Virus record (IMG/VR): IMGVR_UViG_3300006914_000005
Span: 1 to 47,350 of that record
Origin: a virus
Strand: one strand, 5' to 3'
DNA length: 47,350 nucleotides
How positions within the stretch are numbered: the first letter of the stretch is position 1; every line of letters begins with the position of its first letter. Shown piece by piece: positions 1 through 47,350 of the stretch. Under the pieces are notes generated by a model. That model was not told the origin of the DNA, did no database searches, and saw nothing but the letters and a program-made list of their open reading frames with translations. The position numbers were made by a program, and so were the translations under genes.

Positions 1-100
1 GTTGTAGCCGGAGACGTGACGTAGGCAAACTACGCTCTTCGGGGCGAGCTCGGCATCGGACACGCCCATGATTCTGAGCAGTCCAGACGCCTCGTCGCGC
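1..100. repeat. Terminal direct repeat, left copy
   Basis: These 100 bases are identical to the last 100 bases of the window. The portal reading frame runs through them without a break. The simplest reading is a circular or circularly permuted genome whose assembly ends overlap; a short physical terminal repeat is possible but less likely because the repeat lies inside a gene. Confidence 0.97.
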
Positions 101-735
101 TGAAAGTTCTTCGTCTTCGCGTGGAGTACGCTCGGATCATAATCGACGCGCCAATAGGTCGGATTCTCGCCGACATGGATCGCATGCACGGTGTTTTCGA
201 GGGTTTCTTCGAACGGCTCGACGGCGGAGAGGTAATACTGCAAGAGATCCTGTAGATTGCGGGCTACGTCGTCGCTCGCCAGAGTTTCGGTGTCGTACAT
301 CGGGAGCGGCGGAATGCCCTCAGCGCCAGACACGGGAGTCACGGAGCCTGTTTCTTGGACCGGCACCTCGTAATCGCCGCCGTCGAGCGGCTTCCACGTC
401 ACGTAGGGATCTTTCGAAAGGATCTGATTCGTGATCCACGCGATCTGCTGGTTGATGATCGTCTTTCCGAGCGGTGCGGTGATGATGTTCTCGGTTTCTG
501 AGGCCATCTCAGCCTCGTACGCGTCCTCGGCAGCGCGCATCGCGCGGAAACGTGGTTCGAATGCCTTGTCGCCGTCCTCGATTTGCTTCGCGTAGAGATC
601 GCCCATCTCCGCGAGCACATCCTCAGCCGGATACACGCGGTCGTAGCCGTACCTCTCATCCGTCACGATCTCCGCAGACGGCTTTTTGCGGTCCAACAGA
701 GGCCGGATTGGGTCGTTTTCTACGTTCGCGTTCAT
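1..735 (-). CDS. Portal protein, N-terminal part (gene continues at 47250)
   Basis: This is the first 245 codons of a portal protein of about 745 residues; the rest lies at the right end of the window and joins in frame. The ATG at 735 is the only start codon downstream of an in-frame TGA near 815, with a modest GGATG element upstream. Portal proteins form the dodecameric ring at one capsid vertex through which DNA is packaged and ejected. The assignment rests on position directly after the large terminase and before the scaffold, on the length (podovirus portals are about 700-760 residues), and on the acidic N-terminal helical region followed by a Gln-rich helical stretch. Family-level homology cannot be proved by eye. 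Confidence 0.82.
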   Translation of the reverse strand, partial: MNANVENDPIRPLLDRKKPSAEIVTDERYGYDRVYPAEDVLAEMGDLYAKQIEDGDKAFEPRFRAMRAAEDAYEAEMASETENIITAPLGKTIINQQIAWITNQILSKDPYVTWKPLDGGDYEVPVQETGSVTPVSGAEGIPPLPMYDTETLASDDVARNLQDLLQYYLSAVEPFEETLENTVHAIHVGENPTYWRVDYDPSVLHAKTKNFQRDEASGLLRIMGVSDAELAPKSVVCLRHVSGYN

Positions 736-838
736 TTGGACGTCATCCGTCGTCCCGCCGAGAAACGAGGAGTCCGCGCGTGCCGGGCGAGGGTTAACAC
801 GTCGGACATTTTCGGCTCAGCAGGGCGACGCATGACGC

Positions 839-2680
839 TCACGCTGCGTTCCACATGCACTCCATCCAGTTCGATTTGTCGATGCCGCCGCTGGCGCCGC
901 TCGGAACCATTCCGCGCGCGCGTTCCAGCGCTGCACGCGCCGAATCTTCCTCGATTTGCTGCGGTGAAGGCGGGCGTTTCGGCAACTGACAAGCCATTTG
1001 AGTGGCGTCGAGCTGGTCATCGATCGAATTGCGCTTGAGCGTTCCATCGGGCTTCCGCGGCGCGTAACGGCTCGCTTCGAAAAGCCATTTCACAAGGCGC
1101 GGGTTGACGTAGAAATCGCCTGAAAGCATGCGCCCCGCAATCCAGCGGCGGATCAGGTGGTCCTTCGCTTCGCCGCTCGACTTCATCTCGACGAGTCGCC
1201 GCGCCATCGCCTGATACTCTGGCGTGCGCCCCATCCATTCGACCGTCATGCCCTGCGTCGCGTTCGTGTCGATGCCGATTTGCCGCGGGAAGCCGCACTT
1301 TTTATCAAAGCGAGGCGCTTCGTCGATCAGTTTGTCGTAGCCGTTGCCGGTGACGCAGGCGATGAGAATATCCACGCCCTCCCAATCACGTACGATGTAC
1401 GCAAACGCCCACGGGTCACCTGTCGGCGAGACGCTTTGATCCGCCGCCCACGCGCGAGCACTCGCCGGCAAGGCAGCGATATCGATCAGTTTCCAGTCGT
1501 CAGCGTTGAAGTCAGGTTTGGAGCGGTCGCGCTGCGTCTTCTCGCGGCCCTTTTTGGGGATCAGCAGCACTTCGCGTTGTAGATCCTTGTCGAAGTGCCA
1601 GATGATGCCCTTCGCGGCGTTGAGCATCGTCGGCGTGAATAGGTTCGCGCCGCCGTCACGCAGGAGCGTCATGTAAAAGTTCTGAAGTAGCGCGCGCAGC
1701 GACAGATGGTCCTCATTCGCGCGTGCCTTGCGCTTTAGATCATTGACCTTCTCGCGCGTGAACCAGCCTTCCTCCGGCATGGTCAGAACGCCATCCGTGA
1801 AGATGTTCTCAACGGTCGTACCGCCTTCGTGAATCTCGATCGGCATGACGATCATCATCACGCCTGGATCGGCGGCGAGGTAGGTGTGATCGTCGTTTTC
1901 GCCGGAGATGGTGCCGATGTAGATTTCGCGGCTCTCACCGAATGCTTCGCGAACCTGAATCGCGTCGATGCCGGAGATGAACGCAACTGCGTCCTCGATC
2001 GACGCCTCGCCGTACTCCGTTCCGGCTATATCATCGGGGCGCAACTTTCGGTAGTGCCGCCCGCGCCACTGCGATGTGATACCTCGGCCTTCGATCGTGG
2101 CCTCGGTCGTGACTTCGGTGCGCCCGGCAAGTTCAATCGCAACCGCCGTGATATCCGTTCGCGGGTTGAGCGGAACACGTTCCGGGTACCAGAATGCGAA
2201 CTCCTTCGACAACACCATTTCGCCGATCGCGATGACGCGCGACTCGGCGTACGGATCGGACTTCGAACCGATGCCGATGGTGATGTTCGGATCAATAACG
2301 CCGTCAAATAGATCCGCCACGTCGGCAAACGTTGACTTGCCGAGCCCGCGGCCCGCCGAGATGCGCACACGCCGGAGCCGAGCCTTCATGCGCGGCAAGT
2401 GCGCGGGGTTGTTCCAGTCGATCGGCGGCGTCTGCGCGCCGAAGTCCGCCTTTACCTGCTGCGTGATGTGGCTGTCAAAGCGCGGATCGTCGAGCGTCGC
2501 GGCGAGGAGTGCGGCGTGACCGGTGTAGAGGTAGAGCAGCGGTCGGTGGATGCGCTCGACAGCCTTCGCGGCGCGCTTGCAGACGAACTTCGCGAAGTAC
2601 CACGGGTCCGCGTCCATCCTCGCGCGCAGAAGGGCGCGCGTGTCTGAAGTGATCGAACGCAGCGCTTCAGTTTGCGGCAC
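839..2680 (-). CDS. terL: Terminase large subunit (packaging ATPase-nuclease)
   Basis: This is the DNA-packaging motor, about 613 residues. A Walker A loop with the core AGRGLGKST sits near residues 109-117. A second half rich in Asp and Gly, with an IGIDTN segment, fits the RNase H-like nuclease domain that cuts concatemers. The GTG start at 2680 is chosen because GGAGG lies 9 bases upstream; an earlier GTG at 2722 is open but has no such site. The gene overlaps the end of the preceding terS by 14 bases and is followed by the portal gene, the usual order. Expected to act at the portal vertex of the procapsid. Confidence 0.93.
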   Translation of the reverse strand: MPQTEALRSITSDTRALLRARMDADPWYFAKFVCKRAAKAVERIHRPLLYLYTGHAALLAATLDDPRFDSHITQQVKADFGAQTPPIDWNNPAHLPRMKARLRRVRISAGRGLGKSTFADVADLFDGVIDPNITIGIGSKSDPYAESRVIAIGEMVLSKEFAFWYPERVPLNPRTDITAVAIELAGRTEVTTEATIEGRGITSQWRGRHYRKLRPDDIAGTEYGEASIEDAVAFISGIDAIQVREAFGESREIYIGTISGENDDHTYLAADPGVMMIVMPIEIHEGGTTVENIFTDGVLTMPEEGWFTREKVNDLKRKARANEDHLSLRALLQNFYMTLLRDGGANLFTPTMLNAAKGIIWHFDKDLQREVLLIPKKGREKTQRDRSKPDFNADDWKLIDIAALPASARAWAADQSVSPTGDPWAFAYIVRDWEGVDILIACVTGNGYDKLIDEAPRFDKKCGFPRQIGIDTNATQGMTVEWMGRTPEYQAMARRLVEMKSSGEAKDHLIRRWIAGRMLSGDFYVNPRLVKWLFEASRYAPRKPDGTLKRNSIDDQLDATQMACQLPKRPPSPQQIEEDSARAALERARGMVPSGASGGIDKSNWMECMWNAA

Positions 2681-3173
2681 CGGACGGAACCTCCAGCGCC
2701 CTCGCGCGAGCAATGAGATCACGATCGATCAGCACATCGTCCTCGAAAGCGCGCAGCGTATCTTCGGAGAGGGTGTACAGCCTGTGATCCTCTGGCCGCT
2801 CGCCTCCGCTGAGTTGCTCGCGAACCTGTTTGATGACCGACAGCGCGAGCGTGGCTGCATCTTTCGGGTTGCTCGTGCTCTCCAACGTCGCGCGGAGGGC
2901 TGCAACGGATTGACTCGTGAGCCCGGCCAACTCCTTGTCTAGATTCTTCGGGTCGATCTCCTTGACTTCGCGTTTCGAGGACGCGAGGAGTGGTCCGATG
3001 GCATCGACAAGCTCGCCGAGGTGCTTCGAGCCGGTGACCTTGTAGCGAACGGCGCGATCGGTGATGCCGAGCGAGGCCGCAATCTCGGCAGTGCGTGCGC
3101 CAGCGGCCAAACCAACCGCTATCGTTACTTCGTCGAAGGAGAACCTTTTCGCCCGTTTGCCTGAGACAGGCAT
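2667..3173 (-). CDS. terS: Terminase small subunit (DNA-recognition)
   Basis: A 168-residue protein with a helix-turn-helix around the segment AAGARTAEIAASLGITDRAV near its N-terminus, followed by a mostly helical region, as in small terminases that bind the packaging site and load the large subunit. It lies immediately upstream of terL with a 14-base overlap and is the first gene of the leftward virion unit. The ATG at 3173 is preferred; a TTG at 3215 would add 14 residues and cannot be excluded. It diverges from the rightward early promoter at 3230. No clear promoter for the leftward direction was seen. Confidence 0.75.
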   Translation of the reverse strand: MPVSGKRAKRFSFDEVTIAVGLAAGARTAEIAASLGITDRAVRYKVTGSKHLGELVDAIGPLLASSKREVKEIDPKNLDKELAGLTSQSVAALRATLESTSNPKDAATLALSVIKQVREQLSGGERPEDHRLYTLSEDTLRAFEDDVLIDRDLIARARALEVPSGAAN

Positions 3174-3229
3174 GCTGCCGTCAATTCTCGTACCCGTTTG
3201 GAAATTTGGGCTCAAAACTTAGTTCCCGC

Positions 3230-3257
3230 TTGACAGAACAACCTAGATGCTTGTAAT
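3230..3257 (+). promoter_or_regulatory. Sigma70-type promoter for the rightward unit
   Basis: A perfect -35 box TTGACA (3230-3235) is followed after 16 bases by TGTAAT (3252-3257), one mismatch from consensus. It points at the ATG at 3281 and sits in the divergent region between terS and the first rightward gene. Transcription would start near 3264. Confidence 0.72.
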
Positions 3258-3280
3258 TTCACGACTTGAAACCATAACTG

Positions 3281-3535
3281 ATGCAACAATTGGCAGATGC
3301 CAAGATCCTCACTGCGCGTGAAAAACAGATGCTGAACGTTCTGCTAGAGGAGTTGAAGAGCCAGGCATCGAAGCATCACGCCGCACCGAACCGAACACCA
3401 GCAAGCACGGTCGCTCTCATAGGCGAGATCAATTCGGGTGGGTACAATGTGCCCTCGCGCGGGCCCTGTCGCTATTGCGGTCGTACGTTAGGTGATCGCG
3501 CTACTTGCGATGGCTGCGGAGCACCTACCTCTTGA
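3281..3535 (+). CDS. Small zinc-ribbon protein, first early gene
   Basis: An 84-residue protein whose C-terminus carries CRYCGRTLGDRATCDGCG, a Cys4 zinc ribbon (CxxC, 10 residues, CxxC). The N-terminal half is helical and charged. It starts 24 bases after the -10 box of the strong promoter at 3230 and is therefore probably among the first genes expressed after infection. No good ribosome site precedes the ATG. No family was recognised; phage zinc ribbons of this size often bind nucleic acid or host proteins, which here is only a guess. Confidence 0.65.
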   Translation: MQQLADAKILTAREKQMLNVLLEELKSQASKHHAAPNRTPASTVALIGEINSGGYNVPSRGPCRYCGRTLGDRATCDGCGAPTS

Positions 3536-3540
3536 AGAAG

Positions 3541-3729
3541 GTGCCGCGTTGCTCTCTCGGTGATCGGCGCAAGAAACACGCTCGCGTGAGCAGCGCGACC
3601 TTCACCGAAGAGGCGAGAGCACTCCTCAGGGAGCCGTTCTACGACCTTTGCAGCAAGCACTACATGGCCGCCGTGAGATACGGTGATCCGACGTTCAAAA
3701 AACGACCGTACAGGAGAAAGACCAAGTGA
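3541..3729 (+). CDS. Small hypothetical protein
   Basis: A 62-residue basic protein starting at GTG 3541, six bases after the previous stop; a TTG at 3505 would lengthen it by 12 residues. It has a Cys near the start and a CSKHYMAAV segment, possibly metal-binding, and a very basic tail (KKRPYRRKTK). Its stop overlaps the GTG of the GroES-like gene, so the two are probably translationally coupled. Function unknown. Confidence 0.5.
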   Translation: MPRCSLGDRRKKHARVSSATFTEEARALLREPFYDLCSKHYMAAVRYGDPTFKKRPYRRKTK

Positions 3730-4208
3730 AACAGACGCTCCATCCAAAGCCGGGGAAGATCGTTGTTCATCGGGAAACGGACGAAGAATTCTACGACTAC
3801 CGCCGCGAGATTACGGGCGCACCGAAGATCGAATTCGGAACCGAGGAAGCTGCAAAGCGCAAGTCTTCTGGATGGGCGCTCGTCGTCGGCGTTGGCAAGT
3901 CCGAAAAGACGGCGTACGGAACGATCATCACAACCGATGTGCAGGAAGGTGACTTCGTGCTAGTCGCGCAGATCGGGATGGATGTGCGGCTCGACGCGAG
4001 CGACGGAACTTTTACGTACGTCTACGTCGTCCCGTTCGATGCCGTCGTAGCGCACGCCGAAGTCGATTGCGAAGCCTGCGGATACAACAGCCGAAAAAAT
4101 GTTCGGCAAACGGTTTGCCCGAAGTGCGGAGTTGGTCCTCTGCGTCCCGTAAATCTCGCGGTGCCGACAAACACGGAGGTTGTTGCGGCAGGTCAGGGGA
4201 AACGATGA
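3726..4208 (+). CDS. GroES-like fold fused to a C-terminal zinc ribbon
   Basis: A 160-residue protein. Residues 1-112 follow the layout of co-chaperonin GroES: an opening LHPKPGKIVVHRE strand, a central GWALVVGVGK strand with a basic loop, then DVQEGDFVLVAQ and a closing VPFDAVVAH strand. Residues 115-134 form a Cys4 zinc ribbon (CEACG...CPKCG). GroES caps the GroEL folding chamber, and some phages carry their own cap for capsid folding. The extra zinc ribbon and the short mobile-loop region differ from the classic protein, so a co-chaperonin role is inference. GTG start with AGGAGA about 8 bases upstream; coupled to the next gene by ATGA. Confidence 0.6.
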   Translation: MKQTLHPKPGKIVVHRETDEEFYDYRREITGAPKIEFGTEEAAKRKSSGWALVVGVGKSEKTAYGTIITTDVQEGDFVLVAQIGMDVRLDASDGTFTYVYVVPFDAVVAHAEVDCEACGYNSRKNVRQTVCPKCGVGPLRPVNLAVPTNTEVVAAGQGKR

Positions 4209-4459
4209 AGGCGTTCGTCGTCGGGGCGATCTACTTCAAGCGCACGGATTCGCTCTTGACTGTCTTACCTGACGGCAGGACGGCAGAAAATGGCGGCCAT
4301 TGGAAATGCTTAGCGTGTCAGTTGGTCCTCTTGCGAGAGGAGACGCCGGTTGCGCACGCGATGGTGCGACACTTACCAGAACGAAGCGACCATGTTCACG
4401 ATCTCTCGTGCTATCCGAGCGGGGTCACGAAAGATCCGCCCGCTTGCGGTTACCCATGA
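4205..4459 (+). CDS. Small hypothetical protein with Cys/His cluster
   Basis: An 84-residue protein starting at an ATGA overlap with the GroES-like gene and preceded by AGGGGA. The middle holds KCLACQ and, further on, closely placed His and Cys residues (AHAMVRHL, HVHDLSC), which together could bind a metal. Its stop overlaps the start of the next gene (ATGA). No family recognised. Confidence 0.55.
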   Translation: MKAFVVGAIYFKRTDSLLTVLPDGRTAENGGHWKCLACQLVLLREETPVAHAMVRHLPERSDHVHDLSCYPSGVTKDPPACGYP

Positions 4460-4644
4460 GAATCGTCTATCGCCCGGCGAAACGCACATGGTTCTTCTCG
4501 CGCGGCAAGCCATTCGCTTTCGAGGTCAACGAGGACGCCGGCGAAGTGCTGAAGCTCTTCATCGACGGGTCGCGCGAGTTGGCCGGTCACACCGTGAAGG
4601 GCATCAAGCACATCGCCAAACGCGCAGGATGGAGGACGGAGTAA
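4456..4644 (+). CDS. Small hypothetical protein
   Basis: A 62-residue protein that starts in the ATGA overlap with its upstream neighbour and ends directly before the ATG of the metallopeptidase-like gene (TAA then ATG). It is mixed basic and hydrophobic with no signal peptide or recognisable motif. Retained because coupling on both sides and its composition fit a real gene. Confidence 0.55.
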   Translation: MRIVYRPAKRTWFFSRGKPFAFEVNEDAGEVLKLFIDGSRELAGHTVKGIKHIAKRAGWRTE

Positions 4645-5082
4645 ATGGCCTGGACCGAAGAAACCATCGTCGCCGAGTTCCGCACACACATCGCCTACTG
4701 GCAGGAGAAGCTACGGCTTCGCGATATCGTCTTTCGCGTCCGCGTCCTCGATCACATCTCCGACGATGACGGTGCATGGTGCGCGGTCTGCCGTGACAAC
4801 TGCGGCGCCAATATGTACGCCTGCGATTTCAAGATTCGCCGCGGTCTATTCGAGAACGAAACACGCCGTGACGTGTGGCGAACCTGCGCTCACGAACTCG
4901 TCCACGTCATGAACTGGTCCATGTCGCAAGCGCTCGACGAGTTGAAGGATTGGTTCTCTACGGCGCAGATGAACCTCGCGAAGTCTCTCCTCCGCGCCGG
5001 CAACGAATATCTCGCCTACAAGTGGGAAGAGATTCTCGCCACAATCTACGCCGCTGACACTCCTCCGGACGAGATCCCGTAG
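4645..5082 (+). CDS. HExxH metallopeptidase-like protein
   Basis: A 145-residue soluble protein with CAHELVHVMNW at residues 81-91, an HExxH zinc site (HELVH, 83-87), in a helix as in SprT-like and other minimal zincins. Cysteines at 46, 49, 53 and 60 may form a second metal site. Conserved Trp and Tyr residues surround the helix. No signal peptide is seen, so it would act in the cytoplasm, perhaps on host or phage proteins. It is last in the first rightward cluster and is followed by a 520-base gap. The third zinc ligand could not be identified. Confidence 0.6.
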   Translation: MAWTEETIVAEFRTHIAYWQEKLRLRDIVFRVRVLDHISDDDGAWCAVCRDNCGANMYACDFKIRRGLFENETRRDVWRTCAHELVHVMNWSMSQALDELKDWFSTAQMNLAKSLLRAGNEYLAYKWEEILATIYAADTPPDEIP

Positions 5083-5602
5083 GCTTCCCCGCGAGTCCGC
5101 AGCCCTTCCGGTCGTTCACGCGGGGTGACAAATTCCGTCACCACCTCAACTTACCAGATTAGGAACCACGCACCCCATCCCTCTTGCCTTCCGAAATTCT
5201 AGAACTCCGTGCGTGTAGCGAGAGGACGTATCGTTGTCTGCTGCGCAACCCGCCCCTGTGGGGCATGGGCATGGGCCTGTCGCGGTGCTCGGTCCCTCTC
5301 CCCACCTCCCCACCCAACCCGCGCACGCTGGTGTCGGCTGTGCTGCGGTCAGGCTGGTAGGTGGATAGGTCGGAGCGGGCTGCGGACTCGTCGCGCCTGA
5401 TCAGAACAGGGTGCGTTCGGTGAAGTCTCTGCCAGGCTGGCGGGTATCGTGGGGATTCGACGGCTCAGCCGCCTTGCATAACCTTAGTGCCGTCACGAAA
5501 GATGCGGGTGGGCGTGGCTAACTGTTGTACCATCAGCACTTGCCGCCAAGCATCGTTTTGACATAATGGCCGTTAACAGACTGTGTGCGCTATCCGCACG
5601 GT
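5083..5602. other. Gap between convergent gene clusters
   Basis: No convincing gene on either strand. The rightward reading at 5209-5400 is Arg/Trp/Cys-rich noise. There is a 6-base-pair hairpin at 5124-5142 (GGTGAC/GTCACC), a GCCCC/GGGGC hairpin at 5252-5264 and a CTGATCAG palindrome at 5397. None has a T-run, so no intrinsic terminator is claimed, although transcription from both sides must end here or pass through. Confidence 0.6.
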
Positions 5603-5902
5603 TTAGTGCGTTTCTTGGACAGATTCGACGCCGTCCAGATTCGCGAGTTCGGCCTCCTCCAGCGCTTCGACTCGGAGGCAAAGATCGTTGTGCCGGACAT
5701 CCAGTGACGTTAGGCTGTTGATCTGTTCAGCGACGATGGTCCGCAACTCGTCGATCCGCACCTGCTCGACTCGGAGGGTTAGGGCGGCGAGCTGCTGCTC
5801 GGTCTGGGCCAGCGTGCAGGATAGGCAAGGCGTATGAGCGCAGAGCACCGTGTCGTGCAGCAACGGTACGTCACGCAGTCCAATCTTCATCGATCCGTTC
5901 AT
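5603..5902 (-). CDS. Coiled-coil hypothetical protein
   Basis: A 99-residue protein with a Cys pair near residues 21-29 (CAHTPCLSC) followed by a long helix rich in Leu, Glu, Gln and Val that looks like a coiled coil, ending in an acidic tail. The ATG at 5902 has AGGA five bases upstream. It is the last gene of the leftward accessory island. No family recognised; an oligomerising adaptor or inhibitor are possible roles but unproven. Confidence 0.6.
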   Translation of the reverse strand: MNGSMKIGLRDVPLLHDTVLCAHTPCLSCTLAQTEQQLAALTLRVEQVRIDELRTIVAEQINSLTSLDVRHNDLCLRVEALEEAELANLDGVESVQETH

Positions 5903-5930
5903 TCGGTCCTACCTTCCTTCTGCCGCAAGT

Positions 5931-6257
5931 TCATTCGGGGAGAGAGCGAGAGGGTTTAAACTTCTGCATGCAGCACGACTTGAAGCGCTTGCCACTGCCG
6001 CACGGACACTTTGATCTCGGAACTAGCTGAGCGCGACCCGTCTCCTCCAGAATCCTCGCGATGCTGGGGTTTGTCTTCCGCAGCAAATCGATATCAAGCG
6101 GCCTGATGAACTGATTCATCTCCGGAGGCGTGAGGTGTTTCGTGAACTCGTCCAGCGCTGCGATCTCGCCTGTTCTGACATCCATGCGCATCCTCGCTTT
6201 CACGCCCCATTCTACGCCGTTCGGTGTCTCTCGCAATTCAAAAGCGGGTATATGCAA
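5931..6257 (-). CDS. SEC-C motif protein
   Basis: A 108-residue protein ending with SKCPCGSGKRFKSCC, a textbook SEC-C zinc motif (CPCGSGK, basic stretch, SCC) as at the C-terminus of SecA and many small bacterial and phage proteins. The N-terminal 80 residues are unassigned. The start is TTG at 6257, preceded by AGGG six bases upstream; ATG codons further in are possible starts. An inverted repeat at 6269-6288 lies just upstream and may be an operator or 5' hairpin. Confidence 0.72.
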   Translation of the reverse strand: MHIPAFELRETPNGVEWGVKARMRMDVRTGEIAALDEFTKHLTPPEMNQFIRPLDIDLLRKTNPSIARILEETGRAQLVPRSKCPCGSGKRFKSCCMQKFKPSRSLPE

Positions 6258-6268
6258 CCGATCCCTAG

Positions 6269-6288
6269 GTGCTCTGTTCTGAGAGCAC
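6269..6288. promoter_or_regulatory. Inverted repeat upstream of the SEC-C gene
   Basis: GTGCTCT and AGAGCAC are perfect 7-base arms around a 6-base centre. It lies 12 bases before the TTG start of the leftward SEC-C gene, the right place for an operator or a translation-controlling hairpin. A looser relative of its right half (GTTCTGAG followed by GCGC) occurs near 6328-6335. Confidence 0.45.
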
Positions 6289-6626
6289 GCAGACGCAAGC
6301 TTAGATGACCCTCTTCCGCGTTAGTTTGTTCTGAGCGCGCTAGGCGCGAGCACCATTTGGACCGGGACGTAGGTTGCGGTTGCTGGATCGACTACCAGCC
6401 CGGAGCCCGGATTTCCGCGGAGATCGAGTCGGTGAATATCGCTCGGGATGACGGCGCGAGAGATGAGAACCCGCCGCCACGGCTGGCCGCTTGCGTTCGG
6501 TCGCTTTGTATGCCGTGGGAACATTCTGCGGCGAACGGTACGCTTCTGCGGGCTTGCATGTCAACAGGCGTTTCGGTTACTCTCTGCGGCGGGACATTCT
6601 CGGTTCGCCTCGTCGCGAGCTGCCCA

Positions 6627-6662
6627 GGCCGCTGAGTTCTCGGGACTCGCGGCCTTTCTTTT
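6627..6662 (+). terminator. Intrinsic terminator, rightward
   Basis: GGCCGC pairs with GCGGCC and, after a one-base bulge, GAGT pairs with ACTC around a 7-base loop. The stem ends at 6654 and is followed by TTTCTTTT. This is the clearest rho-independent terminator in the window. No convincing rightward gene precedes it, so it may stop read-through from the first cluster or shield the downstream gene. Confidence 0.65.
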
Positions 6663-6670
6663 GGTACTAT
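6662..6670 (+). promoter_or_regulatory. Extended -10 promoter candidate
   Basis: TGG followed by TACTAT (6665-6670) is an extended -10 element directly after the terminator T-run. No good -35 is seen. Transcription would start near 6677, giving a leader of about 44 bases before the ATG at 6721. Confidence 0.4.
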
Positions 6671-6720
6671 CTGCGCAGCCGAGCCGAGAAAAGAACAGAG
6701 CAGCACCGAAAGGAATAGAA

Positions 6721-7125
6721 ATGGACACACCGCAAGGATTACCAGCCCAGGTACCTGCCACATCGTCACCCCATCCACGCCCCCCTATCGTCGATACCTA
6801 CAACGCCAGACTGTTCGCCATCCGCGAGGTGCGAGACTACACGCAGCGGCTCATCGGCGGCATCCTCACGATCATGGACGCGGCAGTCACCGATCCTAAG
6901 CAGTCAAAGGCGCTGCGCACGCTCCTTATGGCCGAGGCGTGGGAGCGTCACTACTCGGTCGCATTGGCGTGGGCCGAGAAGGAAGGCGTGATTGAGCAGA
7001 AGGAGGGGATTCTCGTTCAGGAATGGCGAGAGATCGACTCTCACCGCGCGATGCATCCAGGAGGGCTCGTTTTCAACCCGTTCCCGTTCAGCACAACTTT
7101 ACTGACGGCAGTCAGTAACGAGTAA
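6721..7125 (+). CDS. Hypothetical protein, isolated rightward gene
   Basis: A 134-residue protein with a Pro-rich N-terminus, then a helical body with EVRDYTQRLIGGILTIMDAAVTDP and EAWERHYSVALAWAEKEG. ATG 6721 is chosen because AAGGA lies seven bases upstream; the frame is open further upstream but would cross the terminator at 6627-6662. It sits alone between a terminator and the convergent leftward SLOG gene, an arrangement typical of independently expressed accessory (moron-type) genes. Function unknown. Confidence 0.68.
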   Translation: MDTPQGLPAQVPATSSPHPRPPIVDTYNARLFAIREVRDYTQRLIGGILTIMDAAVTDPKQSKALRTLLMAEAWERHYSVALAWAEKEGVIEQKEGILVQEWREIDSHRAMHPGGLVFNPFPFSTTLLTAVSNE

Positions 7126-7142
7126 TTATCCTCTCGGCTCGG

Positions 7143-7490
7143 CTAAACCGGTGCCTTCAACTCAACAACCAGGATACCCTTCTTCTTCGCGCGCCGGATC
7201 GCGTCCCACGTACCGGTTGAGCGCGGACCAGGAAACGCGATCATGGCATCAGCCGCGTCCACGATTCGCTGATTGCGCTCGTGCGCGGCGATCGTGAAGG
7301 GCTTCTTCGGATCGGGCGGGAACTTCGTGAACGCCTTGCCGAGTGCTTGCGCTAGCAGTTCCGCGAGCGAGTCCACTCCCGGCGCTCCACCGGAGATGAC
7401 GTGGTCGTACTCACCAAGTGCCGGCATCGCCTCGCAGAATGCGTCGTAGTCTTTCCATCGGCGGGAGCCGACGATTGCAACGGTTCGCAC
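7143..7490 (-). CDS. SLOG/DprA-like Rossmann-fold nucleotide-binding protein
   Basis: A 115-residue protein: RTVAIVGSRRW at the N-terminus, ISGGAPGVDSLAELLAQ in the middle, then AAHERNQRIVDAADAMIAFPG and a C-terminal GTWDAIRRAKKKG. This is the pattern of the SLOG superfamily (DUF2493/YspA-like, related to DprA), which binds nucleotides or nucleotide signals. The GTG start at 7490 has AGGAGG eight bases upstream. Its place in an accessory island beside HNH and SEC-C genes fits a defence, counter-defence or nucleotide-signal role, which is inference. Confidence 0.78.
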   Translation of the reverse strand: MRTVAIVGSRRWKDYDAFCEAMPALGEYDHVISGGAPGVDSLAELLAQALGKAFTKFPPDPKKPFTIAAHERNQRIVDAADAMIAFPGPRSTGTWDAIRRAKKKGILVVELKAPV

Positions 7491-7510
7491 TAGGTCGCCC
7501 TCCTGCTCGG

Positions 7511-7912
7511 CTACTGCGCGTTCTGATCCTTGCGTAGTCCATTCGGACAACCCCAACAACCGCGATCAGGTCGTACGGCATAGCCGCACTTCTCGCATTT
7601 CGGAAGCGGAGGGCTATTGCAGACAACGTGGCGTCGCTCGATCGGGATTGACGCCGTCTCCTCGTCGGCGCGGCGCTGGTTACATCGATGACACGCAAGC
7701 ACAACGCGCGTCGGTGTGTTGGCTGACCGCTGGTACTGCGAAATCACGTGATCCAGCGTCGCGGCGTCATCCGGCAGAACACCATTCGAAGAGGAGACTA
7801 GCCGCGTCGGACGATGGCACCAGTAGCAGCGTCGATCCGCTTGCCAGAGTTGCAATCTTAGTGCTCTGGCGCGTTTGCCGGTGCACGCCCTGGCTTTGAT
7901 GTACACGCTCAC
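7511..7912 (-). CDS. HNH endonuclease
   Basis: A 133-residue protein with CYWC, then ATLDHVISQYQRS, then VLACHRCNQRRAD: the CxxC, DH and CxxCN elements of a zinc-supported HNH nuclease. A second Cys cluster (CEKCGYAVRPDRGCWGC) near the C-terminus looks like another zinc ribbon. The GTG at 7912 overlaps the stop of the upstream gene (GTGA) with GGAGG just before it. Such proteins nick or cut DNA; near phage packaging genes they can aid packaging, but here the gene lies in the regulatory island. Confidence 0.8.
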   Translation of the reverse strand: MSVYIKARACTGKRARALRLQLWQADRRCYWCHRPTRLVSSSNGVLPDDAATLDHVISQYQRSANTPTRVVLACHRCNQRRADEETASIPIERRHVVCNSPPLPKCEKCGYAVRPDRGCWGCPNGLRKDQNAQ

Positions 7913-8118
7913 TTCCCCTCCAGCCACGGCGGCGGAATGCGGAGCCAAGCGTGCGGGCGCTGCTTCGGGTCCAAGTCCCGGCGTTGCAAAGCACGAAGGT
8001 CCGTAATCGTCCTGCCGAGCGCGCGAATCTCCCACAACACATTCAGCCACGCATCCATCTCATCCGGCACCGGCACATCCTTGGTCAGGGACCACTGGCC
8101 GTAGATGACTGGACTCAC
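7909..8118 (-). CDS. Small hypothetical protein
   Basis: A 69-residue protein starting at GTG 8118, six bases after AGGAAGGA, with a GTGA overlap to the upstream gene and another to the downstream HNH gene. It contains a helical DEMDAWLNVLWEIRALGRTI segment and a Pro-rich end. No family recognised; its place in a fully coupled three-gene series supports reality. Confidence 0.6.
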   Translation of the reverse strand: MSPVIYGQWSLTKDVPVPDEMDAWLNVLWEIRALGRTITDLRALQRRDLDPKQRPHAWLRIPPPWLEGK

Positions 8119-8336
8119 GTTCTTCCTTCCTGCCGCGCCTTTTGATTCCAGTGCGCCGCGATGCACAGCAGGCGAACAAACAGCGCGTTGCACCGATGGC
8201 ACAGATCAATCCCGTGCGGCGTCGATTTCGGGCACTCGCTGCCGCATCCTGCTAGCGCGACGGTCTGCGCATCGGAGAGCACGTCGGCTTTGTTTTGGTA
8301 ATCCGGGAGAACCGTCACCATCGCCCCTCGGCTCAT
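8115..8336 (-). CDS. Small Cys-rich hypothetical protein
   Basis: A 73-residue protein with CGSECPKSTPHGIDLCHRCN, a likely zinc knuckle. The ATG at 8336 overlaps the stop of the XRE regulator (ATGA), with GGGGAG seven bases upstream, so it is probably co-translated with the regulator. Function unknown. Confidence 0.58.
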   Translation of the reverse strand: MSRGAMVTVLPDYQNKADVLSDAQTVALAGCGSECPKSTPHGIDLCHRCNALFVRLLCIAAHWNQKARQEGRT

Positions 8337-8593
8337 CGCACGCTCCCCTTCGGGAACAGGCTCCGCACCGTGCAGTTGAGGAAGTTCGCGATCCTGACAA
8401 GGTCAGTCGCGCGAATCATCTTCGCTCCGATCTCCATCATGTAAATCGCGTTTGCCGACGCATAGCCGATTGCCTTGGCGAGCGTCTTCTGATCAGCGCC
8501 AGCCCGATTCCTTGCGCGCTTGATCTGTTCGCCGATCTCTCGGTTGAGCGCTTGCCGAGACGACAGGTACGAGTGCCGCGATTGCTGCCTCAT
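8333..8593 (-). CDS. XRE-family HTH regulator (repressor-like)
   Basis: An 86-residue DNA-binding protein. Residues from about 20 to 78 form an HTH_XRE domain: IGEQIKRARNRAGADQKTLA, then AIGYASANAIYMMEIGAK as the recognition region, then a closing IANFLNCTVRSLF helix. ATG 8593 is chosen because GAGGA lies four bases upstream. It has no dimerisation or RecA-cleavable domain. It is transcribed away from a consensus promoter at 8661, the geometry of a phage regulatory switch, so it probably controls that promoter and its own island. No integrase is present, so stable lysogeny is uncertain. Confidence 0.8.
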   Translation of the reverse strand: MRQQSRHSYLSSRQALNREIGEQIKRARNRAGADQKTLAKAIGYASANAIYMMEIGAKMIRATDLVRIANFLNCTVRSLFPKGSVR

Positions 8594-8617
8594 CGGTTCC
8601 TCAGTTTTCATAGAGGG

Positions 8618-8626
8618 AGAATAGCA
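8618..8626 (-). promoter_or_regulatory. Candidate extended -10 for the XRE gene
   Basis: On the minus strand TG-C-TATTCT forms an extended -10 element about 25 bases before the XRE start codon. No good -35 box is seen. The same TATTCT hexamer is the -10 box of the candidate promoter at 24951. Confidence 0.35.
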
Positions 8627-8660
8627 CATTCCCCAAATCAGTGATCCATGAAAATACTTC

Positions 8661-8689
8661 TTGACAACCATCGCCCTCGGACTTAGATT
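8661..8689 (+). promoter_or_regulatory. Rightward promoter opposite the XRE regulator
   Basis: Perfect TTGACA (8661-8666), 17-base spacer, TAGATT (8684-8689, four of six). The dyad ATCAGTGAT (8637-8645) lies upstream and could be an operator. The predicted start near 8696 is only about three bases before an ATG at 8699, so the first message may be nearly leaderless. Confidence 0.68.
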
Positions 8690-8698
8690 GACGGCGTG

Positions 8699-8863
8699 AT
8701 GAGTCGTACCCCTCTAGAACACCCGCCGCTTGAAGCTTCCGTGGAACCTCTTAACCTTCGCGTGCCATTGGTGCTGCCTGCGGGCAGACTCAGGGCGCGA
8801 ACGGCCACGCGGCTCATCACACACGGGGGCTTCAAACAGCGGATGACCTGGAGGTTGAGATGA
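8699..8863 (+). CDS. Possible leaderless small protein at the switch
   Basis: A 54-residue reading frame whose ATG lies about three bases after the predicted transcription start and whose TGA overlaps the next ATG (ATGA). The protein is Leu, Arg and Pro rich with a basic C-terminus and no obvious helix-turn-helix. Position suggests a Cro-like or leader role, but the sequence alone does not show it. It could also be an untranslated leader. Confidence 0.42.
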   Translation: MSRTPLEHPPLEASVEPLNLRVPLVLPAGRLRARTATRLITHGGFKQRMTWRLR

Positions 8864-9066
8864 TCAGTGTCTTTTACGTTGGCCCGCACCGGCTCGACAC
8901 CGTCACCGACAGCTACGGCACTCCGCTTCAGAATGACGCGTGGTATTGGCAGGACCAACACGGCGACGATTGTTTCTTCGACAGCGAGCCCGTTGGCCCG
9001 TTCGATACCGAGGCACTAGCTCGCGCCGACGCGTACGCCGAGAACTCGCAGGCGGTGCGGTCGTGA
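8860..9066 (+). CDS. Small hypothetical protein
   Basis: A 68-residue acidic protein (QNDAWYWQDQHGDDCFFDSEP, then an Ala-rich helix). GGAGG lies seven bases before the ATG, the strongest ribosome site in this stretch. It overlaps its downstream neighbour by GTGA. The Gly/Trp/Asp-rich first half suggests a small beta fold. No known family. Confidence 0.65.
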   Translation: MISVFYVGPHRLDTVTDSYGTPLQNDAWYWQDQHGDDCFFDSEPVGPFDTEALARADAYAENSQAVRS

Positions 9067-9257
9067 GTGAGATGGGATTCAGAAACGCGACCGAGGCTAC
9101 GCTCTGGTTCAACGTCAACGTCTACACGCAAACCGCGCAGCATGGCGCATCGGACAGCTACGCAGCAACTCGTGCGGATGAGGCGCTGAAGTCGTGGCGC
9201 GAGCGCAACCCGCATGGGTACGAGATCATTCAGCAAGTCGCGGAGGTGAAGTCGTGA
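9063..9257 (+). CDS. Small hypothetical protein
   Basis: A 64-residue protein starting with GTG in a GTGA overlap. It contains TLWFNVNVYTQT and a C-terminal helix. It is one of a series of short, coupled rightward genes from 8.7 to 10.5 kb. No motif recognised. Confidence 0.58.
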   Translation: MSEMGFRNATEATLWFNVNVYTQTAQHGASDSYAATRADEALKSWRERNPHGYEIIQQVAEVKS

Positions 9258-9562
9258 AGCGCGCCATCCTGTCGCTCCTCTTCCTCGCCGCGGTCACAGC
9301 GCATGCTGGCGTCCGCAACGTGACCAACGTCGCCCGCGACGGCTCGACGGTTCGCAGTCATTCCCGTGGCCGCTGGATCGCCGTCCGCACGATCACCGAT
9401 GACCGCGACGAGTTCCTAGGCGCGGTGATCTACTACGGTACGTTCCCGAATGCGGTGAAGGCGAGCGCGTTCTGTCGGGCGCTGATCGCCGGACCGGGAC
9501 CGAAGTGCAAGTGCGAGCCGGTGCAGCTCGTGCAGCCCGCGGAAGTGAAGGTGAATCCGTGA
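9254..9562 (+). CDS. Exported hypothetical protein
   Basis: A 102-residue precursor with a clear signal peptide (VKRAILSLLFLAAVTAHA, likely cut before GVRN). The mature part contains WIAVRTITDDRDEFLGAVIYYG and a Cys trio (CRAL..., KCKCEP) and ends Pro-rich. GTG start in a GTGA overlap with GGAGG seven bases upstream. It should act in the periplasm or outside. The leader resembles that of the cytochrome c at 23637 (AILSLL core). Confidence 0.68.
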   Translation: MKRAILSLLFLAAVTAHAGVRNVTNVARDGSTVRSHSRGRWIAVRTITDDRDEFLGAVIYYGTFPNAVKASAFCRALIAGPGPKCKCEPVQLVQPAEVKVNP

Positions 9563-9783
9563 GCGCCCGCCGCAAGAAAAAGGCGACCGGTGCATGCGTC
9601 TACTGCGCCGCGCCAACGGTCTACGTCAACGCCACAGGTGAGTCGCGATGCGTTTCGTGCGCGGACTTCGTCAATAAGGCACTGCGGCTGCGACACCGGC
9701 CCGCGGTCATCGTTGCGATGTTGTTGGCCGCGCAAGTTCCGCCGCTGCTGTTGGCGGATGCCGCGCAGGAGGCTTGCCCATGA
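9559..9783 (+). CDS. Small zinc-ribbon protein
   Basis: A 74-residue protein with a basic N-terminus (ARRKKKATG), then CVYC and CVSC spaced 16 residues apart, a Cys4 zinc ribbon, followed by a hydrophobic AVIVAMLLAAQVPPLLLA stretch that could be an amphipathic or membrane helix. GTGA-coupled to the exported protein before it. Function unknown. Confidence 0.6.
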   Translation: MSARRKKKATGACVYCAAPTVYVNATGESRCVSCADFVNKALRLRHRPAVIVAMLLAAQVPPLLLADAAQEACP

Positions 9784-9974
9784 CACGGCAGCAGACGCTT
9801 GAAGACCTGGGTTCGGCTTTGCAGATAGTCGAGGAGACAATTCTGCTGCACACGGCGAGTTTCACTGGCAACTCATGTGAAGCACGCATCATTGTCACAA
9901 TCGCGATGCCGGACGGGCGCGTCATGGGAGTGAATCGAGTAATCCGCCTTGCATTTAAGTCGGTGACGCCATGA
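9780..9974 (+). CDS. Small hypothetical protein
   Basis: A 64-residue protein with an ATGA overlap and GGAGG seven bases upstream. It looks like a helix followed by beta strands (EARIIVTIAMPDGRVMGVNR). No motif was identified. It is coupled to the next gene by ATGA. Confidence 0.6.
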   Translation: MTRQQTLEDLGSALQIVEETILLHTASFTGNSCEARIIVTIAMPDGRVMGVNRVIRLAFKSVTP

Positions 9975-10162
9975 CCGCGCTAACCGACCGCATCGACCGC
10001 GAGCGGGATATTTACCGGGAGCATCTGAGGGACGAGCACATGCTTCTGAGTGCGGGCAGGCTCTCCGATGCGCGGCTTGAAGACCTCGCCTTGAACGGCG
10101 CCGATGCTTGCAACAGCTGCGCGCGCTACGCCGAGTCGTGCGGACTGCTGGAGGAAGCATGA
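9971..10162 (+). CDS. Small helical protein
   Basis: A 63-residue, highly charged helical protein (TDRIDRERDIYREHLRDEHM) with a CNSCARYAESC cluster near its end. ATGA-coupled on both sides. No family recognised. Confidence 0.58.
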   Translation: MTALTDRIDRERDIYREHLRDEHMLLSAGRLSDARLEDLALNGADACNSCARYAESCGLLEEA

Positions 10163-10497
10163 CATCACCATTCGCCGCCTCGTCTGCAAAGAATTCGCAC
10201 ATTCTCACCGTTCGCACCCGCCGCGAATCCGACCGGAAGTATGCGGAGTGCTCGTGCGGCCAGTGGCATATGCGGAATGCGCTCATCGCGGATATTCGCG
10301 ATGCGCACGGGATACACGTGCAGTCCGAACTTGGTCCGGAAGCCGAGTGCACCTTCCCGATTCTTCACGAGGAGTCCGGTCGGATGCGCCCGTGTGGAAG
10401 GTCTGCCGCCTCGCACTGCCTGAACCTTCTCGGCTGCATGTGCGGCGGAATTCATTTACATCCGTTCTCGCGAAAGAGGGAGGCGACGAATGGCTGA
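10159..10497 (+). CDS. Cys/His-rich hypothetical protein
   Basis: A 112-residue protein with CSCGQWHM and a C-terminal CLNLLGCMCGGIHLH cluster, likely metal-binding. ATG has GGAGG five bases upstream. Its end overlaps the following HNH gene by eight bases. The first Cys cluster resembles the zinc-binding start of small phage nucleic-acid-binding proteins, but no family is assigned. Confidence 0.6.
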   Translation: MTSPFAASSAKNSHILTVRTRRESDRKYAECSCGQWHMRNALIADIRDAHGIHVQSELGPEAECTFPILHEESGRMRPCGRSAASHCLNLLGCMCGGIHLHPFSRKREATNG

Positions 10498-10996
10498 GGA
10501 GATTCGTCCGTATCCGCGCATGCCGATCTACGAGGTGAGCAATCTCGGCCGCGTGCGCCGAGTCGGCGGCAAGTGGCTTTCGTTGCAAATCCGCAAGGAT
10601 CGTAGGCCGCAGTATTATGCGGTTACCCTTCACTACAACGGCAAGAAAACCCGTATCGAAGTGCAGCGCCTTGTCGCGTTGACGTTCTTAGGGGAGCCGC
10701 CGACAACTCGCCATGAAGTAGCGCATTGGGATGGGAACGGGTTGAATAATGCGGTAACTAACCTGCGGTGGGCTACGCGTAAAGAAAACTGCGCAGACAC
10801 GAAACGACACGGTCGCGTCCCTCACTTATTTGGCGCTGCCAGCCCGCGCTGTAAACTATCCGACGATGATGTTCGCGAGATCAGGCGGCGCTTTTGGGGC
10901 GGCGAGAATAGGCGCCGCATAGCCGCCGCCTTCAAAACCAGCCCCATGTACATCAGTCATATTGCCTATGGCCGGAGGCGCGAGCATGTCTCCTGA
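10490..10996 (+). CDS. HNH homing-type endonuclease with NUMOD4 and HTH
   Basis: A 168-residue protein. An N-terminal NUMOD4-like segment (YEVSNLGRVRRVGGKW) is followed by VQRLVALTFLGEPP and an HNH core with VAHWDGNGLNNAVTNLRWAT. The C-terminal KLSDDDVREIRRRFWGGENR and SPMYISHIAYGRR form a helix-turn-helix for target binding. This layout is typical of free-standing homing endonucleases in phages. GGAGG lies seven bases before the ATG. It overlaps the next gene by 11 bases, so it is an integrated part of the operon and not a visible recent insertion. Confidence 0.87.
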   Translation: MAEEIRPYPRMPIYEVSNLGRVRRVGGKWLSLQIRKDRRPQYYAVTLHYNGKKTRIEVQRLVALTFLGEPPTTRHEVAHWDGNGLNNAVTNLRWATRKENCADTKRHGRVPHLFGAASPRCKLSDDDVREIRRRFWGGENRRRIAAAFKTSPMYISHIAYGRRREHVS

Positions 10997-11903
10997 ATTT
11001 ACCGTGCCCGGCCCTGGTGTTTATGATTTAACACCGGAGCAATACCACGCCGATTGTTGCCCTGAACCGTCTCTCAGCTCCTCCGGCATCAAACGGTTGC
11101 TGAGCGGCTCGCCAGCGTCTTTTGCTTCGTGGCATCCTCGGCTCACCCGCTGGCCCGATCGTCTTCGCGACACCACGGACGCGCAGGATATCGGGGCCAT
11201 CGCGCACTGCATCGTCCTTGGCAAAGGGACGCGCTACATCGTCGGTGATCCATCCGAGCACCTGACCGAGAAAGGCGTCCCCTCTCAGACGTGGGGCAGC
11301 AAGGCTGCCGCGCAGTGGAAGGCAGCCCGTGAAGCCGATGGGTTGATCGTCATCACCCGCGAACGCTCAGCACGCGCCGAAACAGCGGCTCAGGTGATGA
11401 AGGATTTGATCGTTGCCGAGTACGGAGACTTCCCCCTCGGCGAGTCTGAGCAGGCCGTGATCTGGCGAGGCGAAACTTCGGCTCATGGGTCGATTTGGTG
11501 CCGCGCCTTAGTGGACCACATCTCGCGAAAGCACCTGCTGATCCTGGACCCTAAGTTCACGGATCTCGCAATCGATGACCGCTCTATCCAGCGCAAGGCC
11601 GCGTCCGAGCAGTGGCACATTCAGCAGGCGTTCTATACGGAAGGCGTCGAAGCGCTCGCACCGAACACCAAGGGGCGATGGGCGTTCCGCTTCGTCGTGT
11701 GCGAGTTGAATCCGCCGTTTCAGGCGCGCTTCGTTGACCTGCCCGAATCGTGGATTCACGTGGCCCGTATGCGGATCGACCGCGCCGCCGACACCTTCGC
11801 ACTCTGCCTAAAGAATAACTCTTGGCCGGCGCTGCCGAAGACGTGCTCGCCGCAGCCTCCCGATTGGCTCATGCGTGAGTACGAAGACGAGGAGTTGCGA
11901 TGA
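10986..11903 (+). CDS. RecE/RecB-like PD-(D/E)XK exonuclease
   Basis: A 305-residue nuclease. The N-terminal YHADCCPEPSLSSSGIKRLL opening, the LVDHIS Asp (177), the LDPK motif (Asp188, Lys190) and a QxxxY motif (Gln213-Tyr217) match the exodeoxyribonuclease VIII C-terminal/DUF3799 family. Such enzymes resect double-strand ends to make 3' tails for annealing. The gene is directly followed by a P-loop recombinase-type ATPase, the usual phage recombination pair. ATG 10986 has GGAGG seven bases upstream. Expected to act in the cytoplasm during replication and recombination. Confidence 0.85.
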   Translation: MSPEFTVPGPGVYDLTPEQYHADCCPEPSLSSSGIKRLLSGSPASFASWHPRLTRWPDRLRDTTDAQDIGAIAHCIVLGKGTRYIVGDPSEHLTEKGVPSQTWGSKAAAQWKAAREADGLIVITRERSARAETAAQVMKDLIVAEYGDFPLGESEQAVIWRGETSAHGSIWCRALVDHISRKHLLILDPKFTDLAIDDRSIQRKAASEQWHIQQAFYTEGVEALAPNTKGRWAFRFVVCELNPPFQARFVDLPESWIHVARMRIDRAADTFALCLKNNSWPALPKTCSPQPPDWLMREYEDEELR

Positions 11904-12874
11904 AACTTCCTGACCGGGAGTTTACAGCCTCTCTTGGCGTCCGCACGGAAGTCCCGCTCCTCGTCGGGCTAATGGGGCCGAGTGGCGGCGGGAAAACTTA
12001 TTCCGCGCTTCGGCTTGCAACTGGCATTCAATCCGTCCGCGGCGGCGATATCTACGTCGTCGATACGGAGGCTCGGCGTGCGCTTCACTACGCTGATCGC
12101 TTCAAGTTTCAGCACGTACCCTTCGCTGCGCCATTCGGATCTCTCGACTACCTCGCCGTGCTCCGCTACTGCGTCGGGAAGAAGGCTGGCGTCGTCATCG
12201 TAGACAGCATGAGCCACGAACACGAAGGAGAGGGCGGCTATCTCGCACTGCATGACGCGGAGCTCGACCGCATCGCAGGCGACGATTGGGACAAGCGCAA
12301 GCGGAACAACTTCACGGCGTGGATCAAGCCTGCCGCTAATCGGCGCGCGCTTATCAACGGCCTGTTGCAAATGGATGCCGCCTTCGTTTTTTGCTTCCGC
12401 GCGAAAGAGAAGATCAAGCCAGTGAAGGGCGGTGAGCCTATCGAACTCGGATTCATGCCGATCGCTGGCGAAGAGTTCCTTTTCGAGATGACCATCAACG
12501 CCCTGCTGATGCCGCATGCGGACGGTATCCCGACTTGGAGTTCCGAAAAGGTTGGCGAGAAACTGATGATGAAACTGCCGGCACAGTTTCGCGATCTGTT
12601 CGAGAAACCGCAGCAGATCAGCGAAGCGCACGGCAAGGCGATGGCCGAATGGGCCAAGGGCTCGGAATCTCGGAAGGAACCCACGTTGGCCGAGCGCGTC
12701 ACCGCAGCCATCGACTACATCATGAAGCGGAAGACGGAAGACGGCGTCAAGGCAGCGTTCGCGAAATGTGCCGATCTTATCGCCGAGGTGCAGAAGGCCG
12801 AGGACGTTGAATCCGCAGTCCGCATAACCTCAGCCCGCGACGAACGGTTGCGGCAGATTCAGGAGAGGCAATGA
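11900..12874 (+). CDS. AAA_24/Sak4-like recombination ATPase
   Basis: A 324-residue P-loop protein: Walker A GPSGGGKT at 26-33, Walker B GVVIVD at 97-102, and a C-terminal helical extension from about residue 240. The short RecA-like core next to an exonuclease matches the Sak4/AAA_24 group of phage single-strand-annealing or strand-exchange ATPases. It probably loads on tails made by the adjacent nuclease. ATGA-coupled to that gene. No separate single-strand binding protein was recognised nearby. Assignment to Sak4 rather than a related AAA family is moderate. Confidence 0.8.
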   Translation: MKLPDREFTASLGVRTEVPLLVGLMGPSGGGKTYSALRLATGIQSVRGGDIYVVDTEARRALHYADRFKFQHVPFAAPFGSLDYLAVLRYCVGKKAGVVIVDSMSHEHEGEGGYLALHDAELDRIAGDDWDKRKRNNFTAWIKPAANRRALINGLLQMDAAFVFCFRAKEKIKPVKGGEPIELGFMPIAGEEFLFEMTINALLMPHADGIPTWSSEKVGEKLMMKLPAQFRDLFEKPQQISEAHGKAMAEWAKGSESRKEPTLAERVTAAIDYIMKRKTEDGVKAAFAKCADLIAEVQKAEDVESAVRITSARDERLRQIQERQ

Positions 12875-12948
12875 AGACGTTTCAATATCACATCGTTCAC
12901 GAAATGAACAACAACCAACGTGCTGCGCTCAAGAGACTGGACGATTAG
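12871..12948 (+). CDS. Micro-gene, 25 residues
   Basis: MKTFQYHIVHEMNNNQRAAL begins a 25-residue frame in an ATGA overlap with the ATPase, with a strong AGGAGAGG site upstream; its TAG is followed at once by the next ATG. The strong ribosome site argues for translation. Function unknown; it may mainly couple translation to the next gene. Confidence 0.45.
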   Translation: MKTFQYHIVHEMNNNQRAALKRLDD

Positions 12949-13101
12949 ATGACCGTCTTCTACTTTCTCCTCCGCGCGCACGATCATCTTCTAGCGAATC
13001 GCGAATGGGCGCTGAAGGATCGAATTGACGCCTGCGCGATCTTCTGGCGGCTGGCGCTTTCGGTGCCGGCGAATAAGCTCATGCCGACCGCGGCGAAATG
13101 A
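12949..13101 (+). CDS. Small hypothetical protein
   Basis: A 50-residue frame (MTVFYFLLRAHDHLLANREW...) that starts immediately after the preceding stop. It is helical with several Trp and Leu residues and ends with PTAAK. No strong ribosome site, so translation probably depends on coupling. No family recognised. Confidence 0.45.
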   Translation: MTVFYFLLRAHDHLLANREWALKDRIDACAIFWRLALSVPANKLMPTAAK

Positions 13102-13111
13102 TCGGAGCGGT

Positions 13112-13198
13112 ATGATTGACATATTTCTAGCCTTCTTCTTTGGCTGCGTGCCCGGATTCGCGGTTGGCCGTTGTTTCGGTTGGCGCGAGCGTCAATGA
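13112..13198 (+). CDS. Micro-gene, membrane peptide
   Basis: A 28-residue peptide MIDIFLAFFFGCVPGFAVGR plus CFGWRERQ: one hydrophobic segment with a basic C-terminal end. GGAG lies five bases before the ATG, and it is ATGA-coupled to the next gene. A single-pass membrane microprotein is the natural reading; role unknown. Confidence 0.48.
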   Translation: MIDIFLAFFFGCVPGFAVGRCFGWRERQ

Positions 13199-13404
13199 TC
13201 GGCGACGCAGAGGACCGCAAGCTGATGGAAGAGTTGAACATGATATCGCCAGCTTGGCATCGTTCGTACCATCGATCCGCAGTGCGTCACGATCCACTCA
13301 CCGCGTCACCTTGTCGCATCTGTGATCACACTCACGGCTCGGAACCGTGCCTCGTGATTTCCGATGGTGAGCGCTGCCAATGCCGCGTGGGAGCGAAACG
13401 ATGA
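13195..13404 (+). CDS. Small Cys-rich protein
   Basis: A 69-residue protein with CRICDHTHGSEPCLVISDGERCQC near the C-terminus, a likely zinc-binding fold. It starts in an ATGA overlap and ends in an ATGA overlap with the RuvC-like gene, which suggests a shared recombination-related expression unit. Function not recognised. Confidence 0.6.
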   Translation: MIGDAEDRKLMEELNMISPAWHRSYHRSAVRHDPLTASPCRICDHTHGSEPCLVISDGERCQCRVGAKR

Positions 13405-13934
13405 GATTCGTAGGCATCGATCCTGGTACTACTGGCGCAGTCGCATCCATCGACGAGAGCGATATAGTTTTGCTCGATCTGCCAATCGTCACCATCTTTG
13501 TGGGTCGAAAGCGGCGATCAGTTCTGGACCTCCGCGCAACTTGGATAATGATGGATGGTCTCGCGACGTATCCAACGCATTTCTTTCTTGAGGCTCCGGT
13601 TATGGGGCCAGCCATGCGCGGAAGGGACAACACTGGTGACGGGACCGAACTCGCCGGACAGTCGATTGTGACGCTAGCCGGTACGTTTCGCCTGAATGGA
13701 CACATCGAAGCGATGCTTGCAGTGCTTGCGATTCAGAAGCATGCCAGCTTCGAGACGGTTAACCCGCAAGTGTGGAAACGAGCAATGATGCCAGGCGAAG
13801 CGCGCGACAAGAACGCTGCACGTTTGAAGGCAATTCAACTCTTCCCGTCCGTCGCTGATGACCTGAAACTCGTGAAGCATCACAATCGTGCCGAGGCGTT
13901 ATTGCTCGCCGAATGGGGACGGCGGCGAGGATAA
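13401..13934 (+). CDS. RuvC-like Holliday junction resolvase
   Basis: A 177-residue RNase H-fold nuclease: FVGIDPGTTGAVA at the N-terminus (Asp7), FFLEAPV (Glu64), NPQVWKRAMMP with downstream basic residues, and a C-terminal HHNRAEALLLAEW in place of the usual HxxDA motif (Glu165 may supply the last metal ligand). Such enzymes cut four-way junctions before packaging. It is coupled to its upstream neighbour and lies 0.5 kb after the recombination ATPase, completing an end-resection, annealing and resolution set. Confidence 0.82.
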   Translation: MRFVGIDPGTTGAVASIDESDIVLLDLPIVTIFVGRKRRSVLDLRATWIMMDGLATYPTHFFLEAPVMGPAMRGRDNTGDGTELAGQSIVTLAGTFRLNGHIEAMLAVLAIQKHASFETVNPQVWKRAMMPGEARDKNAARLKAIQLFPSVADDLKLVKHHNRAEALLLAEWGRRRG

Positions 13935-13936
13935 GC

Positions 13937-14152
13937 ATGAACGACGACGAATACTACGACCGCCGCACTCCTGCGGTAATTGAGCGTTCGATTGATCGAC
14001 AGCGGATGCTGAAGCCGTGTTCGGAATGCGGTGATCCGTGGCGCGCCGAATTCTTGGACGAGTGCGTCGCGTGCGGCCTTGGCGCGGGAGCTGTCGGGAT
14101 CTGTCCGAAGTGCATGAGGGAGCATCGGTGCTGCGGGATGGGAGGACAATGA
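13937..14152 (+). CDS. Small multi-Cys zinc protein
   Basis: A 71-residue protein with CSECG, CVACG, CPKC and CC in its last 40 residues, enough for two zinc sites (a rubredoxin- or treble-clef-like spacing). The N-terminal half is charged. GAGGA lies six or seven bases before the ATG. ATGA-coupled to the next gene. No specific family. Confidence 0.62.
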   Translation: MNDDEYYDRRTPAVIERSIDRQRMLKPCSECGDPWRAEFLDECVACGLGAGAVGICPKCMREHRCCGMGGQ

Positions 14153-14445
14153 CTGAGTATCGTGTTGTCTGGCAGCGCGAAGGGTTGAGCGTTAAGCGCA
14201 GAATCTACAAAAGACGCTTGTCAGCCATTCGTCTCGTCCGCGTGATGACTGATCCAGAACCATGGAAGATGTTCGGCAAAGACGGTGATGAGTTCCTTTG
14301 CTGTTCTGGACGGGAATGCGGCTGCGAAGGTGTGACGATCGCAGAGAATTCGAAAGCCGAGCGCGAACGGATGCCTGCCCTGTTGTGGTATCGAATCGAA
14401 AGCCGCGAAGTCTCCGCGTGGTCTGTCGATGCGGAGGCTATTTGA
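14149..14445 (+). CDS. Hypothetical protein
   Basis: A 98-residue protein beginning TEYRVVWQREGLSVKRRIYK, with a basic beta-like first half and a CCSGRECGCEG cluster in the middle. GGAGG precedes the ATG, which overlaps the upstream stop. Its own stop overlaps a TTG start of the next frame. Function unknown. Confidence 0.62.
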   Translation: MTEYRVVWQREGLSVKRRIYKRRLSAIRLVRVMTDPEPWKMFGKDGDEFLCCSGRECGCEGVTIAENSKAERERMPALLWYRIESREVSAWSVDAEAI

Positions 14446-14579
14446 TCGCCTTCCCATTCCTCTGCGGCGCCGCAGCCGTCGTCCTCTTACAGGCGGTCGC
14501 GCACTTCGGCTACCCGCTGGTCCGGCCACACTGTGCCGGATTGAGAACGACGAAGCGTGCGACATACGCGGGCTCGTGA
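14442..14579 (+). CDS. Small membrane protein with chimeric C-terminus
   Basis: A 45-residue frame from TTG 14442, in a TTGA overlap, with GGAGG four bases upstream. Residues 1-29 (LIAFPFLCGAAAVVLLQAVA plus HFGYPLVRP) look like a genuine membrane helix. From base 14526 the DNA is identical to the 3' part of the XRE gene at 15591 but read in another frame, so the last 16 residues are out-of-frame foreign sequence. I read it as a small membrane gene truncated and re-ended by recombination. Confidence 0.42.
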   Translation: MIAFPFLCGAAAVVLLQAVAHFGYPLVRPHCAGLRTTKRATYAGS

Positions 14580-14608
14580 AGTTGCTCGCTTGGCTGTTCT
14601 CGTGAGGA
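14526..14608. repeat. 83-bp direct repeat R1, copy 1
   Basis: Identical over 83 bases to 15679-15761, the 3' end of the small XRE gene plus its downstream GAGGA. Here only the gene's tail is present (residues LCRIENDEACD to the stop at 14605), so this copy is a gene remnant. The match starts sharply at the CCACACTG point. Confidence 0.93.
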
Positions 14609-14611
14609 GCG

Positions 14612-14833
14612 ATGATGGACCGCAAATTCTGCGCTGGTTGCGAGGACGACTTCTACAACGGCAACAACCCGTACGGCGTGACCGAGTGCTGGAGTCTGAA
14701 AGACGCCGTTCGCATCAAGCGCAAGGAGGTCGGCGTGTGGCAAAGCCCGCCGTGGAATCAGAAGGCGGCGATGTTCCCGAAGTGCTACCACCGCAAGGGC
14801 TTCGTCTACGTCGCGCCAGAGCGGACGAACTGA
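14612..14833 (+). CDS. Cargo gene of cassette 1, small hypothetical protein
   Basis: A 73-residue protein with CAGCEDDFYNGNNPYGVTEC and PKCYH, likely zinc-binding, and a WNQKAAMFPKCYHRKGFVYV end. ATG 14612 (or 14615) follows GAGGAGC, which is the end of repeat R1. It is enclosed by R1 upstream and the R2-containing gene fragment downstream. No family recognised. Confidence 0.6.
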   Translation: MMDRKFCAGCEDDFYNGNNPYGVTECWSLKDAVRIKRKEVGVWQSPPWNQKAAMFPKCYHRKGFVYVAPERTN

Positions 14834-15072
14834 TGCGCCGCGCTAAGGTCACGAAGGCCACGATGGACGCCCTCTTCTCCACGCCGCCGCTAGACTACGA
14901 GGCCGAATTCGACGAGGTGCGGGCTGGCTATCCGAATCAGTTTGGTCGCGAGCAGGCGTTGAAGTATTACCTCGCTGATCGGCTGGAACTCGGGCATCGC
15001 GCGAATCCCGCTTCCGCTCAGCCGCCACATCGCGAGGGTGTACTTCCCTCCCGCCGACTCCACGGGGGTTGA
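14833..15072 (+). pseudogene. Truncated paralogue of the 16579 gene
   Basis: A 79-residue frame whose residues 11-53 (TPPLDYEAEFDEVRAGYPNQ and following) match the N-terminus of the 131-residue protein at 16579 almost exactly, then switches to GHRANPASAQPPHREG and other low-complexity sequence with no counterpart. It therefore lacks the conserved C-terminal domain and Cys-rich end. The ATG overlaps the upstream stop by one base. Probably a broken copy; a short functional version is possible. Confidence 0.6.
14863..14990. repeat. 128-bp direct repeat R2, copy 1
   Basis: Matches 16579-16706. The last 95 bases (14896-14990) are identical; the first 33 carry about six substitutions. Identity ends abruptly at GGCTGGAACT. 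Together with R1 it frames a different cargo gene from the second copy. Confidence 0.93.
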
Positions 15073-15590
15073 GGGAACGTCGCGGGGGTAGGAGCCGTGC
15101 GGCTCGACTACCCCGTTGACAGACCGGACGGCGCGGCGTACGCTCCGCCCTGCACATGGTCGAATCGCAGGGTAGCACAATCCTTGCCGGGCACGATAAC
15201 GAAAGCTCACCCGTCCTGAGCTATGGCTGGCCGCTCGCGTCAGTAGCGGCGACAATTTTTAGGCCATGTGTCTATCCGAGTCGAGGGCACTACGACCGAC
15301 GTCAGGGTCTCGTAGCCTAAACAAGCTACGGGTGCGCTGGCGGTCAGACCCCGCTGGCGCCGGAGGGAGCGCTGACAGCCCAAAGGATAGGAAGCCGGGG
15401 AGCACCCGCTACGACGGACTCCGGCGCTCCTCCGGGGGGAGATGACGGAGGGAGCTAGGGTAGAGGTTTGCGGGGAAGGGGAAGAGGGCGAATTTAATTC
15501 GGTCACATTTCCTTATCTAGGAACTTACCCAAAAGGTATTTCTTCGCGCGCCTGTTGCTTTTCTGAAATCGCGGACCTAAACTAACGCGC
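15073..15590 (+). ncRNA. Gene-free segment with many hairpins; candidate structured RNA
   Basis: No credible gene in 518 bases, unlike the packed surroundings. Perfect stems occur at 15085-15114 (GGGGTAG/CTACCCC with an inner GAGCC/GGCTC), 15148-15172 (CCCTGC/GCAGGG), 15204-15222 (AGCTCA/TGAGCT), 15230-15250 (GCCGCT/AGCGGC) and 15311-15330 (CGTAGC/GCTACG). A TTGACA at 15116 with TACGCT 17 bases later could start a transcript. The last 100 bases are AT-richer, with a GAATTTAATTC palindrome (15490-15500). GC-rich DNA makes short stems by chance, so this is a candidate only; it could also be an origin or insertion scar. Confidence 0.33.
15555..15583 (+). promoter_or_regulatory. Candidate promoter of the small XRE gene
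   Basis: TTGCTT (15555-15560), 17-base spacer, TAAACT (15578-15583), only seven bases before the ATG at 15591. If used, the transcript would be leaderless. Possible operators upstream are GAATTTAATTC (15490-15500) and TACCCAAAAGGTA (15526-15538). Confidence 0.35.
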
Positions 15591-15758
15591 ATGCGAATTG
15601 GAGAAGCACTCAAGGCGTACCGATTCAAGCGTGAGGTAGATCAACGGACGCTTGCGAAGGAGATCGGCGTCTCGGCATCCACACTGTGCCGGATTGAGAA
15701 CGACGAAGCGTGCGACATACGCGGGCTCGTGAAGTTGCTCGCTTGGCTGTTCTCGTGA
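15591..15758 (+). CDS. Small XRE-family HTH protein
   Basis: A 55-residue DNA-binding protein that is almost only an HTH_XRE domain: MRIGEALKAYRFKREVDQRT, then LAKEIGVSASTLCRIEND as the helix-turn-helix, then a closing GLVKLLAWLFS helix. It has no oligomerisation domain, as in Cro-like or cargo-regulating proteins. No ribosome site precedes the ATG; a leaderless message is possible. Its 3' 80 bases recur at 14526-14605, so it is part of a recombining cassette flank and may control the two cargo genes that follow. Confidence 0.78.
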   Translation: MRIGEALKAYRFKREVDQRTLAKEIGVSASTLCRIENDEACDIRGLVKLLAWLFS

Positions 15759-15761
15759 GGA
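15679..15761. repeat. 83-bp direct repeat R1, copy 2
   Basis: Identical to 14526-14608. This copy lies within the intact small XRE gene and its immediate downstream bases, and so is the likely source sequence. Confidence 0.93.
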
Positions 15762-15774
15762 ATAGGAGAAAGTA

Positions 15775-16065
15775 ATGCCTTCGAAAACGAAACAACGCCC
15801 CGTTATCGTCACCACCGCGCACCGCGGCGTGTTCTTCGGCTACGCAGACGACACATCGGGCGCGTCGATCAAACTCGCGAGAGCGAGACTCTGCGTCTAC
15901 TGGACGGCGGACCTGCGCGGCTTCATGGGGCTTGCTTCAATCGGGCCGTCGAAACAGTGCAAGATCGGTCCGCCCGCCGACATCGAACTTCGCGACATCA
16001 CGTCCGTCGTTGAGGTAAGCGCGGAGGCCGTGACGAAGTGGGAGGCGGCGCCGTGGGCGAACTGA
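15775..16065 (+). CDS. DUF6948-like hypothetical protein, cargo of cassette 2
   Basis: A 96-residue protein: PVIVTTAHRGVFFGYADDTS, then ARARLCVYWTADLRGFMGLA, then GPSKQCKIGPPADIELRDIT and an EAVTKWEAAPWAN end. This layout (TTAHRGVF...CVYW...GLA..GP...W..APW) is one I associate with a widespread phage protein family of unknown function. A TAGGAGAAAG ribosome site precedes the ATG. It lies between repeats R1 and R2 and is followed with little spacing by the Gly-Tyr-Gly-Asp repeat protein. Confidence 0.68.
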   Translation: MPSKTKQRPVIVTTAHRGVFFGYADDTSGASIKLARARLCVYWTADLRGFMGLASIGPSKQCKIGPPADIELRDITSVVEVSAEAVTKWEAAPWAN

Positions 16066-16574
16066 TTCGCGGCGAAGTGCCGGAGTGGACACACTCCGGC
16101 TACGGCTACGGCGACGGCTACGGCGACGGCTCCGGCTACGGCTACGGCGACGGCTCCGGCTCCGGCTCCGGCTACGGCTACGGCGACGGCTCCGGCTCCG
16201 GCTACGGCTCCAATTGGCGTCAGAAGTACGCCGTCGCTCGCTCAGTATGGATGCAGGACAAACACGACCGAGCGCGAATCGCGGCAGCCGAAGAGTCGGC
16301 ATCAGTGATTGCGTTTTGGTGCTCAGATGGAAATGGTTTGCCGATTAATGGCGGCAGTAGAGACATTGAGCCAGCGCGACCGGGCCGCACGCTCGTGTCG
16401 GAAGGGCCCCTCCAACTCTGTTCGCGTGGCACGTTGCACGCGACTATGAAGCCTGATAACTGGCGGTGGGAGAGGGTATGGGTTGTCGCGCTGTACGGCC
16501 CTTACGTCACGGATGGTGAGAAATACGGAGCGTTGCGACGTGAGATCATCGGCGAAATCAAAGTTGCCGCGTAA
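16053..16574 (+). CDS. Gly-Tyr/Asp/Ser repeat protein
   Basis: A 173-residue protein. After ELIRGEVPEWTHS comes a low-complexity run of about 38 residues of alternating Gly with Tyr, Asp or Ser, then NWRQKYAVARSVWMQDKHDR and a C-terminal domain with IAFWCSDGNGLPINGG, LCSRGTLHATMKPDNW and RWERVWVVALYGPYV. The C-terminal half resembles a recurrent phage protein type whose N-terminal repeats can vary in number. GTG 16053 has GGAGG seven bases upstream and overlaps the preceding gene by 13 bases. Function unknown; the repeat may be flexible or self-associating. Confidence 0.7.
   Translation: MGELIRGEVPEWTHSGYGYGDGYGDGSGYGYGDGSGSGSGYGYGDGSGSGYGSNWRQKYAVARSVWMQDKHDRARIAAAEESASVIAFWCSDGNGLPINGGSRDIEPARPGRTLVSEGPLQLCSRGTLHATMKPDNWRWERVWVVALYGPYVTDGEKYGALRREIIGEIKVAA
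16098..16211. repeat. Tandem 6-bp repeat (GGCTAC/GGCGAC/GGCTCC), 19 units
   Basis: Nineteen in-frame hexamers, all starting GGC, encode Gly-Tyr, Gly-Asp or Gly-Ser. The units cluster into higher-order blocks (Tyr-Tyr-Asp followed by Ser runs), which indicates growth by unequal exchange or slippage. Copy number may vary between phage isolates without breaking the frame. Confidence 0.93.
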
Positions 16575-16578
16575 GGCC

Positions 16579-16706
16579 ATGGATTCGCTCTTCGCCACGC
16601 CGCCGCTCGATTACGAGGCCGAATTCGACGAGGTGCGGGCTGGCTATCCGAATCAGTTTGGTCGCGAGCAGGCGTTGAAGTATTACCTCGCTGATCGGCT
16701 GGAACT
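16579..16706. repeat. 128-bp direct repeat R2, copy 2
   Basis: The intact counterpart of 14863-14990: near identical over 33 bases, then identical over 95. It forms the 5' end of the full-length gene at 16579. Confidence 0.93.
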
Positions 16707-16974
16707 TGGCGAGGACGCCCCGAAGCGCATTCAGTCAGCAAAACGGAACTACCTTGCGTTTCTAGCGCGTCCTGATCAGAGTTGGCGGCAACCGCTAAAC
16801 CTGAAGACATTCTTCAACAACTGGCGCGATTTCGAAGCTATGGCTCAAGAATCGGTCTGCCCGTTCGCTACGCGTGAACTCTGTTGCGAGATGCGCGCTG
16901 GAGGTAAATCAATCTGCACCAAGCACGGCTTCGGCGTTCGCGTCGAAATCCCCGACGACGAGGTGCCCTTCTGA
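16579..16974 (+). CDS. Replication-protein-like small protein with Cys-rich tail
   Basis: A 131-residue protein. Residues 10-90 (EAEFDEVRAGYPNQFGREQA, LKYYLADRLELGEDAPKRIQ, then LARPDQSWRQPLNLKTFFNN and WRDF) follow the pattern of a helical domain found at the C-terminus of phage replication initiator and helicase-loader proteins (FxxxxxxYPxxxxxxxA...P..WL....W.D). The tail has CPFATRELCCEM and CTKHG, possibly zinc-binding. Its 5' 128 bases are duplicated at 14863. ATG 16579 is inferred from that shared start. A replication role is inference. Confidence 0.62.
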   Translation: MDSLFATPPLDYEAEFDEVRAGYPNQFGREQALKYYLADRLELGEDAPKRIQSAKRNYLAFLARPDQSWRQPLNLKTFFNNWRDFEAMAQESVCPFATRELCCEMRAGGKSICTKHGFGVRVEIPDDEVPF

Positions 16975-16982
16975 GGAGCGAA

Positions 16983-17405
16983 ATGCCGACTCAACTCTGC
17001 GTCAACGAATGCGGAAGGGTGGTAGGTGAGCAACTGAACGTTTGCTGTCAGCCGTGCCAGTTCGGAAAACCGCACACGCCGGAGTGCGACGCACGCGAAG
17101 CGTTGAACGATGCTATTGATAAATGGTGGTTCGCCGATCACTTTGGTGATGATTGCAGTATCTCGCCGGCGAACCATTCCGCCGAGTGTGTCGACGAAGC
17201 ATTTAAGGGCGGGTGGAACGCACGCGGCAAGCAAGCCGATACCCGCAAGGCTGCGGCGTACGACAGGCTGCGAGAGATCGCTAATCAGCACATCTGCCAT
17301 ATGCGTGCCTGTGCGTTTTGGGAGAAGCCGAGTTATAGATGTGACTGCGGCCGCGACGAGGCGTTGGGCCAAATCGCTGCTCTCGACGCCGAGGTGCGGG
17401 GATGA
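16983..17405 (+). CDS. Cys-rich hypothetical protein
   Basis: A 140-residue protein with many Cys residues: CVNECG, CCQPCQFG, CDAREA, then a helical centre (WNARGKQADTRKAAAYDRLR) and CHMRACAFW...CDCGRDEA near the C-terminus. Probably two zinc-binding ends joined by helices. GAGGAGC lies five bases before the ATG; it is ATGA-coupled downstream. No family recognised. Confidence 0.65.
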   Translation: MPTQLCVNECGRVVGEQLNVCCQPCQFGKPHTPECDAREALNDAIDKWWFADHFGDDCSISPANHSAECVDEAFKGGWNARGKQADTRKAAAYDRLREIANQHICHMRACAFWEKPSYRCDCGRDEALGQIAALDAEVRG

Positions 17406-17638
17406 AACTCTTCGCGCATTGCCGTCAGTTTACTGGAGCCGGATATCATTACCGCGGTTATGTTCGCGACAGAGAGAGTGGGACGGTAGTCGAGGCGTGT
17501 CCACATATTCACAAGAGCACGCGACGTTCAATCACGCGCGGAGGCAATGGTCCGAGCGGCGAACAACTGGCGATGCGTTGTGCGGAACGCATGCTTCGGC
17601 GCATGTTAAGGGAACTGCGCGGGCAATCGGAGGGATGA
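17402..17638 (+). CDS. Small basic hypothetical protein
   Basis: A 78-residue basic protein: GYHYRGYVRDRESGTVVEAC, PHIHKSTRRSITRGGNG, then an Arg-rich helix (CAERMLRRMLRELRGQSEG). ATGA overlap on both sides. Charge suggests nucleic-acid binding, without a named fold. Confidence 0.58.
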   Translation: MKLFAHCRQFTGAGYHYRGYVRDRESGTVVEACPHIHKSTRRSITRGGNGPSGEQLAMRCAERMLRRMLRELRGQSEG

Positions 17639-17835
17639 TGGGTATGCGGTACGTCGTGAGATTGACCTATGAAACGTCTGTCATCCTCGAATTGCCTGAC
17701 GGTCACGGCCCTGACTGGGAGCGGGACGCAGCACTTCAGGCGGAAAGCCTGATCGACATGTCGCAGATGGAATTGACCGATTACGACGTTCGAGCGCAGA
17801 AGGGCGGCGACAAGCGTCCGGCAGCCAACGTATGA
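17638..17835 (+). CDS. Small hypothetical protein
   Basis: A 65-residue protein with a beta-strand N-terminus ([19 protein letters not shown]) and an acidic helix with [14 protein letters not shown]. Three ATGs (17635, 17638, 17644) are possible; 17638 sits best relative to GGAGG. Resembles small beta-strand then helix phage proteins of unknown role. Confidence 0.55.
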
Positions 17836-17846
17836 GGAAGTCGCCG

Positions 17847-18356
17847 ATGAACATCACCGACGATCTGCGGCGCCGCTTCGAAGAAAAGACAACACCCGAG
17901 CCGATGAGTGGGTGCCTGCTCTGGATTGGCGCCACAATCTCGCGGGGGTATGGAACGTTCTTTGTGAGCGGCAAAATCCTGAAGGCGCATCGCGCTGCAT
18001 GGTTACTCGCCGGCCTAGAGTTGCCGAATGATGTCTGCGTACTTCACCGTTGTGACAACCGAGCGTGTGTCAACGTACGGCACTTATTCCTCGGCACTGT
18101 GAGAGACAACTCTCGCGATATGGCACTGAAGTGCCGAGGCACGAGCAGCAAGCTGGGAGTTCCCTATGGAGTTGTGAGGCACGGCCGCGGCTACAGAGCG
18201 CAGGTAGGATTCAACAACAAAGTCTATCGCCTCGGAATCTTTGATACCGCCGAGGAGGCGTCGCGTGCCGCGACAGAGTTCAAATTACAGAATGGCGATG
18301 CTCGTTCGCTGACAACTTTCAGCGAGCGAAAACGCCCTCATCGACGGAGAAGCTGA
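17847..18356 (+). CDS. HNH endonuclease with AP2 DNA-binding domain
   Basis: A 169-residue protein. The first half is an HNH_3-type nuclease: [31 protein letters not shown], then [20 protein letters not shown]. The second half ([20 protein letters not shown], then [19 protein letters not shown]) is an AP2/ERF-like DNA-binding domain. This pairing is known from phage and ciliate homing endonucleases, which insert near or into conserved genes. ATG 17847 is chosen because GAGGAAG lies six bases upstream; ATG 17832 overlaps the previous stop and is the alternative. It precedes the exported-protein block. Confidence 0.86.
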
Positions 18357-19492
18357 TGCGCCTAGTGAAGCGTATTGTTCTTGCTTGTCTTCTTGTCACG
18401 GCTACGGTGGAGGCTCAGTACTGGGCGCAGCCGGCCAAGACTGCTAATATCGACGTGAAATGCGCGGGCTGCGCAGGTAGAGCTAACGGCCAAATGACCC
18501 CCGGCTTCCCTCCAGCGCTCGGCACGTACCTCGGGCGTTTCCTCGATAGCTCCGCAACGAACGACTTTCAGCAGCCCGTGAGATCCATGCGTGCCGTGTC
18601 GGTCATCCCGCGGCCGGACCTGAACCGCATCTACATGCAGATCGGGAGCTCGGTCATGGCATGGAACCTCGACAGCTTTTTCGCGCGAGTCGCGGCTGGT
18701 GAGCGGTTGCAGCCGGGGCAGGGATCGGGCGGGCGGCCTGTGCCGGACGTAGCGCTGCCGTTCGATAGCTGGTACTACGCCGAGTTGCAGGGCTCGGGAT
18801 GGGACGTGTCGTCGGGCGGTGATGGTCAAACGCGGCTATTCGGCCTCGACGTGGACGACCAAGGATTCGTCTACCTTGCCACCAAAGTCTACCGCTGGGG
18901 CATCGTCCGAGATGATCGACGCCGCGAAGGTGCGCTGATGCAGTTCGTATGGCAAGCGCCGCCGACTGCCGACGCCGTAATCCCGAATGCGGTTGCTGCG
19001 CTCAAAGGGTCGGATGGTCGGTATTATGCGGTCATCAGCGATGTGACCGGCTCGACACTCAACGTGTACGACATGACGGACAGGGCGAATCCAGTGAAGC
19101 GCGGGAACGTGCAACGGTCGATGTATCGATTCGCCAAGAACGCCGACGCGACGCGCGTGGCGATTGCGACGGTTGACGGAAGGCTTGAGATTTACACGAC
19201 CGATGCGCTCGTGTCGGGCGGGCAACCGCTGTTCACGCGCAGCGATCCGGCCGCGATGATCCGCGGCGTGGCAAGCGATGGGGTGAATTTTTTCAGTGCA
19301 ATGGATGCGTCGAGCGGGCTGGTGATCTCCTCGTACGCGCCGAGCGGGAGCGGGTACGTGAAGACGAGCGAGTTGCAGACCGGGCGCGCAACGCTGGCGA
19401 CGGAGAGCCTGCGATACGGTGGCGGGTACTTGACGCAAGCCGGTATCACGGACGGGAGTTACGAACTGCGGTTGTTCAAGGTGGCGCGATGA
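18356..19492 (+). CDS. Exported beta-propeller-like protein
   Basis: A 378-residue precursor with a signal peptide ([20 protein letters not shown], likely cut before QYW). Near the mature N-terminus is CAGCAGRANG, which looks haem- or metal-related but lacks the His of a CxxCH site. The rest is beta-rich with recurring strands and Asp-Gly turns (RLFGLDVDDQGFVYLATKVY; YYAVISDVTGSTLNVYDMTD; RVAIATVDGRLEIYTTDALV), consistent with a propeller. Such a secreted protein is not a usual virion or lysis component. It begins the accessory block of exported proteins and may alter the host envelope or bind external ligands. Confidence 0.68.
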   Translation: MRLVKRIVLACLLVTATVEAQYWAQPAKTANIDVKCAGCAGRANGQMTPGFPPALGTYLGRFLDSSATNDFQQPVRSMRAVSVIPRPDLNRIYMQIGSSVMAWNLDSFFARVAAGERLQPGQGSGGRPVPDVALPFDSWYYAELQGSGWDVSSGGDGQTRLFGLDVDDQGFVYLATKVYRWGIVRDDRRREGALMQFVWQAPPTADAVIPNAVAALKGSDGRYYAVISDVTGSTLNVYDMTDRANPVKRGNVQRSMYRFAKNADATRVAIATVDGRLEIYTTDALVSGGQPLFTRSDPAAMIRGVASDGVNFFSAMDASSGLVISSYAPSGSGYVKTSELQTGRATLATESLRYGGGYLTQAGITDGSYELRLFKVAR

Positions 19493-19995
19493 ACACATTT
19501 CGAGGGTACGGCAGGATCAATCTCGCGCGCGCGATGCGTTGGCACCGCGGCGGCCTTGACGAGTGGAGCGTTACAGACTGGGCGACGGCACTTGCAGGCG
19601 AAGTCGGTGAACTTTGTAACGCAGTAAAGAAGTTCCGCCGCGTCGAGGATCGCCTTCAGGGGCATGACGGCGACACACCACAGCCGGCGGATGTTGCCGC
19701 TGCGGTGAAGGCGATTAAGAAAGAGGTTGGGGACGTGTTCGCCTATCTTGATCTGCTCGCACAGCGCTTCGATCTCGATACATGGGAGTGTGTGCGCGAC
19801 ACGTTCAATCAGATCAGTGAACGGGAACAGATGCCGGAACGGATGCCGTCCGACTTCGACGACGAGTTTCTTAAACGGCTGACGCTGATCCGTGACGCAG
19901 TCGAATTGATCAGTACTGATCGCGACTTCGTCGTACATTCGAACCGGGTGACAGAGGAAGCACTGGAACGGATCAAGAGGGCAGCCAATGTCTAA
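19489..19995 (+). CDS. MazG-like nucleotide pyrophosphohydrolase
   Basis: A 168-residue helical protein with the paired acidic motifs of the all-alpha NTP-PPase fold: GEVGELCNAVKK (Glu38, Glu41) and KKEVGDVFAYLDLLA (Glu79, Asp82), which bind Mg2+. These enzymes hydrolyse nucleoside triphosphates, or in phages perhaps ppGpp-type alarmones, and shift host metabolism. The C-terminal 70 residues are extra relative to minimal MazG. It lies between two exported-protein genes and overlaps the next by eight bases. Confidence 0.8.
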   Translation: MNTFRGYGRINLARAMRWHRGGLDEWSVTDWATALAGEVGELCNAVKKFRRVEDRLQGHDGDTPQPADVAAAVKAIKKEVGDVFAYLDLLAQRFDLDTWECVRDTFNQISEREQMPERMPSDFDDEFLKRLTLIRDAVELISTDRDFVVHSNRVTEEALERIKRAANV

Positions 19996-21334
19996 GCCGA
20001 CTCTGTGCATGGAAGTGGTTAGTGCTCCGCAGGACAGCGGTGGCTCTATCGAGTTGGTGCGATGCTGCATCCCGGAGCCGTGTTGGCGTCATCACGGCGG
20101 CAACCCGCCTCGCTGGCGTAGATTCTTGATCGCTATCGGCAGGAGGCTCGCGATTCTAGCGGGACTCCTCCTTCTCGCTGCAACCGCATTCGGTCAGGCC
20201 ATCACCGAAGTCGATCTGAGCCTGCCAGCCAAGCCTGGCTTCCGCGGCTTCTACTTCAAGAATTACTACGTGCAGAACACGACGGGGCGAGACGGCTACG
20301 TCGGCGCTGGCCTGTTCGGGCAGCTGCACGACTCAGCGGTCATCCGCGGCCCGCTCGGCACCTATCTCGTCGTCACGGCGTTCGGCTTGGGCGACGTATA
20401 CCAGCTCGACGGCACGCCGGGTCCGCAGCCGACGCAGCCACCTGCACAGCCGCCGACTCAGCCTCCCGCTCAACCGCCAACACAACCTCCGACGCAGCCT
20501 CCCGCTCAGCCCCCGCAACCGCAGGGCTGCGGCACGATGAACCCCGCCGCTGGCAACGTCTTCATCTTCTACCAGTCCACCGACAGCGCCTGCTCGTTCC
20601 TCGGCGGCATGTGCAACGCTGGCGTCACGATCGGCTTCCGCGCCAACAACGGCTTCGGCTACGATTTCGGCTGCGCGAACCACACCTTTCAGTGGTTCTT
20701 CGGCGATGGCGGTACGGCGCAAGGGCAGGCCGCCTCGCACGCGTACGCGGCGGGGAGCTACACGGCAACCGTGCGCATTCGAAACGCGCAGACCGGGCAG
20801 CAGGTGGACGTGCAGGCGCCCGTGCGGGTCGTGGGAGAAGGACCGCAGCCACCAGCTCAACCGCCTGTTCAACCGCCCGTCCAGCCGCCGCAGCCGTGTC
20901 CTGATGCGCCGCCGTGTCCGACGTGCCAGCCCTGCCCCGTGTGTCCGACGCAGCCACCGGTTCAGCCTCCCGTTCAGCCCCCGGTCCAGCCGCCTACCCA
21001 GCCTCCGGCGCAGCCGACGAGCGGATGTCCGCCGTTCGTCCCTATGAGCCCGGATCTCTTCTTCAGCGGATCGGACTGCTCGTCGCGTAACGCCGAGCCA
21101 TGCGACGTCGGCGAAGTTGTGAGATTCAACGTCATCAACTTCCGCTTTGGCGATTGCAGCACTGCTGGGCGATCGTTCGCGTGGAACTTCGGCGACAACA
21201 GAACGGATGCGACGACTGACACGACGACGACACACCGCTACGAGCGCGCAGGTACGTACAACGTACAGGTGACGGTGACGGTCGAAGGGCGGACGGTTGT
21301 GCTCGCGAAGAGCGTGACGGTGGAGGAGCCGTGA
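19988..21334 (+). CDS. Exported double-PKD protein with Pro-Gln linkers
   Basis: A 448-residue protein. Residues 46-70 hold a basic then hydrophobic segment (RRLAILAGLLLLAATAFGQA), a signal peptide or anchor preceded by an unusual 45-residue cytoplasmic-style N-terminus with Cys residues. Then come a small domain (71-142), a PPTQPPAQ linker (144-179), a PKD domain (about 183-283, FQWFFGDGG...SHAYAAGSYTATVRI), a second PPVQ linker with a CPTCQPCPVCP cluster (285-346) and a second PKD domain (350-445, FAWNFGDNR...THRYERAGTYNVQVTV). PKD domains mediate surface protein or carbohydrate contacts. It would be displayed on the host or released; a virion role is less likely. Confidence 0.72.
   Translation: MSKPTLCMEVVSAPQDSGGSIELVRCCIPEPCWRHHGGNPPRWRRFLIAIGRRLAILAGLLLLAATAFGQAITEVDLSLPAKPGFRGFYFKNYYVQNTTGRDGYVGAGLFGQLHDSAVIRGPLGTYLVVTAFGLGDVYQLDGTPGPQPTQPPAQPPTQPPAQPPTQPPTQPPAQPPQPQGCGTMNPAAGNVFIFYQSTDSACSFLGGMCNAGVTIGFRANNGFGYDFGCANHTFQWFFGDGGTAQGQAASHAYAAGSYTATVRIRNAQTGQQVDVQAPVRVVGEGPQPPAQPPVQPPVQPPQPCPDAPPCPTCQPCPVCPTQPPVQPPVQPPVQPPTQPPAQPTSGCPPFVPMSPDLFFSGSDCSSRNAEPCDVGEVVRFNVINFRFGDCSTAGRSFAWNFGDNRTDATTDTTTTHRYERAGTYNVQVTVTVEGRTVVLAKSVTVEEP
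20417..20524. repeat. Pro-Gln linker repeats, first block
   Basis: Imperfect 12-15 base units (variants of CAGCCGCCGACTCAGCCTCCC) encode repeated QPPTQPPA. The second block at 20840-21025 encodes the similar QPPVQPP units. Both are flexible linkers within the PKD protein and prone to length change. Confidence 0.8.
20840..21025. repeat. Pro-Gln linker repeats, second block
   Basis: Repeats encoding QPPVQPP, interrupted by the segment encoding CPDAPPCPTCQPCPVCP. This six-Cys island in a proline linker is unusual; it could crosslink chains by disulphides once exported. Confidence 0.8.
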
Positions 21335-21390
21335 TGTCGCATAGCTGCCCGCAGTGTTTCGTCGAAGCCGAGGAGCCCTCCAATGGCTGA
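21334..21390 (+). CDS. Micro-gene, 18 residues
   Basis: MSHSCPQCFVEAEEPSNG is encoded by a frame that shares one base with the preceding stop, has GGAGGAG about five bases upstream and overlaps the next gene by eight bases. It could bind metal through CPQC or simply carry ribosomes to the next start. Confidence 0.35.
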   Translation: MSHSCPQCFVEAEEPSNG

Positions 21391-21856
21391 CGAGGCGAAG
21401 CCGTTCACGAATGAAGAGATTGCCTTCCACAGCAAAGAGCACGAAATCTGCGGAACGCAATGCCACTACGCTCGGTGGCATGCCACCATCCGCGAGCGCG
21501 ACAGCGAACGTGACAAAGCAATCGCATACCTTTTGCGCGCTACAGCAATGACGCAGCCGCCGTCAACAGCGCCGAGTAAGCTGATTGCGATGGCAGCCAT
21601 CGCCGCGCAGCACGCCAAAGACATTCATGACGGCATGCACGACGCCGTGGCTGCGACCGCTGCGGCTTTGACGCGAGCCGAGGACGCCGAGGCAGCAGTG
21701 CGTGAGCGCGACAAGAGGATCGAACGGCTGAGTCACCCTGATTTCGAGGACTTTATTACCTTGCTGGATGAGTTCCTATGTAGTGATAAGCCGTGCGCTG
21801 ATTCGGGTGCCCGTTTTACTGCTGCCCTGCGTGCTGCGAGGGAGATTCTTCGATGA
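21383..21856 (+). CDS. Helical hypothetical protein
   Basis: A 157-residue, Ala-rich helical protein with an N-terminal HSKEHEICGTQCHYARWHAT segment (His/Cys cluster), a central long helix (IAAQHAKDIHDGMHDAVAAT) and a terminal DEFLCSDKPCADSGARF. GAGGAG lies eight bases before the ATG. It is ATGA-coupled to the glycosidase-like gene that follows. Function unknown; no signal peptide. Confidence 0.6.
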   Translation: MADEAKPFTNEEIAFHSKEHEICGTQCHYARWHATIRERDSERDKAIAYLLRATAMTQPPSTAPSKLIAMAAIAAQHAKDIHDGMHDAVAATAAALTRAEDAEAAVRERDKRIERLSHPDFEDFITLLDEFLCSDKPCADSGARFTAALRAAREILR

Positions 21857-23076
21857 TCACCCGTCTGGGCGTCTGCACCGTCCCCGAACCGCCCGATCCG
21901 AACGTGGGTCGTCCAGCCGTCGCGCCGCTGGAATCGTACGTCTCCCTGCATGATGACTTCGCGGTCACCCTCGCCCGCGTCACTCCTGACCTCGGCCAGA
22001 TGTTTCCTGAGCCCGACAAGTTCGTGCCAGAGCTAACAGACGGCCACGTTGACTGCTTCACAGCGGCGGGCATCCTCAATTATCTCAACCCCTCGAATGC
22101 GCCAGCGTATGCGACGGGCGGGCTGCCGGTGCTCAGGCCCGGTATCGACGGCGGGGCGGCGTGGTGGCTGGCGACGCAGGCGAAGTTGACGGAGAAGCAG
22201 ATACGCGCCGTGTTTGAACGCGCGCGCGCGACAGACAATCCTGCGGGAGCGTTGACTGTCGAGGTGCATGACATCGCCGACACGCACGTCAACCACTTTG
22301 CCAGGTACTACCGCGCCGAGCAAAGCCGCACATGGTCCCGGGACGATCCTATCGCCGCAACCGGCGAGCACGCGTACGGCGCGAAGGGGCATGAGGCCGC
22401 AGACGCGATCACAGGAGACCGCTCTTGGATGCTCAAGCCCGAGACGGTGCCGCGCGTCGATCCCGATTTCATGCTCACGGCTGGCCAGAAGATCGGTGAG
22501 CACTTCGGACCCGAACGCGTGCGGTTCCATGGCCCCGGCAACGAGTTCGGTAACGACATGTGCTATCTGCCGATCCGCTTCGACGGCGCGAACTTTCCGG
22601 GCGGCCAGGACGTAGTGCGGGAGCAAATCTATCCAGACTACGTGCTCCCGTATCTGAGCGGCCTGTACCACGTTCGACCAGCCGCGCGCGTCATCTTCGG
22701 CGAACATGACGGTGCGGACATCATGCGGCGGTGTCGCGCTGAGGAGAAGCGGCTCGGAATTCGAGTGTCCGAGTTCGTCACGTTCCATCCGTACGGGCCT
22801 CCGTCGCGCGTTCGTGAGTTCGTGGACTTGCTTGAGCCGGACGAACCGTGGGGCATAACCGAGATCGCCGATGACGACATAGCTGAGTGGCTCGACTTCG
22901 TGTTGGGCGTGTTCGTCGAGCCGCCGCAGTGCATTTGCTTTCTTCAGCAGCAGTGGCTCAAGTTCTATAAGGATTGGTGGCGCGGCGGCAAGGGGCTGGA
23001 GTTGACCGAGATCGGGCGCGACGTGCAGACGGTGATCCGCTATCACACGCGACGAAGAAGGGCGGCGGGCAGATGA
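21853..23076 (+). CDS. Clan GH-A-like TIM-barrel glycosidase
   Basis: A 407-residue protein with landmarks of retaining clan GH-A glycosidases in the right order: RVRFHGPGNEFGND with Glu231 at the place of the acid/base (xNE, strand 4), FVTFHPYG with His312 (strand 6) and PWGITEIADDD with Glu337 at the place of the nucleophile (strand 7). Near the C-terminus are CICFLQQQW aromatic residues. No N-terminal signal peptide is evident, so release would need lysis or another route. It could degrade host capsule or exopolysaccharide. It lies between small coupled genes in the exported-protein block. Substrate cannot be predicted. Confidence 0.62.
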   Translation: MITRLGVCTVPEPPDPNVGRPAVAPLESYVSLHDDFAVTLARVTPDLGQMFPEPDKFVPELTDGHVDCFTAAGILNYLNPSNAPAYATGGLPVLRPGIDGGAAWWLATQAKLTEKQIRAVFERARATDNPAGALTVEVHDIADTHVNHFARYYRAEQSRTWSRDDPIAATGEHAYGAKGHEAADAITGDRSWMLKPETVPRVDPDFMLTAGQKIGEHFGPERVRFHGPGNEFGNDMCYLPIRFDGANFPGGQDVVREQIYPDYVLPYLSGLYHVRPAARVIFGEHDGADIMRRCRAEEKRLGIRVSEFVTFHPYGPPSRVREFVDLLEPDEPWGITEIADDDIAEWLDFVLGVFVEPPQCICFLQQQWLKFYKDWWRGGKGLELTEIGRDVQTVIRYHTRRRRAAGR

Positions 23077-23117
23077 TAGCCGAGAAGTACCGGCAGTTCT
23101 ACAGGACGCACTCATGA
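23073..23117 (+). CDS. 14-residue linker reading frame
   Basis: MIAEKYRQFYRTHS is encoded between two ATGA overlaps: its ATG overlaps the glycosidase stop and its TGA overlaps the next ATG. It probably serves to hand ribosomes from one gene to the next; a functional peptide is possible but unsupported. Confidence 0.3.
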   Translation: MIAEKYRQFYRTHS

Positions 23118-23434
23118 GCAAGCCGAGGGTGTTTGCGAGCGAGGTTCCGGTTAAGTTCGGAACGTTCATCGTATTCGTTGATGAAGGCGTGCCACGCGGA
23201 CAGAAAACGCACATCTATCGCGTTCAGGTTAACAACGTTTCCTCGCCAGAAGCGGACAGCATAGTGCTTGGAACGGTCAAATGGTTTGGGCGCTGGCGCG
23301 GTTATGCGTTCTTTCCGTGCCAGCAGACCGTTTACGAACAAGTTTGCCTGCGCGAGATAGCTGACTTCTGTGAAGAATTCAGCCGGGAGCATCGCGCCGA
23401 GAAGCGCAAGAGGGCGACGGTGAGCAGATCATGA
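23114..23434 (+). CDS. Hypothetical phage protein (KWFGRWRxYxFFP type)
   Basis: A 106-residue protein with VLGTVKWFGRWRGYAFFPCQ followed by EQVCLREIADFCEEF. The combination of an aromatic beta segment and a CLxxIADF helix is a layout I recognise from small conserved phage proteins of unknown function. The basic C-terminus may bind nucleic acid. ATGA-coupled to the frame before it and to the next gene. Confidence 0.62.
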   Translation: MSKPRVFASEVPVKFGTFIVFVDEGVPRGQKTHIYRVQVNNVSSPEADSIVLGTVKWFGRWRGYAFFPCQQTVYEQVCLREIADFCEEFSREHRAEKRKRATVSRS

Positions 23435-23640
23435 GACAGGTGGAGCCAATCAAAAGCACAGGGTCATTATCATTCACCGACGAGCCAACGCGCATCTCTT
23501 TCGAGACGGGCGCGGACGGCTCCTTGACGGTGAACATCATATCGCGCCGCAACCCCGCATTTGTCGATGTGACTGTAACGCTAAAGCCCGAACGCGCGAA
23601 GGATCTCCACTATTGGCTGAGCGATGGACGTATTCCATGA
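23431..23640 (+). CDS. Small hypothetical protein
   Basis: A 69-residue beta-rich protein (SLSFTDEPTRISFETGADGS, then FVDVTVTLKPERAKDLHYWL). It is ATGA-coupled to the cytochrome c gene downstream. No signal peptide and no recognisable family. Confidence 0.58.
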   Translation: MRQVEPIKSTGSLSFTDEPTRISFETGADGSLTVNIISRRNPAFVDVTVTLKPERAKDLHYWLSDGRIP

Positions 23641-24104
23641 TTCGTCTCGCCATCCTCTCGCTCCTCGCCCTCTCCTGCGCATCGCACGCGCAGTCGCCCA
23701 TCGCGCTCAACGACTACATGGACCGCCTCACCGCGTACTACGCCGCGCGGGCTCACGAACTGCCTCACTCGCCGATCCTCACGCGCATCCAAGCCATCGA
23801 CGCCATCGCATCGCGCCCGAACCCGTACCCGGTCGATCTTGCGAAGGGGCGAGCAGTGTACGCGACGCGATGCGCCCCGTGCCACGGCTCACGTGGCGAA
23901 GGCGCGCTCGTCGCGATTCGCGCGTATGGGAACGCCGTGACAGGCCCGCCGCTTGACCGTCCGGACGTGCGGGACGAGTTCAGCGTTGGGACGATCGCAT
24001 ACGTCGCGGGCGGCACGTGGGGCAGCATGACGCAGTTGGGGGAGATGAGCGATGAGGAGCGATGGACGGTCGCGGAGTATGTGAAGAAGGGCGGATGGCG
24101 ATGA
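23637..24104 (+). CDS. Exported cytochrome c
   Basis: A 155-residue precursor. Residues 1-18 are a signal peptide (MIRLAILSLLALSCASHA, cut before QSP). Residues 66-155 are a class I cytochrome c domain: KGRAVYATRCAPCHGSRGEG with the haem site CAPCH (79-83), GPPL, a Met131 sixth ligand in GSMTQ, and a C-terminal EERWTVAEYVKKGGW helix. It would be exported and matured by the host Ccm system, then carry electrons in the periplasm. Haem proteins are rare in phages, so this is probably a host-derived metabolic gene. All ligands needed for function are present. Confidence 0.88.
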   Translation: MIRLAILSLLALSCASHAQSPIALNDYMDRLTAYYAARAHELPHSPILTRIQAIDAIASRPNPYPVDLAKGRAVYATRCAPCHGSRGEGALVAIRAYGNAVTGPPLDRPDVRDEFSVGTIAYVAGGTWGSMTQLGEMSDEERWTVAEYVKKGGWR

Positions 24105-24166
24105 GCGCTAACCGCTTACGCTGGAGGCTATTCCGCCGCCAAGGTGAGCAAGTAACAGCCGGTTGA
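24101..24166 (+). CDS. Micro-gene, 21 residues
   Basis: A short Arg-rich frame (MSANRLRWRLFRRQGEQVTA) in an ATGA overlap with the cytochrome gene. It has no clear ribosome site of its own. It may be an unused read-on frame; recorded because such coupled short frames recur in this genome. Confidence 0.25.
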   Translation: MSANRLRWRLFRRQGEQVTAG

Positions 24167-24186
24167 CCGGCAGGAGGAGAAGGAAG

Positions 24187-24402
24187 ATGGATCAGCCCGA
24201 ACACATCATGCAGTTTTTCGCGTACGCACATTTGCCGGCGTCTCTGCAACTGATCTCCAAGCCATTTGCGGATCTCGCCAACAGCATCGTCTCCGAAGAC
24301 GGCAACAACCTTTCGTTGCCACGCAACCCGGAGCGAACCGTTGCGCTTCGCAAACTGCTGGAAGCGAAGGATGCCGCAGTCCGCGCCGCGCTCGCAAAGT
24401 AG
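24187..24402 (+). CDS. Acb2/Tad1-hairpin-like protein (anti-CBASS candidate)
   Basis: A 71-residue helical protein. The pattern MQFFAYAHLPASLQLISKPF, then DLANSIV, then LPRNPERTVALRKLLEAKDA and AVRAAL, is that of the Acb2/Tad1 hairpin family. Acb2 proteins form hexamers that sequester cyclic di- and trinucleotides and so block CBASS defence. The aromatic F-x-Y, the H-x-P, the central Lys and the C-terminal ALRKLLEAKDA helix agree with the family as I know it. A very strong AGGAGGAGAAGGA ribosome site suggests high expression, as expected for a sponge. Activity is inferred. Confidence 0.66.
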   Translation: MDQPEHIMQFFAYAHLPASLQLISKPFADLANSIVSEDGNNLSLPRNPERTVALRKLLEAKDAAVRAALAK

Positions 24403-24430
24403 AGCACCGAACGAAGAAAGGAATAAGACA

Positions 24431-24745
24431 ATGGCACAGAACCAGAACAGAGCCTCCGCAATCGCCCTCGCATTCGCACTCCTCCCGCAGTTCGTCCACG
24501 CCTTCCGCGATCAGAACACGCCGGGCACAACGAACGAGCAGCGGCACTCGACCGTGTTCGATCTGACTGCGGCCGTGCTCGCACTAGGTGGCGTCATCGT
24601 CGGGCAAAACAATCCATCGCTCGCGCCATTGATCAATCAGACGATCAGCGAGACGGTGAACGAACTAAAGGCCGACGACTTCCAGAAGCCGCCCGTGCCG
24701 GTCCTTGCCGCCGCGCCGTCTACTTCGACGGAGCCGAAGCCGTGA
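24431..24745 (+). CDS. Hypothetical protein with hydrophobic segments
   Basis: A 104-residue protein with two moderately hydrophobic helices (ASAIALAFALLPQFVHAF; TVFDLTAAVLALGGVIVG), a polar helix with many Asn and Thr residues (LINQTISETVNELKADD) and a Pro/Ala-rich tail. AAGGA lies nine bases before the ATG. It could be a membrane-active or small structural protein; no family recognised. GTGA-coupled downstream. Confidence 0.58.
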   Translation: MAQNQNRASAIALAFALLPQFVHAFRDQNTPGTTNEQRHSTVFDLTAAVLALGGVIVGQNNPSLAPLINQTISETVNELKADDFQKPPVPVLAAAPSTSTEPKP

Positions 24746-25050
24746 GCGAGGTCCGCATCAGCGTCTACGTCAATGAGGCACAGGAGAAGGCCGTGCGCGA
24801 GGCCGTCACCGAATGGCTCCAGGGTGCTGGCGTGAACTACAACATGACCGTTGAGCCAAGCGATGCAACCGAGGCGTTTCGACGCTCGCCCGTTTCGGCG
24901 GGGCGGTGTGCAGTAGAAGGCGTAGTAGTTGACACCGAGTTGAAAGGGTGTATTCTTCAACTCCGAAAGGAACGAAGCAATGGCACTCTCGAAACCGGAC
25001 TACGCTTCATGGGCCATCCGCACGGCTCGGAAGGCAACGATCTGCGATAA
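24742..25050 (+). CDS. Hypothetical protein
   Basis: A 102-residue frame from GTG 24742 in a GTGA overlap. The first 70 residues (SEVRISVYVNEAQEKAVREA and so on) look like a natural beta-alpha domain. The last third crosses a candidate promoter and overlaps the next gene by 71 bases, so the C-terminus is less certain. No family recognised. Confidence 0.5.
   Translation: MSEVRISVYVNEAQEKAVREAVTEWLQGAGVNYNMTVEPSDATEAFRRSPVSAGRCAVEGVVVDTELKGCILQLRKERSNGTLETGLRFMGHPHGSEGNDLR
24929..24956 (+). promoter_or_regulatory. Internal promoter candidate
   Basis: Perfect TTGACA (24929-24934), 16-base spacer, TATTCT (24951-24956). It lies inside the preceding gene and 24 bases before the ATG of the small zinc protein at 24980, which has AAGGAA upstream. 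It could drive the last rightward genes separately. Confidence 0.6.
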
Positions 25051-25135
25051 GTGCGGCGAGAACATCAAGGCGGGCAGCACCATCCGCAATCAGGGCAACA
25101 AGCGCATTCACGCCAAGCACGTTCGCGTGCGGTAG
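24980..25135 (+). CDS. Small zinc-knuckle protein
   Basis: A 51-residue protein with a basic N-terminal helix (SKPDYASWAIRTARKATIC) and a CDKCGENIKAGSTIR motif followed by HAKHVRVR: Cys, Cys and two His residues form a plausible single zinc site, like small PARP-finger- or FCS-type knuckles. It follows a consensus promoter by 24 bases. Basic charge suggests DNA or RNA binding. Confidence 0.62.
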   Translation: MALSKPDYASWAIRTARKATICDKCGENIKAGSTIRNQGNKRIHAKHVRVR

Positions 25136-25144
25136 GAGGAGACG

Positions 25145-25471
25145 ATGGCGAAAGCAGAGCAGACCGAAATCCCCGGCACCGAACGGAAGCGCATCCACGC
25201 AATCGAGCGCGCCGCAGCAAAAGCCGACGAGAAGCGCACCATCATCAACGGCCTGAACGACGAGCTGAGTAATCTCGTCGCGAAACTGTCCGAGGTGATG
25301 CACGCGAACGAAGATCAACTCGACCAGGAAGAAAACGAGAAGGGCGAGAAGGTCATCGTCTACAAGCGCGGCGATTACAAAGTCGTCGTGAAGTACAAGG
25401 AGTCGGTCAACTACAAGATCAAGAAAGCATCCAAAGGCGAAGAAGGCGGCGAGGGAGAGGCCGAAGAGTAA
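25145..25471 (+). CDS. Charged coiled-coil protein
   Basis: A 108-residue, highly charged protein: a long helix (RTIINGLNDELSNLVAKLSE, then VMHANEDQLDQEEN) followed by VIVYKRGDYKVVVKYKESVN and an acidic Gly-Glu tail. AGGAGGAG before the ATG is a very strong ribosome site. Small proteins with this helix plus two-strand layout are frequent in phages and of unknown role. Confidence 0.62.
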   Translation: MAKAEQTEIPGTERKRIHAIERAAAKADEKRTIINGLNDELSNLVAKLSEVMHANEDQLDQEENEKGEKVIVYKRGDYKVVVKYKESVNYKIKKASKGEEGGEGEAEE

Positions 25472-25485
25472 CCCATGCACGGCGC

Positions 25486-25724
25486 GCGATTCGGGTCCGT
25501 CTGCCTTCCGTCCGAATCGCCCGCTGCGCTGGATGCCTGTGCTCTTTCGCGTAGCAGAAGCCGCGGGATCGGTGCCACTGAAACGCGTTTTCTCTCACGG
25601 GTATCCAGCGGAGCGGTAGCCGCCGCAACATCCGGTCGCTGGTGCGTCATGCGGCCATCCGCTGCCGATTACGCCGCGGCTGCCGTCTCCGGTTCGGTTC
25701 ATTGAATGCTTGGCTGCGGCAGCG
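25486..25724 (+). ncRNA. Gene-free segment with long inverted repeats; candidate structured RNA
   Basis: The interval 25472-25882 lacks a convincing gene. A perfect 9-base stem GCGATTCGG/CCGAATCGC spans 25486-25520. It is followed at once by a 21-base stem, 25521-25541 with 25596-25616, carrying one mismatch and two G-T wobbles; its 54-base apex includes CGCGT/ACGCG. A third stem pairs CGCTGCCG (25660-25667) with CGGCAGCG (25717-25724). The adjacent stems would stack in RNA. It lies downstream of the promoter at 24929. No T-run follows, so it is not a simple terminator, and no known RNA class was recognised. Confidence 0.42.
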
Positions 25725-25882
25725 TGGATTGACATGCCGTAAGCGACGCTGACAGCAATTGCCCGCATCGCGGACTAATAGTCGCCTCTACGCTCGGCGC
25801 TGGATGGTCCGGAACGCCAGAGAGTCGAGAGCCTGAAATGGTCCACAGTCAAGCACTGAGTGAATCGACGAGGAGGAAGCAC
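25725..25882. other. Remainder of the 25.5-25.9 kb gap
   Basis: No gene seen. GGACTAATAGTC near 25775 is a short dyad, and GAGGAGGAAG just before 25883 is the ribosome site of the next gene. Confidence 0.5.
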
Positions 25883-26158
25883 ATGAAGACGTTCTACATC
25901 TGCAAGGTAACCGATGGTGTAATGGCAACAGCCGATGCCGAATTGTTCCCAGGCACGATCACCGACGCCCGCAAAGCGCTCGCCGAAGATCGCTATCCAG
26001 CCGGCGAGTATCGCATCCTGGAAGACACGTCCGGCGTCATCACGAAGTCCGTCGAAAGCACGCCGAAGGTCAAGATCAGCTTCGAATCCTCCCGCAAGCG
26101 CGGTCCTCGGCAGCCGAAGCCGACAGCCGAACCGAAGAAAGCGAAGGCGGCGAAATGA
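25883..26158 (+). CDS. Hypothetical protein with basic Lys/Pro tail
   Basis: A 91-residue protein: KTFYICKVTDGVMATADAEL, then ITDARKALAEDRYPAGEYRI, and a basic tail rich in Lys, Pro and Ala (EPKKAKAAK). GAGGAGGAAG lies five bases before the ATG. The fold looks alpha/beta with a disordered, possibly DNA-binding end. Its stop overlaps the next ATG (ATGA). Confidence 0.62.
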   Translation: MKTFYICKVTDGVMATADAELFPGTITDARKALAEDRYPAGEYRILEDTSGVITKSVESTPKVKISFESSRKRGPRQPKPTAEPKKAKAAK

Positions 26159-26469
26159 GGGACAGCATCACGCTCATCGCTGCTGAACGCGAACGGCAGA
26201 TCAACGACGAGGGGTGGACCGAAGATCACGACCATTTCCATGCGAAAGGCCAACTAGCACGCGCAGGCGCAGTCTACGCATTGCCTGACGAATACCGCTT
26301 GTATCGAGGCTTAGTCAAGCGCGACGGTGCGACTCCTGATGATTGGCCGTTTGATCAGAAGGCGTGGAAACCGACACCTGATGATCGAATTCGGGAACTC
26401 ACCAAGGCAGGTGCTCTCATCGCGGCTGAAATCGATAGGCTGTTGTGGACTAAGAAGACGGTTGGCTGA
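26155..26469 (+). CDS. Conserved phage protein (ERxRQIxxEGWTxxHD type)
   Basis: A 104-residue protein with LIAAERERQINDEGWTEDHD, WPFDQKAWKPTPDDRIRELT and KAGALIAAEIDRLL. This pattern is common in phages and prophages of many hosts; its function is not established, and the acidic helix pair recalls nucleotide-handling all-alpha folds. ATGA overlap at both ends. Confidence 0.72.
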   Translation: MRDSITLIAAERERQINDEGWTEDHDHFHAKGQLARAGAVYALPDEYRLYRGLVKRDGATPDDWPFDQKAWKPTPDDRIRELTKAGALIAAEIDRLLWTKKTVG

Positions 26470-26723
26470 TGCGCGCTGATTACGACTTGACGCGCCGCTC
26501 CATTATGGCCGAGCTACACAGGCGGCGCGCTGCATCCCTTCGCAAACTCGCGCTTGATCGCAGCATGTCGGCAGTCAGGCAAGAGATGGAGGCGGAAGCC
26601 GAATTGAACGAGAAGTACGCGGACGATTTGGTCGATTACAAGGATGCCGCCGAGAAAGTTGTGACCGCCGCAACCGTGCAGAACTCCACCGCCGACTTGG
26701 ATCAGCTTGAGCCGAAGAAATGA
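26469..26723 (+). CDS. Small helical protein
   Basis: An 84-residue helical, charged protein (LHRRRAASLRKLALDRSMSA and MEAEAELNEKYADDLVDYKD) likely to form a coiled coil. The first base of its ATG is the last base of the upstream stop, and it overlaps the next gene. No family recognised. Confidence 0.58.
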   Translation: MRADYDLTRRSIMAELHRRRAASLRKLALDRSMSAVRQEMEAEAELNEKYADDLVDYKDAAEKVVTAATVQNSTADLDQLEPKK

Positions 26724-27001
26724 AGACGGTAATTGTCGCACTTATTGATGGCCCGCATGAGACGACGGCGTTCTACACAAAGGGCGGGCTCGCGGTAACG
26801 CGCTGCATCAACTTCAACGACGAGGAGGTCGGTGGCGCATATACCGTCTCGCACATAGGCACCGGAATGGCATCAGGAAGGAGATTTAGCGCACCGTCCG
26901 CCGTCGCTCGACCGCGATCTCGATACGCCGCAGACAGTCCAGGATCTCGATTTGCTTCCGAAGTGATTCCTGACGGGCCTCGCGGATCTCATCGACAATA
27001 G
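26720..27001 (+). CDS. Last rightward gene, hypothetical; 3' end overlaps leftward gene
   Basis: A 93-residue frame. Residues 1-60 (KTVIVALIDGPHETTAFYTK, then CINFNDEEVGGAYTVSHIGT) look like a natural small beta protein. The remainder is Arg/Pro/Ser-rich and is encoded opposite the end of the leftward gene at 26886, so this part may be a recent read-through extension after loss of an earlier stop. Start is an ATGA overlap. Confidence 0.5.
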   Translation: MKTVIVALIDGPHETTAFYTKGGLAVTRCINFNDEEVGGAYTVSHIGTGMASGRRFSAPSAVARPRSRYAADSPGSRFASEVIPDGPRGSHRQ

Positions 27002-27251
27002 CCGCAGTCTGCCGCTCGTCCATGGCTTCGATGATGTCTTGAATCGCCTTGAGCCAAAACGTTGTAGCGCGTTCGCCAGCTTTGCCGTTTGTTGCATCGA
27101 CTGAGACTGCCGACTCTGGCGGGCTCTTCACCTCGCGCCACTTGAGGATAAAGGCGAACACCATGCCGAGCACGATGACGACGATGCCGCCGCCGACGCC
27201 GAGCTGCCTGAGACGTTCGGTATCGGCATCCAAGAGAAGCCGCAACAGCAT
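26886..27251 (-). CDS. Single-pass membrane protein with coiled coil (lysis cluster)
   Basis: A 121-residue protein. Residues about 18-37 are a transmembrane helix (GVGGGIVVIVLGMVFAFILK); the rest is a charged helical domain (IQDIIEAMDERQTAAIVDEI and onward). An N-terminal anchor with a long coiled coil resembles inner-membrane spanins or accessory holins. The ATG at 27251 shares its A with the upstream TAA. It is the last gene of the leftward unit, where phage lysis genes often lie. Assignment to a spanin is tentative. Confidence 0.55.
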   Translation of the reverse strand: MLLRLLLDADTERLRQLGVGGGIVVIVLGMVFAFILKWREVKSPPESAVSVDATNGKAGERATTFWLKAIQDIIEAMDERQTAAIVDEIREARQESLRKQIEILDCLRRIEIAVERRRTVR

Positions 27252-27712
27252 TATCGCGGCACCTTGCCTTCTGCAACCTCTCTCGGCACACGCTGCATCT
27301 CGTCCGCCCACAGGTTGAGCAGGCGTTCCACGTCGTCCTCATTCACCTTCGCGCCATGAAGCATCTGCGCGCGCCATCGGTTCATCAGCACAGCCCGATC
27401 ACACGAGTCCTTCCACAGTTTATTCATGCGATCGAACTGAGCCTGCGAGATGGGGACGTTGTGCGTGAACATGAATACTTCTGTGTCGCAAGCCTTGGCC
27501 GAGATAACAGCCAAGTTCGCGGCGGCGCCGACGCAGCGCCGAAAGTTGGAGTCGCCGCACGCACTCTGCAACCCTGAAGCTGCGGCCCCTACTGCGCCGT
27601 AGTCGATGATTACCTTGCAGGCGGGGCACAAGAGCCCGCGTTGATCCAGCGCAGCGAAGGACGGGGCAACGACCATCAGAACGAGTACAGACGCTATAGC
27701 CAACTTCCTCAT
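27251..27712 (-). CDS. Exported Cys-containing protein (lysis cluster)
   Basis: A 153-residue precursor with a signal peptide (MRKLAIASVLVLMVVAPSFA, cut before ALDQ). The mature part has LLCPACKVIIDYG, CGDSNFRRCVGAA and two further Cys residues, suggesting disulphides in the periplasm, then a helical end. GAGGTAGAAG precedes the ATG. No peptidoglycan-hydrolase motif was found, although the position after the internal virion proteins and among membrane proteins would suit a lysis role. Confidence 0.58.
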   Translation of the reverse strand: MRKLAIASVLVLMVVAPSFAALDQRGLLCPACKVIIDYGAVGAAASGLQSACGDSNFRRCVGAAANLAVISAKACDTEVFMFTHNVPISQAQFDRMNKLWKDSCDRAVLMNRWRAQMLHGAKVNEDDVERLLNLWADEMQRVPREVAEGKVPR

Positions 27713-27720
27713 CTTCTACC

Positions 27721-28095
27721 TCACTTTTTACCGGCGGTCAGCCCAGCCAGTATGCTCTCTTGCCGTTTGTCATGCTCTTCTAGTCGCTCGGTTACGCCCT
27801 TGATTTCGTCGATGCGCTTGCTTTGATTAGCTAGTTCCGCATCGAAACGAGCGCTCCCCTTGTCGCTCGTCTGCATCTTCTCGTTCAGCTTTTCGAGCTG
27901 ATCGCCGACTTTCTTCATCTCGTTAGTAAGTGTGGTCAAGGCTGTGTCGGTGACGGCGGACTTCGTTTGGTTGCTGACGTAGACTCCGATAACGGCGACG
28001 CCTGCACCCATGCATGGGCCTAGAAGAAAGGCCATTGCCGAAATGCACACGGCCGCAAGCGGTAGGTGATTCTTCGGTTCTCGTCTATCAGGCAT
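27721..28095 (-). CDS. Membrane-anchored coiled-coil protein (spanin- or holin-like)
   Basis: A 124-residue protein: short basic N-terminus, one transmembrane stretch (residues about 12-40, LAAVCISAMAFLLGPCMGAG and onward), then a long coiled coil (TTLTNEMKKVGDQLEKLNEK; IDEIKGVTERLEEHDKRQES). The topology is that of an inner-membrane spanin or a coiled-coil holin accessory. AGGGAC lies upstream of the ATG. Its neighbours are small membrane or exported proteins. Confidence 0.58.
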   Translation of the reverse strand: MPDRREPKNHLPLAAVCISAMAFLLGPCMGAGVAVIGVYVSNQTKSAVTDTALTTLTNEMKKVGDQLEKLNEKMQTSDKGSARFDAELANQSKRIDEIKGVTERLEEHDKRQESILAGLTAGKK

Positions 28096-28101
28096 TGGTC
28101 C

Positions 28102-28212
28102 CTATTTCCAATGAGTAATGAGATAGGCCAGCGTCGCACACGCCGCACCGAGCCATCCGAGACTGCACTTCGCAGGCACGTTGAATCCGGCCAGCACGAA
28201 CAGTACGAGCAC
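28102..28212 (-). CDS. 36-residue membrane protein, holin candidate
   Basis: A short frame starting GTG 28212 with AGGAGG four bases upstream. It encodes two hydrophobic segments (VLVLFVLAGFNVPA; GWLGAACATLAYLITHW) separated by a short KCSL turn, with a Lys at the end. Its stop lies six bases before the next ATG. Very small two-helix proteins next to other lysis-type genes are good holin candidates; it could also be a hairpin structural peptide. Confidence 0.5.
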   Translation of the reverse strand: MLVLFVLAGFNVPAKCSLGWLGAACATLAYLITHWK

Positions 28213-28220
28213 AAGTCCTC

Positions 28221-30686
28221 CTATTTGTATTCCTTGCCGCGGTAGAACTGTTTGAACAGACCGTACCACTGCGGGTACTTCGCGCTGAACGCGCGCGGGT
28301 TGAGCATGTACTGCGCGCCGAGTTCGGCGAACATCTCATTAAGTCCGCGCTCGCGCTTGTCGGGGTACTGATTGGCAAACGCGATAACGGCCTTCGGAAT
28401 CGTGGCGATTACCTGTTGCTCTGCGGCGGCTCCACCCGTTTGGCGTGCCTTGACGGCAGACGTTATCGCCGACATAACCATTTGCCCAAACGCCGCGCGT
28501 TGCTCTGGCGTCAGATCCTTTTGATAGACGGCGTGGTTAACTTCGTGCGCCCAAGTTCCTGGCTCGTCTGTGCCTTCTCTGCCGATGGAGATAGTGTTCG
28601 CGATGTGGGTAGGATTGTCTGGCGAGTTCTGATTGTCGGCTGCCTGTTTGGCGCGCGCCGCCCTTTCGAACTCCAACCCGTAAAGCCCACGAAAATCCTT
28701 GGGAACGGTACCAGGAAGCGGAGCGCCGTATATCACGGCGCGCGCGTTCTTGAAATGCTCTGGCAGCAAGGTTGACGGCGGGACCGCAACGGGAAACTGC
28801 CTCGGCGCGCCATCTGGCCGCGTCCGATGCATAAACATCGCGTCGTTCTCGTCACGCTCGCCATGGAGCGGGAACTCCACTTCCGAGCCGGTGCGCCGCG
28901 GGTACGTGCCGCCTTCCGTTCCCGTCGGATTGCCGCGAATGATGTTCGTCAACGTATTGTGCTGTTGCTGGTAGTCGTTCTTGGCGTTAAGAATGTCAAG
29001 CACGGATGCAGTCAGCGGACGCGACGCGGTGCGCATGCCGGAGGCGCCCTTCACGAGGCCAGCGCCGACGCCCATGCCGAACATCTTTCCGCCAACGCGC
29101 GCAGCCGCTTCGACGGGATGACCCGTAGCTACGAGCATCCAATCGGTCAACGTGAGCACCTGCTGCCGCGCTTCGACAGGCACGCGGCGGACCATGGCCT
29201 GCTCAAGCGGCATGAGATCACTCAGTTGTTTGTTGATGGCCTGCACATCAACGCCTGCCGTCGCCGCAACAGTCTCAATATCGCCGCGCAGATATCCGAA
29301 AATGAGGTTGGAAACACGCTCCATTCCTCTGTCGCCCGCCTGTTTGCCGTACTCCCATGCCCCTGCGAGCCCAGCCGCACGTTTCGCGTTTTGTGCATCA
29401 TCTAACGGCACGATCGGGCCGTGTTCCAGGTTGGCGTAATGCGCGCGGTATTGAGCAATCGCTGCCTTCGCCTGCTGCATCTCGACTGGAGTCATGTGGG
29501 TAGCGTTGGCGGATATCGCCGCTTCGGCGCGATCGACAGCCGATGCCAGATCCACCTTTGGGCCGGGTATCTTGGAAAGATGAATCGCGTTGGCGAGATC
29601 CGGGTATTGCTGCGCAACGTCCTCTGGTATCTCTCGGCCTGCCTTGATCGCCTCGATAACTTCCGCGCGATGCGCTGCGGCGCCTGCTGCGCGCTGAGCT
29701 GCGGTGTTTGCAACCGTCGCGCCGCCACCGACGCCAGCGCCAGGCAATGCGGGCTGAGTGGTGACGCGAGTGCTCGCGTCAAACACGTTAGCGGCGGCGC
29801 CCTGGGCTGACGGCTGAATCGCCTCACCCGCGTTACTTGCACGAAGTTGTGTCCGCAGATCGCTGGCGAGCGACGTGATCTTCTGCTGCGTAGCGTCGAG
29901 CGTTCCGCCGAGCGTCGGACGTGCTACGCCATACGTGTTCAACCTGTCGATCATCGCTAGCGGCGCTTCTGATGCTCGTGACGCACCGCGCGCAACATCT
30001 TTCGCGCTGAGTCCTACGGCGCGCGCTTGGAACTTCAGGCCAAGCCATTTAGCGCCTGCCGCCGTACCTTCGATGAGTGGGCCTAGGACGCCGCCTCCTA
30101 CGGCGGCAATCGCCGTATCAGTGTTGCTCCCACCTTGCGCTTTTTGGACGGCTGCCGCCGATGTGGCACCGGCTGCGGCTCTGCCAACCACAGAGAGGAC
30201 ACGTGGAACCTTGGTCGCGCCAGTAGCCGCTCTCGCAGCACCGGTCAGCGCGCCCTCTCCGGCCATGTACTCTCCAGCGTTCTCTTCCAGCTTGCCAGCC
30301 TGCTCGCCCCATGTCTGCGTTTGCAGCGCACTTTCGATGTTCGGATCGCGGATCGTCTCGGCAGGCTTCCCCTGCACTGCGTTCGCGACACCCTTGTAGA
30401 TGTTGTAGGCGGTGCCAGCCGCGCCTTTCGCGAAACCGAGCATATTGTCAGCAGGGTTGATGAGCGATGTGACATTGCGCGCCGTGGACGGCTTTGGAGG
30501 TGGCGGAACGGACGGAGGCGTGAATTTGAAGTCCTCTGGCTTCGCAGGCATGTAGGTGAATGGAACGCGCGTCGGCTTGCTCGTATCAACCCACTCGTCG
30601 CTCGGCGCCGACAGGATCGGTGACTGCGTCTGTGCCTGAATCGGCACGGGCTGTCCAACGTCAACCCAATCGTCTACGGGTCCCAT
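28221..30686 (-). CDS. Internal virion (ejection) protein with C-terminal zincin domain
   Basis: An 821-residue protein. It begins with two copies of a D-[DE]-W-V-D motif segment, a disordered Pro-rich stretch, then Ala/Gly-rich helices with hydrophobic runs (about 75-600), as in podovirus ejection proteins that enter the cell with DNA. Near residues 712-718 lies WAHEVNH, an HExxH zinc site (His714, Glu715, His718), and 66 residues later NEMFAELGAQY offers Glu784 as third ligand, giving a gluzincin-like site. This peptidase could process host or virion proteins during entry. It overlaps the upstream gene by 13 bases. Confidence 0.75.
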   Translation of the reverse strand: MGPVDDWVDVGQPVPIQAQTQSPILSAPSDEWVDTSKPTRVPFTYMPAKPEDFKFTPPSVPPPPKPSTARNVTSLINPADNMLGFAKGAAGTAYNIYKGVANAVQGKPAETIRDPNIESALQTQTWGEQAGKLEENAGEYMAGEGALTGAARAATGATKVPRVLSVVGRAAAGATSAAAVQKAQGGSNTDTAIAAVGGGVLGPLIEGTAAGAKWLGLKFQARAVGLSAKDVARGASRASEAPLAMIDRLNTYGVARPTLGGTLDATQQKITSLASDLRTQLRASNAGEAIQPSAQGAAANVFDASTRVTTQPALPGAGVGGGATVANTAAQRAAGAAAHRAEVIEAIKAGREIPEDVAQQYPDLANAIHLSKIPGPKVDLASAVDRAEAAISANATHMTPVEMQQAKAAIAQYRAHYANLEHGPIVPLDDAQNAKRAAGLAGAWEYGKQAGDRGMERVSNLIFGYLRGDIETVAATAGVDVQAINKQLSDLMPLEQAMVRRVPVEARQQVLTLTDWMLVATGHPVEAAARVGGKMFGMGVGAGLVKGASGMRTASRPLTASVLDILNAKNDYQQQHNTLTNIIRGNPTGTEGGTYPRRTGSEVEFPLHGERDENDAMFMHRTRPDGAPRQFPVAVPPSTLLPEHFKNARAVIYGAPLPGTVPKDFRGLYGLEFERAARAKQAADNQNSPDNPTHIANTISIGREGTDEPGTWAHEVNHAVYQKDLTPEQRAAFGQMVMSAITSAVKARQTGGAAAEQQVIATIPKAVIAFANQYPDKRERGLNEMFAELGAQYMLNPRAFSAKYPQWYGLFKQFYRGKEYK

Positions 30687-32104
30687 GTCGTCCCGCCATC
30701 ATCAGAGTAAACAGTGCGCGTCTCTCCAGTCCTTTTATTGCGCTGTTCCTTTTGCAGCCGATTCTTTTGAGATGGGGCGCGCGGCTGCGTAGTGCCGCTG
30801 AACTGATTCACGGCTGTGCCGTACGTGCCCATCTGGTTGACGAGCGCGCTGCGTTTGGAAGTCAAGAACGAGCGGACCTGTTCCAGAGCGCCCTTGAACT
30901 GTTCTGGCGACAGAGTCGGATCAGTCATATCGAGGCCGAGTTGCCGCGTCATGTCGGTTGCTGAGCCAAAACCGAGCGCCCCGGAAATCTCGTCGCCGAG
31001 CGCCTTTTGGGCGACAACGAAATTCGAGTACGACACGCCGCCGAGTTTCACGCCGCCTTTCATGACAATCCCGTTGACGGCTTGAATGCCGGTGCGTGCC
31101 GCATCGTCAGAGACGCGGATCGCATCGTCGAGGCGAGACAGTGCGTTATCGGCGGATGAAACCTGTTGCCGAATTTTGGGATTGCTGGCGAACTGGTAGC
31201 CGAGTTCAAACTTCGAAACATCAAAGTTCGGGTTTAGATCGCGAGCCTTGTCGTAGATCGCCATCTTTTGCTTCGCGTCGCCGAACCCGCGGTTCTTGAA
31301 GTCCCTGAACGGCAGCACGCCATACGCAATATCCTGAGCGACGCGGAATGCCGGCGTGCCAGGCTGGACGCCGTTCGCTTGCCCCTGCGCGGTGGCGGCG
31401 AGAGAATTCGCCCGCGCAACCTTTTCCTTTGCGCTCGCCCTAGCTTCCGTGGCTCGGCCCTTCGCTTCATCTGCCTGAGCAATGCGCAACGGTCCCTCGG
31501 TTTTCTCTTTGAGAACCGTCGCGGCATCCGGTGCGATCTTCGTCTCGACTTTAGCGGCTTGCATCTCATCGGGCGACGGCGGCTTGCTTGAGAAACGCCC
31601 GCCAAGCACATCGGCTAACTGCTCCTGGTTGTACGGCGCGGTCCCGGCGCTCTGTGGGTTAAAGGTAATGGCCGCATCGGTGCGGTTCGGGGCTCCGCCG
31701 ATCATGCGCCCCGCTGCGCCAGAGCGGATCTGCGTCTGCTGCTGCTGGAGCGCGTTCTCCTGCATACGGAGCGTGTTTTTGGCCTGCTGAAAGTCGCTGA
31801 GCGGCAAGGTGCTGATATCGGGGATGAACTTCGCAGCTTCCGGGTCGCGGCGTTGTAACTCGGCGTACGCCCGCCCCCACGCCTGCGGATCAGAGTCGGC
31901 ATTCAGGAGTACAGTGCGTACCGCCTCGGCGCGCGACTTCGCCTGCTCCGATGCCGTCTTCTGAGTCGCCGTGTCCTGTTGGCTCTTGACGAGCATCTGC
32001 GCGCGGTCGTTCTCATCTGACTGCTCTTGCTCGCGACGCAAAACGTCAGCGAGTCCGCCAACGGCGTCAGAGAGGCGAGGTCCAGAGTGCTCGATGATTT
32101 GCAT
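30674..32104 (-). CDS. Internal virion protein, helical
   Basis: A 476-residue protein, mostly helical and rich in Gln, Ala, Glu and Lys (REQEQSDENDRAQMLVKSQQ; TEARASAKEKVARANSLAAT), with a C-terminal domain containing RLDDAIRVSDDAARTGIQAV and a basic tail. Size, composition and its place directly before the 821-residue protein fit a podovirus core or ejection protein. No enzymatic motif was seen. Confidence 0.65.
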   Translation of the reverse strand: MQIIEHSGPRLSDAVGGLADVLRREQEQSDENDRAQMLVKSQQDTATQKTASEQAKSRAEAVRTVLLNADSDPQAWGRAYAELQRRDPEAAKFIPDISTLPLSDFQQAKNTLRMQENALQQQQTQIRSGAAGRMIGGAPNRTDAAITFNPQSAGTAPYNQEQLADVLGGRFSSKPPSPDEMQAAKVETKIAPDAATVLKEKTEGPLRIAQADEAKGRATEARASAKEKVARANSLAATAQGQANGVQPGTPAFRVAQDIAYGVLPFRDFKNRGFGDAKQKMAIYDKARDLNPNFDVSKFELGYQFASNPKIRQQVSSADNALSRLDDAIRVSDDAARTGIQAVNGIVMKGGVKLGGVSYSNFVVAQKALGDEISGALGFGSATDMTRQLGLDMTDPTLSPEQFKGALEQVRSFLTSKRSALVNQMGTYGTAVNQFSGTTQPRAPSQKNRLQKEQRNKRTGETRTVYSDDGGTTWDP

Positions 32105-32108
32105 GGCG

Positions 32109-34493
32109 TTATGGCTTCACGTAGGCCGAGGGTTGCAGGCCGAGCGCTCCGATAATTGCGAGAGCGTCATTTGGGTTCATACCTGAATTCATGAGAAATC
32201 CGAGCGCGGTGTAATAGTTCTGCTGTCCCGAAGTGTAGAGATCAGCCTGCAATTTACCCCAATTGTATTTGTCTTGCAGATCGGTTTCGTAGCGCTGTTG
32301 CGAGAGCTGAGCGGATACATTCGCCCGACTCGTAGCGGCGCCGATCTCGGCGGCTGCCTTGGATGCTGCGGCAGACATGGCTGCGGCGTCGTACTGCTTA
32401 TCGGCGGAATACTGAACGCCCTTAAGCCGTAACTCTTCGATGTACCGCTGCAACAGATCGTTCTTATCGATGCCGTACTTCTGAACGGTATCGGACGCCG
32501 AAGAGTTGAGCCAACGCTGCAACTGGTCGTTTGTTTGAATGCCGAAGCGCTGCGTCAAGTCCTGCATCTGCGCAATGGCGAGTTGCTGTTGCCTATTGAG
32601 AGCGGATTCGGTGTGCTCCGCGAGTTGTGCGCCCTGCTGCGCGGACAGGTTCGATTCCCCGCGGGCCAGCGACTCATTGAAACCGCCAGAGTTGATTTGC
32701 CCGGTTAGAGCGGCTTGGGCCCTAAGCGTTCGGGCCAAGTCCTGCTGTTGCTGCGAAAAGAGCGGCCCATAGAGCGTCCGCGTCACTGCCGACATGTCGA
32801 TCGGCTGCGCCGTCGAGGTAACCGTTGGCGGTGGCGGGGGCGGCGTAGTAGTCGGCGGTCCTGACTCAGGTGGTGGCGTGGTCGTTGGAGGCGGTGTCGT
32901 ACTCGGCGGTGGCGTTGTTGACGGCGGCGGTGCGGTGGCGGGAGGTGGCGTTGTGCCAGCAGGCGGCGGCGCGTTCTGCTGAATGAGGGCGCCATTCTCA
33001 CCGCGCCGTCCTTTGAGGTAGTCGATTTGCGAAGCGGTGAGCCCCATGGCCGCGAGGTCCGCATCCGTCATTGACTTCCACGCCTCGGCCTGTTTTTGAA
33101 AGCCTGTGCCGCCAGCCTGGATTGAAGCTAAAAGTTTCGAGATTTCGCTCTGCGCCTGAGCGTCTGTGATCTGCCCTGGCGTGTTGCCCCACGTCATGCC
33201 CGCGTTGGTCCGCGGATCTTGCCACGAGTAGAGGTTCTGCCCGCCGCCACGTCGATTCCAGTCGTACCACAGGCCGAAGTCAACCCCACCGTTCGCCTGA
33301 GCCTTGTTCGCAGGATCAGCGGCCCACTCGCGATAGGCGTTCACGTCGTCGGCGGTGACGTTTTCATATCCGCGGAAGGCTGCGTACCACTTAGCCGCAA
33401 TCTCTGGATCTCCGGCGTCGCCTACGGGACGCATCGGCGAGTTCTGCCTGCGGTTCTGGTCCCACCATTCGGCGAAGTTGAGCGGTGATCCGGATGTGCG
33501 GTACTCGACGACGTCTGTGGCTGTCACGCCGCGGTAGTCACCGTTCGGACCTGTAAAGGTTCGATACCACGCCGCCGCACGCATCGGATCTTCCGTGCCG
33601 TAGAGCGGGCTATTCACGTCGGGACGCGGCATCCCTGTGTATTCATTCTTCGTCGGTGGCGGTGGACCACCTTTGTGCGGGAACGGGCCAGGACTCGGCA
33701 ACGGCCCTTCATAATTGGAGGGCGGAGGAGTCGTGGTTGGCGGCGGCGGTGGCGTCGTCACAGGAGTTGTGCCTGGCGGGGTCGTGACTGGTGGCGGCGG
33801 TGTAGAACCATCTCCCCCACCGTTTCCGCCATCCCCGCCGCCAATCGGGCGATCTCCTGGCCCGCCGATGTTGGTAAGCGGCTTGAGCCATTCGTGGTTA
33901 CCAGCGCTAGCAGGATCGGTTGTGCTGGCGGCGATCATCGAAGGGATGTCCATCCCCGTGCCGCTCTGGTTCGGCTGTCCTGGGGCAACTCCTGGGCCCG
34001 TGGCTGGAGGCATCGCGCTCGGCGGCATCGAAGCGTCGGAGGAAAGAGAGCTAACTGGTGGCTGCCATCCCGGCGCGCCGATTCCGGAGCTGACAGCGGC
34101 CGGCTGGATCTCTGGAATCGGCGGGATCTGATCCGTCGCTGGCGGCTGGAGTGTTGGCGTGCTGCCGGTCAAAAAGCTGGCAAGGGATTGCTGCGTGACG
34201 CCAGTCGGGGCGCTAGTCTGCGGTGCTGAGGCTCCTGTTGATAGCAGGCGGGCCAAGTCGTTGACGGGCGCGGGCTGCGCGGGTTTCTGGAGTGGCTTTT
34301 TGACCGGCCAGTTAAGCGACGCATTGCGAAACATTTCGTACGCGTCAGTGCTGCCGCGGCGGTTCTGCTGCTGGTTCGCGACGGCGCCCGGCGTGTTCGC
34401 GCCTTCCTGACCGTAGAGCTGATCCGAGTATGGCTTGTCGCTGTACTCGGACGGATTGGAATAGCTGTTCGTGTTGTAGTTAAGTCCAGCCAT
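32109..34493 (-). CDS. Large virion protein with Pro/Thr linkers
   Basis: A 794-residue protein. The N-terminal 270 residues are disordered (Asn/Ser/Pro-rich, including TTPPPPPTTTPPP); residues about 290-520 contain repeated units of the kind RAAAWYRTFTGPNGDYRGVT and AAKWYAAFRGYENVTADDVN; then a second Pro-Thr linker and a C-terminal Gln-rich helical domain (LFSQQQQDLARTLRAQAALT). ATG 34493 follows AGAGGG. Its place between tail and ejection genes suggests an internal core protein. The C-terminal helices resemble the ejection-protein type. Confidence 0.6.
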   Translation of the reverse strand: MAGLNYNTNSYSNPSEYSDKPYSDQLYGQEGANTPGAVANQQQNRRGSTDAYEMFRNASLNWPVKKPLQKPAQPAPVNDLARLLSTGASAPQTSAPTGVTQQSLASFLTGSTPTLQPPATDQIPPIPEIQPAAVSSGIGAPGWQPPVSSLSSDASMPPSAMPPATGPGVAPGQPNQSGTGMDIPSMIAASTTDPASAGNHEWLKPLTNIGGPGDRPIGGGDGGNGGGDGSTPPPPVTTPPGTTPVTTPPPPPTTTPPPSNYEGPLPSPGPFPHKGGPPPPTKNEYTGMPRPDVNSPLYGTEDPMRAAAWYRTFTGPNGDYRGVTATDVVEYRTSGSPLNFAEWWDQNRRQNSPMRPVGDAGDPEIAAKWYAAFRGYENVTADDVNAYREWAADPANKAQANGGVDFGLWYDWNRRGGGQNLYSWQDPRTNAGMTWGNTPGQITDAQAQSEISKLLASIQAGGTGFQKQAEAWKSMTDADLAAMGLTASQIDYLKGRRGENGALIQQNAPPPAGTTPPPATAPPPSTTPPPSTTPPPTTTPPPESGPPTTTPPPPPPTVTSTAQPIDMSAVTRTLYGPLFSQQQQDLARTLRAQAALTGQINSGGFNESLARGESNLSAQQGAQLAEHTESALNRQQQLAIAQMQDLTQRFGIQTNDQLQRWLNSSASDTVQKYGIDKNDLLQRYIEELRLKGVQYSADKQYDAAAMSAAASKAAAEIGAATSRANVSAQLSQQRYETDLQDKYNWGKLQADLYTSGQQNYYTALGFLMNSGMNPNDALAIIGALGLQPSAYVKP

Positions 34494-35446
34494 CACACCC
34501 TCTGCCCGCTACCGCCACGTCCGAACGGAGTCCCATAACCAGGTGCGCCAATGCGCGCGGAGGGATCACCGTTGCCGCCGTAAAAGTCGTCGTAATTCAG
34601 GCCATAACCAAAGCCGGGTTGGCCTATCCCTTGGCCTTCTGGTGTCCCCGCGCCATTGTTCTGCAACCCTCGCATCTGATTCGATAGGAACGTTTGACCG
34701 GCGAGTTGCTGAGGCGTGGTCTGAAGAATTGGATGGCCGTCAATTGAGAGCCGATAGCGCATAGGCCCGTAGAAGCTTCCGAAGGACTGCCCATTTGGCT
34801 CAAGAGTTCCACCGCTCACGTCGTTATGGCGCAACGGCAGCGTAGGGACTTCCTTATTCTCATCCCCTATGTGGAGTGCTCGCTTGGCGAGGTTCCATGC
34901 GGCAGTCAAGGCCATGCCTGGAGTCGCGCTGATGATCGCGTTCACGGCATTCACTGCCTGCGGTCCATACCGCTTAATGTCGTCCCATGTGACGTTGTGG
35001 GCCGTGCCGCTAGGGTCCGGCCAATTACCAAATGGATCTCCAGACGAGCCAGCGGGCGAAGTCATATGGCCGAATGGATCTCCGGCAACGCCGTTCGTGG
35101 GAGCGCCGGCGCTTGTCGGAGTTGAAGTCGGCGGCGGCGTAGTGCCGGACGGCTTCGCCGCGCCGCTGATGATCTTACTCAAGTCCTCGTAGGACATGTG
35201 CTGTCCAGGCGTGAAGCCTACGTCACCGCGCTTCAGAGCATTGATATCCAGCGTGGCGGGGTGACCGAGATCGTACGCGAGGATTGGGGTGTATGCCGTC
35301 TGCGACGGGGTGTTGTCGAGCATGCGATTGACGCGGTCCCACATCGCCTTCTGCTCTGGCGTCAGTGGTGGCATTACGAAGTTGCCGTGCCGCTGCGACT
35401 CGCGCACCTGCATAATGAACTTCGCCCAATCGAGAATCGTCGGCAT
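34493..35446 (-). CDS. Virion-associated hypothetical protein
   Basis: A 317-residue protein: helical N-terminus (LDWAKFIMQVRESQRHGNFV), a Pro/Thr linker, repeated GDPFGxMxxP-like units (GDPFGHMTSPAGSSGDPFGN), a short hydrophobic helical segment (AVNAIISATPGMALTAAWNL), and a Gly/Pro/Tyr-rich C-terminus. Coupled by overlap to neighbours on both sides. Probably a minor tail or internal protein; no family recognised. Confidence 0.55.
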   Translation of the reverse strand: MPTILDWAKFIMQVRESQRHGNFVMPPLTPEQKAMWDRVNRMLDNTPSQTAYTPILAYDLGHPATLDINALKRGDVGFTPGQHMSYEDLSKIISGAAKPSGTTPPPTSTPTSAGAPTNGVAGDPFGHMTSPAGSSGDPFGNWPDPSGTAHNVTWDDIKRYGPQAVNAVNAIISATPGMALTAAWNLAKRALHIGDENKEVPTLPLRHNDVSGGTLEPNGQSFGSFYGPMRYRLSIDGHPILQTTPQQLAGQTFLSNQMRGLQNNGAGTPEGQGIGQPGFGYGLNYDDFYGGNGDPSARIGAPGYGTPFGRGGSGQRV

Positions 35447-35745
35447 CAGATGCTCTCCACGAACACACGGTACTGTCCTGCTGCGGTCGCATGAAACACG
35501 ACGACCTTGTCCGTCCAGGATTTCATGTCAGCTTCGTCCGCCCACCATCGACCGCTAACCATCGGCTGCACGTCGATCATGTCAGGCTTCACACCGAGAT
35601 TATGCGTCACAACGACCTGTCCTGGCGAACTAGGACACGAACCGACAAATGGTCCGATCTTTTCCGGCACGCGGCGTAAGTTTCTCGCCATGACAGTGCT
35701 GATGCCCTGCGCTGTCATGAGATCGATCGAAACGACGCGTTTCAT
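35446..35745 (-). CDS. Small virion-region protein
   Basis: A 99-residue beta-rich protein (PFVGSCPSSPGQVVVTHNLG, VKPDMIDVQPMVSGRWW and VVVFHATAAGQYRVFVES) that looks like a small Ig-like or fibre-head domain. ATGA-coupled to the tail-hub gene before it. It may decorate the tail; evidence is by position and fold impression only. Confidence 0.55.
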   Translation of the reverse strand: MKRVVSIDLMTAQGISTVMARNLRRVPEKIGPFVGSCPSSPGQVVVTHNLGVKPDMIDVQPMVSGRWWADEADMKSWTDKVVVFHATAAGQYRVFVESI

Positions 35746-38075
35746 AGGTTGCTACCTACCTGCGTCGGCTGAGTGAACGGCCACAGGCCGCCGAGAAGTT
35801 CGATAAGCGCGTCGCACTTTGAAACGGAGAACGCCGCCTTGCCCATGTTACCGGTGTGCGTGAACTTCGGCATGACAGAGATTCCGCTCTGAAATACTGG
35901 AAATGGCACGCGCGGCACGCTCAGATCGATGCGCACATCTAAAAACTTCGTGAACGTCTTACCTCGGTCAAACGAGATCCAGCACGTCGTTTCGTCACCG
36001 GCCTGTGATGCCGTCGCCATGTGGTACAGACCGAGTTCGTGCAGCGCGAGTTCGAATTGCTGTGAGAACAGCTCTATGGGCTTGGGAATGAACTCGGCGG
36101 TTCCGGCCAGAAGTGCCGCAGTATTGTCGATCACGTCCTTTTGCGTAAGCGCGGTGTCGAGACGCGTGAGCCCGTATCCTGTGTCTCCGCTCCGGTTGAA
36201 TGCCGCCTGCACCTTGCGCGTGTTAGGGTTGTAGAGCAATGCCGAGAATTCGGCGGCGTTCGCCACGTCGTGAATCGACCATGCTGGAGGACGCTCACCG
36301 AAGCCGAGCGAAAAGCAGAACGCCTTTCCCTTTTGTGTGCAGAGCCACAGATCGCGCTTGTTCTCATCCATCGACGCAAACGGCTTATTGAACTGGTTCT
36401 GAAATTCGATCCAGTCCGAGCCTTTGATCATCACCGTCTCGCGCATGGCATCGCCGCAGAACGGCACGGGATCATTGCCTACCTTCATGCGGTAGCATTC
36501 TTCGTCGGCAACGAAAAACAACTCGTTTTCGAAGATCGTCCACGCCAGTGAGTCGATAATGCCGAATCCGACAAGTGGGTCAGTTTCCGGCAGAATCGGC
36601 GTATCTGGATCGTCGGTCAGCTTGAACGTCCACAACCCTCTGCGCTTCGACAGAATCAGCCGCCCGCCGAGAACAAGTAGTGCAGTTGGGTAACCGGCGA
36701 CCTCTTTCGGCTGGTAATTGTTCGCGGCCCTAATTCGTGACGGTTCACTTGTTTCGGACCAGATCAGCGCATCCAAATCCACCGTGCGCGTATCAGACGA
36801 TTCGTTATTGAAGAATGGCGGGTAGAAGTCGCCGCGCGTGAACTGCTGGCCAAAGTTTGCCTTAGATGGATCTGTGTCGTTTTTGGCGTCCCGATAGGAG
36901 AAGTTTACGGCGGCGAGCGAGATGACGGGGATCGCAGAGTTGCCGAAGCTGATACGCACGTTCACATCGTAGTCATCAGGCGTCGGCGGCAATTCGGCGG
37001 GGATGTAGTGCGACACGAACGACGGAGAGTCGGTCGAATTCACCAACACTGTTTCGAGTGAGCCGAGCGTGTCCGAGCCAACGCAAACCCATGTGATGCC
37101 GTTGTCTGTAACTGTGGCGCGCAGTACAAGCGGCCATGTCGGCTCGGCGCCTCCAGTTGTCCCGGCATTCGACGCCTTGTAACGAAAGCCGTTCGAAGCG
37201 CTCGGCGTGACGAGTGCGTCTTTCGAGACGGCCATTCCCGTCTCCCATGTAGCCTTCAGCTTCACGAGCAACGTCATCGGCATGTTGTACGTGGCCGATT
37301 CCGACTGAAGATCGCAGCGGAAAACGCGACGTGCCGTTGTCGCCAGCGCAACGACGTTCTCGGTTTTGGCATAGGCCGCCGCGCCAGTTGTCGCCGTTGG
37401 CGACAGGCGCCCCACCGTTGCGGTGCCAAGCGCGATGTTTTCAGCGTCCACATTGACCAGCGTCCATTGTCCTCCAGTCGCGACATACGCCTTCGTCGTG
37501 CCCAAGAGGTTTTGCACAACAATGCGCCCATAGGCGATAAAAAGACGATCACCGAATGCCGCGATGCATTTCCCAAGGATAGGCGAGTTAAACGGTGAGA
37601 GATTGACAGCGACGCCATCGAAGACGAGCGCAGCGGACGGCGTTCCTGCGCCGTCGTCAAAAAGCGCGTACAGCTTCCCTCTGTAATTCGTCCATGAAGA
37701 TAGGCGCGCATTGGCGGGAAGCCCTGTCGTGATCGGGAATCCCTCCGTAACCCACGTCTCTCCTGAAGCGTTTTTGAGATAAAGCTTGCCGTCAGAGTCG
37801 AACGCCACGAAGCGCGTGATCTTAGAGAGATCCTCCCACAGCGCGAGTCCGGTTACGCGCATGACGCTGTCGTACACAAATGGAGGGCGCGCGTCGATCC
37901 GTGGTCCGGGGCGCATCAGCATGTTGTGCAGCTTGTAGACATATCCGTCCGGAATCGTTGATGGATCGTCCGAGACGAAGCTCCCGCCGATTGCGACCGA
38001 CACCGCCTGCGGCTCAGCGCCGATAGACGGAGGCGCGAGTCGGCGCGCCCTGGATCGAGACGACGGAATCGCCAC
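35742..38075 (-). CDS. Tail hub/nozzle-like protein
   Basis: A 777-residue, beta-rich protein with many repeated aromatic and Gly/Asp turns (TGLALWEDLSKITRFVAFDS, then GKLYLKNASGETWVTEGFPI), consistent with a propeller core as in podovirus tail nozzle proteins (P22 gp10 type). An inserted segment, GGAEPTWPLVLRATVTDNGI then TWVCVG, is a known small phage tail module. GTG 38075 has GGAGG six bases upstream, so a 62-base overlap with the adaptor gene is accepted. It follows the head-tail adaptor, as expected. Size and order favour the nozzle; the family is inferred. Confidence 0.68.
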   Translation of the reverse strand: MAIPSSRSRARRLAPPSIGAEPQAVSVAIGGSFVSDDPSTIPDGYVYKLHNMLMRPGPRIDARPPFVYDSVMRVTGLALWEDLSKITRFVAFDSDGKLYLKNASGETWVTEGFPITTGLPANARLSSWTNYRGKLYALFDDGAGTPSAALVFDGVAVNLSPFNSPILGKCIAAFGDRLFIAYGRIVVQNLLGTTKAYVATGGQWTLVNVDAENIALGTATVGRLSPTATTGAAAYAKTENVVALATTARRVFRCDLQSESATYNMPMTLLVKLKATWETGMAVSKDALVTPSASNGFRYKASNAGTTGGAEPTWPLVLRATVTDNGITWVCVGSDTLGSLETVLVNSTDSPSFVSHYIPAELPPTPDDYDVNVRISFGNSAIPVISLAAVNFSYRDAKNDTDPSKANFGQQFTRGDFYPPFFNNESSDTRTVDLDALIWSETSEPSRIRAANNYQPKEVAGYPTALLVLGGRLILSKRRGLWTFKLTDDPDTPILPETDPLVGFGIIDSLAWTIFENELFFVADEECYRMKVGNDPVPFCGDAMRETVMIKGSDWIEFQNQFNKPFASMDENKRDLWLCTQKGKAFCFSLGFGERPPAWSIHDVANAAEFSALLYNPNTRKVQAAFNRSGDTGYGLTRLDTALTQKDVIDNTAALLAGTAEFIPKPIELFSQQFELALHELGLYHMATASQAGDETTCWISFDRGKTFTKFLDVRIDLSVPRVPFPVFQSGISVMPKFTHTGNMGKAAFSVSKCDALIELLGGLWPFTQPTQVGSNL

Positions 38076-38760
38076 CTAACCCCTCCAATGCAGATACGTC
38101 ACTCGTTTGCGCGATGTACTCCTCGACGCGCTGATAGAGTTCCCGCGACTTCGCGTACCAGCCGCGCCGCTCCATGATCATCGCCGCAGCCACCATGATC
38201 GTAGGATCGTCCCAAAACTCATCGGCTACAAATGCGTCGCCTGACGCCGACAGCACCTCGCGCCGGATGCCGTAACCGTGGAAATAATCGATGTGATCAG
38301 CGTCCGCTGTTGGGTAGAACTGAATGAACTTGCCCTCGCGAGTCCAGAGCGTCGCATAGCCGGTTTCGGTGTCCTTGGAGAGGTACAGCAGGCTATTGCG
38401 TTCCATGTACGTGACCGGCTGTTCGCGAATGCCAGCCCACCGAAGGAGTGAGGAGGATGCGGCTGGCGGCGCTACGGACGATTCTTGCTTCGTTATTTTG
38501 TCGATTGCCAAACAGTCAGCCGGTCGCGCAACCATGTTCTCCCCGGCGACGGTCGGACCAATCGTCCAATCGAAGCGGAGTTCGGGAAAGCGATCGGTCG
38601 CGCCCTTTGGGCCAATCCCCATCCGCACGACTTTGTTTCGCCCGCGTACAATAAAGCGATCGATTATTTCGCCGCTTGCGCCGTAGTATGGGTCCGAAGT
38701 CGGCATGTTGCGACACGCCAACTGAACCTCGGAGCGGAACTCGTCGCGGGTCAGGCTCAT
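38014..38760 (-). CDS. Head-tail adaptor (P22 gp4-like)
   Basis: A 248-residue protein: LTRDEFRSEVQLACRNMPTS at the N-terminus, a beta-rich middle (PVTYMERNSLLYLSKDTETG, then FIQFYPTADADHIDYFHGYG) and C-terminal helices (FWDDPTIMVAAAMIMERRGW, then YAKSRELYQRVEEYIAQ). This resembles adaptor proteins that bind the portal and accept the tail hub. It precedes and overlaps the nozzle-like gene. ATGA-coupled to the gene before it. Confidence 0.68.
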   Translation of the reverse strand: MSLTRDEFRSEVQLACRNMPTSDPYYGASGEIIDRFIVRGRNKVVRMGIGPKGATDRFPELRFDWTIGPTVAGENMVARPADCLAIDKITKQESSVAPPAASSSLLRWAGIREQPVTYMERNSLLYLSKDTETGYATLWTREGKFIQFYPTADADHIDYFHGYGIRREVLSASGDAFVADEFWDDPTIMVAAAMIMERRGWYAKSRELYQRVEEYIAQTSDVSALEGLGGDSVVSIQGAPTRASVYRR

Positions 38761-39137
38761 CCGGGCACCGTGCCGACGATATAAATGTCAGCCGTGGCCG
38801 ACGCACCTTGAGCAACCGTTAGTGACAAAAATAGTGTTGCTTCCGTGCGCTTATCAGTAACGGCAAGAGTCGGATTGAGCACCTTGGCTGCCGACGTGAG
38901 TGCGGAGAACACCTGGGCGGCCGCCACGATGGCCGTACCACCCTTCGCCGCGGCCGTGTAAAGGCCCCCTGCGGCCAGGGTGAGCGACGTCGACGCATTC
39001 GTGGCGATGATCTTGTCAATGACGTACGTCGACGTCCCGGGTGGTAAAGCGATCGCGATCGGCTGATCGGCGGTCGAGTTCATGTTGGCGCCCTTGAGGA
39101 CGCCTAGCATTCTGGAACCGAGCGGGCTGTAAGCCAT
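38757..39137 (-). CDS. Small structural protein
   Basis: A 126-residue Ala/Thr-rich beta protein (MNSTADQPIAIALPPGTSTY, then NASTSLTLAAGGLYTAAAKG). The composition resembles small head-decoration or fibre modules. It lies in a row of five small virion genes between capsid and adaptor genes. No family named. Confidence 0.58.
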   Translation of the reverse strand: MAYSPLGSRMLGVLKGANMNSTADQPIAIALPPGTSTYVIDKIIATNASTSLTLAAGGLYTAAAKGGTAIVAAAQVFSALTSAAKVLNPTLAVTDKRTEATLFLSLTVAQGASATADIYIVGTVPG

Positions 39138-39144
39138 GGCCCGC

Positions 39145-39480
39145 TCAGTACAGCGTCACGAACACACCGTACGTGTTCGGCGCGGAGTTGTTCGGCGTGG
39201 CGATCACGATGAAGCGATCGGGCACGAGGATGTTGATCGGCAAGCCGGGACCGACATCGAAGAACGTCCACCCCTCGCTCGTGATCGTGCCGAGTGGCAC
39301 CACGAGCTGCGGCGTGTCGTCTCCGTCCGCGTAGCTGAGCGTCAACGTCAGGCTGTCGCTCCCGCGGGAGTTCAGGTTCACGGCGAGCTTCGCGGAAGTG
39401 TGCGCGTCCTGCTCCATCACCAAGGAGACCTGCTCCGCGGTGTACTCACCAAAGGGAATGATCGTGAAGTTCTCATTCAT
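39145..39480 (-). CDS. Small structural protein
   Basis: A 111-residue beta protein (AKLAVNLNSRGSDSLTLTLS, then FFDVGPGLPINILVPDRFIV). ATG 39480 overlaps the previous stop (ATGA); a GTG at 39492 would add four residues. It has the look of a jelly-roll or Ig-like appendage domain. Confidence 0.58.
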   Translation of the reverse strand: MNENFTIIPFGEYTAEQVSLVMEQDAHTSAKLAVNLNSRGSDSLTLTLSYADGDDTPQLVVPLGTITSEGWTFFDVGPGLPINILVPDRFIVIATPNNSAPNTYGVFVTLY

Positions 39481-40079
39481 AAAATCACCCACGCTGCAAG
39501 CTGATTGACCGCCTGAAAATCCTTGGCTTCATTTTGCGTCGTTAGCACAAGGCTAGACGCGCCATCGATTGTCTGCCCTCCGGCAGCGTTAATCGTCACG
39601 GTGTTGGCAGTAGAGTCCAGCTTTTTAATTCTGACTAACTGGTTTCCATCATCCGCCGCAGGTAATGTGATAACGACGGCGCCGGCAGTGGCATCAGCTA
39701 TGATCACAAAATCCGTAGTTTGAACGCTGTAAGGAGAGTCTGCCGGGCCGACAAGGGTACAGGCGGGTCGAACGCCAGATTCTACGGCGGGGCCGTTTGT
39801 CCCGTCGAGCATCGCATATCGCGCGTCGCCCTGGCCCTGAGAGATGCCGCCGCTGGCGGGCGTCGAGAACGCTCCCGTGCCATCTAAGAACTTCGTGGCG
39901 TCGGACGGCAACGCAATAGCCGATAGCACGCCGTTCACCAGTTTCGCGATTCCAGACGCCACCGCGCGCTTGATGGTTTTGCCGCCAGTGCCTGAAAACA
40001 CGGCTACTTCTGAATCGACCGCAGACGACGGCCCGACAACATCACCGGAACCGCCGCCAACTGTAGTAATGCCGCCCAT
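39477..40079 (-). CDS. Tail-fibre-like appendage protein
   Basis: A 200-residue protein. The N-terminal GGGSGDVVGPSSAVDSEVAV, then FSGTGGKTIKRA, is a typical repeat start of phage fibres (GDVVGP..S.D..VA.F.GT.GK). The C-terminal half (FVIIADATAGAVVITLPAAD, then VTINAAGGQTIDG) is a beta-helix-type fibre module often found near the tips of fibres. AAGGGATAG precedes the ATG. It may be a short fibre or capsid-bound appendage that contacts the host surface. Confidence 0.66.
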   Translation of the reverse strand: MGGITTVGGGSGDVVGPSSAVDSEVAVFSGTGGKTIKRAVASGIAKLVNGVLSAIALPSDATKFLDGTGAFSTPASGGISQGQGDARYAMLDGTNGPAVESGVRPACTLVGPADSPYSVQTTDFVIIADATAGAVVITLPAADDGNQLVRIKKLDSTANTVTINAAGGQTIDGASSLVLTTQNEAKDFQAVNQLAAWVIL

Positions 40080-40080
40080 G

Positions 40081-40425
40081 CTATCCCTTCGCGTCGTACC
40101 AGCTCACACCCTCGCCGTCGTTGTCGGAGTTGATGTAGGTGCCTGACTTCCGCTGCCACATGTTGCCGATTCCGTTGGTGCCGAGATCGCGCGTCGCCTC
40201 GATGATCGTCGGCGAGAGATATGCGTCGTAGTGCGTCGAATCAACTGCGGAGCCAGTCAGCCCGTCGAAACCGATATAAATCTTTCCAGTTGCGGGAGTC
40301 GAATTGTCCGACTTCGTCGGTTTGTATTGCAGTGTGAGCGCCCCAACCCAGTCCTGCCCCGGTCGATCAGGCGTCGCGATGAGCGGGACCGGCGTCCCGG
40401 CCGTGGTGACGTGCGTGATCGGCAT
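40081..40425 (-). CDS. Small structural protein
   Basis: A 114-residue beta-rich protein (THVTTAGTPVPLIATPDRPG, WVGALTLQYKPTKSDN, KIYIGFDGLTGSAVDSTHYD). GGAG lies within ten bases of the ATG. Composition fits a capsid decoration or neck protein. No family recognised. Confidence 0.58.
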   Translation of the reverse strand: MPITHVTTAGTPVPLIATPDRPGQDWVGALTLQYKPTKSDNSTPATGKIYIGFDGLTGSAVDSTHYDAYLSPTIIEATRDLGTNGIGNMWQRKSGTYINSDNDGEGVSWYDAKG

Positions 40426-40431
40426 TGCGCG

Positions 40432-40599
40432 TTACTCCGGCTTGGCGACGGTGATCGGCGTCGCGCCAGCGTTCAGCGCTTCGTCGAGCGCCGAATGAAG
40501 AGCGGCGCGCCCCGCTTCCGTATCGACGTCGAGCGGCCCGGTGCTCTCCTGCGTTTCGTCGATTTCATACGAGAGCTGATAGAAATTACCGAAGGGCAT
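40432..40599 (-). CDS. Small structural-region protein
   Basis: A 55-residue acidic protein (MPFGNFYQLSYEIDETQEST, then LDVDTEAGRAALHSALDEAL) that starts at ATG 40599, four to five bases after GAGGAGG. It lies six bases before the next gene and fills an otherwise empty gap. The strong ribosome site and tight fit make it credible; function unknown. Confidence 0.62.
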   Translation of the reverse strand: MPFGNFYQLSYEIDETQESTGPLDVDTEAGRAALHSALDEALNAGATPITVAKPE

Positions 40600-40608
40600 G
40601 CATCCTCC

Positions 40609-41232
40609 TCAGACGGTTGTGCTGCGAACATCGAACAGCGACGGCCACACGGTGCCGTTGAACGTGAACGAATAAATGCCTTGCTCCGTATCTGGAATCG
40701 GTATCGGTCCAGGACCGAAATCAGGGCTGCAATAGATGGAAAGCGTGCGCTGCGTTGACGAGTCGAGCGCCGGCACTTCCGCGTCGAGAATTCCTTCGGC
40801 GCCGTACGAGATCACGTCGCTCGCGGTGAATCCGTTGCCAGTCAGCACGACCGTCCGTGGCGTTGTGGAGCCTACGATCAGCACAACCGGATTCGGATCA
40901 ATACTCACGACAAACGAAGGATTAGACGGAATACGCGAAGTTCCCGCATACATGTCGCCATCGTGCTCAGGCGGGCGCAACTCCTTTTCGGTATAGCGCG
41001 CAGCCTCCGACGCAGCAAACGCGACGAGGAGATCGCGATCGATTGAGCTGCCGTTTGGCTCGTAGCAGCAGTTCACGCCGACAAACTGAGACGAGGAGAG
41101 TCCGTCCGTCCCCACCTGTCGCCGCTTCTGATCGATGGGGTACGGGAAGCCGCAGATATCGCAGAAGAACAGCCCGACTTCAATTCGGTGCTCTTTGAAC
41201 TCGGAAGGCGGAATTGCTGGCTGCTTTCCCAT
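40609..41232 (-). CDS. Virion protein with Cys cluster and IPT/Ig-like domain
   Basis: A 207-residue protein. The N-terminal part has FFCDICGFPYPIDQKRRQVG and VNCCYEP, a probable zinc site; the C-terminal half (VVLIVGSTTPRTVVLTGNGF, then TASDVISYGAEG) looks like an IPT/TIG Ig-like domain. It follows the major capsid gene, so a decoration or head-completion role is likely. No ribosome site is obvious. Confidence 0.6.
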   Translation of the reverse strand: MGKQPAIPPSEFKEHRIEVGLFFCDICGFPYPIDQKRRQVGTDGLSSSQFVGVNCCYEPNGSSIDRDLLVAFAASEAARYTEKELRPPEHDGDMYAGTSRIPSNPSFVVSIDPNPVVLIVGSTTPRTVVLTGNGFTASDVISYGAEGILDAEVPALDSSTQRTLSIYCSPDFGPGPIPIPDTEQGIYSFTFNGTVWPSLFDVRSTTV

Positions 41233-41283
41233 TCGACACAGTTGCGCGGCGAGGATCTAAGCCACCCTCGCCGCGCGCGTAAA

Positions 41284-42249
41284 TCAGACGCCGTTGTTCC
41301 GCACGGCACACTTCGCGGATTCGAAGAACGTCGCCACGCGGGAGTAATACTCGGTGAGTTTGGACCCGGTACGCGGGATCACGTCGCGCCGCGGCGTTGG
41401 CTTTTCCTTGATCCAGAAGCACATATCGTTCTGATCGAGGTTGATGAGGCCCCATGTCGTGTCGGTCGGACCCATGTAGCGATTGAGAATCGGAACCCAC
41501 TCAATGTCTTCGTCCCGGTTCGTCAGGGCGTTCACGGTGCCGACGTTGACGGAGTTGGGCTGCATCTTCGACTTCAGAAGCTCCGGAATCACGAACGCCC
41601 AATACGAGCCGTGGTAGATGCCGATCCTTTTGATCGCGCCCTGCTGCCGTCCACGCTCATCGGGAATCGCCTCCAACTGGCCGACTCCGTCCGTGAGCGA
41701 GAGCAGGTTCATCGGCCCCGGAGGCATGATGTTGGACCACGTCACCGGCACGCCCTTGGTCGTGACGTGCGAGGCCGAGAAGAACGGCAGCCCGTCGCGG
41801 CCCGGTCCCTGCCAGAACGTAGACGGCGTGGCCGAAGTGCCCTTTTTGAAGAAGTCCGTGCAGAGCAGCTCCCACGCCCATTCGTGCGAGTCCTGCATGT
41901 CGGAGCCCATCTTGTAGAAGAACTTCACCTTGTCATCGTTGATGCGCCCATTGTTGAACATGTCCGTTTCCAACTCGTGCGGAGTCAGAACGGCGATGGT
42001 CAGCTTCTTCGGCTTGATGACGAGGGTTTTGCCGGGCGCGTACTCGTCGAGATGCGACTGCCCGCCGAGCGGGGTATACGCAGCCGGGCCGAGCTTGACG
42101 CCGGTCACCGAGCGAAAGTCGGCGTTCTCGGTCGAGCACTTGCGAGTGTACTTGGTGTAGGTACGCGGGATATCGGTGCGCTCTTCAACGAACGCCTTGT
42201 CCTGCGTCGCGTAGATGAAGTCTTTGAAAAGGTCGAGCGTCATCGTCAT
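41284..42249 (-). CDS. Major capsid protein (HK97-fold, Mu gpT-like)
   Basis: A 321-residue protein lying between the decoration protein and small structural genes. It has an N-terminal arm (DLFKDFIYATQDKAFVEERT), a helix with HELETDMFNNGRINDDKVKF, the SASHVTTKGVPV segment common in Mu gpT-type heads, and a C-terminal domain (CFWIKEKPTPRRDVIPRTGS, KLTEYYSRV). The size fits an unprocessed HK97-fold shell protein assembled with the scaffold at 44610. Start 42249 or the ATG at 42243; neither has a clear ribosome site, so expression may depend on coupling. Confidence 0.83.
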   Translation of the reverse strand: MTMTLDLFKDFIYATQDKAFVEERTDIPRTYTKYTRKCSTENADFRSVTGVKLGPAAYTPLGGQSHLDEYAPGKTLVIKPKKLTIAVLTPHELETDMFNNGRINDDKVKFFYKMGSDMQDSHEWAWELLCTDFFKKGTSATPSTFWQGPGRDGLPFFSASHVTTKGVPVTWSNIMPPGPMNLLSLTDGVGQLEAIPDERGRQQGAIKRIGIYHGSYWAFVIPELLKSKMQPNSVNVGTVNALTNRDEDIEWVPILNRYMGPTDTTWGLINLDQNDMCFWIKEKPTPRRDVIPRTGSKLTEYYSRVATFFESAKCAVRNNGV

Positions 42250-42252
42250 GAC

Positions 42253-42744
42253 TTAGAAAACCTGCACTTTCGTCGAGTGGAACAGAACGTGTCCCGCCCA
42301 AAGCGTGTCGCCGATGGCAAAGCCGGGAGGCGTCGGACCCTTCTCGAAATCGACGACGCGGCACTGCGCGCCAGCATCGCCAGTCGAGCCGTACCAAAGG
42401 CCGGTCGTTGAGTCTTTCACGATGCCGAGATCGCCAGCGGCGACGCCGAGCATGTTGAGCGCGAGGGCTTCAGAAACCGGGATGACCCACTTGTCGCCTG
42501 GCCGAATCCGGTAGACGAGGATTTTGTTTGTGTCGCTCGCGGCGGCGTCGTGTCCGTCCTCCGCGATCACGCCGTAGATCAGCGCCGGGGCCGTGCCACA
42601 TTCATCGATACGGCCAGCCGAGTTTTTGAGAACTGGCGTACCGGCCTTGCCGACGAACGATGCGACTTCGTCCAGGTACTCAGCGCATTCGTCGTAAATC
42701 GACTGGTCGTAGGCGTACCAGCCGAAGAGTGCTCCTGCTGTCAT
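42253..42744 (-). CDS. Capsid decoration/stabilisation protein
   Basis: A 163-residue protein immediately before the capsid gene, a common place for decoration proteins. It has LKNSAGRIDECGTAPALIYG, VIAEDGHDAA and VYRIRPGDKWVIPVSEALAL, the latter recurring in capsid-cement proteins (xxRxxPGxxW). Beta-rich with two Cys residues. Confidence 0.66.
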   Translation of the reverse strand: MTAGALFGWYAYDQSIYDECAEYLDEVASFVGKAGTPVLKNSAGRIDECGTAPALIYGVIAEDGHDAAASDTNKILVYRIRPGDKWVIPVSEALALNMLGVAAGDLGIVKDSTTGLWYGSTGDAGAQCRVVDFEKGPTPPGFAIGDTLWAGHVLFHSTKVQVF

Positions 42745-42767
42745 TCTTCATGACCCTTCTCCTCGCC

Positions 42768-43088
42768 TCACTGTAGCGCCACGATGGGCGCTAAAAGTGA
42801 CTTCACTTCACAGATCAGTCGATGCTCGGTCGGTGATGCTTCTGTGAGGCTTGAGAGCAAGTCTCGGAGCAGTCCCGCTTCATCTTCCGCGAATTCTACG
42901 TCTCCGTCAACAAAGTTGATCACGGTGGAGTGGCCGTCAGAGGTCACTTCCGCGTCGGCGCGCAGCTTTTCGAGGCATCGCGACGCCGCCTCCACGCGCT
43001 CAATCGGGAACCGGCGCTCGGTTGGAGTGCCACCGACGTAGAAGAGCGAGAGGAGAAATCCCTTGTGCGTTGACGAAGTGATGACCAT
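42768..43088 (-). CDS. Hypothetical protein in the capsid region
   Basis: A 106-residue protein: a beta N-terminal half (SSTHKGFLLSLFYVGGTPTE) and an acidic helical C-terminus (LLRDLLSSLTEASPTEHRLI). GAGGTAAC lies six bases before the ATG. No family; not obviously structural. Confidence 0.55.
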   Translation of the reverse strand: MVITSSTHKGFLLSLFYVGGTPTERRFPIERVEAASRCLEKLRADAEVTSDGHSTVINFVDGDVEFAEDEAGLLRDLLSSLTEASPTEHRLICEVKSLLAPIVALQ

Positions 43089-43096
43089 CAGTTACC

Positions 43097-43993
43097 TCAG
43101 TAGAGCGATGCGATCGGGCCTTGCGCCGTCGTGAACGTCGTCGGCGGCGTGATCGTCGTCAGCGTACCGAATGTCTCGCCGGTCTTCTTCGACGCACCGA
43201 ACGTGCCGAGGATGTGCGAGTTGAAGCGGTAGGTCGTTCCGTTGACCTGAAGCCCCACGTAGTACGTTGCCGGTCCTTTGAGCGTCACCGGCGCCGTCAG
43301 GTTGACCTTCTGATAGGCGTCGGTGCCGGACGCCGTCGTACCAGCCGTCGCGGTGTTCGCGACAACGGCTCCGGTGGAGTCGTAGATCGCGAGGACGAGT
43401 TTGTCCGTTCCGACAGCCGAGCCGTTGAGGACGGCCACGCCGGTAACCGACACGTTCGCCGCAACCCAAACTTCCGCGATGTACGTCTCGGTGATGACGG
43501 GTGTCGTGTCGTTGCCGTCCGTCGTCTGCGTGGCTGGGATACCCCCCGTGTGCATGTTGCGCGGCGAGGTTGAGAAGCCGCCCGCAGCCGCGATACCACC
43601 CGTGGCCGTCAGCGTCGTGCGCACCGTGACAGCACCGGCATCGGTGATGGTGATGTTCGTCGCCGAGTCGGCGTTGTTCCGGAAAAGCAGCGATGTGGCG
43701 CCTGGAATGACCTTCGCCGACGCCGCAGAGAAAATGAGATTCCCCGCCGTCATCGTGAGATCACCCGCAGTGACTGTCGCGCCTCCCGCAGTGATGACGA
43801 GTCCCGCCCTCACGGTCGCAACGCCCGCATTCGTGATGATGAGATTGTCTGCGGAATCGGCGTTGTTGCGCAGCGACAGAGACGTAGACCCCGGAATGAT
43901 CTTTGACGCCGCAGTCGTCAGCGTGAGTTGATCGTAAACCGCGCTGCCGAGGTCATAATTCGACTGACCGCGGATGCCCGAGAATGTGCCCAA
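43097..43993 (-). CDS. Repeat-containing appendage protein
   Basis: A 298-residue Ala/Thr/Gly-rich protein. Residues about 28-63 and 92-125 are two copies of one module (SKIIPGSTSLSLRNNADSAD, then NLIITNAG; AKVIPGATSLLFRNNADSAT), separated by a third run of short beta repeats (VITAGGATVTAGDLTMTAGN). This is the pattern of trimeric beta-helical fibres. The C-terminal 150 residues form a separate domain (TYIAEVWVAANVSVTGVAVL). TTG start with AGGAGG six bases upstream. Its place between scaffold-region and capsid genes suggests a head fibre. Confidence 0.66.
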   Translation of the reverse strand: MGTFSGIRGQSNYDLGSAVYDQLTLTTAASKIIPGSTSLSLRNNADSADNLIITNAGVATVRAGLVITAGGATVTAGDLTMTAGNLIFSAASAKVIPGATSLLFRNNADSATNITITDAGAVTVRTTLTATGGIAAAGGFSTSPRNMHTGGIPATQTTDGNDTTPVITETYIAEVWVAANVSVTGVAVLNGSAVGTDKLVLAIYDSTGAVVANTATAGTTASGTDAYQKVNLTAPVTLKGPATYYVGLQVNGTTYRFNSHILGTFGASKKTGETFGTLTTITPPTTFTTAQGPIASLY

Positions 43994-43994
43994 C

Positions 43995-44597
43995 TTAAAC
44001 CTCCTCCCTCAGCCCGATTTCGATTTCTTCGCCCTCGTCAAAAGACACGTTGTCGAGCGCGAGCTCCATGCCGAGGCCGTCCATCGCGGTCTTGACACCT
44101 TCCGCAGCCTTTTGCTCGACTGACTTCTGAATATCGTCCGAGCGGGCCAGCTTTGCTCGCTCTTTTTCGTTCGCGACTTCGCCGGTACGCCACATGAGAA
44201 CCGTCGCCGGCTTCGTGCGTCCGCCGAGCGTGATGCGCTTGCCCATGTCGGGCTTCCACAACTGCCGATAGCGGTACTGCACGTCGAAATCTTTCGCTTG
44301 CGCCTCGACGAACCCTGCGCCGGTCAGGCGCGACCAATCGCGCAGCGAATACCCTTGATCGTCGTCCGAATCGTTCCACAACGCGAAGTCGATCTCCATC
44401 GCCGGGTTCGCCCGATAACGGAACATGCCTGGGTAGATGGCGAGCACGGACAACTCGTTTGAAACCTCTTCCTTCGGGGTGATGAAGTGATCACCGTGTA
44501 CGCGTTGCACTGCGCCCTTGGGCAGGTTCGCAGGAGCCCTGAAAGCGAAGAGCGGATTTGCTTGAACGGCAGTGAAATCGTTTTCGAGTGCTGGCAT
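43995..44597 (-). CDS. Virion-region hypothetical protein
   Basis: A 200-residue soluble protein: VQRVHGDHFITPKEEVSNEL, a central YRANPAMEIDFALWNDSDDD, then GKRITLGGRTKPATVLMWRT and an acidic end (FDEGEEIEIGLREEV). AGGAGA lies upstream of the ATG. It sits between the scaffold and head fibre. It may be a minor head protein; family unknown. Confidence 0.58.
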   Translation of the reverse strand: MPALENDFTAVQANPLFAFRAPANLPKGAVQRVHGDHFITPKEEVSNELSVLAIYPGMFRYRANPAMEIDFALWNDSDDDQGYSLRDWSRLTGAGFVEAQAKDFDVQYRYRQLWKPDMGKRITLGGRTKPATVLMWRTGEVANEKERAKLARSDDIQKSVEQKAAEGVKTAMDGLGMELALDNVSFDEGEEIEIGLREEV

Positions 44598-44609
44598 GTC
44601 GTTCTCCTA

Positions 44610-45620
44610 TTATGCACTGCGCCGACGCGGAGCGCTCGCTGCGACGCGCTGATACGTGTTTTCCCACACGTCTTTCGGCATCTTGCGTCCAGTGGCATCT
44701 TCGAAGTTTTTGCGCATTCTGTCGAGCGTGTCCTGATCGCGCGACGATAGCGTGCTGAGATTGCTCGGCGCTGGCGGGGCGGCGGCAGCGCCAGTTCCAG
44801 CAGGAGGAACGGGGGCGAGAGGCGTCGTCGGTGCTGGCGCTGCGGGCGGCGCGGCGACGGCGCTCTTGGGCGTCCGGATTGTCGCGAGATCGTCAATCCA
44901 TCGCGACGCTTTGACGTAACTCTGCGGATCGTCGAGCGGGAGTTGGAGTGCGAGCACTGCGGCGCTGATGGCATTTACTTCCGCCTCGCCCTTCCATTCC
45001 GCCTGCTCGCGTTTGAGGAGTCTCCCGGCTTCGGTGTGCGCACGGAAGATTCGCCCATCGCGCGCTTCCGCCTCCAGGCGATTGACAGTTGCGGCGAGCG
45101 GCGCGATTTGCCCGTTGATCTGCGGGAGGACCGCCTCTGCGGCCAGCTCCGCAGTACGACCGAGTGCGAGGGCGGAATCAACGTTGAGGAGCGAATCAAG
45201 TTGCTCCGTCCGAATGCGCTCCTCCAACGTCGGCGTCTTTGGCGTTTCCGTAGCCGTGGCAGTTTGCGGCTGGCGCTCGATCAGAACTTGAAGGAGACTT
45301 TTTAGAACGCGATTTTCGCTCTCGTGATCGTTCTTTACGCGCCCGATTTCGTCGCGTTGTGCAATCGCTTGACGACGATCATCCAGAAGCGCCCGAAGCG
45401 GTTTGCCACGAAATGACGGAGCGATATCGTCAATGTCCGGAAGGGGATCATCAAGCGAATACACGCGCGCAGGAGCGACGGCAGCCGCAGGCTCGGCGGG
45501 CGGCGCGGCGACGACAGGGGCAGCGGGGGTCGCAACCGGAGGCGTCTCAGGCGGCGCCTCTGGAGGGGTGTCAGTATCGTTGGCTTCGTGCAGTTTGGCG
45601 AGTTCGTCGTCAAAGTTCAT
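44610..45620 (-). CDS. Scaffolding protein
   Basis: A 336-residue protein with an acidic N-terminus (MNFDDELAKLHEANDTD), long Pro/Ala-rich disordered stretches, a coiled-coil centre (DRRQAIAQRDEIGRVKNDHE, then ENRVLKSLLQVLIERQ) and a helical, basic C-terminus (FEDATGRKMPKDVWENTYQR, ASAPRRRSA). Scaffolds end in a basic helix that binds the capsid shell. Position between portal and capsid genes supports the call. It would leave the procapsid before or during DNA packaging. Confidence 0.74.
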   Translation of the reverse strand: MNFDDELAKLHEANDTDTPPEAPPETPPVATPAAPVVAAPPAEPAAAVAPARVYSLDDPLPDIDDIAPSFRGKPLRALLDDRRQAIAQRDEIGRVKNDHESENRVLKSLLQVLIERQPQTATATETPKTPTLEERIRTEQLDSLLNVDSALALGRTAELAAEAVLPQINGQIAPLAATVNRLEAEARDGRIFRAHTEAGRLLKREQAEWKGEAEVNAISAAVLALQLPLDDPQSYVKASRWIDDLATIRTPKSAVAAPPAAPAPTTPLAPVPPAGTGAAAAPPAPSNLSTLSSRDQDTLDRMRKNFEDATGRKMPKDVWENTYQRVAASAPRRRSA

Positions 45621-45623
45621 AAC

Positions 45624-45908
45624 CTACTGCTCCTCTTCTGGTTCTGGCGGGTTTTCGATCTCGACGCGCAGAGTGTCGAGAATGCTGAACGCCTTTTCGA
45701 TTCCTTTTATCTCGCCGCGTTTAAAATCGAACTCCTCGCGTGTCTTCTCATTGGACAGGCGGCGCCGGTTGTTGTCCAACTCCAGGTTGAGGCGGTTGAG
45801 GTATTCCAGCAGGAACGGGTTGTCCCGGCACGCCGCCAGGTGGTCCCTGTCCGGGTGGAGCGGCGGGTAAAGATCCTGGGGCTCCTTGGGGAGAAACGTT
45901 CGCGCCAC
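45624..45908 (-). CDS. Small coiled-coil protein overlapping the portal gene
   Basis: A 94-residue protein (FLPKEPQDLYPPLHPDRDHL, then PFLLEYLNRLNLELDNNRRR, then an acidic PPEPEEEQ tail) from GTG 45908, six bases after AAGGAG. Its first 161 bases lie in another frame over the Pro/Gly/Gln-rich C-terminal tail of the portal. Both frames look natural, and the ribosome site is strong. A chaperone-like or core helper role in head assembly is plausible but not shown. Confidence 0.66.
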   Translation of the reverse strand: MARTFLPKEPQDLYPPLHPDRDHLAACRDNPFLLEYLNRLNLELDNNRRRLSNEKTREEFDFKRGEIKGIEKAFSILDTLRVEIENPPEPEEEQ

Positions 45909-47350
45909 TGGTCACTCCTTGCGCCGCCATCGCGGCAGCCTCTTCGGCCTTCTGTGCAGCTTCCTCTTGGAGGGATTGCTCCAATTCGGCGAGCATCTTC
46001 TCGTCGATGACAAAGTGCTGAGTATCGAGACGGTAACTCCGAATCTGCTCGGCAAGCAAACGATTGCCGCGCAGAATCATGAACTTGGCCACATCTCGCT
46101 TCGCCTCCGGCTGCTCGCCGTCGAGGGCAATCGAGAGCAACTTCATGTCCGCTTCGTTCTGCAACTCGACGCGCTGCGCGAGTAGACCGGCCTTCTCAAA
46201 ACGCGCTTGCGATGAATCGTCGTCTCCGGTCGCGGTGACGTGACATGAGAAATGCTGCGAGATCACCTCACGCGGGAAGCCAATGATCTTCGAAGTAGTG
46301 CGGCGTTTATCTTTGTCGTTGAACGGGATGATGGCATACGCGGAGAACTGCGCGACCGTCTCCACGTACATCATCGCCGCCTGCGCGATGGACCGACGAA
46401 TGCCGCGCATCGTCGCTACGGACTGCTCCTTCGCGCGCTGGTAAACCTGTGCGACCGTGGCTCCGGGCGTCCGATTCGGCACGGAAGTCTCGTCGCGCAC
46501 GAGAAGATCGTCCGCCATGCTGCGAATGACGGCGATCTCCGGAGCGAGCGTTTCGATCGGGGCGCCGAGCTGCACCGAGTTCACGTCGGAAGGTTCATCG
46601 AACGGTATGCGCTGCCCGGGACGTAGGGGACCGGGATGTTGCTTGAAGTAACGATCCGTGGCCGAGTTTTCGCGGTAAAAGTGGACCTTGATGGCGTTCT
46701 GCACCTTGTTCTGCATTTGGAGATGCAGGAAGTTGGAGACAAGGTTCTGAAGCGGGGCCACGTCGCCTGCCGCCGACATTCCGGTCAGCCGATGCGGGCG
46801 GCGATGACGGATGAACGGAATGAGCAGGCGCTTTCCGCTCCATGACCAATTGCAGGTCATGTTCAGCCACGTCCGGCTCTTCAGGTGCAACTCGCCGATG
46901 AGCGAACGGATCTCAATTTCGAGAGTCTTCTCGCCACGCTTCGGCGCCCGCAGGAGCAGAGGATGAAAAAATGACACCGTCCGCACATCGTGCTCGTCGC
47001 GCGGGTGCTCGGCGACGAGCGAATCCATGGCATCGGCGCGCGCGGCAACTGGATCATCTCGGCGCACATCCTCCCCGAAAGCGAAGACGCGGCGGACCAG
47101 GTCATCGTTCGTCCCGCGGCGCGTCGGCTTGCGCGCGAAGTCGTACCGCCCTGCGCTGATGCCTTCCCATAGCTCTTCATTCGTCCGCGGCGTTTTTTCG
47201 GACACCCACCATGCCTTTTGAATGTCCGAGCACGGCAGGGAGTGCGTTATGTTGTAGCCGGAGACGTGACGTAGGCAAACTACGCTCTTCGGGGCGAGCT
47301 CGGCATCGGACACGCCCATGATTCTGAGCAGTCCAGACGCCTCGTCGCGC
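45748..47350 (-). CDS. Portal protein, C-terminal part (gene starts at 735)
   Basis: This continues the portal gene from base 1 into 47250 (bases 47251-47350 repeat 1-100). It supplies about 500 codons: beta-rich wing segments, a long helical crown region (QRAKEQSVATMRGIRRSIAQ, then SALSIALDGE-like helices with EQIRSYRLDTQHFVIDEKML) and a final disordered tail of Pro, Gly and Gln (GQGPPGGVPGQPVPAGIPQP) overlapped by the next gene. The coiled, Gln-rich stretch and long C-terminal barrel fit podovirus portals such as that of P22. The gene must be read across the junction to be complete. Confidence 0.82.
   Translation of the reverse strand, partial: RDEASGLLRIMGVSDAELAPKSVVCLRHVSGYNITHSLPCSDIQKAWWVSEKTPRTNEELWEGISAGRYDFARKPTRRGTNDDLVRRVFAFGEDVRRDDPVAARADAMDSLVAEHPRDEHDVRTVSFFHPLLLRAPKRGEKTLEIEIRSLIGELHLKSRTWLNMTCNWSWSGKRLLIPFIRHRRPHRLTGMSAAGDVAPLQNLVSNFLHLQMQNKVQNAIKVHFYRENSATDRYFKQHPGPLRPGQRIPFDEPSDVNSVQLGAPIETLAPEIAVIRSMADDLLVRDETSVPNRTPGATVAQVYQRAKEQSVATMRGIRRSIAQAAMMYVETVAQFSAYAIIPFNDKDKRRTTSKIIGFPREVISQHFSCHVTATGDDDSSQARFEKAGLLAQRVELQNEADMKLLSIALDGEQPEAKRDVAKFMILRGNRLLAEQIRSYRLDTQHFVIDEKMLAELEQSLQEEAAQKAEEAAAMAAQGVTSGANVSPQGAPGSLPAAPPGQGPPGGVPGQPVPAGIPQPPQPGVGQQPAPPVQ
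47251..47350. repeat. Terminal direct repeat, right copy
   Basis: Identical to bases 1-100. It lies inside the portal gene and shows that the sequence closes on itself. Confidence 0.97.

Follow-up and report, generated by a model that had tools for sequence, protein, structure and literature searches.

The locus analysed here, in a phage DNA of 47,350 nucleotides (the window), carries a small regulator gene, cargo genes and a 131-residue gene in two tandem versions. Its most probable origin is homology-assisted mosaicism among phages, captured here in the form of a partial tandem duplication. Trading of cargo across short shared sequences is a known process, and the locus is a clear snapshot of it, with intact and broken alleles in one genome and with breakpoints placed within tens of bases. 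It bears on the long-standing question of whether gene swapping in phages runs through short sequences held in common or through random joins. One of its cargos, a DUF6948 gene paired with a Gly-Tyr repeat gene, represents a widespread, unstudied two-gene phage module, for which the predicted Sm-like fold yields a testable prediction of RNA binding.

Two copies of the locus and their junctions

An initial annotation of the sequence had described two flanks, R1 and R2, that are present as two pairs in unchanged order, each pair enclosing different cargo. Repeat comparison confirmed this. The two copies of R1 (14526–14608 and 15679–15761; all features are on the plus strand unless stated) are identical at 83 of 83 positions, and those of R2 (14863–14993 and 16579–16709) match at 124 of 131 (seven mismatches, 95%), with an identical core of 95 bp at 14896–14990 in copy 1. 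The only other direct repeats of at least 40 bp in the window are Gly/Pro arrays of low complexity and a direct terminal repeat of 100 bp at the record ends; chance is thereby excluded as the origin of R1 and R2. The comparison also agreed with the claim that only copy 2 holds both flanking genes intact. In copy 1, R1 comprises the last 27 codons of the XRE regulator gene without the helix-turn-helix (HTH) head, and R2 the head of the 131-residue gene, broken at about 14993. In copy 2, R1 is the 3' part of the intact XRE gene and R2 the head of the intact 131-residue gene (16579–16974).

The left edge of copy 1, at 14526, is joined without homology to the 5' part (to about 14525) of a small membrane-protein gene, and the fused frame (14442–14579) closes at the TGA within GTGAAG of the XRE tail. 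This gene is intact in a related phage, L004 (homologue MTLLAFLCGV..FGYPLVRR), and the similarity between the window and L004 ends at 14526 and 6059, respectively. Almost no microhomology was found at 14526 or at about 14993, so illegitimate recombination contributed as well. Of the seven mismatches in R2, six fall within the first 33 bp (P = 0.0005 under random placement for such a clean run). As read from the alignment, this cluster is the mark of a recombination breakpoint, at about 16612 in copy 2; the trace is confined to this one flank. Copy 1 is already homologous to L004 from about 34 bp upstream of R2, so the copy-1 version of the 131-residue gene probably starts at 14833.

The two copies are separated by an orphan GC-rich stretch of 515 bp (14994–15508, no strand assigned), apparently non-coding, for which no DNA match was found in phages, plasmids or 20 relatives. 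A structured RNA was considered here and rejected: Rfam gave no match up to E 5, and the fold z-scores against shuffles were −0.6 (plus strand) and −0.1 (minus strand), with about −2.5 for the best 200-nt window.

The regulator and its conserved tail

The intact XRE/Cro-type regulator of copy 2 (15591–15758) has 55 residues (HTH_31, E 6.5e-6; HTH_3, E 7.3e-5), and shows 80% identity to its counterpart in L004 and 60% to that in another phage, L136. A promoter-like element, TTGCTT-N17-TAAACT (15555–15583), ends 7 bp before the ATG. Its hexamers and spacing are the same in L004 and L136, and it lies below the threshold of a consensus scan. The XRE transcript is a candidate leaderless message, judged from this spacing.

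The last 30 bp of the gene, GTGAARYTNYTNGYNTGGYTNTTYTCNT (VKLLAWLFS and stop; link A), are found at 14576–14605 in copy 1 and at 15729–15758, within R1, in copy 2. Beyond the window, exactly four viral contigs contain them, all from different metagenomes. In L136 the tail lies within an intact XRE gene; L140 and L143 have lost the remainder of XRE, and the tail there follows unrelated HTH genes. The tails of these three phages are 96.7–100% identical among themselves and 87–90% identical to that of the window, with substitutions that are synonymous or Ala/Val.

Different cargo between conserved flanks

L004, from a different metagenome, carries the XRE gene and the 131-residue gene (74% over residues 1–104, matched in L004 only) on either side of a TROVE/vWA (Ro60-like) gene (TROVE, E 1e-10) and a Y-RNA-like RNA (YrlA-like, 34 bits, E 1.6e-5, below the Rfam cut-off). 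The window and L004 are the only phages with both flanks, so that for the XRE-to-131-residue interval the comparison is limited to three cargo versions in two genomes. Deeper profile searches with either gene revealed no third phage with both flanks, and a search of bacterial genomes gave no relative of the 131-residue protein. No DNA match to 14400–17000 was found among annotated phages.

In L136, L140 and L143, differing small genes follow the XRE tail and precede a second conserved link. The likeness of this cargo is no better than that of shuffled sequence, and links B and C are about 90–100% conserved. Overall, five phages provide six versions of the locus, and in each of them different cargo follows the left flank (XRE or its last 30 bp); conservation of the right flank holds within each subgroup. 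The outcome that the initial annotation had named as support, unrelated genes enclosed by flanks that related phages share, was thus found both for L004 against the window and for the three phages that keep the XRE tail with other genes behind it. The annotation had further proposed a recombination-driven exchange site. Exchange of cargo held up; a special site did not, because the sister phages L136 and L143 share 13 short conserved blocks (30–98 bp, ten of them at 90% or more) between non-homologous stretches over about 20 kb. The locus is therefore an instance of general mosaicism. An explanation involving tRNA was rejected, there being no tRNA in the window or L004.

Recombination genes and a proposed history

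Three recombination-related genes lie 0.6–4 kb upstream of the locus: an exonuclease VIII (RecE)-like gene (10962–11903; phrog_412, E 3.2e-47), an adjoining AAA_24 ATPase gene (11900–12874; PF13479, E 3.7e-6; phrog_1366, of unknown function, E 1.7e-45) and a gene for a RuvC-like Holliday junction resolvase (13380–13934; phrog_1770, E 4.2e-22). The AAA_24 protein matched no Sak4 model and had no convincing solved relative by sequence. In 57 of 61 related loci a recE-like gene stands beside an AAA_24 gene; this neighbourhood and the weak Pfam match make it a candidate Sak4-type recombinase. RecE/Sak4-type genes are present near the locus, as initially annotated, and the role then given to them in driving the exchange was not supported. 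We infer that phage recombinases took part in it.

In the proposed history, the region would be a mosaic early-region locus in a group of phages of about 47 kb, in which short conserved links connect a small HTH regulator, cargo genes and the gene that follows. Co-infecting phages would recombine in or beside short shared sequences, assisted by phage recombination proteins, and one cargo would thereby be replaced by another. Part of a sibling allele (XRE tail, 73-residue gene and head of the 131-residue gene) was probably joined upstream at non-homologous ends, and the DUF6948 and Gly-Tyr pair probably entered the intact allele through a crossover within the 131-residue gene, some 33 bp from its start.

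Alternative explanations

Purely illegitimate recombination followed by selection would join DNA anywhere, with joins at gene borders surviving, and would leave the links as leftovers, not substrates. The scarcity of microhomology at both copy-1 junctions fits this account, and 432 of 635 temperate–temperate mosaics in other phages lack traces of homology (PMC3945230). However, the R2 mismatches are clustered beside an identical 95-bp core, and the 30-bp XRE tail is reused beside unrelated genes in three genomes; both observations speak for exchange within the shared sequences. We consider this explanation possible, though doubtful. Link A might instead be kept for function, as a translated linker that couples any regulator to any cargo, with its start overlapping the preceding stop (GTGA) and its stop overlapping or adjoining the cargo start. 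In all three remnants (window copy 1, L140 and L143) the upstream frame closes at the TGA in GTGAAG, the TGA of the tail overlaps the likely cargo start in L136, L143 and L140, and the conservative substitutions noted above agree with translation. Window copy 2 and L004, however, have a gap between XRE and cargo and own ribosome-binding sites; moreover, start codons were assigned by inference, and chance alone would match all three frames about once in 27. A linker function is thus unlikely to account for the locus.

That two strain variants were merged into a false tandem during assembly is very unlikely. The record is metagenomic, and both exact repeats (83 and 95 bp), being shorter than the 100-bp terminal repeat, could mislead a short-k stage. 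However, both ends of copy 1 are non-homologous joins (one with the membrane-protein gene, the other with the orphan stretch) of a kind that repeat-driven misassembly does not make, and the same kind of remnant tail occurs in independent contigs. The joins at 14526 and about 14993 rule out a simple repeat collapse. Direct repeats of 83 and 131 bp within 2.2 kb, with recombination genes nearby, might suggest programmed and reversible switching of cassettes within one genome (phase variation), but we regard this as extremely improbable. Recombination between either repeat pair would delete the XRE promoter and HTH head (15509–15678), and no inverted repeats were seen at the copy ends. Copy 1 lacks intact flank genes, having neither the XRE head nor the tail of the 131-residue gene, so rearrangement restores no complete alternative units and reversible switching was rejected. 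The swap or deletion form suggested in the initial annotation fails on the same ground, since R1×R1 or R2×R2 recombination loses XRE and exchanges no cargo.

Comparison with known systems

Homology-assisted mosaicism has clear precedents. In lambdoid phages, modules are exchanged across short conserved flanks (HK620; Clark et al. 2001, as cited in PMC2327257). The likeness lies in different genes between short sequences common to related phages, explained by homologous recombination in the flanks; here, in contrast, the phages are uncultivated, a single genome carries two cargo versions in tandem, and the final 30 bp of a regulator gene serve as one flank, the body of that gene being replaced elsewhere. 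Experiments elsewhere have shown that relaxed homologous recombination by phage recombinases makes such mosaics (Martinsohn 2008, PMC2327257; De Paepe 2014, PMC3945230). The initial view that the locus is not a standard phage module was accordingly dropped, both processes having been described. Short diverged homologies, breakpoints at mosaic borders and phage recombination genes in the same genome are common to both cases, whereas the candidate annealing protein here appears RecA-like (AAA_24, possibly Sak4) and not Rad52-like. The Start Associated Sequences of cluster K mycobacteriophages (PMC3203893), a 13-bp motif present in many copies ahead of gene starts, likewise place short conserved sequences beside the starts of different small genes; link A, however, is coding and is found at a single place in each genome, except for the window with its two.

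The cargo of L004 matches both parts of Ro60 (TROVE)/Y RNA modules (Pfam TROVE, Rfam YrlA), the RNA below the Rfam cut-off, whereas such a module is absent from the window. Anti-CRISPR (aca-acr) operons also place a small HTH gene beside varied small genes. Here, by contrast, the locus opens with the HTH gene, and larger putative RNA-binding modules are among the cargo.

The cargo genes

The second cargo consists of a DUF6948 protein of 96 residues (15775–16065; PF22253, E 6.4e-24) and a Gly-Tyr/Ser/Asp (Gly-Tyr-Gly-Asp) repeat protein with a C-terminal DUF7666-like domain (16038–16574), whose likely start at 16053 overlaps the DUF6948 gene. An AlphaFold model of the DUF6948 protein (pLDDT 90.9) had mostly Sm/LSm proteins as top PDB matches (probability 0.99–1.00, E 0.007–0.03, TM at most 0.74 to the target), from which an Sm/LSm-like fold is predicted. 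A DUF6948 profile search of PDB sequences matched no known Sm/LSm/Hfq protein. For the C-terminal domain of the repeat protein, the best fold match in BFVD was named DUF7666 (E 6.8e-4, probability 1.00); a PDB fold search found nothing, and a Pfam scan of the stretch gave one weak unrelated match only.

A Gly-repeat gene, or its C-terminal domain, follows DUF6948 in 51 of 52 loci, and any coding similarity in the 1-kb flanks of these loci was seen in only 22 of 1225 and 31 of 1176 pairs. Because the pair is kept and its neighbours are almost always unrelated, it is a portable unit. We found no literature on DUF6948, and on the structural models the pair looks like an undescribed RNA-binding module. 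A broader reading, speculative and rather unlikely, would make the locus a docking place for ribonucleoprotein modules. The pair would then be a portable phage system that combines an Sm/LSm-like RNA-binding protein with a partner carrying a low-complexity [G/S]Y[G/S] array and a DUF7666-like domain, able to form RNA–protein assemblies and occupying the same operon position as Ro60 and Y RNA in the relative, and the 30-bp XRE tail would be a reusable joint between any HTH regulator and any cargo. The first cargo, a Cys-containing protein of 73 residues (14612–14833), had no match in Pfam, PHROG or NCBIfam; homologues with 38–58% identity occur in five viral contigs, with other neighbours.

Results

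A repeat comparison confirmed all coordinates of the arrangement proposed in the initial annotation, in which two flanks, R1 and R2, each occur twice and enclose different genes. The two R1 copies (14526-14608 and 15679-15761) are identical at 83/83 bases and consist of the final 27 codons of XRE, a small 55-aa HTH protein gene (15591-15758), plus a few bases. R2 (14863-14993 and 16579-16709; 131 bp, seven mismatches, 95-bp identical core) is the head of a 131-aa gene. The upstream copy 1 encloses a 73-aa gene, and the downstream copy 2 encloses a DUF6948 gene (96 aa; Pfam E 6.4e-24) and a Gly-Tyr-Gly-Asp gene. Copy 1 is broken at both sides, as had also been claimed: at 14526 R1 is joined onto the 5' part of a gene for a small membrane protein, present intact in a related locus, L004, and likeness to the 131-aa gene ends at ~14993. 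A whole-window search found no further direct repeats of at least 40 bp, apart from low-complexity Gly/Pro arrays and a 100-bp terminal repeat. The latter is exact and direct (1-100 and 47251-47350), reflecting either a closed assembly or a short terminal redundancy.

Both flanks were found in only one viral contig, IMGVR_UViG_3300025928_000014 (loci L003/L004), and deeper profile searching turned up no third phage that has the two together. XRE and the 131-aa gene of L004 are 80% and 74% alike, respectively, to those of the window. The L004 cargo (L004:8319-9901) is a phage-borne Ro60-like TROVE + vWA gene (TROVE E 1e-10; Ro60 vWA E 2.2e-7), and the RNA directly upstream of it is YrlA-like, matching the Rfam YrlA family at 34 bits (E 1.6e-5; curated cut-off 69). 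The varied cargo between conserved flanks that was sought in relatives is thus present, and three versions occur inside the same flanks: the DUF6948 and Gly-Tyr genes, the 73-aa gene, and the Ro60 gene with a Y-RNA-like element. A homologue of the 73-aa gene also follows a small gene at L009:7770-8252, which is HTH-like by eye and has no Pfam hit.

Of the seven R2 mismatches, six fall at positions 1-33, and the following 95 positions have none (P 0.0005 for random placement). The clean core is not merely the more constrained part of R2, because the sites that vary between the window and L004 are scattered along its entire length. The simplest reading is that, in copy 2, the first ~33 bp of the 131-aa gene arrived with the DUF6948 cargo, with the crossover directly behind. 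Because R1 and the R2 core are identical over 178 bases in total, against about 80-85% between the window and L004, either the duplication happened recently or recombination has homogenized the copies.

With the neighbouring AAA_24 gene as the starting point, 61 related loci were retrieved; protein search detected XRE in two of them, and three had DNA that matched the XRE tail (its last 30 bp). A degenerate pattern of the last 28 bp of XRE matched exactly four viral contigs besides the window, from four different metagenomes. The tail belongs to an intact XRE in L136. L143 and L140 lack the XRE body and retain the 30-bp tail as its sole remnant, with unrelated HTH genes upstream (HTH_3 E 8.7e-10 and 1.5e-12); L140 carries an extra small Cys-rich gene between the HTH gene and the tail. 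In two distant phages (L005:8001-8410 and L085:6001-6380), small Cys-rich genes likewise come directly after small XRE genes, and the ends of the two overlap. The gene 3' of the tail is small and different in each of L136, L143 and L140, and beyond it lie link B (the GTCGGATCTTTGAATG region; about 18-44 bp, 91-100%) and link C (about 49-69 bp, 90-98%). From the tail to link B, cargo similarity among these three loci is no higher than for shuffled sequence. The 515 bp separating the copies in the window (14994-15508) yielded no convincing gene, Rfam match or relative. This stretch has many inverted repeats, and a 29-bp piece of it (15005-15033), which matches L091:1930-1958 at 93%, is perhaps another short link.

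The phages carrying the window locus, L136, L143, L140 and L004 are related but mosaic. The window terminase shares 66-67% identity with the terminases of the L136 and L143 contigs and only 28-30% with those of the L140 and L004 contigs. L136 and L143 share long blocks that are about 91% identical, and over about 20 kb each they also share 13 short blocks (30-98 bp; 10/13 at least 90% alike) amid non-homologous stretches. Because these short blocks separate non-homologous stretches, the early region in general exchanges cargo between short shared sequences. The proposal of a special exchange site at R1/R2 was therefore not borne out, R1 being one link among many. The short blocks offer good material for locating the points of exchange.

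In all, 69 viral loci with DUF6948 were recovered. The DUF6948 gene and its Gly-Tyr/Ser/Asp repeat partner lie at 15775-16574 in the window and also occur in loci L013-L081. In the 52 loci with enough downstream sequence (51 relatives and the window), the gene 3' of DUF6948 has the repeat in 50, a conserved C-terminal domain in 37, and either one in 51. Coding similarity in the 1-kb flanks was detected in 22/1225 pairs upstream and 31/1176 downstream. Because the partner is almost constant while the flanks are rarely alike, the pair is a widespread portable unit in phages. HNH endonuclease-like sequences split it at L017:8294-8527 and L030:8351-8590, between DUF6948 and the Gly-Tyr C-terminal domain. 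The best solved-structure matches of the DUF6948 model (pLDDT 90.9) are mostly Sm/LSm proteins (probability 0.99-1.00, E 0.007-0.03); a search of PDB sequences found no sequence similarity to them, so the Sm/LSm-like fold stays a prediction. The Gly-Tyr protein has a C-terminal domain (model pLDDT 90.1) for which a fold search returned viral DUF7666 proteins as matches (E 6.8e-4); among solved structures none matched it. Among the papers searched, none mentions DUF6948 by name. This pair is the part of the locus most worth following.

Discussion

Comparison reveals different cargo between shared links, the breakpoint trace in R2 and two non-homologous joins around copy 1. Segments would have been swapped between co-infecting phages within short shared sequences, and occasional illegitimate joins would have left broken copies, copy 1 being one such. 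The RecE-, AAA_24- and RuvC-like genes of the window are plausible helpers, since phage recombinases, among which Sak4 proteins are counted (PMC5499656), accept short, diverged homology in experiments (PMC2327257, PMC3945230). The initial annotation regarded the arrangement as no standard module. However, exchange across short conserved flanks, as proposed for the window locus, has been described in lambdoid phages (Clark et al. 2001, cited in PMC2327257); the mechanism is therefore of a known kind, and the locus is a new and unusually legible example of it.

A promoter-like element (TTGCTT - 17 bp - TAAACT) lies upstream of XRE and stops 7 bp short of the ATG; its hexamers and spacing are identical in L004 and L136. 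A consensus promoter scan gives it no score, so it is a candidate only. The promoter region starts in the window at the point where the preceding gene ends in L004. A tandem acting as a working switch was considered and rejected, because recombination between the R1 copies (predicted loss of 14526-15678) or the R2 copies (1716 bp) would in either case delete the XRE promoter and HTH head.

The reading frames suggest that the XRE tail may owe its retention to a role as a coupling joint that is translated. In all three headless tails (window copy 1, L140 and L143) the upstream frame stops at the TGA within GTGAAG, an agreement with a chance probability of about 1 in 27. The tail TGA overlaps the likely cargo start, as placed by inference, in L136, L143 and L140. 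Further along the window, a 448-aa protein (19988-21334) has long Pro-Gln-Pro repeats between Cys-containing stretches, and the gene adjoining it (18356-19492) has apparent relatives in L136, L143 and L140.
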